Below are positions 1 to 64,000 of a stretch of DNA of 64,000 nucleotides, in pieces (position 1 is the stretch's first letter; each line of letters opens with the position of its first letter). Origin of the DNA: Selenomonadaceae bacterium (GTDB lineage Bacteria > Bacillota > Negativicutes > Selenomonadales > Selenomonadaceae). Under the pieces are notes generated by a model. It was not told the origin of the DNA and did not search any database. It saw nothing but the letters and a program-made list of their open reading frames with translations. The DNA is taken from NCBI GenBank assembly GCA_024698045.1, contig JAILRS010000040.1, positions 1-64,000 on the forward strand, in the 5' to 3' direction. A program made the translations under genes and the position numbers.

Positions 1-2
1 TA

Positions 3-89
3 GAGCTTGAACTGCTCGGTATGTCCGAAGTGCTGGAAGATTTCTCCGTCCGCGTAGGTAGCTGCAATTATCATGTGTGGCGAATCTAA
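3..89 (+). CDS. C-terminal end of an unidentified protein (partial)
   Basis: An open frame enters from the left edge and ends at TAA (87-89), giving 28 residues ending in CNYHVWRI. The protein starts outside the window, and this tail carries no motif I recognise. It converges with the minus-strand gene that ends at 111, with only about 20 bp between them. That the frame is coding is an inference from the compact layout and the ordinary codon use; no function is claimed. Confidence 0.5.
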   Translation, partial: ELELLGMSEVLEDFSVRVGSCNYHVWRI

Positions 90-110
90 ACGACACTTTA
101 TAGTATCTCC

Positions 111-494
111 CTAAACATGCGTTAAGTTTATTCTGGCATAACGGCGTTTAGAAGGATGCAGAGTCCTTTTTTCCGCGATTGGGAGGTTGATTGCGCAAGC
201 TGCACAGTCGCAATATTCCGCGCCCGACGCTTTAAGCTCTTCGGCATGAGCGATAAAACCCTTGATGCCTTCGCCGAAAATTTCCGCGGCTTGGGGAGAA
301 TGTGCGAACGCAACCAAACCATCAACAGTCGTGATATCCTCTTTGATTTCCGCAAGAAGATTTTTCGCGGCAGTTTTTTCGTTAGGTGTGCCGAATGCGT
401 CAATGTAAGCCGCTACAGCCTCTTTGAGTTCGGGGCAACACGAAGGAGCTGCCGCCATTTCTTTCATCTTTGCGATTAAAGTTTGTTTGTCCAT
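111..494 (-). CDS. small Cys-rich conserved protein (CDCxxC tail)
   Basis: This 127-residue protein starts at ATG 494, behind a GGAGGG ribosome site; the frame is open further upstream but only this start has one. It is mostly helical in appearance, with APSCCPE near the N-terminus (around residue 17) and a YCDCAAC motif around residue 100. Small Bacillota proteins of this pattern are often misnamed Hsp90-like in databases (from memory); nothing here resembles Hsp90. The paired cysteines suggest metal binding or redox chemistry, which is inference. It is the last gene of a three-gene minus-strand set after kptA and the TSCPD gene, with a 19-bp gap before it. Confidence 0.75.
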   Translation of the reverse strand: MDKQTLIAKMKEMAAAPSCCPELKEAVAAYIDAFGTPNEKTAAKNLLAEIKEDITTVDGLVAFAHSPQAAEIFGEGIKGFIAHAEELKASGAEYCDCAACAINLPIAEKRTLHPSKRRYARINLTHV

Positions 495-513
495 GTTAAA
501 CCCTCCAAAAAAT

Positions 514-777
514 TTATGCACCACGCGATGATAAAGCTTCATCAATCGCCGCGGATAATTGATCTGCACAACTTGTACCGCGTCCTCCGCAATCATTTCC
601 GCGCAGAACTTCGGCAATTTCCTTTGCGTCTTTACCCTCGACAAGTTTACCGATAGCCGAAAGATTTCCAGGACAACCGCCCAAAAATTTCACGTCATGC
701 AAATGTCCCGATTCATCTATGTTGAAATTAATCAGTTTCGAGCAAACGCGTTGAGTTCTAAAACTGAAGTTGTTCAT
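514..777 (-). CDS. TSCPD domain protein (TIGR03905-like)
   Basis: This 87-residue protein has the hallmarks of the stand-alone TSCPD family: VCSK near the start, GGCPGN in the middle and DCGGRGTSCADQL near the end, with the conserved cysteines in place. TSCPD domains also occur at the C-terminus of some ribonucleotide reductases; the stand-alone proteins have no firmly known role. The start chosen is ATG 777. It overlaps the kptA stop in an ATGA arrangement, so translation is probably coupled to kptA. A longer frame reaching 825 lies inside kptA and is not needed. Confidence 0.85.
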   Translation of the reverse strand: MNNFSFRTQRVCSKLINFNIDESGHLHDVKFLGGCPGNLSAIGKLVEGKDAKEIAEVLRGNDCGGRGTSCADQLSAAIDEALSSRGA

Positions 778-1313
778 AAAGTCATCTCGCTCAAATAATT
801 TTTCGGGACGTGTTCCGTCATCCATACGCCATTCACGGAATAAAAAAATTTAAAACCGTCGTTAAACATTTTGCCGCTGTCAACCACAAAAATTCTCGGC
901 GAACCGTGTCGCCGCCCGACTTTCTCCGCAGTATCTATATCGCTAGACAAATGAACGTAGAGCCGCGATTTTTTCATTAAGCCCATTGAAAGTATCGACC
1001 TACAAAATTTTGCACCCGTGCCGTGATATAAAATTTCCGGTGGTTTTAATTCGGAAAGCTCCACATCAACCGGTAACGAATGACCTTGATTTGCACGAAT
1101 CAATTTTCCGTTCGCACTGAAAGAATATCGTTGTTTATCGTCCGTCGCGACAATCTCATCAAGTGTCACGCGGTCTATCGGGCGTTTTGTTTTCATGCGG
1201 CTGATTAAATCGTCTACATCCGCCCAACCGTGTTCGTCAAGCGTCAAACCGATTATCTGCGAATTGTGGCGAAGTATCAAGCTCAAAAATTTACTTGTGT
1301 CTCTGAGCGACAA
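774..1313 (-). CDS. kptA: RNA 2'-phosphotransferase, Tpt1/KptA family
   Basis: KptA transfers an internal RNA 2'-phosphate to NAD+, releasing nicotinamide and ADP-ribose 1''-2''-cyclic phosphate. The 179-residue protein has the usual family length and motifs: LSLILRH (about 9-15), RANQGHS (about 73-79), YHGTG (about 95-99) and LYVHLS (about 117-122). Start is TTG 1313, eight bases after AGGGGGG; an ATG at 1320 is in another frame and soon stops. The gene heads the kptA-TSCPD-Cys-rich set. Bacterial KptA usually has no known tRNA-splicing substrate, so its physiological role here is open. Confidence 0.93.
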   Translation of the reverse strand: MSLRDTSKFLSLILRHNSQIIGLTLDEHGWADVDDLISRMKTKRPIDRVTLDEIVATDDKQRYSFSANGKLIRANQGHSLPVDVELSELKPPEILYHGTGAKFCRSILSMGLMKKSRLYVHLSSDIDTAEKVGRRHGSPRIFVVDSGKMFNDGFKFFYSVNGVWMTEHVPKNYLSEMTL

Positions 1314-1342
1314 CGGACATGCCCCCCTAAGTTATTTCGTTA

Positions 1343-1371
1343 ATGTTAATGTGAATAGCGTTCACTGTCAA
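1343..1371 (-). promoter_or_regulatory. kptA promoter with palindromic operator in the spacer
   Basis: Read on the minus strand there is TTGACA (1371-1366), a 17-bp spacer and TAACAT (1348-1343), about 30 bp before the kptA start. The spacer holds the inverted repeat GTGAA-CGCTA-TTCAC (1351-1365), placed where a bound repressor would block RNA polymerase. The promoter match is strong; the operator role is inference. Confidence 0.7.
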
Positions 1372-1378
1372 GAATTAA

Positions 1379-1407
1379 TTGCGCCGAAGAAAAATTTGCC
1401 GTAAAAT
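1379..1407 (+). promoter_or_regulatory. probable hisD promoter
   Basis: TTGCGC (1379-1384), a 17-bp spacer and TAAAAT (1402-1407) precede the hisD start by 33 bp. It runs back to back with the kptA promoter, so the two divergent units share a region of about 130 bp. Confidence 0.55.
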
Positions 1408-1440
1408 CTTATCAGAAAAATTTTTGGAGGCAGATAATTT

Positions 1441-2760
1441 ATGCAAATAATTGACAGCAGTAAAATCGGGCGTGGGGAAGTCGAACGCCTATTGACAAAA
1501 AAATCTTTTGATGAAGTGGAGTTGTCGCCCAAAATCCGCGCGGCGAATAAGAAAATTTTTGGCGAAGATTTAAGCGCGGTCGAAATCGTACGCAAGATAG
1601 TAAACGATGTACGCAGACGCGGCGATGCGGCTTTGATTGAGTGGACGAAGAAAATAGATGGCGTAAATCTTGCGGAAAATCTCACGGTGGACGCGAACGA
1701 ATTGGATATCGCCGAAAAATCCGTCAAGCCCGAAGTTTTATCATCGCTCAAACTTGCCGCTGATAATATTCGTCGCTATCACACCGAACAACTTCCGCGC
1801 TCGTGGATTACCTATCGCGGAAAAAATTCTATTCTTGGGCAAGCTGTTACCGCTTTGGATCGCGTCGGCGTTTACGTCCCCGGCGGTACTGCCGCTTATC
1901 CGTCCAGCGTCCTCATGAATATTATTCCGGCGAAAGTCGCGGGCGTTCGTGAAGTTATCATGTGTACACCCAATACAAATCCCCATGTACTTGCGGCGGC
2001 GAAGATTGCGGGCGTAGATAAAATTTACAGAATCGGCGGAGCGCAAGCGGTTGCGGCTATGGCATTCGGTACCGAAAAAATTCCGCGCGTCAACAAAATC
2101 GTAGGTCCCGGAAATATTTTCGTCACATTGGCTAAAAAAGAAGTCTACGGGCATTGTGATATCGATATGCTTGCAGGTCCCAGCGAAATTTTGATTATCG
2201 CCGACGAATCCGCCGACCCTGCTTACACCGCCGCCGATATGTTAAGTCAGGCAGAACACGATCCTTTAGCTTGCAGTATCGTCATCACCACAAGCGCGGA
2301 ACTTGCCGAAAAAATTTCTGCGCAGGTTGATAAACAGCTTGAGGATTTACCGCGCAAAGAAATTGCCGCCGCCTCGATTGACCGCAACGGCTTGATAGTT
2401 ATCGCCGCGGATATCGATGAGGCTGTCGACTTCGCAAATTATTCCGCGCCCGAACATATGGAACTTTTGACGCGCGAACCTTTTGCGGTATTGCCGAAGA
2501 TAAAGAATGCCGGCGCAATTTTCTTGGGAGCGTATTCGCCCGAACCGTTGGGAGATTATCTGGCAGGAGCCAATCACGTTTTGCCCACGGGCGGCACTGC
2601 TAAATTTTATTCCGTACTCAATGTGGAAACGTTTTTAAAGCGTACAAGTTTAATTTCCTACACACAGGGCGATTTGCTCGACGTGGCGGACGATATAATC
2701 AGATTGGCGGAGACGGAAGGATTACAGGCGCACGCCGCCGCGATTCGTCAACGCAAATAA
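1441..2760 (+). CDS. hisD: histidinol dehydrogenase
   Basis: HisD catalyses the last two steps of histidine synthesis, L-histidinol to L-histidine with two NAD+, and uses zinc. The 439-residue protein has normal length and family blocks including GVYVPGGTAAYPSSVLM, GAQAVAAMAFGTE, KIVGPGNIFV, AGPSEILI and the QAEHDP segment. Start is ATG 1441 after GGAGG. No other his genes are adjacent: kptA lies divergently and sbcD follows after 36 bp. The gene is therefore either separated from the rest of the pathway or kept as an orphan. Confidence 0.96.
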   Translation: MQIIDSSKIGRGEVERLLTKKSFDEVELSPKIRAANKKIFGEDLSAVEIVRKIVNDVRRRGDAALIEWTKKIDGVNLAENLTVDANELDIAEKSVKPEVLSSLKLAADNIRRYHTEQLPRSWITYRGKNSILGQAVTALDRVGVYVPGGTAAYPSSVLMNIIPAKVAGVREVIMCTPNTNPHVLAAAKIAGVDKIYRIGGAQAVAAMAFGTEKIPRVNKIVGPGNIFVTLAKKEVYGHCDIDMLAGPSEILIIADESADPAYTAADMLSQAEHDPLACSIVITTSAELAEKISAQVDKQLEDLPRKEIAAASIDRNGLIVIAADIDEAVDFANYSAPEHMELLTREPFAVLPKIKNAGAIFLGAYSPEPLGDYLAGANHVLPTGGTAKFYSVLNVETFLKRTSLISYTQGDLLDVADDIIRLAETEGLQAHAAAIRQRK

Positions 2761-2796
2761 ATTTTTTCGATTAACTTTTTCGGGAGGGATTTTTTT

Positions 2797-3927
2797 ATGC
2801 GATTGCTTCATACTGCCGATTGGCATCTTGGCAAAACTCTTAAGGGTGTCACTTTGCTTGAAGATCAGAAGTATATCATCGACCAAATTTTTGACATAAT
2901 CGCCGAAAAAAATATCGACGCGGTTATAATAGCCGGAGACATCTACGATAGGGGAATCCCTCCGATTGACGCAGTGGAATTGTTTAACGAAACTTTGAAC
3001 AGATTCGCCGAAAAAAATTTGCCCGTACTGATTATCGCGGGCAATCACGACAGCCCGACGCGTTTAAATTTCGGCAGTGATTTTTTCGCGAGGCATAACA
3101 TTTTCATTACGTCGAAAATCAGTGACGACCCCAAGCCGATTGTCCTCAGCGACGACTTCGGCGAAGTTTATTTCTCCTTGATTCCGTTCTTTGAGCCGGT
3201 CGAAATTCGCGCGAAATTTTTAAACGAAGACGACAAACGACTTGACTATAACGAGGCGAATAAAATTTATGTAGACTTGTCGCGGAAAAATATTCCCGAA
3301 GGCAAGCGCAGTATTGCAGTAGCTCATGTCTTTTTGACGGGCGGTATCGAATCGAATTCGGAACGAAAATTTGTCGGCGGCAGTGCAAACGTAAACGCAA
3401 ATATTTTTGACGGATACAATTACACTGCGCTCGGGCATCTGCACTTCCCACACAAAATTTCCGCGGAAAATATTCGCTACGGCGGTTCTCCTCTGAAATA
3501 TTCTTTCGACGAAGCCAATCAAAAAAAATCCGTGACGATTGCCGATATAAACGAATCGGGCGCTGTTACCGTCGAAACGATTGCGCTTAAACCGCGGCGC
3601 GATGTTCGTGTCCTCCAAGGCACCATTGATGAACTCCTGCGCGAAAATCCTACCGAAGATTATATCAGCGCGATTTTAACCGAACGCGTAATCAATCCCA
3701 TTGACAAATTGGCGTACGTCTTCCCGAATTTGTTGAGTGTTGAATTTGCGTTGAATGCGACGGAAACGGCGGAAGATGACGAGATAAAAGCACGGGCAGA
3801 CGGCTCGATGACGGATTACTTTGCGGATTTTTTCGAGACGCAGACGGGCGAAAAATTGAATGACGAATACCGCGCGGCAATGGATAAAGTATTTGACGAA
3901 TTGGAACGTAAAGACAGGGAGGAATGA
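2797..3927 (+). CDS. sbcD: exonuclease SbcCD, D subunit (Mre11 family)
   Basis: SbcD is the manganese-dependent nuclease subunit that, with SbcC, cuts DNA hairpins and processes double-strand ends. The 376-residue protein starts at ATG 2797 after GGGAGGGA. Metallophosphatase motifs are clear: DWHLGK (8-13), GDIYDR (about 49-54) and GNHDSP (about 80-85), with further metal histidines in AVAHVF and ALGHLH. It sits 3 bp ahead of sbcC, the standard arrangement for co-translated partners. Confidence 0.96.
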   Translation: MRLLHTADWHLGKTLKGVTLLEDQKYIIDQIFDIIAEKNIDAVIIAGDIYDRGIPPIDAVELFNETLNRFAEKNLPVLIIAGNHDSPTRLNFGSDFFARHNIFITSKISDDPKPIVLSDDFGEVYFSLIPFFEPVEIRAKFLNEDDKRLDYNEANKIYVDLSRKNIPEGKRSIAVAHVFLTGGIESNSERKFVGGSANVNANIFDGYNYTALGHLHFPHKISAENIRYGGSPLKYSFDEANQKKSVTIADINESGAVTVETIALKPRRDVRVLQGTIDELLRENPTEDYISAILTERVINPIDKLAYVFPNLLSVEFALNATETAEDDEIKARADGSMTDYFADFFETQTGEKLNDEYRAAMDKVFDELERKDREE

Positions 3928-3930
3928 TTT

Positions 3931-6621
3931 GTGAGACCGATTAAATTAAAAATGACGGCATTCGGCGCGTATTTAAAGCCCGTTGAATTGGATTTCGAAA
4001 AGGGTCTCGGCGGCGAAAATTTTTTCCTGATACATGGCGCGACGGGTTCCGGCAAGACTACTATTTTGGATGGAATGGTTTACGCTCTCTACGGTGACAG
4101 TTCGGGCGGCAACCGTAAAGCCGAAATGATGCGCTCGGACGGAGCTATGCCGACGGAAAAAACCGAAGTCGAATTTACTTTTGCGTTGCGCGGTAACATT
4201 TATAAAATCGTCCGCAGTCAGGCATATAAACGCCCGAAAAAAAACGGTGAGGGATTAACCGACGAGAAAGCAATCGCCGAAATTTTTGTCAGGAATGAAA
4301 ATGAACGCGGCTTTTGCCCAATAGAAACAAAGAGTGTCAAGGAATATGTCGGAAGTCTTATCGGCTTTAACTGCGAACAATTTCGGCAAGTGGTCGTCCT
4401 TCCTCAAGGTGCATTTCAAAAATTTTTGATGTCAAGTTCCAAAGAACGGCAGGGAGTTTTGAACATTCTATTCAATGCGGAATTTTTTAAGCGCGTGGAA
4501 ATTGACTTGAAAGAACGCTTAGATAACGCCAAAAAAAAGTACGACGAATTAAACGTCAAACAAAATCATCTAATCGAAGACGCAATAACTTTGACGGGCG
4601 CAGAAAAATTTAAGCCGGAAATGTTTGACGAGTTCGAGGAAAAATTTACCGAAGAATTGACGGCGACAAAAGTACAAGTCGAGAAATTGACGGCGGCGAC
4701 GAATGCGGCAAACAAAGAGTATGCGGCGGCGGAAAATGTCGCGAAACTTTTTAAGGACGTCGAGACAAAAACACGGGCATTAATCGAGGCGCAGGAGTTA
4801 TTCAAAAAATTTTCGTCTGCATTGGCTGCGGCTAAAGTTGAATTTGATAAGCGAACGGCGGAAAAAGATTTGCGCGATAAATTGACGCTGGAAATATCGG
4901 AACTGGAAAAAAAGCGCGATGCCGTCAAAAATATGCAAACCGAAAAGGGAAAATTAGAGCAGGCGGAAAAATCTGCGCAGGCGGCAATAAAAGAAGTCGC
5001 AGAAGCTGAAAACTACAAAAGAAGATGCGACGAGACAATGACGAAATATAAAACGGCGGCGGAAAAATTAAAGGATGCGCCGGCTAAAAAGGAAGTCGCC
5101 GAACAAAGATTAAGGGACGCGCAATCTCGTCAAACATTGCAAGAGGAAATTGAAAAACTCGGTAAAAAAATATCATCGGCGGAAAAGACGGCAATCGCGG
5201 CAACAAAATCACACGACTTCGCGGAAGAAAAGTTAACGAAATTGAGACGGGCACAAATAGACGGAAGTGCGGCACGATTGGCGGCTACATTGACGGAGGG
5301 AAAACCCTGCCCGGTATGCGGCGCGATTCATCACCCGAATCCGACGATATCCGATAAAGAAATTCCGACGGATAACGAAATAAAATCAGCTGAGGCCGCT
5401 TTAAGAACATTGGCGGATAAAAAAGCCGATGCGGAAAAATATTTGTCGCAACTCAAAGGCGAACTCGATGCAAAGAAAAAAGCATTGGCGGAAATAAAGG
5501 AAGTAATGACTGTAGCCGAGGCAAAAGAAAATCTTGACAAAGTGATTAAAGACGTGGACGCTCTAAACGATTTTAACAGACGAATAAAGAACGGCGAAGT
5601 AAAAATCCCCGAGGCAGAAAAAAGATTGAACACGGCACGCGACAACGAAAAGAAAATATCAAATGAAGTGAACAAAATCCGCGGTACTGTCGAAGAAATG
5701 TCGCGCAACGTCGACGAAAAATATTTGGCGAATCCGAAATTGCTTGACGATAAAATTGCAGAAACGACAAGGCAAGTAAACGAATTGAATACCGCTTTCA
5801 AAAATGCTCAAGACAATTTCAATAAGTTGACCGCACAAAATTCCGCGCAAAAGGCAAAAGTCGAATCGGCACAGAAAAATAAGGACGAAGTATCCGCGCA
5901 GATTAAGGGCAAAACTTTGCCGAATGTCGACGCGCTGAAAAAAACTTTCGATGACAATCACGCCGCCGAACAAGCCGCGGTAGAAAAGAAAACCAAAACC
6001 GAAACGAACTTGCAACGGTTGAAAGATATTCGTAAAAACGTTGAGGACTTAGCCGAAGATTTGAAAGCTGCCGATAAAAATTGTTTGATGTGGAAAACGC
6101 TCAGCGACACGGCGAACGGCAAGATGCAGAAAAAAATTTCATTCCAAAATTATTATTTGGCGACGATGTTCCGCGAAGTTATAGTCGAGGCAAATAACAG
6201 ACTCGAGAAGATGAGCGGCGGGCGTTTCCGTTTCAAAAACAAAGAGGGCGTCGCGAGATACGGAGCTTTGAGCGGATTGGATTTGGAAATAGTGGACGAC
6301 TACACGGGTACGGCGCGTGAGGTGGCTACACTCAGCGGCGGCGAAAGTTTCCTGGCATCGTTGTCATTGGCGTTGGGTCTTGCGGCAGTCGTGCAAAACA
6401 ATTCGGGCGGCATAAGATTAGACACGATTTTTATAGATGAAGGCTTCGGGACATTGGATACCGAAACTTTGGATTTCGCGATGAAAACTTTGATGGAATT
6501 GCAGAGCGGCGGCAGACTTGTCGGGATAATTTCGCACGTGGAAGAATTGAAAAATCAAATGCCGGTAAGATTGGAAGTCACAAAGACAAAGAACGGATCT
6601 GTGGCAAGGTTTGTAAGTTGA
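3931..6621 (+). CDS. sbcC: exonuclease SbcCD, C subunit (Rad50-like ATPase)
   Basis: SbcC is the SMC-like ATPase partner of SbcD. The 896-residue protein starts at GTG 3931, three bases after sbcD. It has Walker A GATGSGKT (36-43), a long Lys/Glu/Ala-rich coiled coil, a zinc-hook CPVC (460-463) almost exactly mid-protein, a second coiled coil, the ABC signature LSGGES (801-806) and Walker B IFIDEGFG (833-840). Length and order of parts are typical of the family. No terminator is evident before the tRNA promoter that follows. Confidence 0.96.
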   Translation: MRPIKLKMTAFGAYLKPVELDFEKGLGGENFFLIHGATGSGKTTILDGMVYALYGDSSGGNRKAEMMRSDGAMPTEKTEVEFTFALRGNIYKIVRSQAYKRPKKNGEGLTDEKAIAEIFVRNENERGFCPIETKSVKEYVGSLIGFNCEQFRQVVVLPQGAFQKFLMSSSKERQGVLNILFNAEFFKRVEIDLKERLDNAKKKYDELNVKQNHLIEDAITLTGAEKFKPEMFDEFEEKFTEELTATKVQVEKLTAATNAANKEYAAAENVAKLFKDVETKTRALIEAQELFKKFSSALAAAKVEFDKRTAEKDLRDKLTLEISELEKKRDAVKNMQTEKGKLEQAEKSAQAAIKEVAEAENYKRRCDETMTKYKTAAEKLKDAPAKKEVAEQRLRDAQSRQTLQEEIEKLGKKISSAEKTAIAATKSHDFAEEKLTKLRRAQIDGSAARLAATLTEGKPCPVCGAIHHPNPTISDKEIPTDNEIKSAEAALRTLADKKADAEKYLSQLKGELDAKKKALAEIKEVMTVAEAKENLDKVIKDVDALNDFNRRIKNGEVKIPEAEKRLNTARDNEKKISNEVNKIRGTVEEMSRNVDEKYLANPKLLDDKIAETTRQVNELNTAFKNAQDNFNKLTAQNSAQKAKVESAQKNKDEVSAQIKGKTLPNVDALKKTFDDNHAAEQAAVEKKTKTETNLQRLKDIRKNVEDLAEDLKAADKNCLMWKTLSDTANGKMQKKISFQNYYLATMFREVIVEANNRLEKMSGGRFRFKNKEGVARYGALSGLDLEIVDDYTGTAREVATLSGGESFLASLSLALGLAAVVQNNSGGIRLDTIFIDEGFGTLDTETLDFAMKTLMELQSGGRLVGIISHVEELKNQMPVRLEVTKTKNGSVARFVS

Positions 6622-6654
6622 AGATACGGCGGCGGACTGTCGATAAATTTTTTG

Positions 6655-6683
6655 TTGACAGATTAAAAGTCGTGTGATAGTAT
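6655..6683 (+). promoter_or_regulatory. promoter of the tRNA cluster
   Basis: TTGACA (6655-6660), a 17-bp spacer and TAGTAT (6678-6683) lie 41 bp before the first tRNA. It is one of the best matches to the vegetative sigma-factor consensus in the window. Confidence 0.75.
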
Positions 6684-6724
6684 GCATTGCGTTATGAACA
6701 GCCAAGAGCGTTCATATTGAGAGC

Positions 6725-6800
<76 letters not shown>

Positions 6801-6802
6801 AC

Positions 6803-6878
6803 GCTGATGTAGCTCAGTCGGCAGAGCGTATCCTTGGTAAGGATAAGGTCACCAGTTCAATCCTGGTCATCAGCTCCA
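6803..6878 (+). tRNA. tRNA-Thr (GGT)
   Basis: A full cloverleaf: acceptor GCTGATG/CATCAGC, anticodon stem TATCC/GGATA, loop TTGGTAA with anticodon GGT, T-arm with GTTCAATCC, and an encoded CCA. It follows tRNA-fMet by two bases. Confidence 0.95.
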
Positions 6879-6879
6879 T

Positions 6880-6956
6880 GGCGGCATAGCTCAGTTGGCT
6901 AGAGCAAGCGGTTCATACCCGCTGTGTCCGCAGTTCAAATCTGTGTGCCGCCACCA
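6880..6956 (+). tRNA. elongator tRNA-Met (CAT)
   Basis: Acceptor GGCGGCA/TGCCGCC is fully paired, unlike the initiator. The anticodon stem is AGCGG/CCGCT, the loop TTCATAC with anticodon CAT, and CCA is encoded. A CAT anticodon could also belong to tRNA-Ile2, in which C34 becomes lysidine, but the body resembles Bacillota elongator Met. Confidence 0.9.
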
Positions 6957-6968
6957 CTTGAGATAAAT

Positions 6969-6994
6969 GCCCCTGCAAAGGGGCTTGTTTATTT
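6969..6994 (+). terminator. hairpin between the tRNAs and rpmG
   Basis: GCCCC (6969-6973), a six-base loop and GGGGC (6980-6984) are followed by TTGTTTATTT. This is a short intrinsic terminator or attenuator, which would lower read-through from the strong tRNA promoter into rpmG. Confidence 0.55.
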
Positions 6995-7018
6995 AATACG
7001 CAAACAGGAGGTTAAGTC

Positions 7019-7168
7019 ATGAGGACGAATATTACGCTGTCTTGCACCGAATGTAAAAATCGCAACTACAGAACGAATAAGAACAAGAAGAATACTCCAG
7101 ATCGCATCGAGATGAAAAAGTACTGCAAGTTCTGCAAAAAACACACCCTCCACAAGGAATCCAAATAA
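7019..7168 (+). CDS. rpmG: 50S ribosomal protein L33
   Basis: A 49-residue protein from ATG 7019 (GGAGG upstream) to TAA 7168. It is the zinc-binding form of L33, with SCTECK near the N-terminus and YCKFCKKH near the C-terminus giving two CxxC pairs. L33 sits in the large subunit near the E site. It is followed after 21 bp by secE, the usual Bacillota order rpmG-secE-nusG. Confidence 0.95.
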
Positions 7169-7189
7169 TTTTTCGCCGACGGCAGGAGT

Positions 7190-7393
7190 GTGAACAAATT
7201 GTCGGAGCAAAAAAAGGGCGTTTTCCAATTCATAAAAGAGGTACGCACGGAATTAAAAAAAGTGTCATGGCCGACTAACAAAGAGCTTGTGTCTTACACG
7301 GGCGTTGTCGGTTTGGCAGTCGTTATCGTTTGCGCGTTAATCTGGATTTGCGATACTGCTTTTGCCAAGCTGTTTCGTATAATCTTGGGATGA
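7190..7393 (+). CDS. secE: preprotein translocase subunit SecE
   Basis: A 67-residue single-span form of SecE, which clamps the SecY channel. It has an amphipathic segment with FIKEVRTELKKVSWPT (the conserved KKVxWPT motif), then one membrane helix from about residue 37. Start is GTG 7190, just after GGCAGGAG. It lies between rpmG and nusG, 11 bp before the latter. Confidence 0.95.
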   Translation: MNKLSEQKKGVFQFIKEVRTELKKVSWPTNKELVSYTGVVGLAVVIVCALIWICDTAFAKLFRIILG

Positions 7394-7404
7394 AAGGAAT
7401 TGCC

Positions 7405-7953
7405 ATGGAAAAGAAAGTTGTTGAATCAGAGCGCATATCCGACCGCGCTTGGTACGTGGTTCATACTTTTTCGGGTTACGAAAACAAAGTCAAAGCAACC
7501 CTTGAAAGTAAGATTGCCGCACAGGGACTCGAAGACGTTATCTTTAATGTCATAGTGCCCATGCGCGACGAGTCCGAGTATAAGGAAGGCAAAAGGCGCG
7601 TCGTCAAAAAGAAAGTTTTCCCCGGCTACGTCCTCGTCGATATGATTGTCAATAATAATTCGTGGTTCGTCGTGCGCAATACTCAAGGCGTCACGGGTTT
7701 TGTCGGCTCCGAAAAAGATCCTATTCCGCTCAGCCCCGAAGAGGCCGAAAGAATTTTAAGCGAATTGCTTGACGGTCATGCCTCGGACGATACTCTTGAC
7801 TTCCAAATCAATGATAACGTCAGAATAATCGACGGTATCTTTGAAAATCGTCTTGCGGTTATAAAAGAAATCGACGCAGCAAAACAACGGTTGAAAGTTC
7901 TCGTTGAGGATATGCCCGTTGATTTGGACGTCAGCCAAGTAGAAAAGATTTAA
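7405..7953 (+). CDS. nusG: transcription termination/antitermination protein NusG
   Basis: NusG binds RNA polymerase and modulates pausing and Rho action, and links to ribosomes. The 182-residue protein starts at ATG 7405 after AAAGGAATT; the frame is open further upstream, but only inside secE. The NGN domain (about 15-120) begins [16 protein letters not shown] and contains FPGYVLVDM and TGFVG. The C-terminal KOW segment (about 130-180) contains [12 protein letters not shown]. It is followed by rplK in the standard order. Confidence 0.96.
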
Positions 7954-7984
7954 AGCATACACAGTACCGAAAGGAGGTGCAACC

Positions 7985-8410
7985 ATGGCAAAGAAAATTA
8001 CCAAAGTTGTTAAACTGCAAGTCCCCGCAGGTAAAGCCACACCGGCTCCGCCCGTAGGCCCCGCACTCGGTCAGGCAGGCGTTAACATCATGGCGTTCGT
8101 CAAAGAGTTCAACGATCGTACGGCGCAACAGGCAGGCTTGATTATTCCTGTAGAGATTTCCGTATACGAGGACAGATCTTTTTCGTTCATCACCAAAACA
8201 CCGCCCGCGGCAATTCTGTTGAAAAAGGCGGCGGGAATCGAAAAGGCATCGGGCGAACCCAATAAAAACAAGGTTGCCAAACTGCCTCGTGCAAAGGCTA
8301 GAGAAATAGCCGAAATGAAAATGAAAGACTTGAACGCTTCCGATGTTGAGGCGGCAACGCGTATGATAGAAGGTACCGCGCGCAGTATGGGTATTGAAAT
8401 TATCGCGTAA
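7985..8410 (+). CDS. rplK: 50S ribosomal protein L11
   Basis: A 141-residue protein of standard length starting at ATG 7985 behind AAAGGAGGT. It contains [19 protein letters not shown] near the N-terminus and the rRNA-binding C-terminal domain with [14 protein letters not shown]11 forms the stalk base at the GTPase-associated centre. It is followed by rplA after 58 bp. Confidence 0.97.
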
Positions 8411-8468
8411 TTCAAGGTTATACATGCGGAAGACTTGACGTCGTTTGTACCGCAAGGAGGAAATTTTA

Positions 8469-9149
8469 ATGGCAAAGCAAAGTAAACGTTTCCGCGAAGC
8501 GCAAGCACTTATCGAACAAGATAAGTTCTATACCGCCGAAGAAGCAGTTGCATTGGCAAAGAAAACCGCTACCGCGAAATTTGACGAGACTATCGAATTG
8601 CATGTCCGTCTCGGCGTAGATCCCAAATACGCAGATCAGCAAGTCCGCGGCGCAATGGTTTTGCCGCACGGCATAGGCAAGACGAAAAAAGTTTTGGCAT
8701 TCGCAAGCGGCGAAAAAGCACAGGAGGCTGAGGCAGCCGGTGCGGATTATGTCGGCGCAGATGATTTAGTCGCGAAAATCCAAGGCGGTTGGTTCGATTT
8801 CGATGTTGCCGTTGCTACTCCCGATATGATGCGTGTTATCGGTCGTCTCGGTAAACTTTTGGGACCGCGCGGCTTGATGCCTAACCCGAAACTCGGCACG
8901 GTCACGATGGATATCGCAAAGGCAATCGGCGAACAAAAAGCCGGTAAAGTCGAATATCGTACCGATAAACAGGGTAATGTTCATTGTCCTATCGGTAAGA
9001 AATCATTCGAGGAAACGCAACTTAAAGAAAATTATCAGGCACTTATCGATACTTTGATTCGTGTCAAACCTGCCGCGGCAAAAGGTCAGTACATTAAGTC
9101 CATCACTTTGGCGGCGGCTATGGGTCCCGGCGTTCCCATTCAAATTTAA
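8469..9149 (+). CDS. rplA: 50S ribosomal protein L1
   Basis: A 226-residue L1-stalk protein. Start is ATG 8469 after AAGGAGG (the frame extends upstream to 8445, but the ribosome site fixes this start). Family blocks include [34 protein letters not shown] and [19 protein letters not shown]. In many bacteria L1 also represses its own operon by binding a mimic of its rRNA site; I did not find such a site clearly here. Confidence 0.97.
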
Positions 9150-9177
9150 TTCGCCGTATCCAAATCGAATATCTCAT

Positions 9178-9281
9178 GACCGCAGACAGCAAGTTCGGCG
9201 CGCCGATTAAAGTACTTGCCCAGGTCGAAAGTGACTTTGTTGTTAAAAGTTCCTTCGGTCTGTGCGGTCGAAGGATTTTTT
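9178..9281 (+). ncRNA. L10 leader with intrinsic attenuator
   Basis: The 158-bp gap between rplA and rplJ holds a structured leader. GACCGCAGACAG (9178-9189) can pair with CTGTGCGGTC (9260-9269) to close a large stem. Separately, TCCTTCG (9251-9257) pairs with CGAAGGA (9269-9275) and is followed by six T's, an intrinsic terminator. The two pairings cross, so they should compete. This matches the known Bacillota L10 leader, where L10/L12 binding controls read-through into rplJL. The pairings are seen directly; the mechanism is taken from the family. Confidence 0.75.
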
Positions 9282-9307
9282 AATAAGTTCGGGGAGGTGA
9301 AATTTTA

Positions 9308-9868
9308 ATGGCAAAAACAAGCAAAGTAACACCTAAAAAAGAGGCAATCGTAACCGAAGTAAAAGGTTGGTTGACTTCCGCCAAGGGCTTGGTTCTCACA
9401 AGCTACAAGGGTCTTGATGTCGCTACCGATACCAAGTTGCGCAGTGAACTTCGCGCCGCAGGCGTTCAATATAAAGTCGTGAAAAACACAATGTTGCGTA
9501 TCGCGGCGAAAGAGGCCGGAATCGAGGGACTTGATACTCATCTTGAAGGCACAACCGCTATGGCTTTTTCTGCCGACGACGCTGTCGCTCCGGCTAAAGT
9601 CATCTGCGACTTCACGAAGAAAAACAAACTCGAGGATGCCGGTATTCTTACCATTAAAGTCGGTATGGTCGAGGGTAAAGTTATCGACGTCAAGGGCGTC
9701 AAAGCTTTGGCAAATCTGCCGAGCCGCGAGGAACTTGTCGCCAAACTCCTTGGCAGCATGAATGCTCCTATCGCAAACTGTGTCGGTGTCTTGTCCGCTG
9801 TTATTCGCAATTTCGTCGGCGTGGTCGATGCTATTCGCGATAAGAAGGAAAAAGAGGCCGCCGCTTAA
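9308..9868 (+). CDS. rplJ: 50S ribosomal protein L10
   Basis: L10 anchors the L7/L12 dimers on the ribosomal stalk. The 186-residue protein starts at ATG 9308 behind GGGGAGGTG. It contains the typical LTSYKGLDV, LRAAGVQYKVVKNTM and a long C-terminal helix (from about residue 140) that binds L12. It is preceded by the L10 leader, through which it probably regulates its own synthesis. Confidence 0.96.
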   Translation: MAKTSKVTPKKEAIVTEVKGWLTSAKGLVLTSYKGLDVATDTKLRSELRAAGVQYKVVKNTMLRIAAKEAGIEGLDTHLEGTTAMAFSADDAVAPAKVICDFTKKNKLEDAGILTIKVGMVEGKVIDVKGVKALANLPSREELVAKLLGSMNAPIANCVGVLSAVIRNFVGVVDAIRDKKEKEAAA

Positions 9869-9913
9869 TAATTCATTGAAAATTTTTAACTGAAATTTGG
9901 AGGTTACAAAACC

Positions 9914-10285
9914 ATGACTAAAGAAGAAATTATGCAAGCTATTGAAAGCATGACAGTTCTCGAACTTTCCGAACTCGTCAAAGCTATGGAAGAAAAATTC
10001 GGCGTATCGGCTGCCGCTCCTGTTGCTGTTGCCGCTGCTGCTCCCGCTGCCGGCGGTGAAGCTGCCGAAGAAAAAACCGAATTCGATGTCGTTCTCGCAG
10101 CTGTCGGCGATAAGAAAATCAACGTTATCAAAGTTGTTCGCGAAATCACCGGCCTTGGTCTTAAAGAAGCTAAAGCACTTGTCGACGGCGCTCCCGCTCC
10201 CATTAAAGAAAAAGCAGCCAAAGCAGATGCCGAAGCTATCAAAGCAAAACTTGAAGAAGCAGGCGCAACCGTCGAAATTAAATAA
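9914..10285 (+). CDS. rplL: 50S ribosomal protein L7/L12
   Basis: A 123-residue stalk protein starting at ATG 9914 after TTGGAGG. The N-terminal dimerisation helices (1-35) are followed by an Ala/Pro hinge (about 36-55) and the globular C-terminal domain with [21 protein letters not shown] and [16 protein letters not shown] strong terminator follows, and rpoB is not next. Confidence 0.97.
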
Positions 10286-10312
10286 GATTTGTAAGCGTAT
10301 GATTTTTATAGA

Positions 10313-10349
10313 CCTTCGTCCTAATATTTTTGGGCGGAGGATTTTTTTT
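10313..10349 (+). terminator. intrinsic terminator after rplL
   Basis: CCTTCGTCC (10313-10321) pairs with GGGCGGAGG (10332-10340) over nine base pairs, including G-U pairs, followed by ATTTTTTTT. This ends the ribosomal operon before any RNA polymerase genes. Confidence 0.85.
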
Positions 10350-10452
10350 ACACTTCGTTACCGACGATAAATAAACAGTAACAAAAATAAAACGTAAAGG
10401 AGAGAAATGCGGCACTTCCACCAAGGTTAAAAAAATTTGTGTCGCGATTATC

Positions 10453-10902
10453 ATGAAAAATTTCGCAAGCCACGAAGACAAAAGAGTCCGCAAAGCTTAT
10501 GAGATAGCCCTGATTGCTCACTACAATCAATTTGACAAGGGCGGAATCGAGTATATTCAACACCCGCTTACAGTCGCTTCCAATGTCGGCGAAAACGTTT
10601 CCGCGATTATCGTCGCTTTGTTACATGACGTCGCCGAAGATACAAATCTTACTTTGGATTATCTCAAAACAAATATTCCGTTGACCAACGAGGAAACAGA
10701 GGCACTCAGACTTTTGATACACAAAAAAGAAATACCCTACTTCGATTACATTGCCAAGATAAAATTCAACGAACTGTCACGGCTGGTGAAAATTGCGGAC
10801 TTGAAACATAATTTGGATTTGTCGCGAATAAAAAATCCTACGCAAGAGGATGAGGAACGCAACAAAAAGTACAGAACGGCATTACAATTTTTGGAGGCAT
10901 AA
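10453..10902 (+). CDS. small HD-domain phosphohydrolase (ppGpp hydrolase-like)
   Basis: A 149-residue protein made almost entirely of an HD domain: a first metal histidine in YIQHPLTVA (about 35-43), the HD pair in ALLHDVAED (about 56-64) and a late Asp in KIADLKHN. The pattern resembles the hydrolase half of RelA/SpoT enzymes and the small ppGpp hydrolases, but no synthetase or TGS domain is present. The ATG at 10453 has no convincing ribosome site, so the start is uncertain; an ATT upstream in frame is possible. It follows the rplL terminator and precedes the fur promoter. Substrate is not proven. Confidence 0.75.
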   Translation: MKNFASHEDKRVRKAYEIALIAHYNQFDKGGIEYIQHPLTVASNVGENVSAIIVALLHDVAEDTNLTLDYLKTNIPLTNEETEALRLLIHKKEIPYFDYIAKIKFNELSRLVKIADLKHNLDLSRIKNPTQEDEERNKKYRTALQFLEA

Positions 10903-10947
10903 TATTTTTTTCATGTCGAAATTGAACGAAAGCCGTAAGTTTTTTCC

Positions 10948-10976
10948 TTCACACTGCGCGATAAAGCTGGTATAAT
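10948..10976 (+). promoter_or_regulatory. promoter of the fur-family gene
   Basis: TTCACA (10948-10953), a 17-bp spacer and a perfect TATAAT (10971-10976) lie 27 bp before the start codon. The site suggests the regulator gene and hemZ are transcribed separately from the HD gene. Confidence 0.7.
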
Positions 10977-11003
10977 CGCAATAAAGTTGAAGGAGGGGTT
11001 ACA

Positions 11004-11468
11004 ATGAGCGAAAGCCATAATCTTTTTGGATTGCAAGACCTGAGGAAAAAATTATCCGAACACGGTTACAAAATGACACCGCAACGTAAGGAGATTTTAA
11101 AAATTTTTGTGGAGCATCCCGACAGTCACCACATGAGCGCCGAAGATGTTTACAATATTTTACGCGAAAACGAATCGGAAATAGGTTTGGCGACGGTTTA
11201 TCGCGCGTTGGTGTTATTGAATAAATTGGGCATACTCGTGCAATTGGATTTCGGCGACGGCTGTGCTCGTTACGAATTGAATACCACAGACCCCAATACG
11301 CACCATCATCATCATCTGATTTGCCTTAAATGCAAGAAAGTCATTGAGTTCGAGGAAGATTTACTTGAGGATTTGGAATATGATATAGCTACAAAATCCG
11401 GCTTTGAAATTATCAATCATGAAGTAAAATTCTTCGGCTATTGCAAAGAGTGTCAAGCCCAAAAATAA
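11004..11468 (+). CDS. Fur-family transcriptional regulator
   Basis: A 154-residue metal-responsive repressor starting at ATG 11004 after AAGGAGGGG. The N-terminal winged helix contains MTPQRKEIL and ATVYRALVLL. The C-terminal part has the HHHHHLICLKCKKVIEFEE metal segment (about 95-113) and a final CKECQ. Both Cys pairs of the structural zinc site are present. Whether it senses iron (Fur), zinc (Zur) or peroxide (PerR) cannot be settled by eye; its close partner hemZ, 19 bp downstream, suggests iron, haem or peroxide control. Confidence 0.9.
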   Translation: MSESHNLFGLQDLRKKLSEHGYKMTPQRKEILKIFVEHPDSHHMSAEDVYNILRENESEIGLATVYRALVLLNKLGILVQLDFGDGCARYELNTTDPNTHHHHHLICLKCKKVIEFEEDLLEDLEYDIATKSGFEIINHEVKFFGYCKECQAQK

Positions 11469-11487
11469 AACGCGAGGAGCTGAGATT

Positions 11488-13017
11488 TTGGATATAACGG
11501 TAAAGAAAATAATACTGCACGGCAAAGAAGATTTTTCCAAAATCGTCGGCGAAGTGTTGAGATCTCTCAAGGTGAAAGAGGTTGCGGACAATGATACGGC
11601 GGACGTTGACGATTTGGAAATTACCAACGAGATAATCGGTAGGAAAGTCATCACGCGAATAAAATTCACGGCGTACGGCGAAGAAAATTCATCCGTCGAA
11701 ACTTCAATCATCAACTTGAAAGAACGTTACGGCGCGGAAGTCAATCGGCTGGTCAAAAGAAATCTCTATCTGCTGATTTTAGATGCGTTCGGTTTGGAGC
11801 CCGTACCCTACGGAATTTTACACGGCGTACGCCCGACAAAAATTGTTCAGCGTTGGATAGATGAGGGCTTCGGCGTGACGCGTCAAGGAGTGGCAGACCG
11901 TGGCAAAATATCGCGCAGAATCGCCGAGGATTTTTTGACGGATATAGACAAGGCATCACTGTTAACCGAAGTATCCGTCAGCCAATTGCCGATAATCCGT
12001 ACGGGCGGCAAAAAAATTGTCAGCGTCTATATCGGGATTCCCTTTTGCAAAACGCGATGTCTTTACTGTTCATTCCCGTCATTCGTATTGCCGAAAGAAA
12101 ATAAAGTCGCCGAATTTATGACAACGTTGACCAAAGATATCGAGGCGGCGGCGGAAGAAATAAAACGCTACGGCTTTAGGGTGCAGACAATTTATATCGG
12201 CGGCGGTACTCCTACCGCTTTGCCCGAACAATTTTTTGCCGAGATGTTGGAAAAAGTTTCGGATAAATTTAACGGCGCAGGTGTCGAGGAATTTACCGTA
12301 GAATGCGGACGCCCCGACACCATTACCGCCGAAAAAATTGCCGCGCTGAAAAAATTCGGAGTCACCAGAGTAAGTGTCAATCCGCAGACAATGCATCAAC
12401 GGACACTTGATTTTATCGGTCGTTGTCATACCGTCGAAGATGTTACACGTGCTTTTAACGAATTGCGCAGTGCCGGTGATTGGAAAATCAATATGGATTT
12501 GATAATCGGATTGCCGGGCGAAAGACTTGCTGATTTTCAAGAGACATTGACTAAAGTTTTGGAGCTTGCGCCCGACGATGTGACAATTCATTCTTTGGCG
12601 ATTAAACGCGGCTCCAAATTGCAAATGAATTTAGCCGACGATATAAACCGTCCCGAAGATTTTGATTTGCCCGAAGATGAAGAAGTCCGCGCTATGGCAG
12701 ATTATGCCGCCAAAATTCTGCGCGGAAAAAATTATTTGCCCTACTATCTTTATCGGCAAGGCTACATGAGCGGACAGATTGAAAATATCGGTTGGTGTAG
12801 GCGTGGCGCGGAAAGTATTTACAACGTGCAAATAATGAGCGAAAGGCAGACGATAATCGGAGTTGGTGCGGCGGCATCAAGCAAAGTGCCCGATAATTTC
12901 GCTCGTAAACTTTTGACCGCATTCAACGCTAAAGATTTGACAACTTACCTGCGCGATATCGATAAGTACATCGCGAATCGCTCGAACATTTTGGCTCAAG
13001 TCTATTTGCCTAAGTAG
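11488..13017 (+). CDS. hemZ: coproporphyrinogen dehydrogenase HemZ (radical SAM)
   Basis: HemZ is a HemN-like radical SAM enzyme linked to oxygen-independent porphyrin synthesis. The 509-residue protein starts at TTG 11488 after GCGAGGAGC. An N-terminal region of about 170 residues precedes the radical SAM core with CKTRCLYC (CxxxCxxC, about 185-192), followed by YIGGGTPTALP and MDLIIGLPGE. The long N-terminal extension separates HemZ from HemN/HemW. It is directly behind the Fur-family gene, so iron or haem control is plausible. HemW-like activity without coproporphyrinogen oxidation cannot be excluded. Confidence 0.9.
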   Translation: MDITVKKIILHGKEDFSKIVGEVLRSLKVKEVADNDTADVDDLEITNEIIGRKVITRIKFTAYGEENSSVETSIINLKERYGAEVNRLVKRNLYLLILDAFGLEPVPYGILHGVRPTKIVQRWIDEGFGVTRQGVADRGKISRRIAEDFLTDIDKASLLTEVSVSQLPIIRTGGKKIVSVYIGIPFCKTRCLYCSFPSFVLPKENKVAEFMTTLTKDIEAAAEEIKRYGFRVQTIYIGGGTPTALPEQFFAEMLEKVSDKFNGAGVEEFTVECGRPDTITAEKIAALKKFGVTRVSVNPQTMHQRTLDFIGRCHTVEDVTRAFNELRSAGDWKINMDLIIGLPGERLADFQETLTKVLELAPDDVTIHSLAIKRGSKLQMNLADDINRPEDFDLPEDEEVRAMADYAAKILRGKNYLPYYLYRQGYMSGQIENIGWCRRGAESIYNVQIMSERQTIIGVGAAASSKVPDNFARKLLTAFNAKDLTTYLRDIDKYIANRSNILAQVYLPK

Positions 13018-13051
13018 CGGAAATTGTTTCACGTTAAAGGAGATTAATTTT

Positions 13052-13864
13052 ATGCCATATGTTTCCAATACGGAGTTGATTAAAAATTTTGTCGACACCG
13101 TAGATTTTTACGTTAACGACGGGAATTTGCGGAAGGCAATCGGCGAATCAATCAAGGCAACGAAATTTTACGCGGCGGATGATTATCCACCCATGCCGGA
13201 GAAAAAATTTGCGCAAACAAAAATTTCCGTGATAAAACGACGTACTTTTGAAACTGCCGCCTACTTGAAGAAAAGATATCCCGAAACGAAAATCGCCGTA
13301 CATAATTTTGCATCGGCAATAATCCCCGGCGGCCGTATCAAATCGGGCTCACGTTCCCAAGAAAATGCGTTGTGTCGTTGCTCCACACTTTATCCCGTAT
13401 TGGGTACAGATGACAATTTTAAACGCTACTACGACGTTAACAAGGCTAAAGGCAACGATCTTTCCGATGATGCTTGTATCTATACGCCCGATATAGTTGT
13501 TTGTAAAAGCGATACGGATTTGCCCGAACGTTTGCCGCGTGAAGAATGGATTACCGTTGACGTGATGACGATAGCCGCGCCGAGTCTGCGCAAGATAAGT
13601 GTTGACGACAATGAACTTGCCGCATTGCACGAAAAAAGATTGCGCCATATGTTTACTGTTTTGGTTGATAACGGCGCAGAAATTTTTGTTACGGGTGCAT
13701 TCGGTTGCGGTGTCTTCCGCAATAACCCCGAAGTTGTTGCGCAGGTTTACAAAAAAATTCTTGCGGAATTTGACGGATATTTCAAAGAAGTAATTTTTGC
13801 CATCTACTGCAAACCTTCCGAAGTAGGTAACTATGAAACGTTCAGAAAAATTTTGGCAGAATAA
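13052..13864 (+). CDS. TIGR02452-like protein (microbial PARG-type macrodomain)
   Basis: A 270-residue protein starting at ATG 13052 after AAAGGAGAT. It matches the microbial poly(ADP-ribose) glycohydrolase-like family: NFASAIIPGG (about 89-98), then SQENALCRCSTLYP, and the late FVTGAFGCGVFRNNPEVVAQ block that binds ADP-ribose in macrodomains. The family signature is GGG...QEE; here it is GGR...QEN, so the second (catalytic) glutamate position appears to be Asn. It may be a binding protein or altered enzyme rather than a normal hydrolase. It lies between hemZ and hisS and may be transcribed with them. Confidence 0.82.
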   Translation: MPYVSNTELIKNFVDTVDFYVNDGNLRKAIGESIKATKFYAADDYPPMPEKKFAQTKISVIKRRTFETAAYLKKRYPETKIAVHNFASAIIPGGRIKSGSRSQENALCRCSTLYPVLGTDDNFKRYYDVNKAKGNDLSDDACIYTPDIVVCKSDTDLPERLPREEWITVDVMTIAAPSLRKISVDDNELAALHEKRLRHMFTVLVDNGAEIFVTGAFGCGVFRNNPEVVAQVYKKILAEFDGYFKEVIFAIYCKPSEVGNYETFRKILAE

Positions 13865-13884
13865 ATGTTGGGAGGAAAAAAATT

Positions 13885-15138
13885 TTGCTGACTAATGCGC
13901 CGAGAGGCACGAAGGATATTTTGCCGGAGCAAATACATCAATGGCTTTGGCTTGAAAACAAAATCCGCGAATTGTGTGCGCTGTACGGTTACGAGGAAAT
14001 TCGCACGCCGATTTTTGAGCACACCGAATTATTTCAACGCGGCATAGGCGAGGGCACTGATGTTGTCGATAAAGAAATGTACACCTTTACAGACCGCGGC
14101 AACAGATCAATTACTTTGCGCCCCGAAAATACTGCGTCCGCCGTTCGCGCTTATCTTCAGAATAAACTTTACGCCAATTCTAAACTTGTGAAACTTTTTT
14201 ATATCGGCTCGATGTTCCGCTACGACAGACCGCAAGCCGGAAGATTGCGCGAATTTCATCAGTTCGGCGTCGAGGCATTGGGCGAAAAAAATCCTGCGGT
14301 TGATGCCGAAATTATTTTATTGGCATGGGAACTTCTACACGGGCTCGGGCTCGACGATTTAAAGTTGAAAATAAATACCGTAGGATGTCCCGCATGTCGC
14401 CCGATTTACCGCAAAAAACTTAAGGAATATTTTTCCGCAAACATTGACGATTTGTGTGACGATTGTAAAAGACGGCTCGATAAAAATCCCATGAGAATAT
14501 TGGATTGCAAAACCGACGCGGCAAAAGAAATTATGGAGGACGCGCCGAATATCGAAAGTTGTCTCTGCGATGATTGCCGCGAACATTTCAACTCGGTCAA
14601 AAAATTTCTTACGGCTTCGGGAATCGATTACACCGTCGACAGTCGTCTTGTGCGCGGTCTCGATTATTACACCAAGACTGCATTTGAAATTCAATATGCT
14701 CCTTTGGGCGCACAATCTGCGGTAGCCGGCGGCGGTCGCTATGACGGTTTAATTTCCGAAATAGGCGGCGATGATACTCCCGCGGTCGGTTTTGCGGCAG
14801 GTCTCGAAAGAATTTTGTTGGCTTTGGAATTGCAGAAACTTATTCCCGAAACGAATAAAAAAATAACCGCGTTCATCGTAGTCGGCGGTGCTGACGCGGA
14901 AAGTTATGCATTCAAGTTGATGACCGATTTACGGCGACAAAAAATTTCCGCGGCAATGGATTTCGGTAAAAAAAGTATGAAAGCTCAAATGAAACAGGCA
15001 GCGAAATCCGGCGCGAAATTTGCGCTGATTATCGGTGACGACGAAGTTAACAACTCAACGGTTACCGTAAAAAATATGGAGACCTCTGCGCAGGAAGTAA
15101 TTTCCTTGACAGAAGTCCCCGATAGAATTTTACTTTGA
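13885..15138 (+). CDS. hisS: histidyl-tRNA synthetase
   Basis: A 417-residue class II synthetase charging tRNA-His. Start is TTG 13885 after GGGAGG. Class II motif 1 is in the region after KIRELCALYGYEEIRTP, motif 2 is FRYDRPQAGRLREFHQFGVE, and motif 3 is near GFAAGLERILLAL; the histidine-specific RGLDYYTKTAFE loop is present. The anticodon-binding domain fills the last 90 or so residues. In many Bacillota aspS follows hisS; here it does not, and the gene instead overlaps the convergent lipase by 9 bp. Confidence 0.96.
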   Translation: MLTNAPRGTKDILPEQIHQWLWLENKIRELCALYGYEEIRTPIFEHTELFQRGIGEGTDVVDKEMYTFTDRGNRSITLRPENTASAVRAYLQNKLYANSKLVKLFYIGSMFRYDRPQAGRLREFHQFGVEALGEKNPAVDAEIILLAWELLHGLGLDDLKLKINTVGCPACRPIYRKKLKEYFSANIDDLCDDCKRRLDKNPMRILDCKTDAAKEIMEDAPNIESCLCDDCREHFNSVKKFLTASGIDYTVDSRLVRGLDYYTKTAFEIQYAPLGAQSAVAGGGRYDGLISEIGGDDTPAVGFAAGLERILLALELQKLIPETNKKITAFIVVGGADAESYAFKLMTDLRRQKISAAMDFGKKSMKAQMKQAAKSGAKFALIIGDDEVNNSTVTVKNMETSAQEVISLTEVPDRILL

Positions 15139-16413
15139 AACAACATTGGCGATATCGTCGGTAAGTCTGGCTTGAGCCTCGAGTGCCGCCTCGAATATCG
15201 TCAGGTTTTCGGTAGAAGATCCGGCGGCTTGCATCGAGACAAGTGATCCGTCGGCATTCAAAATAATTTCTTCAAACGTGACGTTTTTACTTCCCGAAAG
15301 TGCGTCGCGTATTTTTTTTGCCGAGATTGTGCGAACCAAAATGTATCTGCACTTACTTTCCTGCGCGGCCTTTACGTATTTGCTCAAATCGGCACCGAAT
15401 ATATCTTTGTCCTTAATTTCTATGGCGCGTTCTTCGGCGAATGTCAAATTTCCGAAATGATTTGTAAGCGAATCATTCAGCGCGATAAATATTAAATCTT
15501 CGTCGGATTTATGTAAGCTGTTTTCAATCAACAAGAAGGGCGTAACGTAAATCGGCGTGTTGATTCTGCCTTCGGCGTCGTCTATGCGCAGTGTACCGCC
15601 TGCCGCGTAATAATCACGAATCGCGCAATCAAGATACGCCGCCATACTGTGTTCAAAGTGTTCGCTGTTTCTACTCTGTTTGTATTCGATTGCTTCGCCG
15701 AATTGAACATAGCCGAGAGCCTGCAGAGATTTTTTGATTACGTCGCCTTTCATTACAACACGCGTCAAATCTATCGTGTCGCCGTAAGTTTCCGCGAATG
15801 CTTTGGAGCCGACAGCCGCCGAGCCGAAAGTAATTACCTTGATTCTGTCTTTAGAAATACCACCTTTGACAAGCCGTATGCCTGCCAGAATCGCCACGGA
15901 GCCGCCTAAGCTGTGTCCCGTTAAATACAATGTCTCATTCGGATTTTGTTCAAGTGACTTCCTGAGACGTTCCTCGAGCCCGTCGCCAAGCACGACATCA
16001 GTATAATCGCGAAAACCTCTGTGCACGAAAACATTTTCCTTAATCGTCTCTTCGTCATTGCCCAAAGATTTATTGTTATCCAAATTGACTCGCCCGACAC
16101 GAAAATCTACTTCAACATCCTTCATACTTTCCGTGCCCGATATCGTCAAAATCTTCACGTCGTCTTTGCTGATAAGATACCCTTTTGTTTCCGCCCGATT
16201 CGTTTTGCCGTAAAGCTTTTCAATCTGCCAACCGCGCGCGTCGAGCATGGAACGCATCAAAAAACTTTCGTCGCCGCTATATGCTCCGAATGAGCAAATC
16301 GAACAAAGCAATCGCATTTCAGCTTCATCAAGTTTGCTTTCCGCCGCCGATACCTTTGCGATATTTATCAGCATGAACAGAAAAACAAATGCCACCAAAA
16401 ATAATTTCTTCAT
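15130..16413 (-). CDS. secreted class 3 lipase-like protein
   Basis: A 427-residue protein with an N-terminal signal peptide (MKKLFLVAFVF to about residue 24, ending KVSAAES). The alpha/beta hydrolase nucleophile elbow TGHSLGGS lies around residue 175, in a context typical of fungal-type lipases (Lipase_3). Aspartate and histidine partners probably lie within IDLTRVVMKGDVI and later segments. Start ATG 16413 was chosen for the signal peptide; a GTG at 16458 is in frame but is too close to its purine run. The C-terminal third shows no known domain. Its stop overlaps the end of hisS. Confidence 0.82.
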   Translation of the reverse strand: MKKLFLVAFVFLFMLINIAKVSAAESKLDEAEMRLLCSICSFGAYSGDESFLMRSMLDARGWQIEKLYGKTNRAETKGYLISKDDVKILTISGTESMKDVEVDFRVGRVNLDNNKSLGNDEETIKENVFVHRGFRDYTDVVLGDGLEERLRKSLEQNPNETLYLTGHSLGGSVAILAGIRLVKGGISKDRIKVITFGSAAVGSKAFAETYGDTIDLTRVVMKGDVIKKSLQALGYVQFGEAIEYKQSRNSEHFEHSMAAYLDCAIRDYYAAGGTLRIDDAEGRINTPIYVTPFLLIENSLHKSDEDLIFIALNDSLTNHFGNLTFAEERAIEIKDKDIFGADLSKYVKAAQESKCRYILVRTISAKKIRDALSGSKNVTFEEIILNADGSLVSMQAAGSSTENLTIFEAALEAQARLTDDIANVVSK

Positions 16414-16485
16414 TGAATCGGTGCAATAAACTCTTTCGGAGCAGTTGCAACCCGTCACTTCCTTTCCCTATCCGACCTAAAATTT

Positions 16486-16896
16486 TCAACCATTAATCAA
16501 ATTTTCTTCCACGACTTTAACGCCGTTCCTTATGCAATCGGGACAACTACACAAAACTTTTCCCGTGCCGTAACCTTTCAATTCGCGACAGATAACCGCG
16601 CCGCTTTTCTCCTTGAAACTGTTAAACATTGCTTTCGATATTTTCATCGTCGACGGTTTGGAGTCGGGTTTATCCAAATTGCCGCTGCTGTTCTTCAAGC
16701 CGGCGATAATCAGTGCTCCGCTCAAAGCACCGCAAACACCTTCCATAGTCCCCATACCTGCCCCGAGCCCTTCGGTTGCGCGGAATAAAATTTCTTTCGG
16801 TACATCCGTTAAATCTGCGCAGGCAACCGCAACCGCTTGCGAACAACTGTAACCCTTTTCGTGCAATTCGTTCGCCAAATTAATTCTGTCACTCAT
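16486..16896 (-). CDS. C_GCAxxG_C_C family protein
   Basis: A 136-residue protein of the putative redox family named for its cysteine pattern. YSCSQAVA (about 16-23), GLGAGMGTMEGVCGALSGA (about 44-62), ICREL and the tail SCPDCIRNG are visible. Start is ATG 16896 after GGGAGAG. Family members often sit near transport or redox genes; the function is unknown and a metal or redox role is inferred from the conserved cysteines. It lies between dacF and the lipase in a minus-strand run. Confidence 0.88.
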   Translation of the reverse strand: MSDRINLANELHEKGYSCSQAVAVACADLTDVPKEILFRATEGLGAGMGTMEGVCGALSGALIIAGLKNSSGNLDKPDSKPSTMKISKAMFNSFKEKSGAVICRELKGYGTGKVLCSCPDCIRNGVKVVEENLING

Positions 16897-16917
16897 GTCA
16901 ACACTCTCCCAAATTTA

Positions 16918-18204
16918 TCACGCAAATATTTCGCGTACTTTGTTCAATAGTAACCTGAAGAAAGATTTCTGCTCAACATCCATAGTCGTAATTACATCTA
17001 CCGAAGCCGCTTCCGTTCCGTTCGCCAAAACTACGCGGATTTTCCCGATGGTTTCGCCTGCGGTTATCGGTGCAGGTAAACTTTCGGGTAAATCGTAGAC
17101 GAGCGAGTAACCGTTATCCGCATCACCGGAAAATACCGGCATGATTATATCTCCGTCGGCTTTTATCGGCATGGATTTCCGACGTCCCGAAGTTATCGGC
17201 ATACTCTTTATAAATTGTCCCTTCTCTATGAGTTTTTGCGAAGTGACATCGCCGAAACCGTAATCGAGCAGGAATACGGCATCATTCCAAACATAAAGAC
17301 TGTCAAGCATGACCGCGATTAACTGTATGCCGTTTTGTTTCGCCGAAGTAACCAAGCAACGACCTGCGTCAATCGTGTAACCCGTTTTGATTCCGTTCGC
17401 TCCGCGGTACAGCCAAAGCATTTGGTTTTCGTTATTCAGATATTGCGGACTGACATGAATCCACGGGAACGAAATATCTTTGGTGCTGACAATTTCCTCA
17501 AAGTGATCCAGCGTGAAACCGTGACGGGCAATAATCGCCAAATCGCGCGCGGTAGTGTAATGAATATCATCGGGAAAACCTGCAGGATTTGTGAAATTGG
17601 TATTGGTTGCCCCTAATTCATGTGCTCTCTGCGTCATACGCGCCGCAAAATTTTCCACCGTACCGCCGCAATGTTCCGCTATCGCTATCGTCCCGTCATT
17701 ACCCGATACCAACATCATGCCGTAAAGCAATTCGCCAAGCGGTATTTGTTCGCCGACATTGAGCCAAAGAGTAGCACCGTCGGCATGGTAAGCGTTTGGC
17801 CCCACCGTCACTATTTCATCAAGCTTGTTACTTTCCAACGCTGTTATCAACGTCATCATCTTCGTCGTGCTTGCCGGAAACATAATTTTATCGGCATTGC
17901 GTTCGTATATAACATGACCTGTTGACGCCTCAATCACTATCGCTGCTGTCGCCGTGACATTCGGCAATTTATCGTCGGGATCTACCGGCCTTGTATTTTG
18001 AACGGGCGTAACAGAATGACCTTCACTCACTCCCGAATTTTCCGATGTCAATGTCATTGGCAACGGACGAACTATTTCGCCTTTGGGTGCCTCATCCAAT
18101 TTCAGCAATTCCGATGCCGGCATTCTGCCCACCGCGTAGGCATTGACGTTAAATATTATCAACATTATTGCCGTCATTGCCGCAAAAAAATTTTTACGAT
18201 TCAA
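16918..18204 (-). CDS. dacF: D-alanyl-D-alanine carboxypeptidase (PBP5/DacF type)
   Basis: A 428-residue secreted penicillin-binding protein that trims peptidoglycan stem peptides. A signal peptide (1-25) is followed by a linker, then the serine peptidase domain with PASTTKMM (SxxK near residue 113), VSGNDG (SxN) and IKTGYT (KTG). The last 90 or so residues form the PBP5-type beta-rich C-terminal domain. Start is TTG 18204 after AAAGGAGCG. It lies downstream of dnaE in the same direction, a common Bacillota neighbourhood for cell-wall genes. Confidence 0.93.
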   Translation of the reverse strand: MNRKNFFAAMTAIMLIIFNVNAYAVGRMPASELLKLDEAPKGEIVRPLPMTLTSENSGVSEGHSVTPVQNTRPVDPDDKLPNVTATAAIVIEASTGHVIYERNADKIMFPASTTKMMTLITALESNKLDEIVTVGPNAYHADGATLWLNVGEQIPLGELLYGMMLVSGNDGTIAIAEHCGGTVENFAARMTQRAHELGATNTNFTNPAGFPDDIHYTTARDLAIIARHGFTLDHFEEIVSTKDISFPWIHVSPQYLNNENQMLWLYRGANGIKTGYTIDAGRCLVTSAKQNGIQLIAVMLDSLYVWNDAVFLLDYGFGDVTSQKLIEKGQFIKSMPITSGRRKSMPIKADGDIIMPVFSGDADNGYSLVYDLPESLPAPITAGETIGKIRVVLANGTEAASVDVITTMDVEQKSFFRLLLNKVREIFA

Positions 18205-18238
18205 GTATAATCGCTCCTTTGGTTATGTTGGTTATCCG

Positions 18239-21200
18239 TCAATATAAACGGACATTATCGGTACCGAGTATTTTTGCAAGTTTACTGCGCAGTTTTTTTT
18301 CGTTGACAACTTTATCGGGCAAGCGTTTCCATTTGCCGCCGCTGTTCAAATATATTCTGCTCTCTCCTCCGTACTCGGCAAAAATTTTTTTGAGTTTATC
18401 ATAAGTCTCGTTTACGTCAAGATTATTGGGCACCGTCAGCCAAAAATCGGGCGCGTAAAATTTTGCTTCGCTTATATGTGACGCCAAAATTTGTATCTCG
18501 TCATTCGTAAAATCCATACGCCCCTCTATTACGACAATATTATCGGGCACAACGTATTTCATTGCATTGTAGAAAACATTCGGGAAAATCGTTACGTCAA
18601 TCGTGCCTTCAAAATCCTCCAGCCTCACGAATGCCATCGTATCGCCTTTTCTCGTAGTCACTCGTCGCGCCTCGGTGATTATTCCTCCTACTTTTACCAG
18701 TTTGCCCGCATGTTTCGCGACTACACTTTTTGTCGTATCAATCCATTTGAAAATTTCGCGGTACGGTTCCAACGGATGACTTGTGATATAAAATCCCATC
18801 GTCTCCTTTTCCCACGATAGAATTTCCGCAAGTGAAGTTTCTTTCACATCCGGCAATGGGATTGTCGCCGCATCTAATTCATCATCCCCGAAAAGACTCA
18901 TCGAGCCGCTCATTTTTATCGTCGACGGTGTCATCGTCTCCAGTGATTCGATAAGAGCCGTGCGCCTTTTATCCAGGCTGTCGAATGCTCCGCTCTTAAT
19001 CAGGTTACTCAAATTCAGTCGCGTTATACTTTTCAGCCCGAGTCGTCTGCAGAAATTCGCCCACGATTTAAATTTACCGCCCCGATTCCGTTCGTTGATG
19101 ATACTTTTCAAAGCCGTTTCGCCTATCGATTTTATTCCCGATAAACCGAATCGAATCGTGCCGTTATCCACCGTGAATTTTGCCGAACTCGTATTTATAT
19201 CGGGCGCGAGGACTTTTATACCCATTCGCCGCGACATTTCTATGTATCCCGATATTTTTTCCGCGTCGGTCGTACCGCTCAAAATCGCCGCCATATATTC
19301 CGCAGGATAATGCGCTTTGATATAAGCCGTCTGCCACGCCAATAATCCGTACGCCGCCGAATGTGATTTATTGAAACCGTAATCGGCAAAGTGACTCAGC
19401 AAGTCAAAAATTTTTTCAGCCAAACTTTTATTGATACCGTTCGCCTTGCAACCCTGTAAAAAATTTTCCTTCTGCGCCATAAGTATCGACGCCTTTTTTT
19501 TACCCATTGCGCGACGTAAAATATCAGCCTGCCCCAATGTAAATCCCGCAAGCGTCTGCACTATTTGCATGACTTGTTCTTGATACAGAACCACGCCGAA
19601 TGTTTCCTTCAATATCGGTTCAAGTTTCGGATGTAGATAATTTGTTACTTTCCTTCCGTGTTTACCTGCTATGAAATCTTCAACCATACCCGAACCTAAA
19701 GGCCCCGGGCGATAAAGTGCGACTGTCGGAATCAAATCCTCAAATCCCTTCGGCCGTAATTCCTTCACGAGATTTGTCATGCCCGTCGATTCCATTTGAA
19801 AGACTGCGCCCGTTTCGCCCGATGATAACATTTCCGCCGTTTTCTTATCCCATAGCGGAATTTTTTCTGCCGTTAAATTTATGCCGCGCGAGGTTTTTAT
19901 ATTCGCCAAAGCTTGCGCCATTATCGTCAACGTCCGCAACCCGAGAAAGTCCATCTTCAGCAATCCCAATTCCTCGACAGTGTCCTTATCGTATTGCGTT
20001 ATCAATGTCATGATTTTATTGCCCTTATCGTCGTTTTCGTCCTTCGTGTAGCGTAAGGGGACAATTTCATCGAGCGGAATTTTCGAGATGACAACGCCTG
20101 CCGCGTGAACAGAAACATGCCGCGGTAAACCCTCGAGCTTTCGGGCGTAATCTATCACTTTGCGCGATTCGGGATTCTCCTCGTATTCTTTGCGTAATTC
20201 CTTTGAACTTTTCAACGCGCCATCAATTGTTATATTTAGTACGTTGGGAATCATTTTGACAAGCCGTGTACTTTCTGAATAAGAAATATCCAAAACACGC
20301 GCCACATCACGAATCGACGCCTTTGCCGCCATTGTCCCGAATGTCGCTATCTGCGAAACTTTATTCGCCCCGTAACGTTCGCGAACATATTCGATAACTT
20401 TTTCGCGACCTATGTAACATAAATCGACGTCGATATCGGGCATTGTCACTCGTTCGGGATTCAAAAATCTCTCAAACAGCAAATTGTATTTGAGCGGATC
20501 CAGTTCGGTAATTCCTAAAAGATAGGCAACAATACTTCCTGCCGCCGAACCACGTCCCGGCCCTACCGGTATATTATTTTCACGCGCGTAATTTATGAAA
20601 TCGTAGACAATCAAAAAATAACCGTCATAGCCCATACTGTGAATGATTCCCAATTCGTAATTTAGCCGCGCCGTTATCTCCGCCGTTACTTTGTCGTAGC
20701 GTTCGCCGATTTTTTCAGTACATAAACTGCGCAGATAATCGGCGGCATTCGTGAAATTTTCGGGCAGAGGAAATTCGGGCATTTGAAATTTACCGAACTC
20801 CATTGTGATATTGCAACGTTCCGCGATTTTCATCGTGTTATCACATGCTTCGGGTGTATCGTAAAAAAGTTCGCGCATTTCTTCTGGCGACTTCAAATAA
20901 AAATCATCCGAGGGGAATTTCATTCGATTGCTGTCACTCAAAATTTTTCCCGTCTGAATACACAATAGCAAGTCATGAAACGACGCATCTTCTTTGCGGA
21001 CGTAATGTGAATCGTTTGTAGCAACAAGCGGCAGATTCATTTCGACGGCAAATTTTTTCATCGCGCTACGTACTTTTTCTTCGCTATCGAGTCCGTGATT
21101 TTGTATCTCAAGGAAAAAGTTATCGCGCCCAAATATATCTATATACTCCTCGATTACTTCTTTGGCATGTTTAAAATCCTCGTTGCGTATCGCTATCGAA

Positions 21201-21634
21201 ATCTCACCCGCTACACACGCACTCAAACCTATTAATCCTTCGTGATATTTCCTCAGAATTTTTTTATCGATTCGAGGGCGGTAATAAAATCCTTCCGTGC
21301 CCGCAATCGTTATCAACTTGACTAAATTCTTATACCCTTCATTATTCTCCGCCAACAGTATCAGATGATAATTTCTGTTCAATGCGTTTTTATCGCGCTC
21401 CGTCAGTAAGCCCGACGATACATATGTTTCACAGCCTATTATCGGCTTGATTCCTCGTTTTATCGCTGCCTTGTAAAAGTTGACGGCTCCGTACATTGTG
21501 CCGTGATCTGTTATCGCAAGGGAATTCATACCCAATTCTTTAGCCGCATCCAATAAATCACCTATTCGCGCCGCTCCGTCAAGTAGACTATACTCCGTGT
21601 GTACGTGCAGATGTGTAAAATTTTTTCCCGTCAT
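18239..21634 (-). CDS. dnaE: DNA polymerase III alpha subunit
   Basis: A 1131-residue DnaE-type replicative polymerase. The PHP domain starts immediately with HLHVHTEYSLLDG (8-20). The polymerase core includes GPGRGSAAGS (about 360), the catalytic PDIDVDLC (about 396-403) and QEQVMQIVQTLAGFT (about 690). A helix-hairpin-helix region and an OB fold (about 985-1075, VKVGGIITEARR) follow. It lacks the exonuclease insertion of PolC. Start is ATG 21634 after AAAGGAGAC. Confidence 0.97.
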   Translation of the reverse strand: MTGKNFTHLHVHTEYSLLDGAARIGDLLDAAKELGMNSLAITDHGTMYGAVNFYKAAIKRGIKPIIGCETYVSSGLLTERDKNALNRNYHLILLAENNEGYKNLVKLITIAGTEGFYYRPRIDKKILRKYHEGLIGLSACVAGEISIAIRNEDFKHAKEVIEEYIDIFGRDNFFLEIQNHGLDSEEKVRSAMKKFAVEMNLPLVATNDSHYVRKEDASFHDLLLCIQTGKILSDSNRMKFPSDDFYLKSPEEMRELFYDTPEACDNTMKIAERCNITMEFGKFQMPEFPLPENFTNAADYLRSLCTEKIGERYDKVTAEITARLNYELGIIHSMGYDGYFLIVYDFINYARENNIPVGPGRGSAAGSIVAYLLGITELDPLKYNLLFERFLNPERVTMPDIDVDLCYIGREKVIEYVRERYGANKVSQIATFGTMAAKASIRDVARVLDISYSESTRLVKMIPNVLNITIDGALKSSKELRKEYEENPESRKVIDYARKLEGLPRHVSVHAAGVVISKIPLDEIVPLRYTKDENDDKGNKIMTLITQYDKDTVEELGLLKMDFLGLRTLTIMAQALANIKTSRGINLTAEKIPLWDKKTAEMLSSGETGAVFQMESTGMTNLVKELRPKGFEDLIPTVALYRPGPLGSGMVEDFIAGKHGRKVTNYLHPKLEPILKETFGVVLYQEQVMQIVQTLAGFTLGQADILRRAMGKKKASILMAQKENFLQGCKANGINKSLAEKIFDLLSHFADYGFNKSHSAAYGLLAWQTAYIKAHYPAEYMAAILSGTTDAEKISGYIEMSRRMGIKVLAPDINTSSAKFTVDNGTIRFGLSGIKSIGETALKSIINERNRGGKFKSWANFCRRLGLKSITRLNLSNLIKSGAFDSLDKRRTALIESLETMTPSTIKMSGSMSLFGDDELDAATIPLPDVKETSLAEILSWEKETMGFYITSHPLEPYREIFKWIDTTKSVVAKHAGKLVKVGGIITEARRVTTRKGDTMAFVRLEDFEGTIDVTIFPNVFYNAMKYVVPDNIVVIEGRMDFTNDEIQILASHISEAKFYAPDFWLTVPNNLDVNETYDKLKKIFAEYGGESRIYLNSGGKWKRLPDKVVNEKKLRSKLAKILGTDNVRLY

Positions 21635-21707
21635 AACGCGCCGTCTCCTTTCACTTTTTTTATCATGATTATATCAGAAATCTATCTATTGTTCAATTCC
21701 GCCAATG

Positions 21708-21735
21708 TTGCGCCCGCTTGATTTTCTGTTATAAT
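21708..21735 (+). promoter_or_regulatory. promoter of the lipoprotein-protease unit
   Basis: TTGCGC (21708-21713), a 16-bp spacer and a perfect TATAAT (21730-21735) lie just before the AGGGGAGG ribosome site of the lipoprotein gene. Confidence 0.6.
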
Positions 21736-21766
21736 TCCTTTGATAGAGGGGAGGCGAAATTTTTTT

Positions 21767-22426
21767 ATGCCAAAGAAACTTTTAATATGCGCAGTGATGG
21801 TCTTGACGGCTTTTGTATTCGGTTGCGGCTCCGATAAAATTTTAGGTGCGCCCGATAAAGCTGTCCTTGCCTACGCTGAAATTTCCATGACCGGCGAAAG
21901 CGAAAATATGTCTGCGGCGGGCTTTACCGATTCCGATAAACAAGACATTCGCTATCGTATGGCGCAGACCTTTACCGGTTCGCTTGCAAGCATTGCGCCG
22001 CTCAATGACGATTCTGCCAAAAAAGTCACGGATATTTACTTCGATAAACTGAAAAGCTCGGTTAAATTCGATGTGAAATTGAAGAAGGATGATGCAGAAC
22101 GTCCCGTAGTGGAATTGACAACAACACCGATTGACCAAAATGCTACCGTAAAGCTTGCTGTCGAGGATAACGAAAATTTAATCGCGTTAATCGGTATGGT
22201 AGGCAAATTGAAGGCCGACGGCGCAACAGATGATGATTTGAAGAATAATGCCCAAGTACAGGATTTGGCGGTTACTGCTCTCGCTAAGTACATCGAAGAC
22301 ATCCAATTCTATCCGGCAAAGACACTCGAAGTACAATGCAAAAAGGCGACAGATAAAGATGGTAATATTCATTGGGCACCGCTCGACGAAGAACTATTTG
22401 TCAACTTCCTTATCGGCGAAGGCTGA
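21767..22426 (+). CDS. predicted lipoprotein, unknown function
   Basis: A 219-residue protein with a lipoprotein signal peptide: MPKKLLICAVM, a hydrophobic stretch and lipobox VFGCGS with the acylated Cys at about residue 20. Start ATG 21767 follows GGGGAGGCG; the frame extends to 21740 but without a ribosome site. The mature part is acidic and mixed helical, with no catalytic motif I recognise; it loosely recalls small Bacillota lipoproteins with a DUF-type fold. It lies 43 bp upstream of a second lipoprotein, a clostripain-like peptidase, and is probably co-transcribed with it. Confidence 0.8.
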   Translation: MPKKLLICAVMVLTAFVFGCGSDKILGAPDKAVLAYAEISMTGESENMSAAGFTDSDKQDIRYRMAQTFTGSLASIAPLNDDSAKKVTDIYFDKLKSSVKFDVKLKKDDAERPVVELTTTPIDQNATVKLAVEDNENLIALIGMVGKLKADGATDDDLKNNAQVQDLAVTALAKYIEDIQFYPAKTLEVQCKKATDKDGNIHWAPLDEELFVNFLIGEG

Positions 22427-22469
22427 TGATTCCTGCCGAAGCTAAAAATCGTTGAAAGGATTTGAGACC

Positions 22470-24506
22470 ATGCCAAAATTAATTCAAAGAATTTTTCTGG
22501 TAACCATGTTAGCAATATTTGCTCTATCCGCAACCGCTTGCGACGAGGATTTGGAATCAATCGACAAGGGCGAAACAAAGAGCGGTAAAGTCGTAAATTT
22601 CGCCGATTCTTACAATAAAACCGATACTTGGTTGATTGAATTGTATCTTTGCGGCAGTGATTTGGAATCGGGTAGCGGTGCGGCTACCGATGACTTGCAG
22701 GAGATAATGAACGTTCAATTACCCGAAAATGTTAAGTTCCTGATTCAAACCGGCGGCAGCAGTCAATGGCAAAACAATATGGTATCTGCCGATGCCGTAG
22801 AACGCTATGTCTATTCATCCAAAGGTCTTGAATGCGTCGACCAACAAGATGATGCCGATATGGGTGATGTCAATACCCTTACCGATTTCATTCGATACGG
22901 CTCGGATAATTTCGACGCAGATCATAGAGTCTTTATCTTCTGGGATCACGGCGGCGGCTCCGTTTACGGTATTTGTTCCGATGAACGTACCGGGCACGCT
23001 TTGAGTTTGGATGACGTGCGCAACGCATTCACTTCCGTATATCAAGCCGATGCCAATAATCCCCCCTTTGAAATTATCGGCTTTGATGCTTGTCTTATGG
23101 CTACTTTCGATACTTTGAGCGCTCTTGACGGTTTGACTCGTTTTGTTACCGCCTCCGAAGAAGTTGAACCCGGTATCGGTTGGAACTACGAAGATTGGGT
23201 AGCGGCACTTGCTGAAAATCCCGCAATGGGCGGCGCAGCTCTCGGTAAAGTCATTTGCGATACTTATCTTGACGCCTGCGAAATTTACGGCGTAGACAAT
23301 ACCGCTACTCTTTCCGTTATCGATATGAGCAAATTACCCACACTCCGCGCCGCTTATGAAAATTTTGCTTTGGAAGCAATTAAAGTCGCCCAACAAAATC
23401 CGCGTAATTTCTTTTCGCAATACGGTCGCGGTGCAGCCAAATCCGAAAACTACGGCGGCAATACACGCAAAACCGGTTACACGAATATGGTTGACATAGT
23501 TGATTTGGCGAAGAATAATCAAAACCTTTTGCCGAACAGCTCGGGCACTTTGATTAATGCGATTGATGATGCTGTCGTCTACAAAGTCAACGGCGTTTAT
23601 CGTACGCACAGCGGCGGTCTTTCCGGTTTCCATTCCTACAACGGCGGCGAAGATTCTTTAGCGGCTTACGTCAATTTGAATGTTGCTCCCTTCCCGCAAA
23701 AAGCTTTGTACTACTATCAGATTTACGGCGATATTCCCGAGGAAGTTTTGCCCATGCTTGAGGAGCAAACAGTTACTCCGCCGCCCACAACCGAGCCCAT
23801 TACTCTTCCTTCCGAACACCAAGAAATTTTTGATGTTACGCAGTTGGAAGATATGAAGGTTGACTTAGACAAGGACAATAATGCTACAGTGCACCTCACT
23901 CAGGATCAAATGGATTTACTTTCTTCGGTACATTGTCAATTGATTTACATGTCGCTCGAAGACGATTTGATGCTTTATTTAGGTTCCGACAGCGATATTA
24001 ATGCCGATTGGGATACGGGCACATTCACGGATAATTTCCGCGGTGTTTGGCCTATGCTCAACGGTCATCCCGTTTACGTAGAGATAACCGAAGAAAATGA
24101 CGGCTATAACCTTTATTCAATCCCGATTAAACTTAACGGTGTCGAATGCAATCTTCAAGTTGCCTATGTCTACGCCGAAGAAAAATATTATATCCTCGGC
24201 GCGCGCAAAGGTTTGGATAACAACGGCATGAGTGACAGGAATTTGATTAAACTCAAAGACGGCGATGAAATTACAACGTTGCATTACGCTATGACAATCA
24301 GCGGCGATGACGAAGATTTCACGCAAGTTGAAGCGGAAACCTTCACAATCAATGCCAATCCCGAAATTAAGGACGAACCTCTCGGCGACGGTAATTATGC
24401 CTACGCTTTCGAGTTCATAAACCCGAACGACGACAGTGCTTTGTCTAACTTCATCATGTTTACGGTCAAAGACGACGAGATTTATACCGATGTTGACGTT
24501 CAATAA
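22470..24506 (+). CDS. clostripain-like cysteine peptidase (C11 family), lipoprotein
   Basis: A 678-residue exported peptidase. The signal peptide ends in ALSATAC, a lipobox, so the protein should be anchored to the membrane. The C11 catalytic dyad is clear: His in FWDHGGGSVYG (about residue 158) and Cys in GFDACLMATF (about 207). The catalytic domain spans about 55-420; a linker rich in Thr/Pro (about 430) leads to a beta-rich C-terminal region. Start ATG 22470 follows GAAAGGATT. Clostripain-type enzymes cut after basic residues and are often self-processing; substrates here are unknown. Confidence 0.9.
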   Translation: MPKLIQRIFLVTMLAIFALSATACDEDLESIDKGETKSGKVVNFADSYNKTDTWLIELYLCGSDLESGSGAATDDLQEIMNVQLPENVKFLIQTGGSSQWQNNMVSADAVERYVYSSKGLECVDQQDDADMGDVNTLTDFIRYGSDNFDADHRVFIFWDHGGGSVYGICSDERTGHALSLDDVRNAFTSVYQADANNPPFEIIGFDACLMATFDTLSALDGLTRFVTASEEVEPGIGWNYEDWVAALAENPAMGGAALGKVICDTYLDACEIYGVDNTATLSVIDMSKLPTLRAAYENFALEAIKVAQQNPRNFFSQYGRGAAKSENYGGNTRKTGYTNMVDIVDLAKNNQNLLPNSSGTLINAIDDAVVYKVNGVYRTHSGGLSGFHSYNGGEDSLAAYVNLNVAPFPQKALYYYQIYGDIPEEVLPMLEEQTVTPPPTTEPITLPSEHQEIFDVTQLEDMKVDLDKDNNATVHLTQDQMDLLSSVHCQLIYMSLEDDLMLYLGSDSDINADWDTGTFTDNFRGVWPMLNGHPVYVEITEENDGYNLYSIPIKLNGVECNLQVAYVYAEEKYYILGARKGLDNNGMSDRNLIKLKDGDEITTLHYAMTISGDDEDFTQVEAETFTINANPEIKDEPLGDGNYAYAFEFINPNDDSALSNFIMFTVKDDEIYTDVDVQ

Positions 24507-24548
24507 AACGTTGACGCACGGCGAAAAAATATTCATCGGCTAAAAAAT

Positions 24549-24577
24549 TTGTCGATTACCTTCGTTGATAGTATAAT
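24549..24577 (+). promoter_or_regulatory. promoter of the CorC/CNNM gene
   Basis: TTGTCG (24549-24554), a 17-bp spacer and TATAAT (24572-24577) lie 49 bp before the start codon. Confidence 0.65.
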
Positions 24578-24626
24578 GTTTGGAAATTAATCCGAATTTA
24601 TTACTTTCTAACGGAGGTTTTTTTTT

Positions 24627-25976
24627 ATGGACATAGTGCCCATAGTACTTCAAATATTTTTGGTAGCGTTCTTAATCGGTATGAACGGATTTTTTGTCGC
24701 GGCGGAATTTTGTTGCGTCAAGATGCGTCCGTCACGATTGGAAACGCTTATACAGGAGGGCAACACAAGAGCCAAGTACGCAAAGAAATTAATCGACGAA
24801 TTAGATGAAGCTTTGAGCGTAACACAGTTGGGCATAACATTGGCATCACTCGGACTTGGTTGGGTCGGCGAACCGTTTGTAGCGCGTTTAATCGAGCCGT
24901 TGATAAAATCCTTAGGGGTCGGCGATACTCTCGGTCACACTATTTCTTTCGCTATCGCCTTTTCCATTATCACTGCACTTCATATCATTTTGGGCGAATT
25001 AACTCCTAAATCGATGGCAATAGCCGCCGCCGAAAAAATTCTGTTGAATATCGCTATACCTATGTTAATCTTTTGGAAAATCATGTATCCGTTCGTGTGG
25101 CTGTTGAATAAGACAGCAACCTTTGTAAGTCATCACATGGGTCTGAATGTATCGGGCGAAGGTGAAGTAGCGCATAACCCCGAAGAAATTCGGTTACTGA
25201 TGAAGGAGAGCCGTAAACAAGGACTTGTAGATGATACCGAAGTTGATTTTGTCGATAACGTGTTCGATTTCACCGAAAGAAATGTCCGCGAAATTATGGT
25301 GCCGCGTCCCGATATGGTTTGCCTTTATCTCAATAAAAGTTACGAGGAAAATTTAGAAACGATTCTCGAGGAGGAAATGACACGCTATCCGATTTGCGAC
25401 GAAGATAAAGATCACATTATCGGATTCATGCACATAAAAGATTTGATAAAAATCATGTTGCAAGATAAGCGGCGCCCGTCATTACGTAAGATTGCGCGAA
25501 AAGTTTTATTTGTGCCGGAAAGTATGGACGTAAGTGTATTGCTTGAAACAATGCAAAAAAATTGTTCGCAATTGGCGATAGTGGTAGACGAATACGGCGG
25601 CACTGCCGGTATGGTTACGATTGAAGATATAATCGAGGAAATTGTCGGGGAGATACATGACGAATTTGACGAAGAAGAACGCCCCGATGCCGAAAAGCGC
25701 GGCGATAAACTGTATTCCGTTGATGCGAAAATGTTGCTCGAGGATTTGGATGACGAATTCGGAATTATGATAGACGATGAAGATGTTGACACTGTTGGCG
25801 GCTGGCTAAACGATAAAATAGGCGGCGAACCGAAAGTAGGGCAATCTGCGGCGTATAACGGTAATAATTTTTACGTCGAGGAAGTTGAGGGCGTACGCAT
25901 TATTCGTGTGCTGATTCACTTAGCGAAAGACAAAGACGAAGAGAAAACCAAAGACGATACCGCCGCTCAAAATTGA
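24627..25976 (+). CDS. hemolysin-like CNNM/CorC membrane protein
   Basis: A 449-residue inner-membrane protein starting at ATG 24627 after CGGAGG. Domain order is DUF21 with about four membrane segments (1-190), a tandem CBS pair (about 210-335, including VMVPRPDM-like EIMVPRPDM and GGTAGMVTIEDIIEEIVGEI) and a CorC_HlyC domain (about 350-435). The family is linked to magnesium or cobalt efflux; the old name hemolysin is historical. The acidic and charged tail after 435 is variable. It is followed by rnhB after 33 bp. Confidence 0.93.
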   Translation: MDIVPIVLQIFLVAFLIGMNGFFVAAEFCCVKMRPSRLETLIQEGNTRAKYAKKLIDELDEALSVTQLGITLASLGLGWVGEPFVARLIEPLIKSLGVGDTLGHTISFAIAFSIITALHIILGELTPKSMAIAAAEKILLNIAIPMLIFWKIMYPFVWLLNKTATFVSHHMGLNVSGEGEVAHNPEEIRLLMKESRKQGLVDDTEVDFVDNVFDFTERNVREIMVPRPDMVCLYLNKSYEENLETILEEEMTRYPICDEDKDHIIGFMHIKDLIKIMLQDKRRPSLRKIARKVLFVPESMDVSVLLETMQKNCSQLAIVVDEYGGTAGMVTIEDIIEEIVGEIHDEFDEEERPDAEKRGDKLYSVDAKMLLEDLDDEFGIMIDDEDVDTVGGWLNDKIGGEPKVGQSAAYNGNNFYVEEVEGVRIIRVLIHLAKDKDEEKTKDDTAAQN

Positions 25977-26009
25977 CATGTACAAAATTTTGCAGGAAGG
26001 GAAGTTATT

Positions 26010-26699
26010 ATGGATAGTGTTCAAGCCCTGCGCAGGACAAGAAAATTTTCAATCGAGGCTGATAAAGAACGCGTCAAAAATTTGTATCAAATCGAATCCG
26101 AAGTACGTACGGCAGGATTTAAAAATATCGCAGGAGTCGACGAAGCCGGGCGCGGTTCGCTAATCGGTTGTCTGGTTGTGGCGGCGGTTATCCTCCCCGA
26201 TAATCTTTATCTTGAACGCCTGAACGATTCCAAAAAAATTTCCGCCAAAATCCGCGACAATCTTTACGATAAAATCATTGAGTCGGCAATAAGTTACCGT
26301 GTTGAAATAGTGAGCATGGAAGAAATTGACAGCCTCAACGTTTATCATGCGACGGCAGAGGGAATGAAACGAGCAGTGAACGGACTTGACATTCGTCCCG
26401 ATTACGTTTTGACCGACGCAATGAAAATTGATTTTGCGGAAGATATTTCGTCACGTGCGATTATTCATGGCGACGCGCTCAGTGCCTCGATTGCCGCCGC
26501 GTCGATTCTCGCCAAGGTTACACGCGACAGATTAACCGATGAATGGGCTTTGACTTATCCGCAGTACGGTTTCGATAAAAATCGCGGTTACGGTACTAAG
26601 GCACATTTAGACGCGATAAAAAAATTCGGAGCAAGTGCGATACATCGGCGGTCGTTTGAACCCGTCAAAAGTCTTTTAGCTAATGAAAAGGAGTTATGA
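26010..26699 (+). CDS. rnhB: ribonuclease HII
   Basis: RNase HII removes RNA from RNA-DNA hybrids and excises single ribonucleotides. The 229-residue protein starts at ATG 26010 after GGAAGGGAAG. The first catalytic pair is in GVDEAGRG (about 43-50), with further acidic residues in VLTDAMKID and the C-terminal region with SILAKVTRDR. The segment after GRG reads SLIGCLVVAAVI, departing from the common PLAGPV pattern, while the GRG itself is intact. Its TGA overlaps the ATG of the next gene. Confidence 0.94.
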   Translation: MDSVQALRRTRKFSIEADKERVKNLYQIESEVRTAGFKNIAGVDEAGRGSLIGCLVVAAVILPDNLYLERLNDSKKISAKIRDNLYDKIIESAISYRVEIVSMEEIDSLNVYHATAEGMKRAVNGLDIRPDYVLTDAMKIDFAEDISSRAIIHGDALSASIAAASILAKVTRDRLTDEWALTYPQYGFDKNRGYGTKAHLDAIKKFGASAIHRRSFEPVKSLLANEKEL

Positions 26700-27043
26700 A
26701 ATTGGAAACAATTTGTATCGACAGAAAAAAAGAAATTCACATCTGGAAACACAACGACGACAGTAATCACTATTACACCATCGAGAACGGCGAAAGGAAA
26801 AGTGTCAGAAAGGTAAATTTCTTGGATCTCCTGTACGAAGATAAAGTAAAAATTGTGCGCGACGAACCCAAAACATATCATTACATTCCGATATACACGG
26901 GAGAAACGCAAACAGTTTATATGAGTAGCGAAACGAAGCCCGACAAAAGATTTTTCGTAAGCGACAGAAATAAACCGATGAAGGATAAAGATTTCTTGAA
27001 TCGTTTGTACGACGACAAGGCAGATATTATAAGAGTGAAATAA
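26696..27043 (+). CDS. hypothetical protein
   Basis: A 115-residue charged protein, rich in Lys, Asp and Tyr, with no signal peptide or membrane segment. Two similar halves can be made out: one ending FLDLLYEDKVKIVR and one ending FLNRLYDDKADIIR, so it is probably an internal duplication of about 50 residues. Its start overlaps the rnhB stop (ATGA), implying coupled translation. I do not recognise the family. A strong terminator follows. Confidence 0.7.
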   Translation: MKLETICIDRKKEIHIWKHNDDSNHYYTIENGERKSVRKVNFLDLLYEDKVKIVRDEPKTYHYIPIYTGETQTVYMSSETKPDKRFFVSDRNKPMKDKDFLNRLYDDKADIIRVK

Positions 27044-27070
27044 ATTTCGTAAGCATTATCCGAAATAAAA

Positions 27071-27112
27071 AACCGTCCGAGGAAAATTCTTCGGGCGGTT
27101 AAAATTTTTTTA
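27071..27112. terminator. terminator between convergent genes
   Basis: AACCGTCCGA (27071-27080) pairs with the TCGGGCGGTT (27091-27100) arm, followed by AAAATTTTTTT on the plus strand; upstream A-runs provide T's for the minus strand. It can serve both the rnhB unit and the asparaginase gene. Confidence 0.75.
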
Positions 27113-27123
27113 GTGACGTGTAA

Positions 27124-28119
27124 TCAAAATACTGTTTCTATGGTGCCGATAATTTCGCCGCGATGATTTTTCAATACGGGCGGAAAACGTTTATCGAGTT
27201 CTTCGGCTTCGGATTTGGTTAGCAAATCCAAATGTTTAAGTACTGCGATAGTCATGGGCGTAATCGCGGCAAAACTTCCGTCTTCAATCTTGAAAGTGAT
27301 ACCCAAATCATTATCTTTGACCGCCATACAAAAAACGGCATCGGAGCCGATTTTGGCGATGATTCTGCCGCCCGTGACCTCGGGGACTGCCATATCGATT
27401 CTGCCTGTACCGGCAACTATTTGCGGATATTTACTCATAGCATTGCGGATTTTGGTCGCCGCCTCTTCGTATTCGCCCCATTCGCCGAGTTTAGGCGTGG
27501 AAAGACGAGCATAGGCGAGCGACATATTATAAATCGGCAGGTAGAAAACGGGTACGCCGCAGCCATCAATTCCGATTTCCAATTTATCCTCGGGCATACG
27601 CGACGCCATCGCAACGTGTTTAAAAATAACTTTCTGCGCTTCGTGTTCGGGGTTCGTGTAACCTTGATAAGGTACGCCCAACATCATAGCCAACGCGATA
27701 ATTTGGGAATGTTTACCCGAACAGGCATTATGAACGGGCAAAACTTTTTCACCGTCGGCAATAATTTTTTTGAAGGCTTTACCGCTCATTGGGCGTACGA
27801 TTCCGCAATCCAAAACACTTTCATCCAATCCCAATTTGGCGAGAATACCGCGCACAAGTGCCACATGATTTTCTTCGCCGCTATGACTGGAAACGAGTAA
27901 GGCAAGTTCTTCGTCGGTAATGCCGTAACGATTTAAACCGCCGTTTTTGACAAAGGCAAGAGCTTGGAAAGGTTTGGCAGCGGAACGCCAAAACATAGGC
28001 AGATATGCGTTACCGACTGACGCAATAATTTTGCCGGCGGTATTCACGGCAACGACATCGCCGCGGTGTATATTCTCGATATGACCGGCACGAGTGTAAT
28101 GTAAAACAACTTCGCTCAT
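27124..28119 (-). CDS. asparaginase II family protein
   Basis: A 331-residue protein of the Asparaginase_II family (PF06089 type), not the classical AnsA/AnsB fold. Visible blocks include HRGDVVAVN, RSAAKPFQALAFV (about 45-57), SSHSGEENHV (about 77-86), HNACSGKHSQIIA (about 129-141) and IDGCGVPVF. Members hydrolyse L-asparagine to aspartate and ammonia or act on related substrates. Start is ATG 28119 behind GAGGAGG. It lies downstream of ftsH, but a terminator between them suggests separate transcription. Confidence 0.88.
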   Translation of the reverse strand: MSEVVLHYTRAGHIENIHRGDVVAVNTAGKIIASVGNAYLPMFWRSAAKPFQALAFVKNGGLNRYGITDEELALLVSSHSGEENHVALVRGILAKLGLDESVLDCGIVRPMSGKAFKKIIADGEKVLPVHNACSGKHSQIIALAMMLGVPYQGYTNPEHEAQKVIFKHVAMASRMPEDKLEIGIDGCGVPVFYLPIYNMSLAYARLSTPKLGEWGEYEEAATKIRNAMSKYPQIVAGTGRIDMAVPEVTGGRIIAKIGSDAVFCMAVKDNDLGITFKIEDGSFAAITPMTIAVLKHLDLLTKSEAEELDKRFPPVLKNHRGEIIGTIETVF

Positions 28120-28141
28120 TAAAATTCCTCCTCAAAGGTTA

Positions 28142-28170
28142 AAAAAAAATTAGGAGGGTAATAGCCCCTC
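28142..28170 (-). terminator. terminator after ftsH
   Basis: On the minus strand GGAGGG (28170-28165), a loop and CCCTCC (28157-28152) are followed by TAATTTTTTTT. This closes the divIC-to-ftsH unit. Confidence 0.75.
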
Positions 28171-28196
28171 CGTGATATTTTTACGTTCAAAAGAAT

Positions 28197-30128
28197 TTAG
28201 ACTGTTGTGGGTGGCTGTTCGTCGTCAAGATTAGTTTCGTTGGTAAGGTTAGTTTTGTCGGTAAGATTAGTTTCGTCGATTGGCGCAGGTTTTTCTATCA
28301 TTACGGGCGGATTATCTTCGGGTAATTTCGGAAGTTCTTTGCCGAAGACGATATCTTTTAACTCTTGCGCAGTCAAAGTCTCCTTATCAATCAAAGCTTT
28401 GGCAATGGCATCGAGTTTATCGCGGTTATCGGTTATTATCTTGCGACAATCTTCATATGCCTCGCTCATGTAACGATGAATTTCCTTATCGATTTCGCCC
28501 GCAACTTCTTCGGAATAATTTTTCTGAGGTTGACCGAAGTAATATTGTTGAACGGGATCGCCGCCGTAAGAAACGAAGCCCAAAACATTACTCATGCCGT
28601 ACTGCATAATCATGGCACGAACTATTTGACTTGCCTGTTGAATATCTTGAGATGCGCCCGTAGAAATTTCATTCAAGACAACTTCTTCGGCGACGCGTCC
28701 GCCCATTGATACTTTCAATCTGTCGAGTAATTCCGAGCGTGTCGCGTAACTTCTGTCTTCCTTAGGTAACATGAGGGTATAACCGCCGGCGCGACCGCGT
28801 GGAATAATAGTAACTTTGTGGACGGGATCGGCGTGTTTCAACATCATACCGACAAGAGCGTGACCGCCTTCGTGATAAGCAGTCAATTTCTTTTCGTGAT
28901 CGCTCATGACTTTGGATTTACGTTCGGGGCCTGCCATGACACGCTCGATTGATTCTTCAAGCTCCGTCATATCAATTTGATGTTTGTTTCTGCGTGCCGC
29001 CAATAGAGCCGCTTCATTAACCAAATTCGCCAAATCAGCGCCCGTGAAACCGGGTGTGCGTCTGGCTAAAATATCTAAGTCGGCATCTTTGGCAATCGGC
29101 TTGCCTTTGGTATGTACTTGGAGAATTGCGATTCTTCCGGTTAAATCGGGTTTATCGACAACGATTTGTCTGTCGAAACGTCCTGGGCGCAATAAAGCCT
29201 TGTCGAGAATATCGGGGCGGTTGGTTGCCGCGATGATTATTATACCTTCGTTAGCGGCGAATCCGTCCATTTCGACAAGCAATTGATTCAAAGTTTGTTC
29301 ACGTTCGTCGTGACCGCCACCCACTGCCGCGCCGCGTTGACGTCCTACTGCATCTATTTCGTCGATGAAAATTATACAAGGCGAATTCTTTTTGGCTTGA
29401 GCGAACAAATCACGGACACGGGAGGCACCGACACCGACAAACATTTCGACGAAATCGGAACCGCTGATAGAGAAAAATGCCACACCTGCTTCGCCCGCGA
29501 CAGCTTTAGCCAAAAGAGTTTTACCGGTACCGGGAGGACCAAAGAGCAAAACGCCCTTAGGGATTCTTGCGCCCAAGTCATTGAATTTTTTAGGGTACTT
29601 GAGGAATTCGACGACTTCGGCAAGTTCTTCTTTAGCTTCGTCGGCACCTGCCACATCGGTAAATTTTACCTTGACTTTATCGCCGCCCATCATCTTGGCG
29701 CGACTTTTACCGAAGGAAAAAACTTTATTACCGCCGCCCTGCGATTGAGCAATCATGAAATACCAGAAGGCGACCAGTAAAATGATAGGGAATAAAGAAG
29801 TCAGGAGCGTCATCCACCACGGCGGATCCTTAGGATTCTGCGCAACGATTTCCACTCCTTTTGCCTCGAGTTTTTCGACAAGAGTTTTATCGCCAATCGG
29901 CTCGTCGGGTGCTATCGTCGATAACTCGCTACCGTCTTTCTTCGTGACCTTTATCGTATTTTTCAGCAGGACGACTTTTGTTACTTCGCCTTGCTCTACC
30001 ATTTCGACAAATTGCGAATAACTGGTCTCTTGAACCGGTTTGGGCTCGACGGAAAAGTAATCGTAGGCAGTTATCGCGATAAAAATCACCAACAAATAAA
30101 ACCCGACATTGCGCAAAAAACTATTCAA
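28197..30128 (-). CDS. ftsH: ATP-dependent zinc metalloprotease FtsH
   Basis: A 643-residue membrane AAA+ protease that degrades membrane and short-lived cytosolic proteins. An N-terminal membrane helix (about 7-24), an extracytoplasmic domain, a second helix (about 108-127), Walker A GPPGTGKT (about 195-202), Walker [12 protein letters not shown], the SRH with [19 protein letters not shown] and the zinc site HEGGH (about 417) are all present. The tail carries a short repeat of TNLT units. Start is TTG 30128 after AAAAGGAGCG. It sits downstream of hpt, as in Bacillus. Confidence 0.97.
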
Positions 30129-30165
30129 TCAAAAACGCTCCTTTTGTGCTGTTTTATTCGGAATC

Positions 30166-30723
30166 TTATTTGCCGCCGTAGACACTGCGCTTTAATACGC
30201 CGAGATAGGGGAGATTGCGATAGTGCTGAGCAAAATCGAGACCGTAACCGACAATAAATTCATCGGGGATTTCAAAACCGCAGTAATCGATATGGACATC
30301 AACTTTACGGCGCGAAGGTTTATTAAGCAAGGTGCAGATTTTGACGCTTGCGGCCTTTTTATCCATGAAGTAGTCAACGAGATAATTCATGGTAGTCCCG
30401 GAATCGATAATGTCTTCGACGAGCAGGATATCGCGACCTTTAGGGTCGTTATCCAAATTTTTCAAGATGTTGACTTTGCCGCTGGTGTGTGAATTGGCGT
30501 CATAGCTGGAGGCGATAAGAAAATCGAATTGAACGGGAATAGTCAGCCGCCGCACGACATCAGTGTAGAACATGACCGCGCCGTTGAGAATGCCGACAGT
30601 CAACAAAGGTTTTTCGATAGACTTGAAGTCTTCACTGATTTGCGCACTGAGCTCCTTAGCGCGAGCGGCGATTTCCTCCTCGGTGTACAGTACGCGTTCG
30701 ATGTAATCCTCTTTGCTTTTCAC
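30166..30723 (-). CDS. hpt: hypoxanthine phosphoribosyltransferase
   Basis: A 185-residue purine-salvage enzyme making IMP or GMP from hypoxanthine or guanine and PRPP. The PRPP loop is LLVEDIIDSGTTM (about 98-110), and the base-binding C-terminal part contains YCGFEIPDEFIVGYGLDFAQHYRNLPYL. GTG 30723 is preferred as start because it lies nine bases after AAAGGG; the TTG at 30732 touches the purine run. It lies between tilS and ftsH, the classic Bacillota order, and is followed by ftsH after 37 bp. Confidence 0.94.
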   Translation of the reverse strand: MKSKEDYIERVLYTEEEIAARAKELSAQISEDFKSIEKPLLTVGILNGAVMFYTDVVRRLTIPVQFDFLIASSYDANSHTSGKVNILKNLDNDPKGRDILLVEDIIDSGTTMNYLVDYFMDKKAASVKICTLLNKPSRRKVDVHIDYCGFEIPDEFIVGYGLDFAQHYRNLPYLGVLKRSVYGGK

Positions 30724-30771
30724 AGCGATCAACCCTTTCGTTAAAATTTATAACATTGGTATTGCAAACAA

Positions 30772-31740
30772 TCAAACATGCCTAACGGTCAACAAGCCGC
30801 GATGTAAATCGGCGCGCAAACCCGTAGGCAATTCCACGCCCGAAAGATTATTGAGTAAAACTTTACGGACGCCCTCGAAATGAACGAAGCCGAAATCTTT
30901 AACGGAGCCGTTTATTTCGGTGAGGAATTTTTTAATGACGGTACGTTGAATAGCGGGATGTAAGTCGAGAAATTTTTTGCGGACAATCGCGTTATCTTTG
31001 ACGACCGTCGGGAAAATATTTTCTGTTTGTTCGGCGATGTAATCGGAATCCTGCGCAGAAACTTCGCCCAAACGACAAAGAGTATCGACGAGAGCCGGAT
31101 TAAAATTCTCGAGAGTGGGAATAAGTTGGAGCCGAATTTTATTACGTGTGGCATCGGTCTCGAAATTGGTTGCGTCAAGTCTCGGCGTCAAATTCCTTTT
31201 ACGGCAAAAATTTTCGAGTTCTGTTTTTCTGAACTTTAAGAGCGGACGAATCAGCAAGCCGTAATCATTTGAAAAAGTCCGTGGCTTCATGGCGGCGAGT
31301 CCCGAAGAAGTAGAGCCGCGCAGTATTCGCATCAAAATAGTTTCGGCCTGATCGTCGGCATGATGTGCCAATGCTATCGCGTCACAATTAAAATTCTCTT
31401 TGACGTCGTGTAGAAAATTGTAGCGCAAAATTCTGGCGGCTGTTTCGGTCGAGATTTTATTATCGGCGGCGAATTTATTAACATCACCGTGAGCGCAAAC
31501 GAAATTTATGTCGCGGCTTTCGGCGAAGGATTTAACAAAGTCCGCATCATCGAGGGAATCCTGACCGCGTAAACCGTGTTCGTAATGTGCGATAAAGACG
31601 TCAAAATCGAAACGGCGACGGGAATTAATTAGGAGTTCGGCGAGAGCGAGAGAATCGGCACCGCCGGAAACTGCGATTAAAATTCTTTTGATTCCGTTGA
31701 AAATATTATCGGTTGCGCAGTTGTCAATGAATTTTTTAAT
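30772..31740 (-). CDS. tilS: tRNA(Ile)-lysidine synthetase, non-canonical start
   Basis: TilS converts C34 of tRNA-Ile(CAT) to lysidine so that it reads AUA. The frame runs from the P-loop AVSGGADSL (about 23-31), through YEHGLRGQDSLDDADF, to the ALAHHADDQAETILMRI block. There is no ATG, GTG or TTG upstream of the P-loop: the open frame begins just after TGA, with CTG at 31743 and ATT at 31740, about 10-13 bases after AGGGGG. ATT 31740 gives 322 residues, a short TilS without the usual C-terminal domain, like the compact Aquifex form. Flanks (S1 gene, hpt) support the assignment; only the start is uncertain. Confidence 0.85.
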   Translation of the reverse strand: MKKFIDNCATDNIFNGIKRILIAVSGGADSLALAELLINSRRRFDFDVFIAHYEHGLRGQDSLDDADFVKSFAESRDINFVCAHGDVNKFAADNKISTETAARILRYNFLHDVKENFNCDAIALAHHADDQAETILMRILRGSTSSGLAAMKPRTFSNDYGLLIRPLLKFRKTELENFCRKRNLTPRLDATNFETDATRNKIRLQLIPTLENFNPALVDTLCRLGEVSAQDSDYIAEQTENIFPTVVKDNAIVRKKFLDLHPAIQRTVIKKFLTEINGSVKDFGFVHFEGVRKVLLNNLSGVELPTGLRADLHRGLLTVRHV

Positions 31741-31782
31741 CAGTCAAAAAGCACCCCCTGCCGCAAAAAGAGCAAGGGGCAG

Positions 31783-32211
31783 TCAATCCGAACGCCTCGA
31801 ACCACGGCCGCCGCGCTTAGAATCGGTTTTACGTTTCAAATCGGTTAATCTTTCGTCGCTGTCTTTGAGGAATTTGGACAGTTTATCTTCAAATGAAGCC
31901 GACAACTGTCTTGGCGGTTTGCGGAAGTCTCCGCGCCGATTTTGTTTGAAAGATTGATTGCTGTTACTTTCGGCGGGCTTGGGCTTTACCTGTTTGATGG
32001 ACAACGCGATTTTGTTGCCCTCGACGTTTATAACTTTAACCTGTACCGCATCGCCTTCGTTCAGAAAGTCATGAACATCATTGACGTAAACGTCAGCGAC
32101 CTCGGAAATATGAATCAGCCCGACTTTACCCTCTGCCAATTCAACGAAGGCACCGAAATTAGTAATTTTTGTGACTTTGCCTTCTACAATGTTGCCTGCT
32201 TCCATTGCCAA
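31783..32211 (-). CDS. S1 RNA-binding domain protein (YabR-like)
   Basis: A 142-residue protein with one S1 domain (about 5-75): GNIVEGKVTKITNFGAFVEL and GLIHISEVADVYV are typical. The C-terminal half is basic and low in complexity, ending in GGRGSRRSD, probably an unstructured RNA-binding tail. Start is TTG 32211, seven bases after AGGAGG; an ATG six bases further in is less well spaced. Position between divIC and tilS matches yabR in Bacillus, whose role in translation or RNA metabolism is not settled. Confidence 0.88.
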   Translation of the reverse strand: MAMEAGNIVEGKVTKITNFGAFVELAEGKVGLIHISEVADVYVNDVHDFLNEGDAVQVKVINVEGNKIALSIKQVKPKPAESNSNQSFKQNRRGDFRKPPRQLSASFEDKLSKFLKDSDERLTDLKRKTDSKRGGRGSRRSD

Positions 32212-32245
32212 ATTATGTCCTCCTACAAAAAATTTTTAATACGCC

Positions 32246-32524
32246 TTAGGGGCGTGTAGATTGATAAGGCATTTCGCCCTGTTTAGTCATACCCAAATCT
32301 TCTCTGGCCAAGCGTTCGATATTCTCAATGTCTTGAAGTTCGGCAAGTTCCTTACGCAATTTTTCGTTGGTAGCCTTTGCCTGTTCCAATCTTTTATCGG
32401 CAATTCTTTGACTTTCGTTTACATTAGTGAGATGAACTTGTTGCGAGACCAAAACGGTAGAGAAATAAGCAATAACCGCGAACAATGCCAAAGCGAACCA
32501 GTTAAAACTTTTCTTTTTACGCAT
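32246..32524 (-). CDS. divIC: septum formation initiator, DivIC/FtsB family
   Basis: A 92-residue bitopic division protein. A short basic cytoplasmic N-terminus (MRKKKSF) leads to one membrane helix (about 9-27), then a coiled coil (about 40-70) and the conserved ENIERLAREDLGM segment (about 66-78). DivIC works with FtsL and DivIB in the divisome. Start is ATG 32524 after GAGGAGG. It is the first gene of the minus-strand unit through ftsH, with a good promoter in front. Confidence 0.92.
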   Translation of the reverse strand: MRKKKSFNWFALALFAVIAYFSTVLVSQQVHLTNVNESQRIADKRLEQAKATNEKLRKELAELQDIENIERLAREDLGMTKQGEMPYQSTRP

Positions 32525-32549
32525 TACACCGCCTCCTCAGCTTTTCAAT

Positions 32550-32578
32550 ATGATAACAGTTAGAATGCCGTTTCGCAA
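32550..32578 (-). promoter_or_regulatory. promoter of the divIC-tilS-hpt-ftsH unit
   Basis: On the minus strand TTGCGA (32578-32573), a 17-bp spacer and TATCAT (32555-32550) precede divIC by about 25 bp. The 160 bp between this and the plus-strand promoter at 32742 are AT-rich and show nothing else I can name. Confidence 0.65.
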
Positions 32579-32741
32579 GGTATATATTTTTACGATGATA
32601 TTGGCGGGATTTTATCCGAAGACTTTGGTAAAAAAGTAAGTTCACGCGCTATTATTTCGGAGTTTTGTATGCGGCGAAAAATTTTGTGTTTTATTCCACG
32701 TCGTGCAAATTTTTTCCTGCCGCCGCTAAAACTTTTTAACC

Positions 32742-32770
32742 TTGACAAAGAATATAGTCAAGTTTACTAT
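32742..32770 (+). promoter_or_regulatory. promoter of the amber-interrupted gene
   Basis: A perfect TTGACA (32742-32747), a 17-bp spacer and TACTAT (32765-32770). The promoter is intact although the gene behind it carries a stop codon. A leader of about 125 bases follows to the start at 32898. Confidence 0.7.
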
Positions 32771-32897
32771 TTGGTTAATGTCAAAATTTTCTTTCTTATC
32801 GTGAATAAATAATGAAAGGCTCTTATCGGGATTTTCAATCGGAATTCGTACGGTTTTTGTATAACCATAAGTGATATATTTTCAGAGGTTAGATGTA

Positions 32898-33881
32898 ATG
32901 AAATTCTTTGACAAATTAAATCTTCGTCGTTTCGCGAAAGTAGCGGCGATAGCGACGGTTGGCGGTTCGATTCTTTTCGGCAATACCGGCATAGTAAGTG
33001 CAGATTCGGAAGGTATGAAGGCATCCCGCGAAGCGTACACCGCGAAAATGGAAAGTACTCGCATGATGGATTTCGACCTTATGCTTATCTCGCCTAATTT
33101 CCATATGGATATAGATTCGCGAGCACAAGCGACAGCCGACGGCGTTATCAAAATGAGCGGTGAATTAGGTTGGACTTATACCAATCTCGAGAAAAACTAT
33201 TCAACAAATAATCGCATTCCGTTTTACATTTAGCAGGAGGGAGATAACGAATTAGCATTGTTTGTCCACCGTGCCGGCTATTGGAGCAGAATGTATTTGC
33301 CCGGCTTGCCTGCTGTTCTTACAACCACATGGAAAGCCGTTACGCCCACGACGATTAAAGATAATATCGGTGCGGTTAAAGATGCGGAAGTTCTTAACGA
33401 TACTGCCAATATGCGCATTATGAAAATCACATTAGACGGCAAAAAAATCGCGAATATTTTAGAGAAAAACAGTTCCAAATCGTTCTCTACCCTGAAGGGC
33501 GAAGATTTGAAACATCAACGCGAAGTGTTTGCCAGATGGATGACGGCAATCAGAGCCAACGACATAACTTTCACATGGACGGTGAATAAACCCGGTTGGG
33601 AAACAGTCACCACCGTTTTTGATTTGACGGATATTATGCGCGCATATTCGCGTTACGTTCTCGACGAATCTGCGGCAGGTCGTGTTGTTCTGACCGATGA
33701 AGAACGTTCACTTTTGGACGCTATGGGCTACTACGCCGAATTGAAATTCTACAGCACGAACATTTCGCCCAGAGAAGATTTATTGATTGTTCGTCCCGGT
33801 GAATTGGATTACGCACCCGTCAACGACAATTCTCTCGATGATATTTTCTACGAAATGACCACAGTTGTTAAGAAAAAGTAA
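32898..33881 (+). pseudogene. secreted protein interrupted by one in-frame TAG
   Basis: Two consecutive frames form one protein. The first (32898-33233) gives 111 residues with a signal peptide (about 1-36, ending GIVSADS). It stops at TAG 33231-33233. The same frame then continues without a break to 33881, reading QEGDNELALFVHRAGYW onward for 216 residues. IPFYI-stop-QEGDNE would fit a continuous beta-rich segment, and a single change such as GAG to TAG explains it. The downstream part has no well-placed start of its own. Function unknown; exported. It could be a recent null mutation, a base-calling error or recoding. Confidence 0.75.
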
Positions 33882-33934
33882 TCGGAAACGATAAGGATAA
33901 AAACGGCTTGAATTGTCGCCGGATGATTTGAGCG

Positions 33935-34005
33935 AAGGCATTTACATTGAACCGTAGGCAAGGACAAATGTTCGGAAAGTTCAATGTGGATGCCTTTTAT
34001 TTTTG
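33935..34005 (+). terminator. long hairpin with T-rich tail
   Basis: AAGGCATTTACATTGAAC (33935-33952) pairs over 18 bp, with two G-U pairs, with 33979-33996. The loop is 26 bases, and TTATTTTTGG follows. It ends just before the ribosome site of the EamA gene. It may be a terminator of the preceding gene, a leader element of the next one or a small RNA. Confidence 0.6.
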
Positions 34006-34014
34006 GAGGACGCC

Positions 34015-34434
34015 ATGATTTTTTTCCCGATAATGTTAGCGGTGATTGCCAATGTTTTCTACCACATAGCGAGTAAATCGATTTGCGCGGAACAAAATGC
34101 TTTTATGGGTCTGGTGATAAATTATGCCACGGCTCTTGTTGCTAGTGCGATATTGTTTTTCCTTACGCCACATGATAGAATTTTCGCCGAAGTAATGCGC
34201 AGTAATTGGGCGTGTATAGTAATGGGCTTATCGATAACGGGGGTTGAGGTAGGCTTTGTGATGATTTACCGCGGCGGAGGGGAATTATCAACGGCGTCGC
34301 TGATTGTCAGCATTTTGATTGCGGTAGCGATGTTATTTATCGGCGGATTTTTTTATCACGAGCAGATAACGATGACGAAAATTATTGGAGCGTTGATGTG
34401 CCTAATCGGGGTGATACTCCTTTCGTACGGTTAA
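34015..34434 (+). CDS. half-size EamA/DMT-type membrane protein
   Basis: A 139-residue hydrophobic protein with about four to five membrane helices covering almost its whole length. It resembles one EamA domain of the drug/metabolite transporter superfamily: GFVMIYRGGGELSTASLIVSI and a last helix GALMCLIGVILLS. Full-size members have two such halves; this size suggests it works as a dimer. ATG 34015 follows TGGAGGACG. Its last codons and stop lie inside the first copy of the dispersed repeat. Substrate unknown. Confidence 0.8.
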   Translation: MIFFPIMLAVIANVFYHIASKSICAEQNAFMGLVINYATALVASAILFFLTPHDRIFAEVMRSNWACIVMGLSITGVEVGFVMIYRGGGELSTASLIVSILIAVAMLFIGGFFYHEQITMTKIIGALMCLIGVILLSYG

Positions 34435-34535
34435 TGAAAGTGTTCAAAGTCAACTTTGTAATTATTATAAGCGCGGTCATTAACTTTGTTTGTCGAAACA
34501 ATTGGGCGCGATTTCCGGATGCAACGTCACGTTGC
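34420..34535 (+). repeat. dispersed intergenic repeat, copy A
   Basis: The copy begins with the inverted repeat CTTTCGT-acggtta-ATGAAAG and ends with the palindrome GCAACGT-C-ACGTTGC (34521-34535). In between it shares ATTGGGCGCGATTTC and other blocks with copies at 45894 and 61371. The 5' end overlaps the last codons of the EamA gene. No coding capacity of its own is evident. Confidence 0.8.
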
Positions 34536-34614
34536 CGGCCTCTTCCGTAATCAATACCCCAAGTCAATGTTACTTCAACCGTAGTAATTATTGTTTCAAA
34601 GGAGAGATATTATT

Positions 34615-34977
34615 TTGACTGATAAAAAATTTTTCGGAGCGGCGCAGGAATTACGGGCGAAATTAACCGAATGGATAAACGGCGGAAAAAATCCGATGGA
34701 GATAGTATTAAACATAGCGAAGGAAGTCGGGGAATTATCGGGCGAAGATTCTTACTACGAAATGACGCGCGATCAAATATTATCGGTGTACGGTTTTGCG
34801 CTGAGGGAAAATTTCATATTGGATGATGAGATTGCCGAAGTGCGCGCGCGTTTGGAAAAAATATCCGCGGCGTATGAAGACCCGAAATTTAATGAAGAAG
34901 AACATATTCGGATAGGTTACGCGCTGGAAAATCATAAGAAAGAGATTGAACGGCTGGAAAGTTTGAAACGAGGATGA
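34615..34977 (+). CDS. hypothetical protein upstream of an ABC transporter
   Basis: A 120-residue soluble, acidic and helical protein. TTG 34615 follows AAAGGAGAG with good spacing; an in-frame TTG at 34591 lies before the ribosome site. Segments such as NPMEIVLNIAKEVGELSGEDSYYEMTRDQI suggest a helical bundle. I do not recognise the family. The permease gene starts three bases after its stop, so the two are almost certainly translated together and it may be an accessory of the transporter. Confidence 0.75.
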   Translation: MTDKKFFGAAQELRAKLTEWINGGKNPMEIVLNIAKEVGELSGEDSYYEMTRDQILSVYGFALRENFILDDEIAEVRARLEKISAAYEDPKFNEEEHIRIGYALENHKKEIERLESLKRG

Positions 34978-34980
34978 CGA

Positions 34981-35724
34981 ATGTTTTTCAGTGATGTCGT
35001 AACGATAATGTGGCGCGATTGGATAGTATTGCGTCGGCGGCTGAAAAAATTTATTTTATCGCGATTGGTGACACCCGTACTGTATTTGGTGGCATTCGGT
35101 TGGGGACTCGGTCGGAATATAAATATGGCGTCGGGCAGCTACATGGATTTTCTCGTACCGGGAATAATCGCGCTTAACACAATGAATGTCAGTTACATGA
35201 GCATAACGACAGTACACGCCGAACGGGTATATCACAAAAGTTTGGAAGAATATTTGAGCGCACCGATAGAGCCGAGTGCGTTTGTATTCGGCAAAATATT
35301 TTCTGCGGTAATTCGTGCGCTGATATCGACGGCGTTGATTTTATGTGTGGCGAAACTTTTCGGAGCGAATTTGACATTTTTATCGGGCGCGGCGAACGTG
35401 ATAAATTTTTTCTGTATAGTCATACTCAATTCGATAATATTTGCCGCCGTATGTTTCTGCGCAGCGATGAAAGTACAGACGTACGAGGAATTAGGTCAAG
35501 TGAATACGTATTTATTAATGCCGATGAGTTTTCTTTGCGGAACATTTTTCAGCGTAAAGGAATTGCCCGAGGCGGTAAGGATTTTTATCGAAACATTGCC
35601 GCTGACACATACGAGTCAACTTTTGCGGACGGGTTTTGATTTAAATTCGGCGGCGATACTTTGTGTTTACGCGATAATTTTGATGTGGTTATCGGTGCGG
35701 ATTTTCAAACGGTTGTCGAATTGA
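34981..35724 (+). CDS. ABC-2 type transporter permease
   Basis: A 247-residue inner-membrane protein of the ABC-2 family with six predicted helices. LVTPVLYLVAFGWGLG, a GSYMDFLVPGIIALN block and the late PMSFLCGTFFSVKELPEAVR are typical of the NodJ/DrrB/CcmB-like type used for lipid, polysaccharide or drug export. ATG 34981 follows the upstream stop closely, and a GAGGATGACGA site overlaps that stop. The ATPase gene follows after only a few bases. Confidence 0.88.
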   Translation: MFFSDVVTIMWRDWIVLRRRLKKFILSRLVTPVLYLVAFGWGLGRNINMASGSYMDFLVPGIIALNTMNVSYMSITTVHAERVYHKSLEEYLSAPIEPSAFVFGKIFSAVIRALISTALILCVAKLFGANLTFLSGAANVINFFCIVILNSIIFAAVCFCAAMKVQTYEELGQVNTYLLMPMSFLCGTFFSVKELPEAVRIFIETLPLTHTSQLLRTGFDLNSAAILCVYAIILMWLSVRIFKRLSN

Positions 35725-35734
35725 AGGGATGAAG

Positions 35735-36475
35735 ATGAAACATAATCAGGCAAAACTATGCACGACACAGGTCGAAAAATTCGGCGTGACGGTCGGCGAT
35801 TTGGTGATATTCGAGGACGTAAATTTTACATTGCATTGCGGAGAATTGACGGCATTAATCGGGACGAACGGCGCGGGCAAATCGACGCTGTTAAAATCGA
35901 TATTGGGCGAAGTGAAACACACGGGACAATTAAACTATTACGATGCGAAGGGCGAACATCTGCGCCCGATAATCGGATACGTGCCGCAGACGCTGAAATT
36001 TGATACGACTTCCCCGACAACGGTATTGGATTTGTTTATGTCATGCTTGACTTCGCGACCGGTGTGGCTGTGCTCATCTGATTTTATCCGCGAAAGAGTG
36101 ACGAAAAATTTGCGGCGCGTGAAGGCAGAACATTTAATCGATAGGAGATTGGGAGCGTTATCGGGCGGCGAATTGCAAAGAGTTTTATTGGCATTGGCAT
36201 TGGATCCGTTACCCGATTTGCTGTTGCTTGACGAACCAATCAGCGGCGTAGACAAAGTAGGCATGAGAATTTTTTATGAACTGGTAGCCGAATTAAAATC
36301 GACGGAAGATATGGCGATACTGTTAATCTCCCATGATTTGGATATGCTGGAACGATTCGCCGATAAAGTTATCTTGCTGAATAAGCGCGTGATGAAAATC
36401 GGTACTGCGCAGGAAGTATTTCAATCGGCGGAAATGAACGAGGTATTTAGCAATCGCCGAATGTTAAACGAATAA
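35735..36475 (+). CDS. ABC transporter ATP-binding protein, ZnuC-like
   Basis: A 246-residue ATPase: Walker A GTNGAGKST (about 43-51), Q-loop in GYVPQTLKF, signature LSGGELQRVLLALAL (about 143-157), Walker B LLLLDEP and the switch His in LISHDLDML. The sequence style, especially YVPQ...F and the spacing to the signature, is that of metal-uptake ATPases such as ZnuC, although its neighbour is an ABC-2 permease. ATG 35735 is six bases after AAGGG; ATG 35729 is in frame but too close. A terminator follows directly. Confidence 0.88.
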   Translation: MKHNQAKLCTTQVEKFGVTVGDLVIFEDVNFTLHCGELTALIGTNGAGKSTLLKSILGEVKHTGQLNYYDAKGEHLRPIIGYVPQTLKFDTTSPTTVLDLFMSCLTSRPVWLCSSDFIRERVTKNLRRVKAEHLIDRRLGALSGGELQRVLLALALDPLPDLLLLDEPISGVDKVGMRIFYELVAELKSTEDMAILLISHDLDMLERFADKVILLNKRVMKIGTAQEVFQSAEMNEVFSNRRMLNE

Positions 36476-36480
36476 AAAAA

Positions 36481-36512
36481 GTCGTCGACTTCGATTGAGC
36501 CGACGATTTTTT
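36481..36512. terminator. terminator between the ABC unit and a convergent gene
   Basis: TCGTCG (36482-36487) pairs with CGACGA (36501-36506), followed by TTTTTT on the plus strand and preceded by an A-run, so it can work in both directions. Confidence 0.75.
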
Positions 36513-36528
36513 ATTGAGAAAATTATTT

Positions 36529-37056
36529 TTAGATGCCGAGCCGATTGTAAAGATATTCGTCAATGACGGGATAATTATCGCTGTTCTTCTTATCGCCGAA
36601 AAATTTCATGTTGTAAGCGGTGACGAAAGCAACTTCGGCGGCATTGGGAATTAACGGATTACCTTCGGCGTGACTGTAATCGCGATTCAAATTCCATTCA
36701 AGCCATTTGCCTTCCTGTTGATAGAAAATAATTTTGTCATCCCAATTGTAACGGAAACGCAAAGTAATTTCGTTGTACACCGTGTAAGGACTGCCCACAT
36801 AAGTTTCGTGTTCACGCCAGTAGTCTTCGGAAAATTCGACTGAAATAATGTTAATGGCAAGCTGATAATCGGGCGGCGCGTATTTTTCCGACATTACGGA
36901 AGTTTTATCGGCATAACGCCCGACACCCATACCGCCGTCAACCAAAATCAATTTGCCGTTCTCGAGCGTCTCGGGATAAATATTTGCCGAAACACTTGTC
37001 GACGTCATCAGCAACATTGTCAGCACCGATAAAACTATTTTTGACAACGCGTTCAT
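36529..37056 (-). CDS. secreted protein of unknown function
   Basis: A 175-residue exported protein. MNALSKIVLSVLTMLLM and a cleavage region STSVSA give a clear signal peptide of about 24 residues. The mature part is rich in Tyr, Asn and aromatic residues (ITLRFRYNWDDKIIFYQQEGKWLEW) and looks beta-rich. I do not recognise the family. Start is ATG 37056 after GGGGAGATG. It lies 21 bp downstream of the ArsB/NhaD-type carrier gene and may be co-transcribed with it. Confidence 0.75.
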   Translation of the reverse strand: MNALSKIVLSVLTMLLMTSTSVSANIYPETLENGKLILVDGGMGVGRYADKTSVMSEKYAPPDYQLAINIISVEFSEDYWREHETYVGSPYTVYNEITLRFRYNWDDKIIFYQQEGKWLEWNLNRDYSHAEGNPLIPNAAEVAFVTAYNMKFFGDKKNSDNYPVIDEYLYNRLGI

Positions 37057-37077
37057 AAAATCATCTCCCCGTAATTT

Positions 37078-38361
37078 TTAGAGATAACGTAAGTAGATGT
37101 AAACGGTGGAAATAATAATCGAAAGAATCATGAGCGGAAAAGCGACCTTCATAAATCCGATAAAGGAAATCGGTCTACCGCGTTGCGCAGCCATGGAGGC
37201 GACTACAACATTTGCGCTTGCTCCGATTAAAGTACCGTTGCCGCCCAAACATGCGCCCAGTGCCAAACTCCACCACATAGGATTTAAATCGGATAAGCCC
37301 ATCGCGCCCATATCCTGTATCAGCGGAATCATTGTGGCGACGAACGGAATATTATCGATAAATGCGGAGGCAATCGAACTCATCCAAAGAATTATCATTG
37401 CCGTCATCGTGACATCGCCGTTGGTTATGTTTATAGCCTCCTGCGCCAACATTTTGATAACGCCTTTGTCCTCGAGTGTGCCGACCAAAATGAACAGACC
37501 GCCGAAGAAGAATATAGCAAGCCATTCGATTTTCCCGAGCATTTTGGCAATCATTTCTTCATTCTTATGGAAAGTAATCAACAGGAGTAAACTTGCGCCC
37601 GTGAGCGCGGCAGTAGCCGATTGCAAGCCCAACATGCCGTGACAGGCGAAAAGACTTATGGTTATCGCCAAAACAAAGAGGCATTTTTTCAGTAAGAGCA
37701 CGTCGGTAATTTGTTCACGTTCATTCAATCGCATGACTTTATCTTGCAGTTCCGGTTTCGTATTCAAATCTTTCCTGTAAATCAAAACCAGAATCAAAAC
37801 GGTAACGACAAAAATCAGACAAGATATCGCCGTCATATTGGCAATGAAATCGCCGAAACTCAATCCTACTTTCGAGCCGATCATAATATTGGGCGGATCT
37901 CCGATTAAAGTTGAGGTGCCGCCGATATTTGAACTGATAATCTGCGCCATCAAAAACGGTTTGACATCAACTTTGAGTTGGGCGGCGATATTGAAAGTAA
38001 TCGGCACGGTAAGCAAAACGGTTGTGACATTATCCAAGAGCGCGGAACAAACGGCTGTTAAAGTACTCAACGCAATCAGTAACGCCAAAGGTTGTGCCTT
38101 GACTTTTTTTGCCGCCCATATCGCCAAAAAGTTAAATAATCCCGTTTCGCTTGTGATGTTGACGATAATCATCATGCCCATAAGCAAACCGATAGTGTTA
38201 AAGTCAATGTGATGAACGGCGGCAGTTTGGTCGATAATGTGCATTAAAATCATCAGCATTGCGCCGAGGAGCGCGACGATTGTGCGATGAACTTTTTCGG
38301 AAATTATTAGCGCGTAAGCAGCCACAAAAATTACAACGGCTACTATCGTCATTGAATCCAT
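37078..38361 (-). CDS. ArsB/NhaD family ion transporter
   Basis: A 427-residue integral membrane protein with about 11-12 helices. The first helices contain EKVHRTIVALLGAMLM, a block widely shared by the ArsB/NhaD/P-protein group, and later SSNIGGTSTLIGDPPNIMIGS (about 145-165) and GNGTLIGASANVV mark the paired re-entrant motifs of this superfamily. Such carriers move anions (arsenite, dicarboxylates) or sodium; the substrate here cannot be told. Start is ATG 38361 after AAGGAGAT. No arsenic genes are nearby. Confidence 0.9.
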   Translation of the reverse strand: MDSMTIVAVVIFVAAYALIISEKVHRTIVALLGAMLMILMHIIDQTAAVHHIDFNTIGLLMGMMIIVNITSETGLFNFLAIWAAKKVKAQPLALLIALSTLTAVCSALLDNVTTVLLTVPITFNIAAQLKVDVKPFLMAQIISSNIGGTSTLIGDPPNIMIGSKVGLSFGDFIANMTAISCLIFVVTVLILVLIYRKDLNTKPELQDKVMRLNEREQITDVLLLKKCLFVLAITISLFACHGMLGLQSATAALTGASLLLLITFHKNEEMIAKMLGKIEWLAIFFFGGLFILVGTLEDKGVIKMLAQEAINITNGDVTMTAMIILWMSSIASAFIDNIPFVATMIPLIQDMGAMGLSDLNPMWWSLALGACLGGNGTLIGASANVVVASMAAQRGRPISFIGFMKVAFPLMILSIIISTVYIYLRYL

Positions 38362-38375
38362 TTGGAATTATCTCC

Positions 38376-38687
38376 TTAGAAAAGTTTCTTATCGGTGACG
38401 GTCAACGTAATTTTTTCGCCGTCGCGTTTGATTTTGAAATTGTAACTCTTGACGCCGGCATTTGACAGTTCAAGTTTGAGCGCGAGTAATTCCCTACCCA
38501 ATTTATCTGTCAGTTCCGATGTAAATCCTGCTTTCGCCAAAGGTGCGGGCGGTGCTTCCGCCTCGGATATCGCGCGAAGTTTTTCTGCCTTCTTCGCCGC
38601 GTTCAGTAATTGTTGTTCGATTGACTCTTCCTCGACGTAATTTTTAATCATATCTTTGTCGGTCAAACCGCGCGGAATTTTTCCCAA
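38376..38687 (-). CDS. hypothetical protein downstream of glnS
   Basis: A 103-residue soluble protein. The first half is Lys/Glu/Ala-rich and probably helical (EEESIEQQLLNAAKKAEKL), and the second ends in a short beta-like segment SYNFKIKRDGEKITLTVTDKK. TTG 38687 is eight bases after AGGAGG. The gene lies 14 bp after glnS and 14 bp before the carrier gene, so the minus-strand genes 40.4-36.5 kb may form one unit. No family is recognised. Confidence 0.72.
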   Translation of the reverse strand: MGKIPRGLTDKDMIKNYVEEESIEQQLLNAAKKAEKLRAISEAEAPPAPLAKAGFTSELTDKLGRELLALKLELSNAGVKSYNFKIKRDGEKITLTVTDKKLF

Positions 38688-38701
38688 TGCAATTACCTCC
38701 T

Positions 38702-40363
38702 TTATTTGTTCTTGACTTTAGCCCAAGTATCTTTCAAACCTACGACGCGATTAAAGACCAATTTATCGGGCGTGGTATCGGGGTCGCTGACGAAATAGCC
38801 CAGGCGCAGGAATTGATAATGTTTGCCCGCGCCGATTAGTTTTACACTAGGTTCAATCAATGCTTGCTTTATGATAAGCGAATCGGGATTGAGTGCGGCA
38901 ATAAAATCTTCGGGAAGATTACCGTTTTCGTCTGTCGTCAAAAGATAATCGTACAATCTTACTTCGGCAGGCAATGCATATTTCGCGCTGACCCAATGAA
39001 TCGTACCCTTGATTTTGCGCCCTGCGGTTGCGCCGCCGCTCTTTGAGGTCGGGTCTATCGTGCAACGCAATTCGATAACTTTGCCGTCGGCATCTTTGAT
39101 AACCTCGTTGCATTTGATGATGTAAGCGTATTTCAGACGAACTTCACCGTCGGGTTTTAAGCGGAAAAACTTTTTGGGCGCGTCCTCCATGAAGTCATCA
39201 CGTTCGATGAAAATTTCGCGCGTGAAGGGTACGAAACGATTACCGCCGTGATTGGGATGATTTTCCGCCGTGAGATATTCGACTGAATTTTCGTCGACAT
39301 TGGTGAAGACAACTTTTAACGGATCGAGCACACACATAACGCGGTCGGCATTTGCATTTAAATCTTCGCGAACACAATGTTCGAGCATAGCGATATCAAC
39401 GAGGCTGTTACTTTTCGCTACGCCGATACGCTCACAGAAATCGCGAATGGCGGCAGGAGTAAATCCACGTCTGCGCAGACCGCACAAAGTAGGCATGCGA
39501 GGATCGTCCCAACCGCGCACATGTTTTTCCTCGACCAGCTGGCGCAATTTTCTTTTGCTGGTAATAGTGTTGGTTAAATCGAGGCGAGCAAATTCGATTT
39601 GGCGCGGACGAGTATTGACATCAAACCCGAGCGATTCAAGGAGCCAATCATAAAACGGGCGATGATCTTCAAACTCCAAAGTACAGACGGAATGAGTAAT
39701 ATTTTCAATCGCGTCGCTCAACGGGTGCGCAAAATCATACATGGGATAAATCAGCCAATCATCGCCGGTACGGTGATGGTGCGTGCGCGTGATTCTGTAG
39801 ATAACGGGATCGCGCATGTTGATATTGGGCGATGCCATGTCAATTTTCGCGCGCAGAACTTTTTCGCCGTCGGCAAATTCGCCGTTCTTCATACGAGTAA
39901 ACAAATCTAAATTCTCTTCGATACTGCGATTGCGATGCGGACTTTCTTTGCCGGGTTCGGTGAGTGTACCGCGGTAAGCGCGAATTTCTTCGGCACTTAA
40001 ATCGTCGACGTAAGCAAGACCGCGTCTAATCAATTCGACGGCGTAATCGTAAAGTTTGCCGAAATAATCCGACGCGAAAAATTTTCTGTCGCCCCAATCA
40101 AAACCGAGCCACTTGATATCTTCCTGAATGGAGTCGACGAATTCAACATCTTCCTTAGTCGGATTGGTATCGTCGAATCTCAAATTGCAAAGACCTTTAT
40201 TTTGAATTGCAAGCCCGAAATTCAAGCAAACAGATTTAGCGTGACCGATATGAAGATATCCGTTAGGCTCGGGCGGAAAACGTGTGCGAATACCTTCGGT
40301 ATATTTTCCCGACTTCAAATCCGATTCGATTTCCTGTTGTACAAAATTTGTCATGTCTGCCAT
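38702..40363 (-). CDS. glnS: glutaminyl-tRNA synthetase
   Basis: A 553-residue class I synthetase that charges tRNA-Gln directly. The HIGH-type motif is [21 protein letters not shown] (about 29-48), the KMSKS-type loop is in [12 protein letters not shown], and the C-terminal anticodon-binding beta-barrels follow. ATG 40363 is chosen because GAGGTGAT is correctly spaced from it; GTG 40375 overlaps that site. Many Bacillota use the GatCAB route instead of GlnRS, so its presence is a useful marker. Confidence 0.95.
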
Positions 40364-40399
40364 AAAATGTATCACCTCAAAATTATTGACGCTTAAAAT

Positions 40400-41185
40400 T
40401 TACTCGGCAAGTACTGCGTCGACATGCTTGCGAAGAAGTTTGACACCCTCGGCAACGCGTTCATCTTGCGGAAGGTTGCCGACAATTTTTTCTATGTAAC
40501 CGCGTTCGACGATTTTGCGCATCGTCCACGGGAAATTTATATCGTAAAGCCACATCAATCTGACTATTTTCCTATCGCCGTTCGTGCGTATCTTACGATA
40601 ATCCGCCTGTTTGCCCGTAACAAAATTTTCAACGAAATCGGGACTGATATCGGGCGAAAGTTTACCCGAAGACTTAATGAACTGCGGCATCTTGTCGACA
40701 TTTTCCTGCGATAAAAAAGGTTCCAATACACGATAGATATCGAGTTTATCGGCGTCGCGAATTACTTTGGCAAATAAAATTTTTCGTTCGTCATCAGTCT
40801 GCGCGACGGTTTTCTTGTTGTGATTTTGGATAGCGAATTTAACGACGGTAAAATCTTCGGCGGACAGCTCCCCGAAAAATTCCAAGTCGTCGATAACTTT
40901 CAGTGCAAGTTCCGCATGATCTTCCGATTCGGCATCGTTGAAAGTCTTATAGATTTTGTATTGATAGAAACGCCCGACATCATGGAACAATCCGATAATT
41001 TCGGCAAGTTCCGCGTCATGTTTCGACAACCGTAAAAATTTCGCAAGCTCAATGCAATTCGCCGTAACATAGCCGGTATGTTTTTCTTTAATCAAAATTC
41101 CGCGCTGTACTTCGGCATCGTCGGAATAAAAACTTTTCATATATTGCGTCATCCACTCATGCATTCGATTGAGTAATTCGCGCAT
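40400..41185 (-). CDS. HD-domain hydrolase
   Basis: A 261-residue protein with an HD fold: KHTGYVTANCIELAKFL gives the first histidine, GLFHDVGRFYQ (about 70-80) the HD pair, and later IRDADKLDIYR carries the last aspartate. These residues bind two metals in phosphohydrolases of this kind. Start ATG 41185 follows GGAGGTTG; the open frame extends 20 codons further upstream without a ribosome site. It lies 36 bp upstream of glnS in the same direction. Substrate unknown; a nucleotide or phosphomonoester is likely. Confidence 0.85.
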   Translation of the reverse strand: MRELLNRMHEWMTQYMKSFYSDDAEVQRGILIKEKHTGYVTANCIELAKFLRLSKHDAELAEIIGLFHDVGRFYQYKIYKTFNDAESEDHAELALKVIDDLEFFGELSAEDFTVVKFAIQNHNKKTVAQTDDERKILFAKVIRDADKLDIYRVLEPFLSQENVDKMPQFIKSSGKLSPDISPDFVENFVTGKQADYRKIRTNGDRKIVRLMWLYDINFPWTMRKIVERGYIEKIVGNLPQDERVAEGVKLLRKHVDAVLAE

Positions 41186-41450
41186 TGAATCAACCTCCGA
41201 AAAATTATTAATCATAAATATCATAATCGCTTTTGAAAAATTCAAGGCAGATTATACAACCGATTTCCCAATGACGCAATGAAATTAGGAATTGAGAACC
41301 GCGTCGCCGTTGATTTTGAGTAGGGAGAATCAATCTTCGGCGAACAAAAAATTTGAAACGGGCGGCATATCTGTTATAATATCGAAATTGCCGTCAAGGC
41401 GACGGCGAAAGAAAATTGTAACGCTCCCGAAAGGAATGGATGACGAAAAC

Positions 41451-42479
41451 ATGTTATTAACGGATTTCGATTACGAATTACCGGAAGAATTAATAGCGCA
41501 GAAACCGATAGAACCGCGTAACGCGTCGCGGCTGATGGTTTTAAATCCTGCGCAACAAACAATCGAGCACGAAAGATTTTTCAACCTGCGGAAATTTTTA
41601 CGCGTGGGCGATACATTGATATTCAACGACACGCGAGTAATACCGGCAAGATTAATCGGTCAAAAGTCAACGGGTGCGCGCGCCGAAGTTTTTTTGCTGA
41701 GAAGATTAGACGCGTTGACATGGGAAACTTTGGTCAAACCGGGCAGGAAAATAACAGAGGGCGCAGAAATTTTCTTCGGAAATGAATTGAGCTGTAAAAT
41801 AATCGGGCGGACTGATTTCGGCGGTCGCGTGGTGCAATTCAAGTTTGATGGGATATTCGAGGAAATTTTGGATAGATTGGGCGAAACACCTCTGCCGCCG
41901 TACATACATGAAAAACTTGACGACTCGGAACGCTATCAAACGGTTTACAATCGCGAAAGAGGCTCAGCCGCCGCACCAACCGCAGGATTACACTTCACGA
42001 CGGAACAAATGCAGGAGCTGAAAAATTTCGGCGTCAATCTCGGTTTCGTTACATTGCATGTCGGATTAGGAACATTTCGCCCCGTACAGACGGAAACGAT
42101 TGAAGAACATCAAATGCACGAAGAATATTTTTCGGTACCGCAGGAAACAGCAGATTTGATTCGGCGTACGAAGGATAACGGCGGAAGAGTTATAGCGGTC
42201 GGCACAACTTCAATCCGTACATTAGAATCGGCGGCATCAGACGAAAAAAATATCGCGGTCGGTTCAAATTCGACGAAGATTTTTATTTATCCCGGTTACA
42301 AATTCAAAATCGTAGATGCCTTGATAACAAATTTTCATCTGCCGAAATCTACACTGTTAATGTTGGTCAGCGCATTGGCAGGACGTGAATTTATTCTGCG
42401 TGCATATCGTGAGGCGGTCGAACAAAAATATCGATTCTTTTCTTTCGGCGATGCCATGTTCATTAACGGGAAGATTTAA
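41451..42479 (+). CDS. queA: S-adenosylmethionine:tRNA ribosyltransferase-isomerase
   Basis: QueA adds the cyclopentene ring precursor to preQ1 in tRNA, the step after Tgt in queuosine synthesis. Start ATG 41451 gives the family-like N-terminus [15 protein letters not shown] and 342 residues, the standard length; ATG 41436 is in frame with its ribosome site too close. Further blocks are [33 protein letters not shown] and [12 protein letters not shown]. It is followed by tgt after 20 bp. Confidence 0.95.
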
Positions 42480-42499
42480 CGAAAAAGGAGCTTGCTTAA

Positions 42500-43630
<1,131 letters not shown>

Positions 43631-43681
43631 TTGTCGGCGGCAAATAACTTGATGTATTTTTTTATCAAAGGAGTTTTCTAA

Positions 43682-43978
43682 ATGAGTAATGAAATGGTCG
43701 CCACACTGGCGAATTTTGGTCCCATAATCTTGATGGTATTGATATTCTACTTCTTGCTGTACAAACCGCAGCAGAAGGCGCGACAGGAACGCGAAACGAT
43801 GTTAGGCAGTTTGAAAGTCGGTGATGAAGTCATAACGATAGGCGGAGTCTTCGGGAAGATTAAAGCTTTGACGGATGAAGTTGTTACGTTGAAGATTGCG
43901 GATAACGTTGAAATAAAAATCGCGCGCTCCTCGATAAACGGAGTGAATACCGAAGAGAAAGAGACCGCCCAAAGTTAA
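43682..43978 (+). CDS. yajC: preprotein translocase subunit YajC
   Basis: A 98-residue single-span protein associated with the SecDF complex. One membrane helix (about 10-28, ILMVLIFYFLLYKPQQK) is followed by a soluble domain with LKVGDEVITIGGVFGKI and the usual EIKIARSSI strand. Start is ATG 43682 after AAAGGAG. secD and secF, which often follow, are not here; a folate enzyme gene comes next with one base between. Confidence 0.93.
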   Translation: MSNEMVATLANFGPIILMVLIFYFLLYKPQQKARQERETMLGSLKVGDEVITIGGVFGKIKALTDEVVTLKIADNVEIKIARSSINGVNTEEKETAQS

Positions 43979-43979
43979 A

Positions 43980-44546
43980 ATGGAATCTACTTTATCGGAG
44001 AGAAAAAAATTTTTGCGACGTGAAATGTTGTCGCGGAGAAAAACAATTTCACTCGACGAACGCGACAAAATAAGTCGTGTCCTCGTCGAGAAATTTTTAT
44101 CTGCGGAAATATATCGCGCGTCGAAAGTGATAATGGCATACGCGTCGACGCCCGAAGAAATTCAGTTAGAAAAATTATTCGTCGAGTGTTTGGCAGACGG
44201 AAAAATTTTGGCGATACCGTTGATAGTCGGTAAGGGCGAAATGCAAGCAGTAATTGTGCCGAATATGGAATCGTTGGAAGTCGGCGCGTTTAACATAATG
44301 ACTGTCAAAAAAGATTGCAGGAAAATCATCGAACCTGCGCAGATTGATTGTGTAATAGTCCCCGGCGCGGCTTTCGACGTCAACGGGAATCGACTGGGCT
44401 TGGGCGGCGGTTTCTACGACAGATTTTTGCCGCGCGCCGTCAATGCCGTCAAAGTTGCGTTTGCCTATGATTTTCAGGTTGTCGACGATTTACCGACGGA
44501 AATTCACGACGCAAAAGTTGATATTGTCATTACTGCCGCCGATTAA
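43980..44546 (+). CDS. 5-formyltetrahydrofolate cyclo-ligase
   Basis: A 188-residue enzyme that converts 5-formyl-THF to 5,10-methenyl-THF using ATP. KKFLRREMLSRRKTIS at the N-terminus, the substrate segment MAYASTPEEI, and the C-terminal PGAAFDVNGNRLGLGGGFYDRFLP (about 123-146) are typical of the YgfA/MTHFS family. ATG 43980 begins one base after the yajC stop, so it should be translated together with yajC. Confidence 0.93.
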   Translation: MESTLSERKKFLRREMLSRRKTISLDERDKISRVLVEKFLSAEIYRASKVIMAYASTPEEIQLEKLFVECLADGKILAIPLIVGKGEMQAVIVPNMESLEVGAFNIMTVKKDCRKIIEPAQIDCVIVPGAAFDVNGNRLGLGGGFYDRFLPRAVNAVKVAFAYDFQVVDDLPTEIHDAKVDIVITAAD

Positions 44547-44555
44547 TTCCGAATC

Positions 44556-44780
44556 ATGAGCGGAACATTTGATTATTTTGGGAGATTATCCCATCTCGAT
44601 TACACGGCGAAACTTACCGCGGAACGAATCGGCAACAGAAAAATTTTTCATGGTGAAATGATTAGACACGGATTCTGTGCGATTGATATTGAATGGTGGC
44701 ATTTTACACTTAACAACAAACCTTATCCCGACGTGTATTTTACTTTTCCCGTTACTTATTTGAATAAATCCGCCACCTAA
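44556..44780 (+). pseudogene. remnant of a VanX-type D-Ala-D-Ala dipeptidase
   Basis: A 74-codon frame that matches the C-terminal third of VanX/DdpX dipeptidases: GTFDYFGRLSHLDY, NRKIFHGEMIRHGF, then the catalytic EWWHF and a closing PYPDVYFTFPV. The EWWHF block holds the general base Glu and one zinc His. The earlier half, with the other zinc His and Asp, is missing because the folate gene ends only 9 bp before. It is therefore read as a decayed fragment. The frame itself is intact, so some expression cannot be ruled out. Confidence 0.75.
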
Positions 44781-44870
44781 AATTAATTGACATGTCATAT
44801 GTGGCGGACGAAAATTTTGCTTAAATCATGAGTAACATTTAAAGATATCATCAACAAAAATGTTATAGAC

Positions 44871-44910
44871 TTGACAAAAGAACTGTCGTGTATTATATTA
44901 CGCGACAGTT
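44871..44910 (+). promoter_or_regulatory. promoter overlapped by a 10-bp inverted repeat
   Basis: TTGACA (44871-44876), a 17-bp spacer and TATATT (44894-44899). The -10 box lies in the 10-bp gap of the inverted repeat AACTGTCGTG (44881-44890) / CGCGACAGTT (44901-44910). The repeat may be an operator, or, because TTTTTG follows it, a terminator for upstream transcripts. Confidence 0.7.
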
Positions 44911-45142
44911 TTTGATTTAATTTTTTTCAAGTCGTTTCATGACTTATTCATTACAGTATGAGATAATGACCAACGTTGAGCGTTCAGTTAATATGATTTT
45001 TAGATGATACGCTCAAAATGTTACTAATAACGATGATAAAATTTTTGTTCCGATTGAAAGGGGGAAGGCTGCTCCGAAGCAAAGAGGCGATTCAATGAAT
45101 CGGCCTGCTCGGGACGCGACAAGATGTTGCGTAGGCGGCGGA
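44911..45142 (+). other. structured leader before the 3D-domain gene
   Basis: About 230 bases lie between the promoter and the start codon. The first 140 are AT-rich. The last 90 are GC-richer and fold locally: CGATT-CAATG-AATCG (45091-45105) and CGCGACA-AGA-TGTTGCG (45116-45132), preceded by GAAAGGGGG. This could be a riboswitch or other leader element; I could not match it to a known class. Confidence 0.4.
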
Positions 45143-45811
45143 ATGATGAAGCGTAACTTAATAGAGAAATTTAGTGGTTTTAACAAGAAACTTTTGATGT
45201 GTTTGATGATTGGTTCACTTGCCTTTCTGAATACAGGTTTCACGGACAAGGCAAAAGCCACAACACTCAAAGAAAGTGTAGCAATTCAAACGGAAAAATC
45301 CAATGCAAGTGTAGAAAAAGATACATTGATTGATAAAGACGGTAACAAAGAAATTACCAAAGAACACATGGCGAAGACGCTCGGTCAAGTCGTAGAAGAA
45401 ACAATGGTGCAGTATAATGAGATGATTGAAAGAGAAAAAGAGGCTCAAGCGGCTCAGCAAGTGTCAACGGTGCAAGAGATACAGGAGCCTGTAGGAAATG
45501 TAGTTGATACGGGTTACGGCGCATTGCCTTACAGCTACGCGATTGACATGGAAGCAACGGCCTATCTTCCTTCCGATGGCGGCGGCAGCGGAATAACTGC
45601 CACAGGTATTCAAGCTACTTACGGTGTTGTTGCGGTGGATCCGGGCGTAATACCGTTGGGCACAAGAGTTTATATCCCCGGTTACGGTGAAGCTTTGGCG
45701 GCAGATACCGGCGGCGCGATTTACGGCAACAGAATCGATTTGTGCATGGAAAGTTATAATGAGGCGATGCAATTCGGGCGTCGCACGGTTACCGTTTTTG
45801 TTCTAGAATAA
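45143..45811 (+). CDS. secreted 3D-domain cell-wall protein
   Basis: A 222-residue exported protein. A basic start and hydrophobic stretch (LLMCLMIGSLAFL) form a signal peptide. After a charged, Gln-rich, helical linker (about 75-125) comes the 3D domain, named for three aspartates: AVDPGVIPLGTRVYIPG (about 168-184) and AADTGGAIYGNRIDLC. 3D domains occur in lytic transglycosylases of the MltA type and in YuiC/YocH-like wall proteins. ATG 45143 is chosen, since the frame extends upstream into the leader. A wall-remodelling role is inferred from the domain. Confidence 0.86.
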   Translation: MMKRNLIEKFSGFNKKLLMCLMIGSLAFLNTGFTDKAKATTLKESVAIQTEKSNASVEKDTLIDKDGNKEITKEHMAKTLGQVVEETMVQYNEMIEREKEAQAAQQVSTVQEIQEPVGNVVDTGYGALPYSYAIDMEATAYLPSDGGGSGITATGIQATYGVVAVDPGVIPLGTRVYIPGYGEALAADTGGAIYGNRIDLCMESYNEAMQFGRRTVTVFVLE

Positions 45812-45848
45812 ATTCGATTAGATAACAATGATTTGGAACTATATAAAA

Positions 45849-45870
45849 GCCTCGACAAAAGTGTCGGGGC
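45849..45870 (+). terminator. weak terminator after the 3D gene
   Basis: GCCTCGACA (45849-45857) pairs with TGTCGGGGC (45862-45870), leaving a four-base loop. The tail TAATTTATTA has few T's in a row. Confidence 0.6.
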
Positions 45871-45893
45871 TAATTTATTATGAGAGGGCGGCA

Positions 45894-46007
45894 CTTTCAG
45901 TCGTTACCGAAAGTGTTCAAAGTCAACAGGAGTATCGTTATAGTCGCGGTTATTGACTGAGGTTGTCGAAAACTTTGGCGCGATTTCAGGATGCAACGTC
46001 ACGTTGC
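45894..46007 (+). repeat. dispersed intergenic repeat, copy B
   Basis: CTTTC...GAAAG opens this copy and the palindrome GCAACGT-C-ACGTTGC (45993-46007) closes it. Shared inner blocks with copies A and C include AAGTGTTCAAAGTCAAC, GTCGAAA and GGCGCGATTTCAGGATG. It lies in the 328-bp gap between the 3D gene and ctsR; the rest of that gap is the two terminators and an imperfect larger hairpin (46019-46074, arms GGCTCA/TGAGCC). Confidence 0.82.
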
Positions 46008-46077
46008 CCTCGCAGGGGCGGCTCACTATCATTACTATTACGCTTCTCGTCAATGTTCAACGTGATAATTGAGCCAA

Positions 46078-46105
46078 TAAAAAAAGTCGCCCAATCAGAC
46101 GACTT
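46078..46105 (-). terminator. terminator after ctsR
   Basis: On the minus strand AAGTCG (46105-46100) and CGACTT (46089-46084) form the stem and six further T's follow. Confidence 0.75.
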
Positions 46106-46139
46106 TAAAAGTATTCGGATTGAAATGTACCAAACCGAT

Positions 46140-46616
46140 TCAGGTTATTTTAGCCAAAGTAATAAATATCGAACGAATTAATTTAGCGCGATCAACCGGC
46201 TCTATTTTCTCTTCGTTTTCCAAAGTGTAAAGATTCGCCGTCGTCTGCGCAATCAATTCAGCTTCACGCCTCGTGATTAAATTGTTCTTGAGTAAGAAAT
46301 CCAACATTGATTTAATCGCAACGAAAGGCGTCTCCTCGGTTATGTCGTTGAGCATATCGCGGTACATCATTTGTTTCTGATCTAAATCTTCGGGTAGGAG
46401 GGTAATGCGAATATATCCGCCTAAGCCGCGCCGCGATTCCACTACAAAACCGCGTTCGGTGGTGAATCTCGTGCTCAAGACGTAACTGATTTGCGACGGC
46501 GCACATCTTATCTCGTCTGCTAACGTCGTGCGTTTCAACTCGATTTGCCTGTCCGCCTTTTGCGCCAACTTCTTGAGAATGTACTCTTCAATCGTATCGG
46601 CCTTATTGTTTATCAT
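46140..46616 (-). CDS. ctsR: transcriptional repressor CtsR
   Basis: CtsR represses clp and other heat-shock genes in Bacillota by binding tandem heptad sites. The 158-residue protein has the DNA-binding block IRCAPSQISYVLSTRFTTERG (about 37-57), and the wing VVESRRGLGGYIRI is intact, including the Gly-rich thermosensing loop. Start ATG 46616 is fixed by AGAGGTGAT; the open frame extends upstream. mcsA, mcsB and clpC, its usual operon partners, are absent here, so the gene stands alone between terminator and promoter. Confidence 0.93.
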   Translation of the reverse strand: MINNKADTIEEYILKKLAQKADRQIELKRTTLADEIRCAPSQISYVLSTRFTTERGFVVESRRGLGGYIRITLLPEDLDQKQMMYRDMLNDITEETPFVAIKSMLDFLLKNNLITRREAELIAQTTANLYTLENEEKIEPVDRAKLIRSIFITLAKIT

Positions 46617-46634
46617 AGTTATCACCTCTTGATA

Positions 46635-46670
46635 TTTTGACATTATACAGTCAAAAAATCAAATCAGCAA
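46635..46670 (-). promoter_or_regulatory. ctsR promoter with overlapping palindrome
   Basis: On the minus strand TTGCTG (46670-46665), a 17-bp spacer and TATAAT (46647-46642). The palindrome TTTTGAC-N8-GTCAAAA (46635-46656) covers the -10. It contains GTCAAA, the core of the CtsR heptad, but inverted rather than in the usual direct tandem. Confidence 0.6.
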
Positions 46671-46710
46671 GCTTTTTTGTGCAGAAATTTAAAATGGGAG
46701 TGTTGAGTAA

Positions 46711-47208
46711 ATGAGACGAGCAATTTTTTTCGACAGGGATGGGGTATTAAATGAGGAAGTCGGTTACCTGTGGCAAGTCGAGCGATTCAAATGGATTGAC
46801 GGCGCGCGCGAGGCTATAAAGTTCTGTAACGACAACAATGTATTGGCGATAGTGGTAACGAATCAAGGCGGAATAGCACGCGGCTTGTATACTGCCGAAG
46901 ACGTCGACGCACTTCATAATTTCATGCAGGAGGATTTGTCAAAAATCGGGGCGCATATTGACGCTTTCTATTATTGTCCGCATCATCCCGAAGGCGTCGT
47001 CAAAGAATTAAGTATCGTCTGCGAATGTCGAAAACCAAAACCGGCATTGATATTGAAGGCATGTGCGGATTTTAACGTTAATCCTGCGGAATCAATAATG
47101 TTCGGCGATACCGAAAGAGATATGGAGGCGGCACGAGCGGCAAAACTTCGCGCGGGAATTTTATTTGACGGAAGTAACTTATTAACCGCCGTGAAGGAAA
47201 ATTTTTAA
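46711..47208 (+). CDS. gmhB: D,D-heptose 1,7-bisphosphate phosphatase family protein
   Basis: A 165-residue HAD phosphatase starting at ATG 46711. Motif I is FFDRDGVLN (6-14), VTNQGGIARG follows, and a zinc loop with CPHHPEG...CECRKPKP (about 91-113) is typical of GmhB, which makes heptose for lipopolysaccharide. The similar HisB-N histidinol phosphatase shares these features, so the name is the better guess rather than certain. If GmhB, it supports an outer membrane. Its end overlaps the convergent prepilin peptidase gene by 4 bp. Confidence 0.8.
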   Translation: MRRAIFFDRDGVLNEEVGYLWQVERFKWIDGAREAIKFCNDNNVLAIVVTNQGGIARGLYTAEDVDALHNFMQEDLSKIGAHIDAFYYCPHHPEGVVKELSIVCECRKPKPALILKACADFNVNPAESIMFGDTERDMEAARAAKLRAGILFDGSNLLTAVKENF

Positions 47209-47831
47209 CCGAAGAGTAAAAAATATATGGCTGCAACAGTAAAATAAGGTCCGTAGGCAAAATAACTGTCACGGGTCTTTTTTTTCAACGCGATTAACAG
47301 TAAGGCCGAAAGACCGCCGACAACAGTCGCGACCAATACCGCCGATATAATTTTTTCGCAACCAAGCCAAATACCCAATGCCGCGATTAATTTCACGTCG
47401 CCGCCGCCTAATGCTCCCTTAGACAGCAAAGCAAGCAGTAAAAAAATTCCGCCGCTACCTGCCGCCGCAATCGCATGGTCAACGGGATTCAAATTCATTT
47501 GCCAAACAAATATGACGCCGATAACCGCCAAAGGTAATGTCATCGCGTCGAAAAGCATGTACTGTTCAAAATCGGTGACGGTCATTAAAACGAGGAGAAA
47601 AATCGCCGCAATCATGAAAAAATTTTGCGGTAGGGTGTACGATTCAAAAATGTAGGTCAGAAATATCGTGAAGGCACAGAATAAAATCGGGCGACGATTT
47701 TGCTCACGCGCGGCAATTTCTTCGGGAAAAGATAAATCTGCGCAGTTGCGATAAAGTTTGTCAATCCAAAGCGAACCGATAAAGGTTAACGCGACGGAAA
47801 AAATCAGTGCGGCAAAAATTTCGGCTATCAT
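47205..47831 (-). CDS. prepilin peptidase (A24 family)
   Basis: A 208-residue polytopic membrane peptidase that cuts type IV prepilin-like leaders. The two catalytic aspartates lie in TVTDFEQYMLFD (about 87-98) and GALGGGDVKLIAALG (about 139-153). The CxxC zinc region common in large PilD enzymes is not visible, so methylation activity is doubtful. Start ATG 47831 follows GAGGAGA; an upstream ATG is unsupported. No pilin or pseudopilin genes lie nearby. Confidence 0.87.
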   Translation of the reverse strand: MIAEIFAALIFSVALTFIGSLWIDKLYRNCADLSFPEEIAAREQNRRPILFCAFTIFLTYIFESYTLPQNFFMIAAIFLLVLMTVTDFEQYMLFDAMTLPLAVIGVIFVWQMNLNPVDHAIAAAGSGGIFLLLALLSKGALGGGDVKLIAALGIWLGCEKIISAVLVATVVGGLSALLLIALKKKTRDSYFAYGPYFTVAAIYFLLFG

Positions 47832-47939
47832 CTCAATTCTCCTCGGCAGTATAAAAATTGCGCCCACAACATCCGATAAAATTTTTCGGATATCGGGACG
47901 CGTTAATGTGTCATTTCAAGTAAAAAGTTTCTAAAAAAT

Positions 47940-49412
47940 TTACGTGGTCTGTAATCTGTGTTCGGGTTCGCTCAACATTTTTTTGCCTAACTTCACGGTG
48001 AAAAAAGCATAAGCGGCGGAAAAAACCGCGGCAAGTATGTAACTCAAAGTCCAATCCAAACCGAAACCGATAGGCACATGCAAAATGTAAGTCGAAACAA
48101 TATACATGTAGAAAGTGCCGGGGATAATCGCCATAACGTAAGGCAAGTCGTGTTTAATCATGTAAACCGTAATCATGGCGAAGGCAAAGACGGCAATCGT
48201 CTCGTTAGCCCAGGAGAAATAACGCCACAGTACAGAAAAACCACTCGCGTTGGTTTTGGCGAAGAACAATACGCCGGCAACTACAGCAAAGATTATCAGA
48301 GCAAGAGTCAATGTATTCTTTTTCTTTGAGCTGTCGATTTTCAAGGCATCGGCAAGCATAATGCGAAGGGATCGCAAAGCTGTATCGCCCGAAGTAATTG
48401 CCAGAACAACGACGCCCAAAACCGCAATCATGCCGCCGATATCACCTAACATATCTTTCGCGATAACGCCGACGACAATCGCCGCAGTCTTTAATAAATT
48501 TTCTTCGGTAGCTAATCCGAGATTGACCGCGCCCATAGCAGCCGCCGCCCATGCCATCGCAATAAAACCTTCGGCAATCATTGTGTTGTAGTAGACAAGG
48601 CGCCCATGTTTTTCATTAGTGACGGAACGGGCAATCATAGTGGCTTGAGTGGAATGGAAACCCGAAGTGATACCGCAAGCCACGGTCACGAAGAACATCG
48701 GGATAAAGTGTTCGCCCAAAGGATGGATATTCATCACGCCCGTCTCCCAAATTTCCGTAAGGGGATAGCCGTTAATGAAAAGCCCGAAGAAAATTCCAAC
48801 GGCACTGAGTAAAAGTATCAAGCCGAATATCGGATAAATCTTGCCGATAATTTTGTCGATAGGCAAGAGAGTAGCGATAAGATAGTAGCCGAAAATAATC
48901 GCGTAAACGGTAATGACAGTGGAATTAAGTGAAGCAGCATCACCGTGCAAAATGTGAGCGACAAACAAATCGCCCGGGGTGTAAATGAAAACCGCGCCGA
49001 CCAAAAGCATCAACAGGCAAATAAAAACGTTGTAGATTTTGTAAGGATTTTCGCCGAGAAATCTTTTGACGAGCGAAGGCATTTGTTCACCGTTATTGCG
49101 TAGGGAAATCATACCGCTCATGTAATCATGAAACGCACCGCCGATAACGCAACCAATCGGAATTGTTATAAACGCTATGGGACCGAACAAAATACCTTGA
49201 ATAGGTCCGAGCACGGGGCCGGTACCTGCAATATCAAGTAATTCAATCAGCGTGTTGCGCCATTTATTCATTGGCACATAATCTACGCCGTCATTTAATT
49301 TTACTGCGGGAGTTTTAACATTTTCATCGGGCTTCATTATTTTATCGCATATGGAGCCGTAAACCGCCGCGCCGCCGATTAAAATTACGAGACCGATTAT
49401 AAATGTAATCAA
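47940..49412 (-). CDS. cstA: carbon starvation protein CstA family transporter
   Basis: A 490-residue membrane protein with about 14 helices. The family blocks are present: RWRNT-like NKWRNTLIELLDIAGTGPVLGPIQG (about 49-73), GGAFHDYMSGMISLRNNGEQMP (about 92-113) and GFHSTQATMIAR. CstA and its relatives take up peptides or pyruvate, especially under starvation. It is shorter than the roughly 700-residue E. coli CstA and matches the compact form seen in many anaerobes. It lies just downstream of infB in the same direction. Confidence 0.92.
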   Translation of the reverse strand: MITFIIGLVILIGGAAVYGSICDKIMKPDENVKTPAVKLNDGVDYVPMNKWRNTLIELLDIAGTGPVLGPIQGILFGPIAFITIPIGCVIGGAFHDYMSGMISLRNNGEQMPSLVKRFLGENPYKIYNVFICLLMLLVGAVFIYTPGDLFVAHILHGDAASLNSTVITVYAIIFGYYLIATLLPIDKIIGKIYPIFGLILLLSAVGIFFGLFINGYPLTEIWETGVMNIHPLGEHFIPMFFVTVACGITSGFHSTQATMIARSVTNEKHGRLVYYNTMIAEGFIAMAWAAAAMGAVNLGLATEENLLKTAAIVVGVIAKDMLGDIGGMIAVLGVVVLAITSGDTALRSLRIMLADALKIDSSKKKNTLTLALIIFAVVAGVLFFAKTNASGFSVLWRYFSWANETIAVFAFAMITVYMIKHDLPYVMAIIPGTFYMYIVSTYILHVPIGFGLDWTLSYILAAVFSAAYAFFTVKLGKKMLSEPEHRLQTT

Positions 49413-49440
49413 AGGTGGTCACTTCCTAAATACTTTGACT

Positions 49441-52227
49441 TTATTCGTGATTAATATCCTCAATGGAAGTTTCAATCTCCTCCATCTTGTAAGCCTCGAT
49501 AATATCGCCCTCTTTGAAGTCGCGATAATCGAGAATGGAGATGCCGCATTCGTAACCTGCGGCAACTTCTTTGACTTCGTCTTTAAATCTGCGCAGAGAA
49601 TCGATTTCGCCGTCGAATACTTCAATGTTATCGCGCAGGATTCTGATTTTGGAGTTGTTGGAAATTTTTCCCTCGAGGACGTAAGAACCTGCGACCAAAG
49701 CTTTGGAGAATTTCATGACCTTGCGAATTTCTACGCGACCTTGAATAACTTCCTTAAACTTGGGAGCAAGTAAGCCACTCATAGCCGCCTGCACATCGTT
49801 AATTGCGTCGTAAATAACTCTGTAAGTTCTGATATCGATATTTTCGGTAGATGCCGCCTTGCGCGCGTTATTATCGGGGCGGACGTTAAAACCAAGGATA
49901 AGAGCATTGGAAGACGAAGCAAGCATGACATCAGACTCATTGACTGCGCCTACGCCCGAATGAACGATGTTGACACGAACTTCGTCATTTTTATTGAGAG
50001 CAAGCAGCGAACCCGACAACGCTTCTATGGAGCCTTGTACGTCGGCTTTGATTAGGATATTCAAATCTTTTAAGGAGCCTTCTTGAATACGACTGAACAA
50101 ATCATCCAAAGAAACTTTTTTGGATTTAATCAAGTCGTTGCGTTTGCGTTCGATACGGTGTTCCGCAATGGACTTGGCAAGTTTTTCGTCGAGCGCGGCA
50201 AGGATATCACCGGCTTCGGGGACATCGTTTAAACCTAAAACCTCAACGGGAACGCTGGGACCTGCTTTTTTGAGATTGTCGCCGCGTTCATTCATCATCG
50301 CGCGTACTTTGCCGTAAGTTGTACCGGCAACGATTGAATCGCCGATTCTAAGTGTACCGTTCTGTACCAAAACAGTAGCGACAGGGCCGCGACCTTTATC
50401 GAGTTGTGCCTCAATGATAACGCCGCGCGCCTCACGATTGGGATTTGCTTTGAACTCCTGAATATCGGCCTCAAGCAAAATCATTTCGAGAAGTTCGTTA
50501 ATCCCCATATTCTTTTTGGCGGAAACTTCAACCATGGTAGTATCGCCGCCGTATTCGCTGGTAATCAAACCGTGCTCCATCAATTCCTGTTTGACGCGCA
50601 TGGGATTCGCACCGGGCTTATCGATTTTGTTTATCGCAACGATTATCGGGACGCCTGCGGCTTTGGCGTGATTGATAGCCTCGATTGTTTGCGGCATAAC
50701 ACCGTCATCGGCGGCGACGACCAGAATTGCGATATCGGTAACCTGCGCACCGCGTGCACGCATAGCGGTAAAAGCTTCGTGACCGGGTGTATCGAGGAAG
50801 ACGATTTTTCTGTCATTGCAAATGACTTGATACGCGCCGATATGTTGAGTGATACCGCCTGCCTCGGTTGCCGTGACCGATGATTTTCTGATGACGTCAA
50901 GCAATGAAGTTTTGCCGTGATCTACGTGACCCATGACGGTAACGACGGGCGGACGAAGTTTCAAACTGGCTTCATCATCTTCGATTTCGGGAATAAGTGT
51001 CGGATCTACTTCCGGCGGTAATTCTTCGACAGTGACACCGAATTCGCCGGCAACAAGTGCCGCGGTATCAAAATCAATCTCCTGATTAATCGTGGCGACC
51101 GAACCCATCATCAGCAATTTTTTTATGACTTCGGCTGCCGTACAACTCATTTTACTCGCCAAATCTTTAACAGCAATGCTTTCGCCGACTTTAATATGTG
51201 TCGGACGCGCTATTTCTGCCTTATGGACAACTTGGGGTTGCTGACGATTTTTCTTACGCGCAGATCTCGGAGCACGTTGTTTATCGCTCAATTGTGCCGC
51301 CTGAGTTTTGGCAGCCTCTTTTGCATTTGCGGGACCTCTTTGATTACGACCGCGCGAACGATTTTTGTTACCGTCATCGCGTTGGCGTTCGTTACGATTT
51401 TTTGATTGACGATCGCCGCGTTCGGCACGTTCCTGTCGCGGTTCCTGTTCGATGCGATTTTCTTGACTGCGATAATCTTGACGACGTTCACTGCGCTCGC
51501 CGCGCTCCTGACGTGTATCTTGACTGCCGCGACCTTCTTGATTGCGATAATCTTGACGACGATCGCCGCGTTCGCCGCGTTCCTGTCGTGTATCCTGTCC
51601 GCCGCGGTTTTCTTGATTGCGATAGTCTTGACGACGTTCGCCGCGATTTTCCTGCGTACGATTGTCGCGTCGCGGTTGTTGTGCCTGCTGTTGCGGACGC
51701 GATTGCCTTTGCGGTCTGTTCTGTTGCGAAGATTGTGCCGGTCTGTTTTGCTGTTGAGTTTGTGTCTGCGCAGGTTGCTGAACTTGCTGTTGCGATTGCT
51801 GTTGAGTTTGAGTCTGTGTTTGAGATTGTGTCTGCTGTTGAGTTTGTGTTTGCGGCTGTGTTTGTTTGACAGGTTGCGAAGGTTGCGCAGGAGTTTGCGG
51901 ACGCGGTTGCCTTTGCGGTCTTGCTTGCTGTTGAACAGGTTGCGCAGGTTTAACTTGCTGTTGAGTTTGTGTCTGCTGTTGAGATTGTGTCTGAGGTTGT
52001 TGCGGTTTTGCCTGCGGTGTTTCGATTACTTCGGCAGGAGTTTCCGCCTTTGGTTTGTTGCGACGCCCGAATGCCGACTTCACCATTTCATAAGCCTCGG
52101 ATTCGACTGCCGTGAAACGATTTTTGACTTTAACCTTATGTTTGTTAAGGAAGTCGACAATTACTTTTGCATCCTGACTGAATTCGTTAGCCATGTCGAA
52201 AATTCTATACTTAATCGGTTTTGACAT
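49441..52227 (-). CDS. infB: translation initiation factor IF-2
   Basis: A 928-residue GTPase that delivers initiator tRNA. An IF2 N-terminal helical domain (1-54) leads into a long low-complexity region (about 65-320) that is Gln/Pro/Thr-rich, then Arg/Asp/Glu/Gln-rich with about 25-residue repeats. A second IF2_N domain (about 340-390) is followed by the G domain: G1 GHVDHGKTS (about 432-440), [17 protein letters not shown]. The EF-Tu-like and C-terminal tRNA-binding domains complete it. ATG 52227 follows GGGGGTGG. It is the last gene of the rimP-nusA-ylxR operon. Confidence 0.96.
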
Positions 52228-52252
52228 AGATCCACCCCCGTTAGATTTTACT

Positions 52253-52672
52253 TTACATACGGATTTTCTCCTTTAGCGTATAATAAAGTTCATTGGACAC
52301 TTGGATTTTAAAAATATCGTCTAATATCCGTCTTTCGTCGATTATGTCAACGCATTTAAAAGATTTGCAGAGATATACGCCGCGCCCTTGAGCCTTGCCG
52401 CTTTCATCCACGATAATTTTATTTCCCGACTTGACTATGCGAAAAAATTCGGATTGAGTGGCGACTTTCTTGCAAGCTATGCAGCGTTGTAATTCGCTTA
52501 AATTGCCGTAATTGAAAATTGACTTTATCAGTTCGTAAGTTTCCGCATCCACCGCCGAAAATCTGTTACGAAAATTTATCTTACGTTCGTTGAGAAAATC
52601 GATGATGTCTTCGGTGTTTACTGACAATTCCTTTGCGATTTCGTAAACTCTGTGTTTAATTGGTTTCGGCAT
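52253..52672 (-). CDS. IF2 N-terminal domain fused to a YlxR domain
   Basis: A 139-residue chimera. Residues 1-54 ([15 protein letters not shown] to YELIKSIFN) align with residues 1-54 of the downstream infB product, about half identical. Residues 63-139 (RCIACKK, then [11 protein letters not shown] and YLCKS) align with the adjacent ylxR product, including an identical 11-residue block. ATG 52672 lies 4 bp after the ylxR stop and infB follows 25 bp later. It occupies the place where ylxQ, an L7Ae-like protein, normally sits. An RNA-binding or ribosome-related role is inferred from its parts. Confidence 0.9.
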
Positions 52673-52676
52673 GAAT

Positions 52677-52973
52677 TTATTCTCCGTGATTCGGGATTTT
52701 ATCCCTTAGCGCGTCATAAACTTCGTCGGATATTTTGACTTTGAAAATTTTTTCCAAGCTCCTCCGTCTGTTAATTATTGTCATACACTCGGGCGATTTG
52801 CAGAGATACGCGCCGCGCCCTTGTGCTTTGCCGCTCTCGTCGACGGTTATTTTACCGTCAGATTTGACCACGCGTATTAATTCGGATTTGTGACGGACTT
52901 GTCTGCAAACTACACAGCGTCTCATTTCGATTTGTTTAATTGCCGTACCCTTTGCGCTTTTTCCTTTCGACAT
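52677..52973 (-). CDS. ylxR: YlxR family RNA-binding protein
   Basis: A 98-residue basic protein of the DUF448/YlxR family: MRRCVVCRQVRHKSELIRVV (about 17-36), [20 protein letters not shown] and CMTIINRRRSLEKIF. YlxR proteins bind RNA and have been linked to RNase P and to transcription control. ATG 52973 follows GGAGGTG. Position between nusA and infB is the conserved one. A second YlxR domain follows immediately in the fusion gene. Confidence 0.93.
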   Translation of the reverse strand: MSKGKSAKGTAIKQIEMRRCVVCRQVRHKSELIRVVKSDGKITVDESGKAQGRGAYLCKSPECMTIINRRRSLEKIFKVKISDEVYDALRDKIPNHGE

Positions 52974-53025
52974 GTCTAATCACCTCCGACAATTAAAACT
53001 TCCGCGGCAAGAGCGATTGAGTTAT

Positions 53026-54177
53026 TCAGTTTGAAGACTGTTTGTTTTTCTTTGCGTGCGATTTCACGAAAGACATTGCGGTAGATATATCAACCTCGTG
53101 CATGTTATCGGGCAATGCGTCCGTCTTGGATTGCTTGAGGCTTTTGATATCGATTTTCCAACCCGTCAATTTGGCTGCAAGTCTTGCGTTCTGTCCTTCC
53201 TTACCGATTGCCAAACTAAGTTGATTATCGGGCACGACTACGCGGCAATTTTTTTCTTCTTCGTTTATCGCCACGCTGATGATTTTCGACGGGCTCAAGG
53301 CATTTGCAACGAATATACCGGATTTATCGCTCCATTCGATGATATCGAGTTTTTCGTCGCCCAATTCGTCAAGTACCGATTGAATTCTTGTACCGCGTTG
53401 ACCTACGCACGAGCCGACCGCCTCGACGTTCGCATCTTTGGAGTGTACCGCGATTTTTGCACGCGATCCCGCTTCTCGAGCGATTGATTTTATTTCTATT
53501 ATGCCTTCCTGAATTTCGGGCACTTGCAATTCGACAAGTCTGCGCAAAAAATTCGGGTGTGTCCTCGAAAGAAAAATCTGAGGGCCTTTGCCGAGTTTTT
53601 TTACTTCGATAATGTAAGCGCGAACCATATCGCCGACTTTGTAATCGTCGCCCGGAGCTTGTTCGGTAGGTGAAAGTATCGCTTCCGTCTTACCTATCTC
53701 GACGATTAAATTTTCTTCTTCCATGCGTACGATTTTACCCTTGACCAAATCACTTTCGCGGTTTGTAAATTCGTCGTAAATCATACCGCGTTCGGCTTCG
53801 CGCAATTTCTGTACCACAATTTGTTTGGCGGCCTGCGCAGCTATTCGCCCGAAATTTTTCGGCGTGACTTCTATCTCGATGACGTCGTCAATCTGCGCAT
53901 TGGGTTTTATAATTTCGGCATCTTCTTTGGAAATTTCTGTAACCGAATCAAAAACTTCCTCGACAACGTTTTTAAGGGCGTAGACGTGATAACTTCCGTC
54001 ATTCCTATCCAAAGTAACTTCTACATTATCATCCTGATTAAAATTTTTTCTGTAAGCCGCTTTGAGAGCCGATTCGACCGCCTCGAACATAATTTCGGGC
54101 GGAATTTCTTTTTCGGCACACAAATCTCGGAGCGCGTCGATTAAACTCGGTTCCGGTGCCTTCCTTCTTCCTGCCAA
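53026..54177 (-). CDS. nusA: transcription termination/antitermination protein NusA
   Basis: A 383-residue RNA polymerase-binding factor. Domain order is the N-terminal polymerase-binding domain (about 10-130), S1 (about 135-200, GKIVRMEEENLIVEIG), KH1 (about 235-285, SRAKIAVHSKDANVEAVGSC) and KH2 (about 305-365, NCRVVVPDNQLSLAIGKEGQNARL). There are no acidic C-terminal repeats, as in other Bacillota. TTG 54177 follows TTAGGAGG. It lies between rimP and ylxR. Confidence 0.96.
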   Translation of the reverse strand: MAGRRKAPEPSLIDALRDLCAEKEIPPEIMFEAVESALKAAYRKNFNQDDNVEVTLDRNDGSYHVYALKNVVEEVFDSVTEISKEDAEIIKPNAQIDDVIEIEVTPKNFGRIAAQAAKQIVVQKLREAERGMIYDEFTNRESDLVKGKIVRMEEENLIVEIGKTEAILSPTEQAPGDDYKVGDMVRAYIIEVKKLGKGPQIFLSRTHPNFLRRLVELQVPEIQEGIIEIKSIAREAGSRAKIAVHSKDANVEAVGSCVGQRGTRIQSVLDELGDEKLDIIEWSDKSGIFVANALSPSKIISVAINEEEKNCRVVVPDNQLSLAIGKEGQNARLAAKLTGWKIDIKSLKQSKTDALPDNMHEVDISTAMSFVKSHAKKNKQSSN

Positions 54178-54236
54178 TTAAATTCCTCCTAAGAGTTTGG
54201 GGTATAAATTTTTTTATGTTTTCCCGTCAAATTATT

Positions 54237-54680
54237 TTAAAAATCTATGTGCAATCTCACCGTAGCAACTTTATCGCGCGGCAACGGTTCAATATCTTTA
54301 AGGTGCAAAAAATTTTCGTCGCGTCCCTGCAATTCTCCGACAAAAGATTTTTGCCCGTCAATCGGCGCGTATAAAGTCACATCGACTTTCTTACCGATTT
54401 CGCGAATAAAATCTCTGTCCTTCTTCAAAATTCTGTCGATACCGGGCGAAGACACTTCCAAAATGTAAGCACCGCTGATGATATTGGTTTCGTCTAATTT
54501 TGCGCCGAGTTTTTCGCTCAACATTTGGCAATCTTCCAAATCAATTCCTTCCGCCTTGTCGACGAATACCCTCAAGTACCAATCGCGTTCCTTGACATAT
54601 TCCACGTCGACAAGTTCGTATTCGGTTCCCGTTAAAATTTCCGTCATAATTTCTTCGACTTGCGTTTCAATCTTGCTCAA
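54237..54680 (-). CDS. rimP: ribosome maturation factor RimP
   Basis: A 147-residue factor for 30S assembly. The N-terminal alpha/beta domain has YELVDVEYVKERDWYLRVFVDK and the ISGAYILEVSSPGIDR motif (about 67-82); the C-terminal SH3-like domain follows. TTG 54680 (reading SKIETQVEE next) is fixed by GGGGGTGAT, whereas the frame runs up to 54734 through the leader hairpin. It is the first gene of the operon through infB. Confidence 0.93.
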   Translation of the reverse strand: MSKIETQVEEIMTEILTGTEYELVDVEYVKERDWYLRVFVDKAEGIDLEDCQMLSEKLGAKLDETNIISGAYILEVSSPGIDRILKKDRDFIREIGKKVDVTLYAPIDGQKSFVGELQGRDENFLHLKDIEPLPRDKVATVRLHIDF

Positions 54681-54715
54681 TGAATCACCCCCGAAATTTA
54701 TTCCGATAATATGAA

Positions 54716-54737
54716 AGAGTGGACGCATGCCCACTCT
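54716..54737 (-). promoter_or_regulatory. leader hairpin upstream of rimP
   Basis: A perfect 7-bp stem AGAGTGG/CCACTCT with an 8-base loop lies about 36 bp before the rimP start. GAGAGTGGG-type hairpins are common just upstream of rimP in Bacillota (from memory). Its role, attenuator or RNA-processing site, is not known to me. Nothing else is recognised in the 200-bp gap 54735-54936. Confidence 0.55.
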
Positions 54738-54936
54738 CGTTAAAATAAAACTGTGTTTGTGCTAACCGTGTTTTTCATGTTCACGAAGTTAGATGATTGA
54801 TACAATCGATGCCTCCGAAAAATTTCACGCAAAATTAAGTCGTATGACCTTGCGCCATATTCTAAACAAAAATCGAATCATTTGCAAGTTTTTTATTTCG
54901 GCGCGGTTTTTCGGCGTTCGGCAGGCATTTTTTCGA

Positions 54937-56475
54937 TTACTTGTCGCTGTTGAGTGAAGTACTGAGCGGCACGGTAATTTTCTTGTCGTAGCAGGTAAAA
55001 GCATCGTCGACAAGTTTTTTATCGGGCTTGGGAGTGAATGCGCTGATAATCGGCACGAGTACCAATCCGACCAGCATAGCGATTGCCCCGGAATTTATCG
55101 GCGATTGCATTATCGCGGGGAATGCGGGACGGATTAACATATTTGCGGTCATCAAGACACTGCCGAAGATAAAGCAAGACCAACATGCCGCCGTCGATAC
55201 ACTTTTAGAGTACAGAGAATACATGAACGGCGCAAGGAATGCCCCTGCCATCGCGCCCCATGATACGCCCATTAATTGCGCGATAAAGTTCACCGAGCTT
55301 TTGTATTGTACCAAAGCCAAGACCGCGGATATCGCGATAAATACGACAACCAAAATTCTAATCAGCAAAACTTGTTTGGATTCGGTCATATTTTTGGCGA
55401 AGTTGTCGCGAATCAAATCGAGTGTCAAAGTCGACGCCGAAACGATAACCAATGACGAAAGTGTTGACATTGACGCGGACAAAACTAAAATTACCACCAG
55501 CGCAATCATACCTGCGGATAATCCCGATAACATTGTCGGTATGATTGAATCGTAACCGTTCGCCGCGATATCGATTTGATTCGAAAAAAGTCTGCCGAAA
55601 CCGCCGAGGAAGTAACAGCCGCCTGCGACGACGAACGCAAACAATGTCGAAATGACTGTACCCTTTTGAATTGCCTGTTCACTCTTTATCGCGTAGAATT
55701 TTTGAACCATTTGCGGCAGTCCCCAAGTACCCAGCGAAGTTAAGATGACGACGAACAATAAATTCAACGGATCGGGGCCGAAGAATGATGCGAAGATACC
55801 GGGCGTATCGGAAACTTTTTCATCGGTGATACGCGCCAAACCATCCACTGCAACCATGAAGCCGCCTTTTGATTCGATAACGGTGTAGATAACCGCCGAA
55901 ATGCCGCCTAGCATGACAACGCCTTGAATAAAGTCATTAATCGCCGTAGCCATGTAGCCGCCCGCGATAACGTAAATCGCCGTGAGTACAGCCATTAAAA
56001 GTATGCAGACGGAATAATCGATGCTGAACGCCATGCCGAACAATCTTGACAGTCCGTTGTAAAGGCTGGCGGTGTAAGGTATCATGAATACGAAAATTAT
56101 AATTGCCGCGCCGATTTTCAGCGAAGGAGAGCCGAAACGCTTTTCAAAGAATTGTGGCATGGTTGCGGTATCCAAGTGACGAGTCATAACTCTCGTCCTG
56201 CGCCCGAGGATAAACCAAGCAAGCAGCGAACCGATTAAAGCATTGCCAATGCCTGCCCATGTCGCCGCGATTCCGTATTTCCAACCGAATTGACCGGCAT
56301 AACCGACGAATACAACCGCAGAAAAATAACTTGTGCCGTAAGCAAAGGCAGTGAGCCACGCGCCGACATTGCGGCCGCCCAAGACAAAGCCGTCAACATT
56401 TGTCGCGTGCTTGCGGCAGTAAAGCCCGATGCCGATTAATACGGCGAAGTATAAAACCAATAATGCAACCTTCAT
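54937..56475 (-). CDS. sodium:solute symporter family protein
   Basis: A 512-residue membrane protein with about 13 helices of the SSS family. The first helices contain LVLYFAVLIGIGLYCRKHATNVDGFVLGGRNVG and FAYGTSYFSAVVFVGYAGQFG; the mid-protein block VIAGGYMATAINDFIQGVVML is the sodium-symporter signature region. ATG 56475 follows GGAGG; the upstream extension lies in the divergent gene's region. Substrate (proline, pantothenate or a carboxylate) cannot be told. Confidence 0.9.
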   Translation of the reverse strand: MKVALLVLYFAVLIGIGLYCRKHATNVDGFVLGGRNVGAWLTAFAYGTSYFSAVVFVGYAGQFGWKYGIAATWAGIGNALIGSLLAWFILGRRTRVMTRHLDTATMPQFFEKRFGSPSLKIGAAIIIFVFMIPYTASLYNGLSRLFGMAFSIDYSVCILLMAVLTAIYVIAGGYMATAINDFIQGVVMLGGISAVIYTVIESKGGFMVAVDGLARITDEKVSDTPGIFASFFGPDPLNLLFVVILTSLGTWGLPQMVQKFYAIKSEQAIQKGTVISTLFAFVVAGGCYFLGGFGRLFSNQIDIAANGYDSIIPTMLSGLSAGMIALVVILVLSASMSTLSSLVIVSASTLTLDLIRDNFAKNMTESKQVLLIRILVVVFIAISAVLALVQYKSSVNFIAQLMGVSWGAMAGAFLAPFMYSLYSKSVSTAACWSCFIFGSVLMTANMLIRPAFPAIMQSPINSGAIAMLVGLVLVPIISAFTPKPDKKLVDDAFTCYDKKITVPLSTSLNSDK

Positions 56476-56515
56476 TAAAACAAACCTCCATGTAAAAATT
56501 AAGGAGTAGATTAAC

Positions 56516-57364
56516 ATGATAATCGATATGCATACGCACATTTTCCCCGAAAAAATTTCCGCGGCGGTCGTCGACAAATTAAGTCACATCAGCCGCACAC
56601 TGCCGTTCACAAACGGAAATATTAACGGTCTGAAAAATTCCATGGCGGACGCCGAAATTAATATGTCAATCGTTCTGCCCGTAGCGACGAATACGGGGCA
56701 AGTAGAGAAAATAAATTCTTCCGCCGCTGTTCTGAACGAACAACATGTCGACGACGGAATTTTTTCTTTGGGCTGTATTCATCCCGACTTCTCAAACTAT
56801 CGCGAAGAATTGAGCCGAATAAAAAATTTAGGGCTAAAGGGTATCAAAATTCATCCCGTTTATCAAGATAAAAACATTGACGATATAAATTTTCTGCATA
56901 TCTTAGACCGCGCCGCCGAACTCGATTTGATTGTCGTGACACATGCCGGACTTGATATCGGCTTCCCGAATGTCGTGCGCTGCAGTCCGCAAATGATTAA
57001 ATCCGTCGTCGATACCATTGGCGATTTTAAATTTGTCGCGGCGCATATGGGCGGCTGGAAAAATTGGGATGACGTTTTGAAAATTTTGGGCGGTACGAAA
57101 ATTTTTATCGATACTGCTTTTTCCACAGAGAAAATTATTCCGCGCAGTGATTGTATTTGGCGCGAAGAGGATTTGAAACTTTTGACCGCTGCGCAGTTTC
57201 TGAAATTCGTTGAGATATTCGGAGCGGACAGAATAATTTTCGGTACAGACAGTCCGTGGACGAATCAAAAGACATCGATTGATTTCATAAAAAGTCTGCC
57301 GATTGCCGATGCCGATAAAAATAAAATCCTCGAGCTTAACGCAAAACATTTACTAAACATTTAA
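56516..57364 (+). CDS. amidohydrolase family protein
   Basis: A 282-residue TIM-barrel metal hydrolase of the PF04909 type. DMHTHIF (4-10) supplies the first two metal histidines, GIKIHPVYQD the conserved Lys-x-His, VVTHAG and AAHMGG further histidines, and FGTDSPW (about 241-247) the metal aspartate. Members include decarboxylases of aromatic acids and hydrolases. ATG 56516 follows AAGGAG. It is divergent from the sodium symporter with only 40 bp between start codons, suggesting a shared role or control, perhaps uptake and degradation of one compound. Confidence 0.87.
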   Translation: MIIDMHTHIFPEKISAAVVDKLSHISRTLPFTNGNINGLKNSMADAEINMSIVLPVATNTGQVEKINSSAAVLNEQHVDDGIFSLGCIHPDFSNYREELSRIKNLGLKGIKIHPVYQDKNIDDINFLHILDRAAELDLIVVTHAGLDIGFPNVVRCSPQMIKSVVDTIGDFKFVAAHMGGWKNWDDVLKILGGTKIFIDTAFSTEKIIPRSDCIWREEDLKLLTAAQFLKFVEIFGADRIIFGTDSPWTNQKTSIDFIKSLPIADADKNKILELNAKHLLNI

Positions 57365-57479
57365 CAAGACTTTCAAAAAAATTATAATAACCTACTCATG
57401 CATAACATAAAATCTGCCCGATATTTTTCATAATCAGCTGATATATTGTTTAAAATATTTTCAGAAAGGAAGATGTCAC

Positions 57480-58787
57480 ATGATGAACAGATTAAAATTT
57501 TTGACGGCAATTATTTTAAGCGCAATGTTTATTTTCGGCATGTTCATTGACTCGGCAGAGGCGGCAGGTAAAAAGATTTTCATCAACACGGCAAGCAGAT
57601 TATTGATGCTGTATGATGGCGATGTAAAAATCGGAGTTTTTCCGCTCGGTTTGGGTAAAGTGAGTACACCTACTCCGACAGGTTACTACAAAATTTTGGA
57701 GAAAATAGTTAATCCTATATGGACGGATCCCGATTCGGATTTATCTATTGAGTCGGGACCGGATAATCCGCTCGGTTATCGCTGGATGCAAATTCAAGGT
57801 AACTACGGCATTCACGGCACCAATGTACCCGAAAGCATAGGTGGTTACGTTTCGCACGGTTGCATTCGTATGCGCGAAGAAGATGTCGAGAAAGTTTTTG
57901 ACGCGGTGGAGGTCGGTACGCCCGTCGAAATAAATTACAATCGCGTTGTAGTGGAAAAAGATTCCGATGATAATGTCGTCTACTACATTTATCCCGACGG
58001 TTACGGCATGCAAGATGTTACCGTTAACGACGTGGCGAAGTGGCTTGAACCTTTCGGCGTCCTACCTTTTGAAAGTGACTATAACATTTCGCAAAAAATT
58101 TCGGCTTCCGACGGACAACCTACAATAATCGGCAAACCTTACAACATTGAGGTTAACGGTCAAATTGTTCAGCCGGCGGATTATATGGGCGTTCATTACA
58201 GTTCCAAGGCAGTTTTGCGAGAAGGTATAACCTATATCCCGATTCCGCCGATTACAAAAGCTATGCATATAAAACTTAAGTGGAATAAAACCGAATCAAG
58301 TATCGAAAGTAAATTCGGCAAAGTTGTCTGTTATCAACAGCGAGATCAAATTTATTGCAATGCCGACGACGCTATGATTTTGTTCAACATTGAGGGCGGC
58401 TTGACTACCAATAAAGACGGCGACAGATTTTTCAAATATAACTCGATGCCCGAAAATATCCCGACGGTAGATAAACCGACGCAACCCGTACCGAATGTTG
58501 ACGAACCGAAAAACCCGGCGACAACTGTTGATGAGCCGAAAACTCCGACGACAACCGTTGACGAGCCCAAAACTCCGACGACAACCGTTGATGAGCCTAA
58601 GACTCCGCCTACGACGATTGATAAGCCCGAAATTCCCGAAACCGTTTACGAGAATGAAGACCCTGCGGCAGAACCCGAAATACCCGAAACCGTTGCGGAT
58701 AAAAATAACACGACAAATGTAAACGAGACCAAAGCCGATAAAATTAAGGCGAAAGAATCAAAAGTAGTACGCACTTCTAAGGTTTGA
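57480..58787 (+). CDS. secreted L,D-transpeptidase with repeat-rich tail
   Basis: A 435-residue exported protein. Signal peptide 1-29 (ends AEAA), then a YkuD domain (about 30-160) with GIHGTN and the catalytic SHGCIRM (Cys about residue 131). A middle region (about 215-320) looks like a copper-amine-oxidase-like N-domain, with VEVNGQIV-type strands and ITYIPIPPITKAM. The tail (about 335-420) is Pro/Thr/Glu-rich with VDEPKTPTT repeats, probably spanning the wall. L,D-transpeptidases make 3-3 crosslinks or attach proteins to peptidoglycan. ATG ATG at 57480 follows GAAAGGAAG. Confidence 0.9.
   Translation: MMNRLKFLTAIILSAMFIFGMFIDSAEAAGKKIFINTASRLLMLYDGDVKIGVFPLGLGKVSTPTPTGYYKILEKIVNPIWTDPDSDLSIESGPDNPLGYRWMQIQGNYGIHGTNVPESIGGYVSHGCIRMREEDVEKVFDAVEVGTPVEINYNRVVVEKDSDDNVVYYIYPDGYGMQDVTVNDVAKWLEPFGVLPFESDYNISQKISASDGQPTIIGKPYNIEVNGQIVQPADYMGVHYSSKAVLREGITYIPIPPITKAMHIKLKWNKTESSIESKFGKVVCYQQRDQIYCNADDAMILFNIEGGLTTNKDGDRFFKYNSMPENIPTVDKPTQPVPNVDEPKNPATTVDEPKTPTTTVDEPKTPTTTVDEPKTPPTTIDKPEIPETVYENEDPAAEPEIPETVADKNNTTNVNETKADKIKAKESKVVRTSKV
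58489..58630 (+). repeat. 30-bp tandem coding repeat in the L,D-transpeptidase gene
   Basis: About four direct copies of a 30-bp unit encode V-D-E-P-K-T-P-T-T-T. The nucleotide copies are nearly identical in the middle (ACTCCGACGACAACCGTTGA repeated), so copy number could vary by slippage. Confidence 0.85.
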
Positions 58788-58814
58788 AATTAAACGGATA
58801 AAGGCGACGATGTC

Positions 58815-61313
58815 ATGAAAAAATTTTTAATCGTGGATGCCAGCAGTATTTTCTATCGCGCGTTTTACGGGATGCCGAAATTTACCGCGCCGACCGGTGA
58901 ACCAACTGGTGCCGTGGTAGGTTTCGCGAAGATTATCTTAAAAATTTTGCGTGAAAGAAAACCTGATTTGTTGGCGATTGCATTGGATACGCCCAAGAAA
59001 ACTTTCCGCAGTAAAATTTTTTCCGAATACAAAGGCACTCGGGATTTCATGCCTGATGATTTGGTAGCACAACTTGCAATGCTCAAAGACTTGATGAAAA
59101 TTTTAGACATGAAAAGTTTTGCGGTTGAAGGCTACGAGGCGGACGATATAATCGGGACGCTTTCGGCGCAGGCGACGGGAAATTTTAACGTTGAGATTTT
59201 GACGGGAGATCGCGACGCTTTGCAACTGATTGACGGTACGACAAGTGTTTTGCTCACGAAGAAAGATGGCGTAGAGATTTACGACGAGAAAACTTTTGTT
59301 GACGAATACGGATTCGCGCCGCCGTTGTTAATTGACTTCAAAGGACTTAACGGCGACAGTTCCGATAACATTCCCGGCGTAAAAGGTATCGGAGCGAAAA
59401 CCGCGACAAAATTGATTCAAGACTTCGGTACGGTTGAAAATATTTTGGCGCACCGTGAAGAGATTAAGGCAAAAAAAATTCGCGCCGCGCTCAACGATTA
59501 CGCCGAAGATGCGATGATGAGCAAAAATTTGGCGACGATAATCCGCAACGTACCCGATATCATTTTCAACGCCGAAGACTTTACCTTCACGCCCGATATC
59601 GCTGCCGCCGATAAATTTTGCAAGCGTTACGCGTTGACCAAAGTTAATTTGCAAATACACGCAATCTTTGGCGAGACCGAAATTTTTGTCAACGATTATG
59701 CCGCCGATAATCTTCCGCCCGTTGAGGAAATTTTTGACTTGAATAAAATTTTATCTGCGCAGATTTTGACGCTTGCTCAACGCGGCATGAAAAAGTTCGC
59801 GGTTAAAATTTTCAACGGCGAAATTTTCGCGACCGATAATCACGAAGATATTCAAAAGGTTTTCGACGGATTCACGGGTAAAATTATTCTTGCCGACGTT
59901 AAAAGTTTTCTGCGCAGTTTTACGATTCCCGAACTCGTCGAAATTTTCGATATGGAGATAGCTGCGTATTTGCTGTATCCGGAACGCGATAAAGTGATTC
60001 GCGACAGAAATTTGGGAATTGCCGAAGAAGAGACGACGACGGTTATCGCGTTGGAGAAAAATTTTCCGCAGATTGAAAGTGAATTGAAGGCCGCCGATTT
60101 GATGAAACTTTATTGCGAAATTGAATTACCGTTGACGAAAGTTTTGGCGAATATGGAAACGCGCGGAGTATTCGTCGACGTGAAAAAATTGGCGGAAAAA
60201 TCTTTCGAGATGAGCGGACGAATCAAAGACTTGGAAAATAAAATTTACGAGTTTGCCGGCGAAACTTTCAAGATAAATTCTCCCAAACAGCTTGCCGATG
60301 TTTTGTTCGTCAATTTGAAATTGCCGCCCGTGAAGAAGACAAAGACAGGTTATTCGACGGACGCGGAAGTATTGGAGACGCTCAAGTATAGTCATCCGAT
60401 TGTCGCGACTATTTTGGATTTCCGCGCGTTGACGAAATTAAAATCGACTTACCTCGACGGCTTGGGGAAATTAATCGGCAGAGACGGACGGATTCACACG
60501 AATTTTAATCAGACGGTAACAGTGACCGGTAGATTATCGAGTTCGGATCCGAATTTGCAAAATATTCCCGTGCGGACGGAAGAAGGGCGTGCGATACGTG
60601 CGTTGTTTGAACCGAGCAAGGGATTCGACTGTATTTTGTCGGCGGACTATTCGCAGATTGAACTTAGACTTTTGGCGCATATGTCGGGCGATGAAAATCT
60701 TATCGACGCCTTCCGCAAAGGACAAGATGTACACGCACGAACGGCGGCGGAAGTTTTCGGCAAACCTTTGGAGGAAATTACACCCGATTTGCGTCGCAAA
60801 GCTAAGGCGGTAAATTTTGGGATTGTCTACGGCATAAGCGATTACGGTTTGTCACGCGACTTGAATATTTCGCGCAAAGAGGCAGGCGAATATATTGCAC
60901 GGTATTTCGAGCGTTATCCCAATGTGAAAAAATTTATGGACGAAACAATAGCCAAAGCGCACGAACTCGGTTATGTCACGACAATGTTCGGGCGGCGCAG
61001 ATTTTTGCCGAGCATTAATGACCGTAATTTTAATCTGCGTTCGTTCGCCGAGCGTACGGCAATGAATACACCGATACAGGGTAGCGCGGCGGATATCATC
61101 AAATTGGCAATGGTACGCGCCGAAAACGCTCTGCAATGGCTCAACAGCAGAATTATCATACAGGTACATGACGAACTTGTATTGGAGGCGGTGAACGACG
61201 AATTAGCCTCCGCCGAAAAGATTTTGCGTGAAGCTATGGAGGGCGTAGCGGAGTTATCGGTGCCGTTGATTGTGGATATACATCACGGGAAAAATTGGGC
61301 GTTGGCAAAATAA
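58815..61313 (+). CDS. polA: DNA polymerase I
   Basis: An 832-residue repair and Okazaki-fragment polymerase. The 5' nuclease domain (1-290) has DASSIFYRAF, EADDIIGTL and GLNGDSSDNIPGVKGIG. The middle 3'-5' exonuclease-like domain (about 310-460) lacks an obvious DxE catalytic motif, so proofreading is probably absent, as in Bacillus. The polymerase domain has motif A DYSQIELRLL, motif B RRKAKAVNFGIVYG and motif C QVHDELVLE. ATG 58815 is the start. A strong hairpin follows the stop. Confidence 0.96.
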   Translation: MKKFLIVDASSIFYRAFYGMPKFTAPTGEPTGAVVGFAKIILKILRERKPDLLAIALDTPKKTFRSKIFSEYKGTRDFMPDDLVAQLAMLKDLMKILDMKSFAVEGYEADDIIGTLSAQATGNFNVEILTGDRDALQLIDGTTSVLLTKKDGVEIYDEKTFVDEYGFAPPLLIDFKGLNGDSSDNIPGVKGIGAKTATKLIQDFGTVENILAHREEIKAKKIRAALNDYAEDAMMSKNLATIIRNVPDIIFNAEDFTFTPDIAAADKFCKRYALTKVNLQIHAIFGETEIFVNDYAADNLPPVEEIFDLNKILSAQILTLAQRGMKKFAVKIFNGEIFATDNHEDIQKVFDGFTGKIILADVKSFLRSFTIPELVEIFDMEIAAYLLYPERDKVIRDRNLGIAEEETTTVIALEKNFPQIESELKAADLMKLYCEIELPLTKVLANMETRGVFVDVKKLAEKSFEMSGRIKDLENKIYEFAGETFKINSPKQLADVLFVNLKLPPVKKTKTGYSTDAEVLETLKYSHPIVATILDFRALTKLKSTYLDGLGKLIGRDGRIHTNFNQTVTVTGRLSSSDPNLQNIPVRTEEGRAIRALFEPSKGFDCILSADYSQIELRLLAHMSGDENLIDAFRKGQDVHARTAAEVFGKPLEEITPDLRRKAKAVNFGIVYGISDYGLSRDLNISRKEAGEYIARYFERYPNVKKFMDETIAKAHELGYVTTMFGRRRFLPSINDRNFNLRSFAERTAMNTPIQGSAADIIKLAMVRAENALQWLNSRIIIQVHDELVLEAVNDELASAEKILREAMEGVAELSVPLIVDIHHGKNWALAK

Positions 61314-61333
61314 AATTGTGTTAGAAATTTTTG

Positions 61334-61365
61334 GGAGCGTGTGACCGTAACAAGTCATGCGCTCC
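61334..61365 (+). terminator. terminator after polA
   Basis: GGAGCGTGTGAC (61334-61345) pairs with GTCATGCGCTCC (61354-61365) over 12 bp with two G-U pairs, followed by GTTTACTTT. It abuts repeat copy C. Confidence 0.7.
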
Positions 61366-61370
61366 GTTTA

Positions 61371-61486
61371 CTTTCGTACGGTTAACGAAAGTATTCAAAA
61401 TCAACTTAAGTATCGCTACAACCGCGGCGATTGACTTCGGCTGTCGAAACAATTGGGCGCGATTTCAGGATGCAACGTCACGTTGC
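61371..61486 (+). repeat. dispersed intergenic repeat, copy C
   Basis: Opens with the perfect inverted repeat CTTTCGT-acggtta-ACGAAAG and closes with GCAACGT-C-ACGTTGC (61472-61486). The block AACAATTGGGCGCGATTTC is identical to copy A. It lies between the polA terminator and the gyrB promoter in a 278-bp gap. Confidence 0.82.
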
Positions 61487-61516
61487 TGCGGCGATTGGAA
61501 TAATTTGCCCGTTTAA

Positions 61517-63643
<2,127 letters not shown>

Positions 63644-63675
63644 TTAACCTAAGCGAATACCGAAAATAATAACGG

Positions 63676-63701
63676 GCTCCCGAAAAAATCGGGGGCTTTT
63701 T
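63676..63701 (+). terminator. terminator after gyrB
   Basis: GCTCCCGA (63676-63683) pairs with TCGGGGGC (63689-63696), followed by TTTTTG. Confidence 0.85.
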
Positions 63702-63718
63702 GTTTTGCGTAAACAAAA

Positions 63719-63746
63719 AATCCGATGAGCAATTGCCCACCGGATT
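63719..63746 (-). terminator. terminator after glgA
   Basis: On the minus strand AATCCG (63746-63741) pairs with CGGATT (63724-63719), followed by TTTTGTTT. It faces the gyrB terminator, so the two convergent genes have separate terminators. Confidence 0.75.
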
Positions 63747-63768
63747 TGTGATTGCCAATCGGGAAATA

Positions 63769-64000
63769 TTATTTGTTCATCAATTTCTGATAGAGTTCGA
63801 TGTATTCATGCGCGGAATTTTTCCAACTGTAGTCGCTGTTCATGGCATTGGAAGAAATATTCAACCATACTTCAAATTGCGCATAAGTCGACAAAGCACG
63901 TTTGAGAGCGTACATCATTTCATGAGCGTTGTAGTTGGAGAAGACAAAGCCGTTGCCCTGTTTAGTGTACTTGTCATACTGTTTTACGGTGTCTTTCAAG
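63769..64000 (-). CDS. glgA: glycogen synthase, C-terminal part (partial)
   Basis: The frame ends at 63769 and runs off the right edge, giving the last 76 or so residues. KDTVKQYD, GNGFVFSNYNAHEMMYALKRAL and the closing AMNSDYSWKNSAHEYIELYQKL match the C-terminal end of bacterial GlgA (GT5 family), which extends glycogen from ADP-glucose. The remainder lies outside the window, so start and intactness cannot be judged. Confidence 0.88.
   Translation of the reverse strand, partial: LKDTVKQYDKYTKQGNGFVFSNYNAHEMMYALKRALSTYAQFEVWLNISSNAMNSDYSWKNSAHEYIELYQKLMNK

Follow-up and report, generated by a model that had tools for sequence, protein, structure and literature searches.

The described systems closest to the gene reported here are YlxR/RnpM and the N1 domain of IF2. 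In B. subtilis, YlxR/RnpM is an RNase P RNA-associated protein that modulates RNase P in vitro and shows non-specific DNA binding (PMC11898665). In E. coli, Domain I of IF2, mainly through N1, binds directly to the C-terminal region of NusA, as seen by pull-down, photo-crosslinking and tracking, and the N1-NusA contact has been modelled on KH2 plus AR1 (PMC12297416). On the ribosomal side, IF2 N2 docks on h16 of the 16S rRNA, and IF2 is brought to the 30S pre-initiation complex with the help of N1 (PMC13345285). We analysed a window of 64,000 nt from a Selenomonadaceae bacterium (GCA_024698045.1, contig JAILRS010000040.1, positions 1 to 64,000), in which one small gene carries both an N1 and a YlxR domain.

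The gene lies on the (-) strand at 52253-52672 and encodes, from an ATG start, a protein of 139 aa. A first-pass annotation had described it as a two-domain IF2-N/YlxR chimera, and Pfam finds both domains. The IF2_N (N1) domain, residues 6-55 (52508-52657, (-)), passes the PF04760 gathering cut-off narrowly (26.7 bits versus 25.3; 28.3 bits in a six-frame search), and the YlxR domain, residues 63-134 (52271-52486, (-)), passes that of PF04296 with 69.7 bits versus 26.9 and keeps C64, C67, C102 and C107. Residues 56-62 (52487-52507, (-)) form a linker at the join point, where TACGGCAATT matches ylxR at 52935-52947. Only IF2_N and YlxR were matched in Pfam; neither the GTPase and fMet-tRNA-binding domains of IF2 nor L7Ae (PF01248) was found in the protein.

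Like YlxR/RnpM (PF04296, NF047356, 1g2r), the fusion has the YlxR fold, the CxxC and Cx4C cysteines, the GRG-x-Y-x-C motif and a location in the nusA-infB operon. It differs in the attached N1 domain, in the loss of three conserved basic residues, in being a second copy within the operon, and in scoring below the whole-protein cut-off of the NCBIfam RnpM equivalog NF047356 (65.3 bits versus 80). With IF2 N1 (PF04760; Domain I of E. coli IF2) it shares a 50-residue module at the extreme N-terminus and most of the conserved core, whereas here the module is detached from the IF2 GTPase, has a net charge of 0 instead of ~+4, and is followed by YlxR within ~7 residues, with no long flexible linker. 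This half had been called an IF2 docking domain; its derivation from IF2 holds, but docking onto IF2 does not, since what the fusion carries is the N1 subdomain of IF2 itself, a module that binds NusA in E. coli. An IF2_N module also starts non-IF2 proteins of 450-500 aa in the genus (L064:1674-3029 (+), L065:900-2393 (-) and L066:1342-2742 (-)), with similar matches in ~30 genus genomes; by eye, these genes adjoin rlmB-like and NYN-type (Rae1/YacP-like) nuclease-like genes. Unlike the fusion, these proteins have a C-terminal part that is unrelated to YlxR and gives no Pfam match, and they are absent from the host genome.

Both parents of the fusion are its neighbours in the operon. The parent of the YlxR half, ylxR (rnpM; 52677-52973, (-)), encodes 98 aa and scores 93.9 bits in Pfam and 95.7 bits against the RnpM equivalog (cut-off 80). 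The parent of the N half, infB (49441-52227, (-)), was assigned with Pfam and encodes an IF2 of 928 aa. This IF2 holds two IF2_N copies (52063-52212 and 51034-51180, (-)), and the first of them, from which the fusion's copy derives, scores only 12 bits against Pfam, under the 28 bits of the fusion itself. The nusA gene (53026-54177, (-)) encodes 383 aa with NusA_N, S1 and KH domains in Pfam; beyond the KH domains the local NusA gave no Pfam match, and no AR domain was found there. The ylxR stop codon is separated from the fusion ATG by 4 nt, and in the sequence a Shine-Dalgarno-like GGAGAA (52680-52685, (-)) overlaps the ylxR end, its GGAG sitting 9 nt before the ATG. The fusion would be read within the nusA-ylxR-infB operon and, given the 4-nt gap and its own Shine-Dalgarno sequence, is probably translationally coupled to ylxR.

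None of the 763 other genomes searched has the fusion; they comprise 65 of the same genus (some incomplete or without both genes), 379 others in a sample of the class, and an even sample of the phylum. A search of plasmids gave no match, and a search of genome contigs with the fusion confirmed no relative. A contig search with YlxR recovered 16 loci: 14 lie in MAGs of Selenomonadaceae/Selenomonadales, and the remaining two in MAGs assigned to Clostridia and Oscillospiraceae. As for named relatives, the nearest ones are MAGs, mainly of Selenomonadaceae/Selenomonadales and mostly from the gut of goat, sheep, deer and buffalo, and the host is a gut (rumen-type) bacterium. Among the genomes examined, the fusion is a one-species gene.

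The first-pass annotation had placed the fusion "in place of ylxQ" in the operon and had suggested that ylxQ be sought elsewhere. The absence from the operon stands, and the L7Ae profile found no L7Ae/ylxQ gene anywhere in the host genome, which is the usual state in the genus. A functional replacement of a lost L7Ae-type ylxQ by the fusion would suit this absence and also the location of the gene, which sits at the ylxQ position. Three of the L7Ae-bearing genus genomes were tested, and all have L7Ae as the ORF that separates ylxR from infB. However, L7Ae is kept in only 7/66 genus genomes, and among the 59 without a match none besides the host has the fusion; in these relatives ylxR stands directly before infB. 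Loss of ylxQ is thus common in the genus and, since the other genomes gained no fusion, needs no replacement. Neither half of the fusion resembles L7Ae. The replacement was rejected on the L7Ae distribution across the genus, and we consider it hardly credible.

How the gene arose can be read from its alignment with the two neighbours. Identity is 47% between the N half and the local IF2 N-terminus, and 56% between the YlxR half and the local YlxR. The shared 11-residue block and the near-identical DNA noticed in the first-pass annotation are real: the peptide block is identical in the fusion and in YlxR, and a 94-nt DNA repeat, 79% identical, is common to the fusion gene and ylxR. The same annotation had proposed a tandem duplication joining the infB 5' end to the ylxR 3' end, and this origin is supported. 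The ylxR 3' part, the gap and the fusion N half align with the fusion YlxR half, the gap and the infB 5' part in a single collinear DNA alignment, beginning just before the first CxxC of ylxR and ending near infB codon 54. In this alignment, copy 1 runs from ylxR codon ~9 to fusion codon 54 (52511-52947, (-)) and copy 2 from fusion codon ~55 to infB codon 54 (52066-52510, (-)). With breakpoints at ylxR codon ~9 and infB codon ~54, one tandem duplication gives exactly the order ylxR - fusion - infB. The fusion gene is the young product of a single tandem duplication at the ylxR-infB junction, which left ylxR and infB intact.

The junctions add detail to this origin. The fusion C-terminal KEKIRM resembles the YlxR end of relatives (KEKVHM and similar), and the 25-nt gap between the fusion and infB, AACGGGGGTGGATCT, matches the infB leader at the relatives' ylxR-infB junction, so that copy 2 holds the ancestral junction; the ylxR end in copy 1 (IPNHGE) is the derived one. 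At the join, the linker DNA TACGGCAATTTAAGCGAAT matches the ylxR stretch TACGGCAATTAAACAAAT in another reading frame. From this alignment of ~20 nt, the linker looks like ylxR N-terminal coding DNA in a shifted frame, which suggests that the join was initially out of frame and that a later 4-nt deletion restored it.

The 3' end of the fusion gene also contains a start-stop element, AAAGGAG-N9-ATG-TAA (52253-52274, (-)), whose ATG TAA is the last codon and the stop of the fusion. Among the 58 genus genomes with a readable infB leader, 44 have AAGGAG (or AGGGAG) and a spacer of almost always 9 nt, followed by an ATG whose frame is closed by a stop after 1-6 codons; 35 of these leaders have the stop right behind the ATG. 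With shuffled leaders the rate is 0.4%. The mini-ORF is mostly located 17-34 nt before infB (infB upstream regions L004-L063), and the element is independent of the ylxR reading frame. In the host genome AAAGGAG-N5-9-ATG-TRA occurs once, at the position given above, and a longer form including the infB Shine-Dalgarno sequence is present in 28/66 genus genomes; elsewhere in the family, four genomes contain five more matches. One possibility is that the element acts as a minimal uORF that tunes the synthesis of IF2, another that it is left over from the ylxQ start; its presence in G013 (L030), where ylxQ is still found further upstream, argues against a simple relic. The mini-ORF is a candidate translational control element of IF2. 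A different feature was seen before infB in G085, where a ~500-nt insertion without a long ORF, by eye similar to a group II intron end, separates ylxR from infB (L053, ~1736-2237).

A false gene, created in the assembly by joining contigs of two related species inside infB/ylxR, would be expected to be missing in all relatives, as the fusion is, and the first-pass annotation had held that such an absence would point to an artefact. The draft nature of the genome (40 contigs) and nearest relatives that look like rumen metagenome assemblies fit this explanation as well. However, an assembly chimera should join normal halves, whereas both halves of the fusion are outliers and the ylxR and infB genes on either side are themselves normal. 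Identity to the IF2 N1 of any relative does not exceed 53% for the N half, compared with 70-84% for N1 of the local infB; for the YlxR half, identity to any relative's YlxR stays at or below 54%. In the trees, the branches leading to the fusion measure 0.87 for the N half and 1.3 for the YlxR half, those of the local genes 0.18. The local YlxR and the YlxR half form a group (bootstrap 94, SH-aLRT 87), and a grouping of the N half, whose placement is weakly determined, with the local infB was not rejected (p-AU 0.25). The estimated contamination is 0.16%. The absence from relatives is real but does not make the gene an artefact, with both halves outliers and selection detectable; an assembly chimera was rejected on the contrast between outlying halves and normal flanks, and we regard it as extremely improbable.

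In a codon model that gave the fusion branch its own omega (dN/dS), the value was 0.28 for the two halves together; taken singly, the N half gave 0.12 and the YlxR half 0.39. In this test, which takes the topology as given and allows each branch a single omega, omega=1 was rejected for the two halves together (2ΔlnL 12.8) and for the N half (2ΔlnL 13.0), and the YlxR half alone was only marginal (2ΔlnL 3.9). None of the 40 replicates of a parametric bootstrap under neutrality reached the observed value, whether the two halves were combined or the N half was taken alone. The fusion gene is under purifying selection. Its reading frame is open at 36% DNA divergence, and under neutral drift to the divergence of the fusion the frame stays stop-free in ~1-3% of simulations. 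Of the columns conserved in the relatives' YlxR, the fusion keeps 16/21, compared with 21/60 of the other columns (p=0.002); the corresponding figures in the N half are 13/21 and 15/37 (p=0.17). The fusion protein has diverged quickly, with both folds, the four YlxR cysteines and GRG-x-Y-x-C retained. As a separate observation on this family, the YlxR of G077 (L055) carries an insertion of ~30 residues in the loop that precedes its conserved D-x-x-x-K region.

The same data bear on whether the fusion could be a by-product, a duplicate whose protein does nothing and whose frame is still open by chance, or which is retained only for the cis-acting infB leader/start-stop element in its 3' end. 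Its occurrence in only one species, its fast evolution (the branch of 1.3) and the conserved leader element in that 3' end would all be compatible with such an origin. However, the constraint at the amino-acid level is most pronounced in the N half, well away from the infB leader (the omega of 0.12, matched by none of the neutral simulations), and the gene has a re-made Shine-Dalgarno sequence besides a frame open at the divergence given above. We consider a by-product improbable. Natural selection is keeping the fusion, which therefore probably does something; it is a genuine, selected, single-lineage domain fusion assembled from known domains.

What it does can be approached from its predicted structure and charge. 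In AlphaFold predictions, for which separate alignments were used for the two halves, the YlxR half has a pLDDT of ~87-94 and matches 1g2r (E 8e-5, 1.3 Å rmsd), and the N1 half has a pLDDT of ~80 and a weak resemblance to T. thermophilus IF2 (E 6e-3). Five conserved YlxR residues are changed in the fusion, three of them from basic to Q, Q and E. Relative to the local copies, the net charge drops from +8 to +5 in the YlxR half and from +4 to 0 in the N half, the median for N1 being +4. With positive charge lost from N1 and three conserved basic residues lost from the YlxR half, binding to the original partners may be altered. The loss of conserved basic residues, together with the score below the RnpM cut-off, makes a simple second RnpM unlikely.

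The best explanation overall, in which we have moderate confidence, is a selected gene born by duplication and encoding a modified YlxR protein targeted by N1. The N1 module would target the fusion to NusA/RNA polymerase or to the initiation machinery, and would carry along a modified, diverged RnpM-like YlxR domain predicted to bind zinc and RNA. If the protein is expressed, the outcome would be an RNA/RNase P modulator localised at NusA or at the initiation complex and different from the free YlxR made by the neighbouring gene. The role as a new translation or RNA-processing factor suggested in the first-pass annotation is plausible. The more specific proposal, that a one-step fusion within the operon yielded a selected factor bringing an RNase P/RNA-binding YlxR, via N1, to RNA polymerase with bound NusA or to ribosomes engaged in initiation, is a tentative one that we would not expect to hold in this form. 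The N1-NusA contact may not apply in this host, or not in full, because in E. coli it involves AR1 and the local NusA has no AR domain that we could find. Absence of the fusion from the 763 genomes confines comparative support for a retained function to one lineage.

Because both halves have lost positive charge, the main rival to a targeted YlxR protein is a competitor or decoy, which would occupy the partner of IF2 N1 or pair with YlxR and so lower the activity of the parent proteins, instead of adding RNA targeting. Both domains were copied from operon neighbours, conserved positive residues were lost in both halves while the fold was kept, and the RnpM equivalog cut-off is missed, all of which a decoy would accommodate. 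On the other hand, the YlxR half keeps its four cysteines, GRG-x-Y-x-C and several basic residues, and its remaining net charge of +5 is compatible with RNA binding. We see a decoy as a possible but rather unlikely role for the protein.

The fusion offers a snapshot of gene birth by tandem duplication in an operon that ranks among the most conserved in bacteria, at a stage when the breakpoints are still readable and selection is already measurable. It is also a natural bait for the binding partners of IF2 N1 and YlxR/RnpM within one cellular neighbourhood. If the proposed targeting by N1 is true, transcription, the start of translation and RNA processing would be linked in one small protein.
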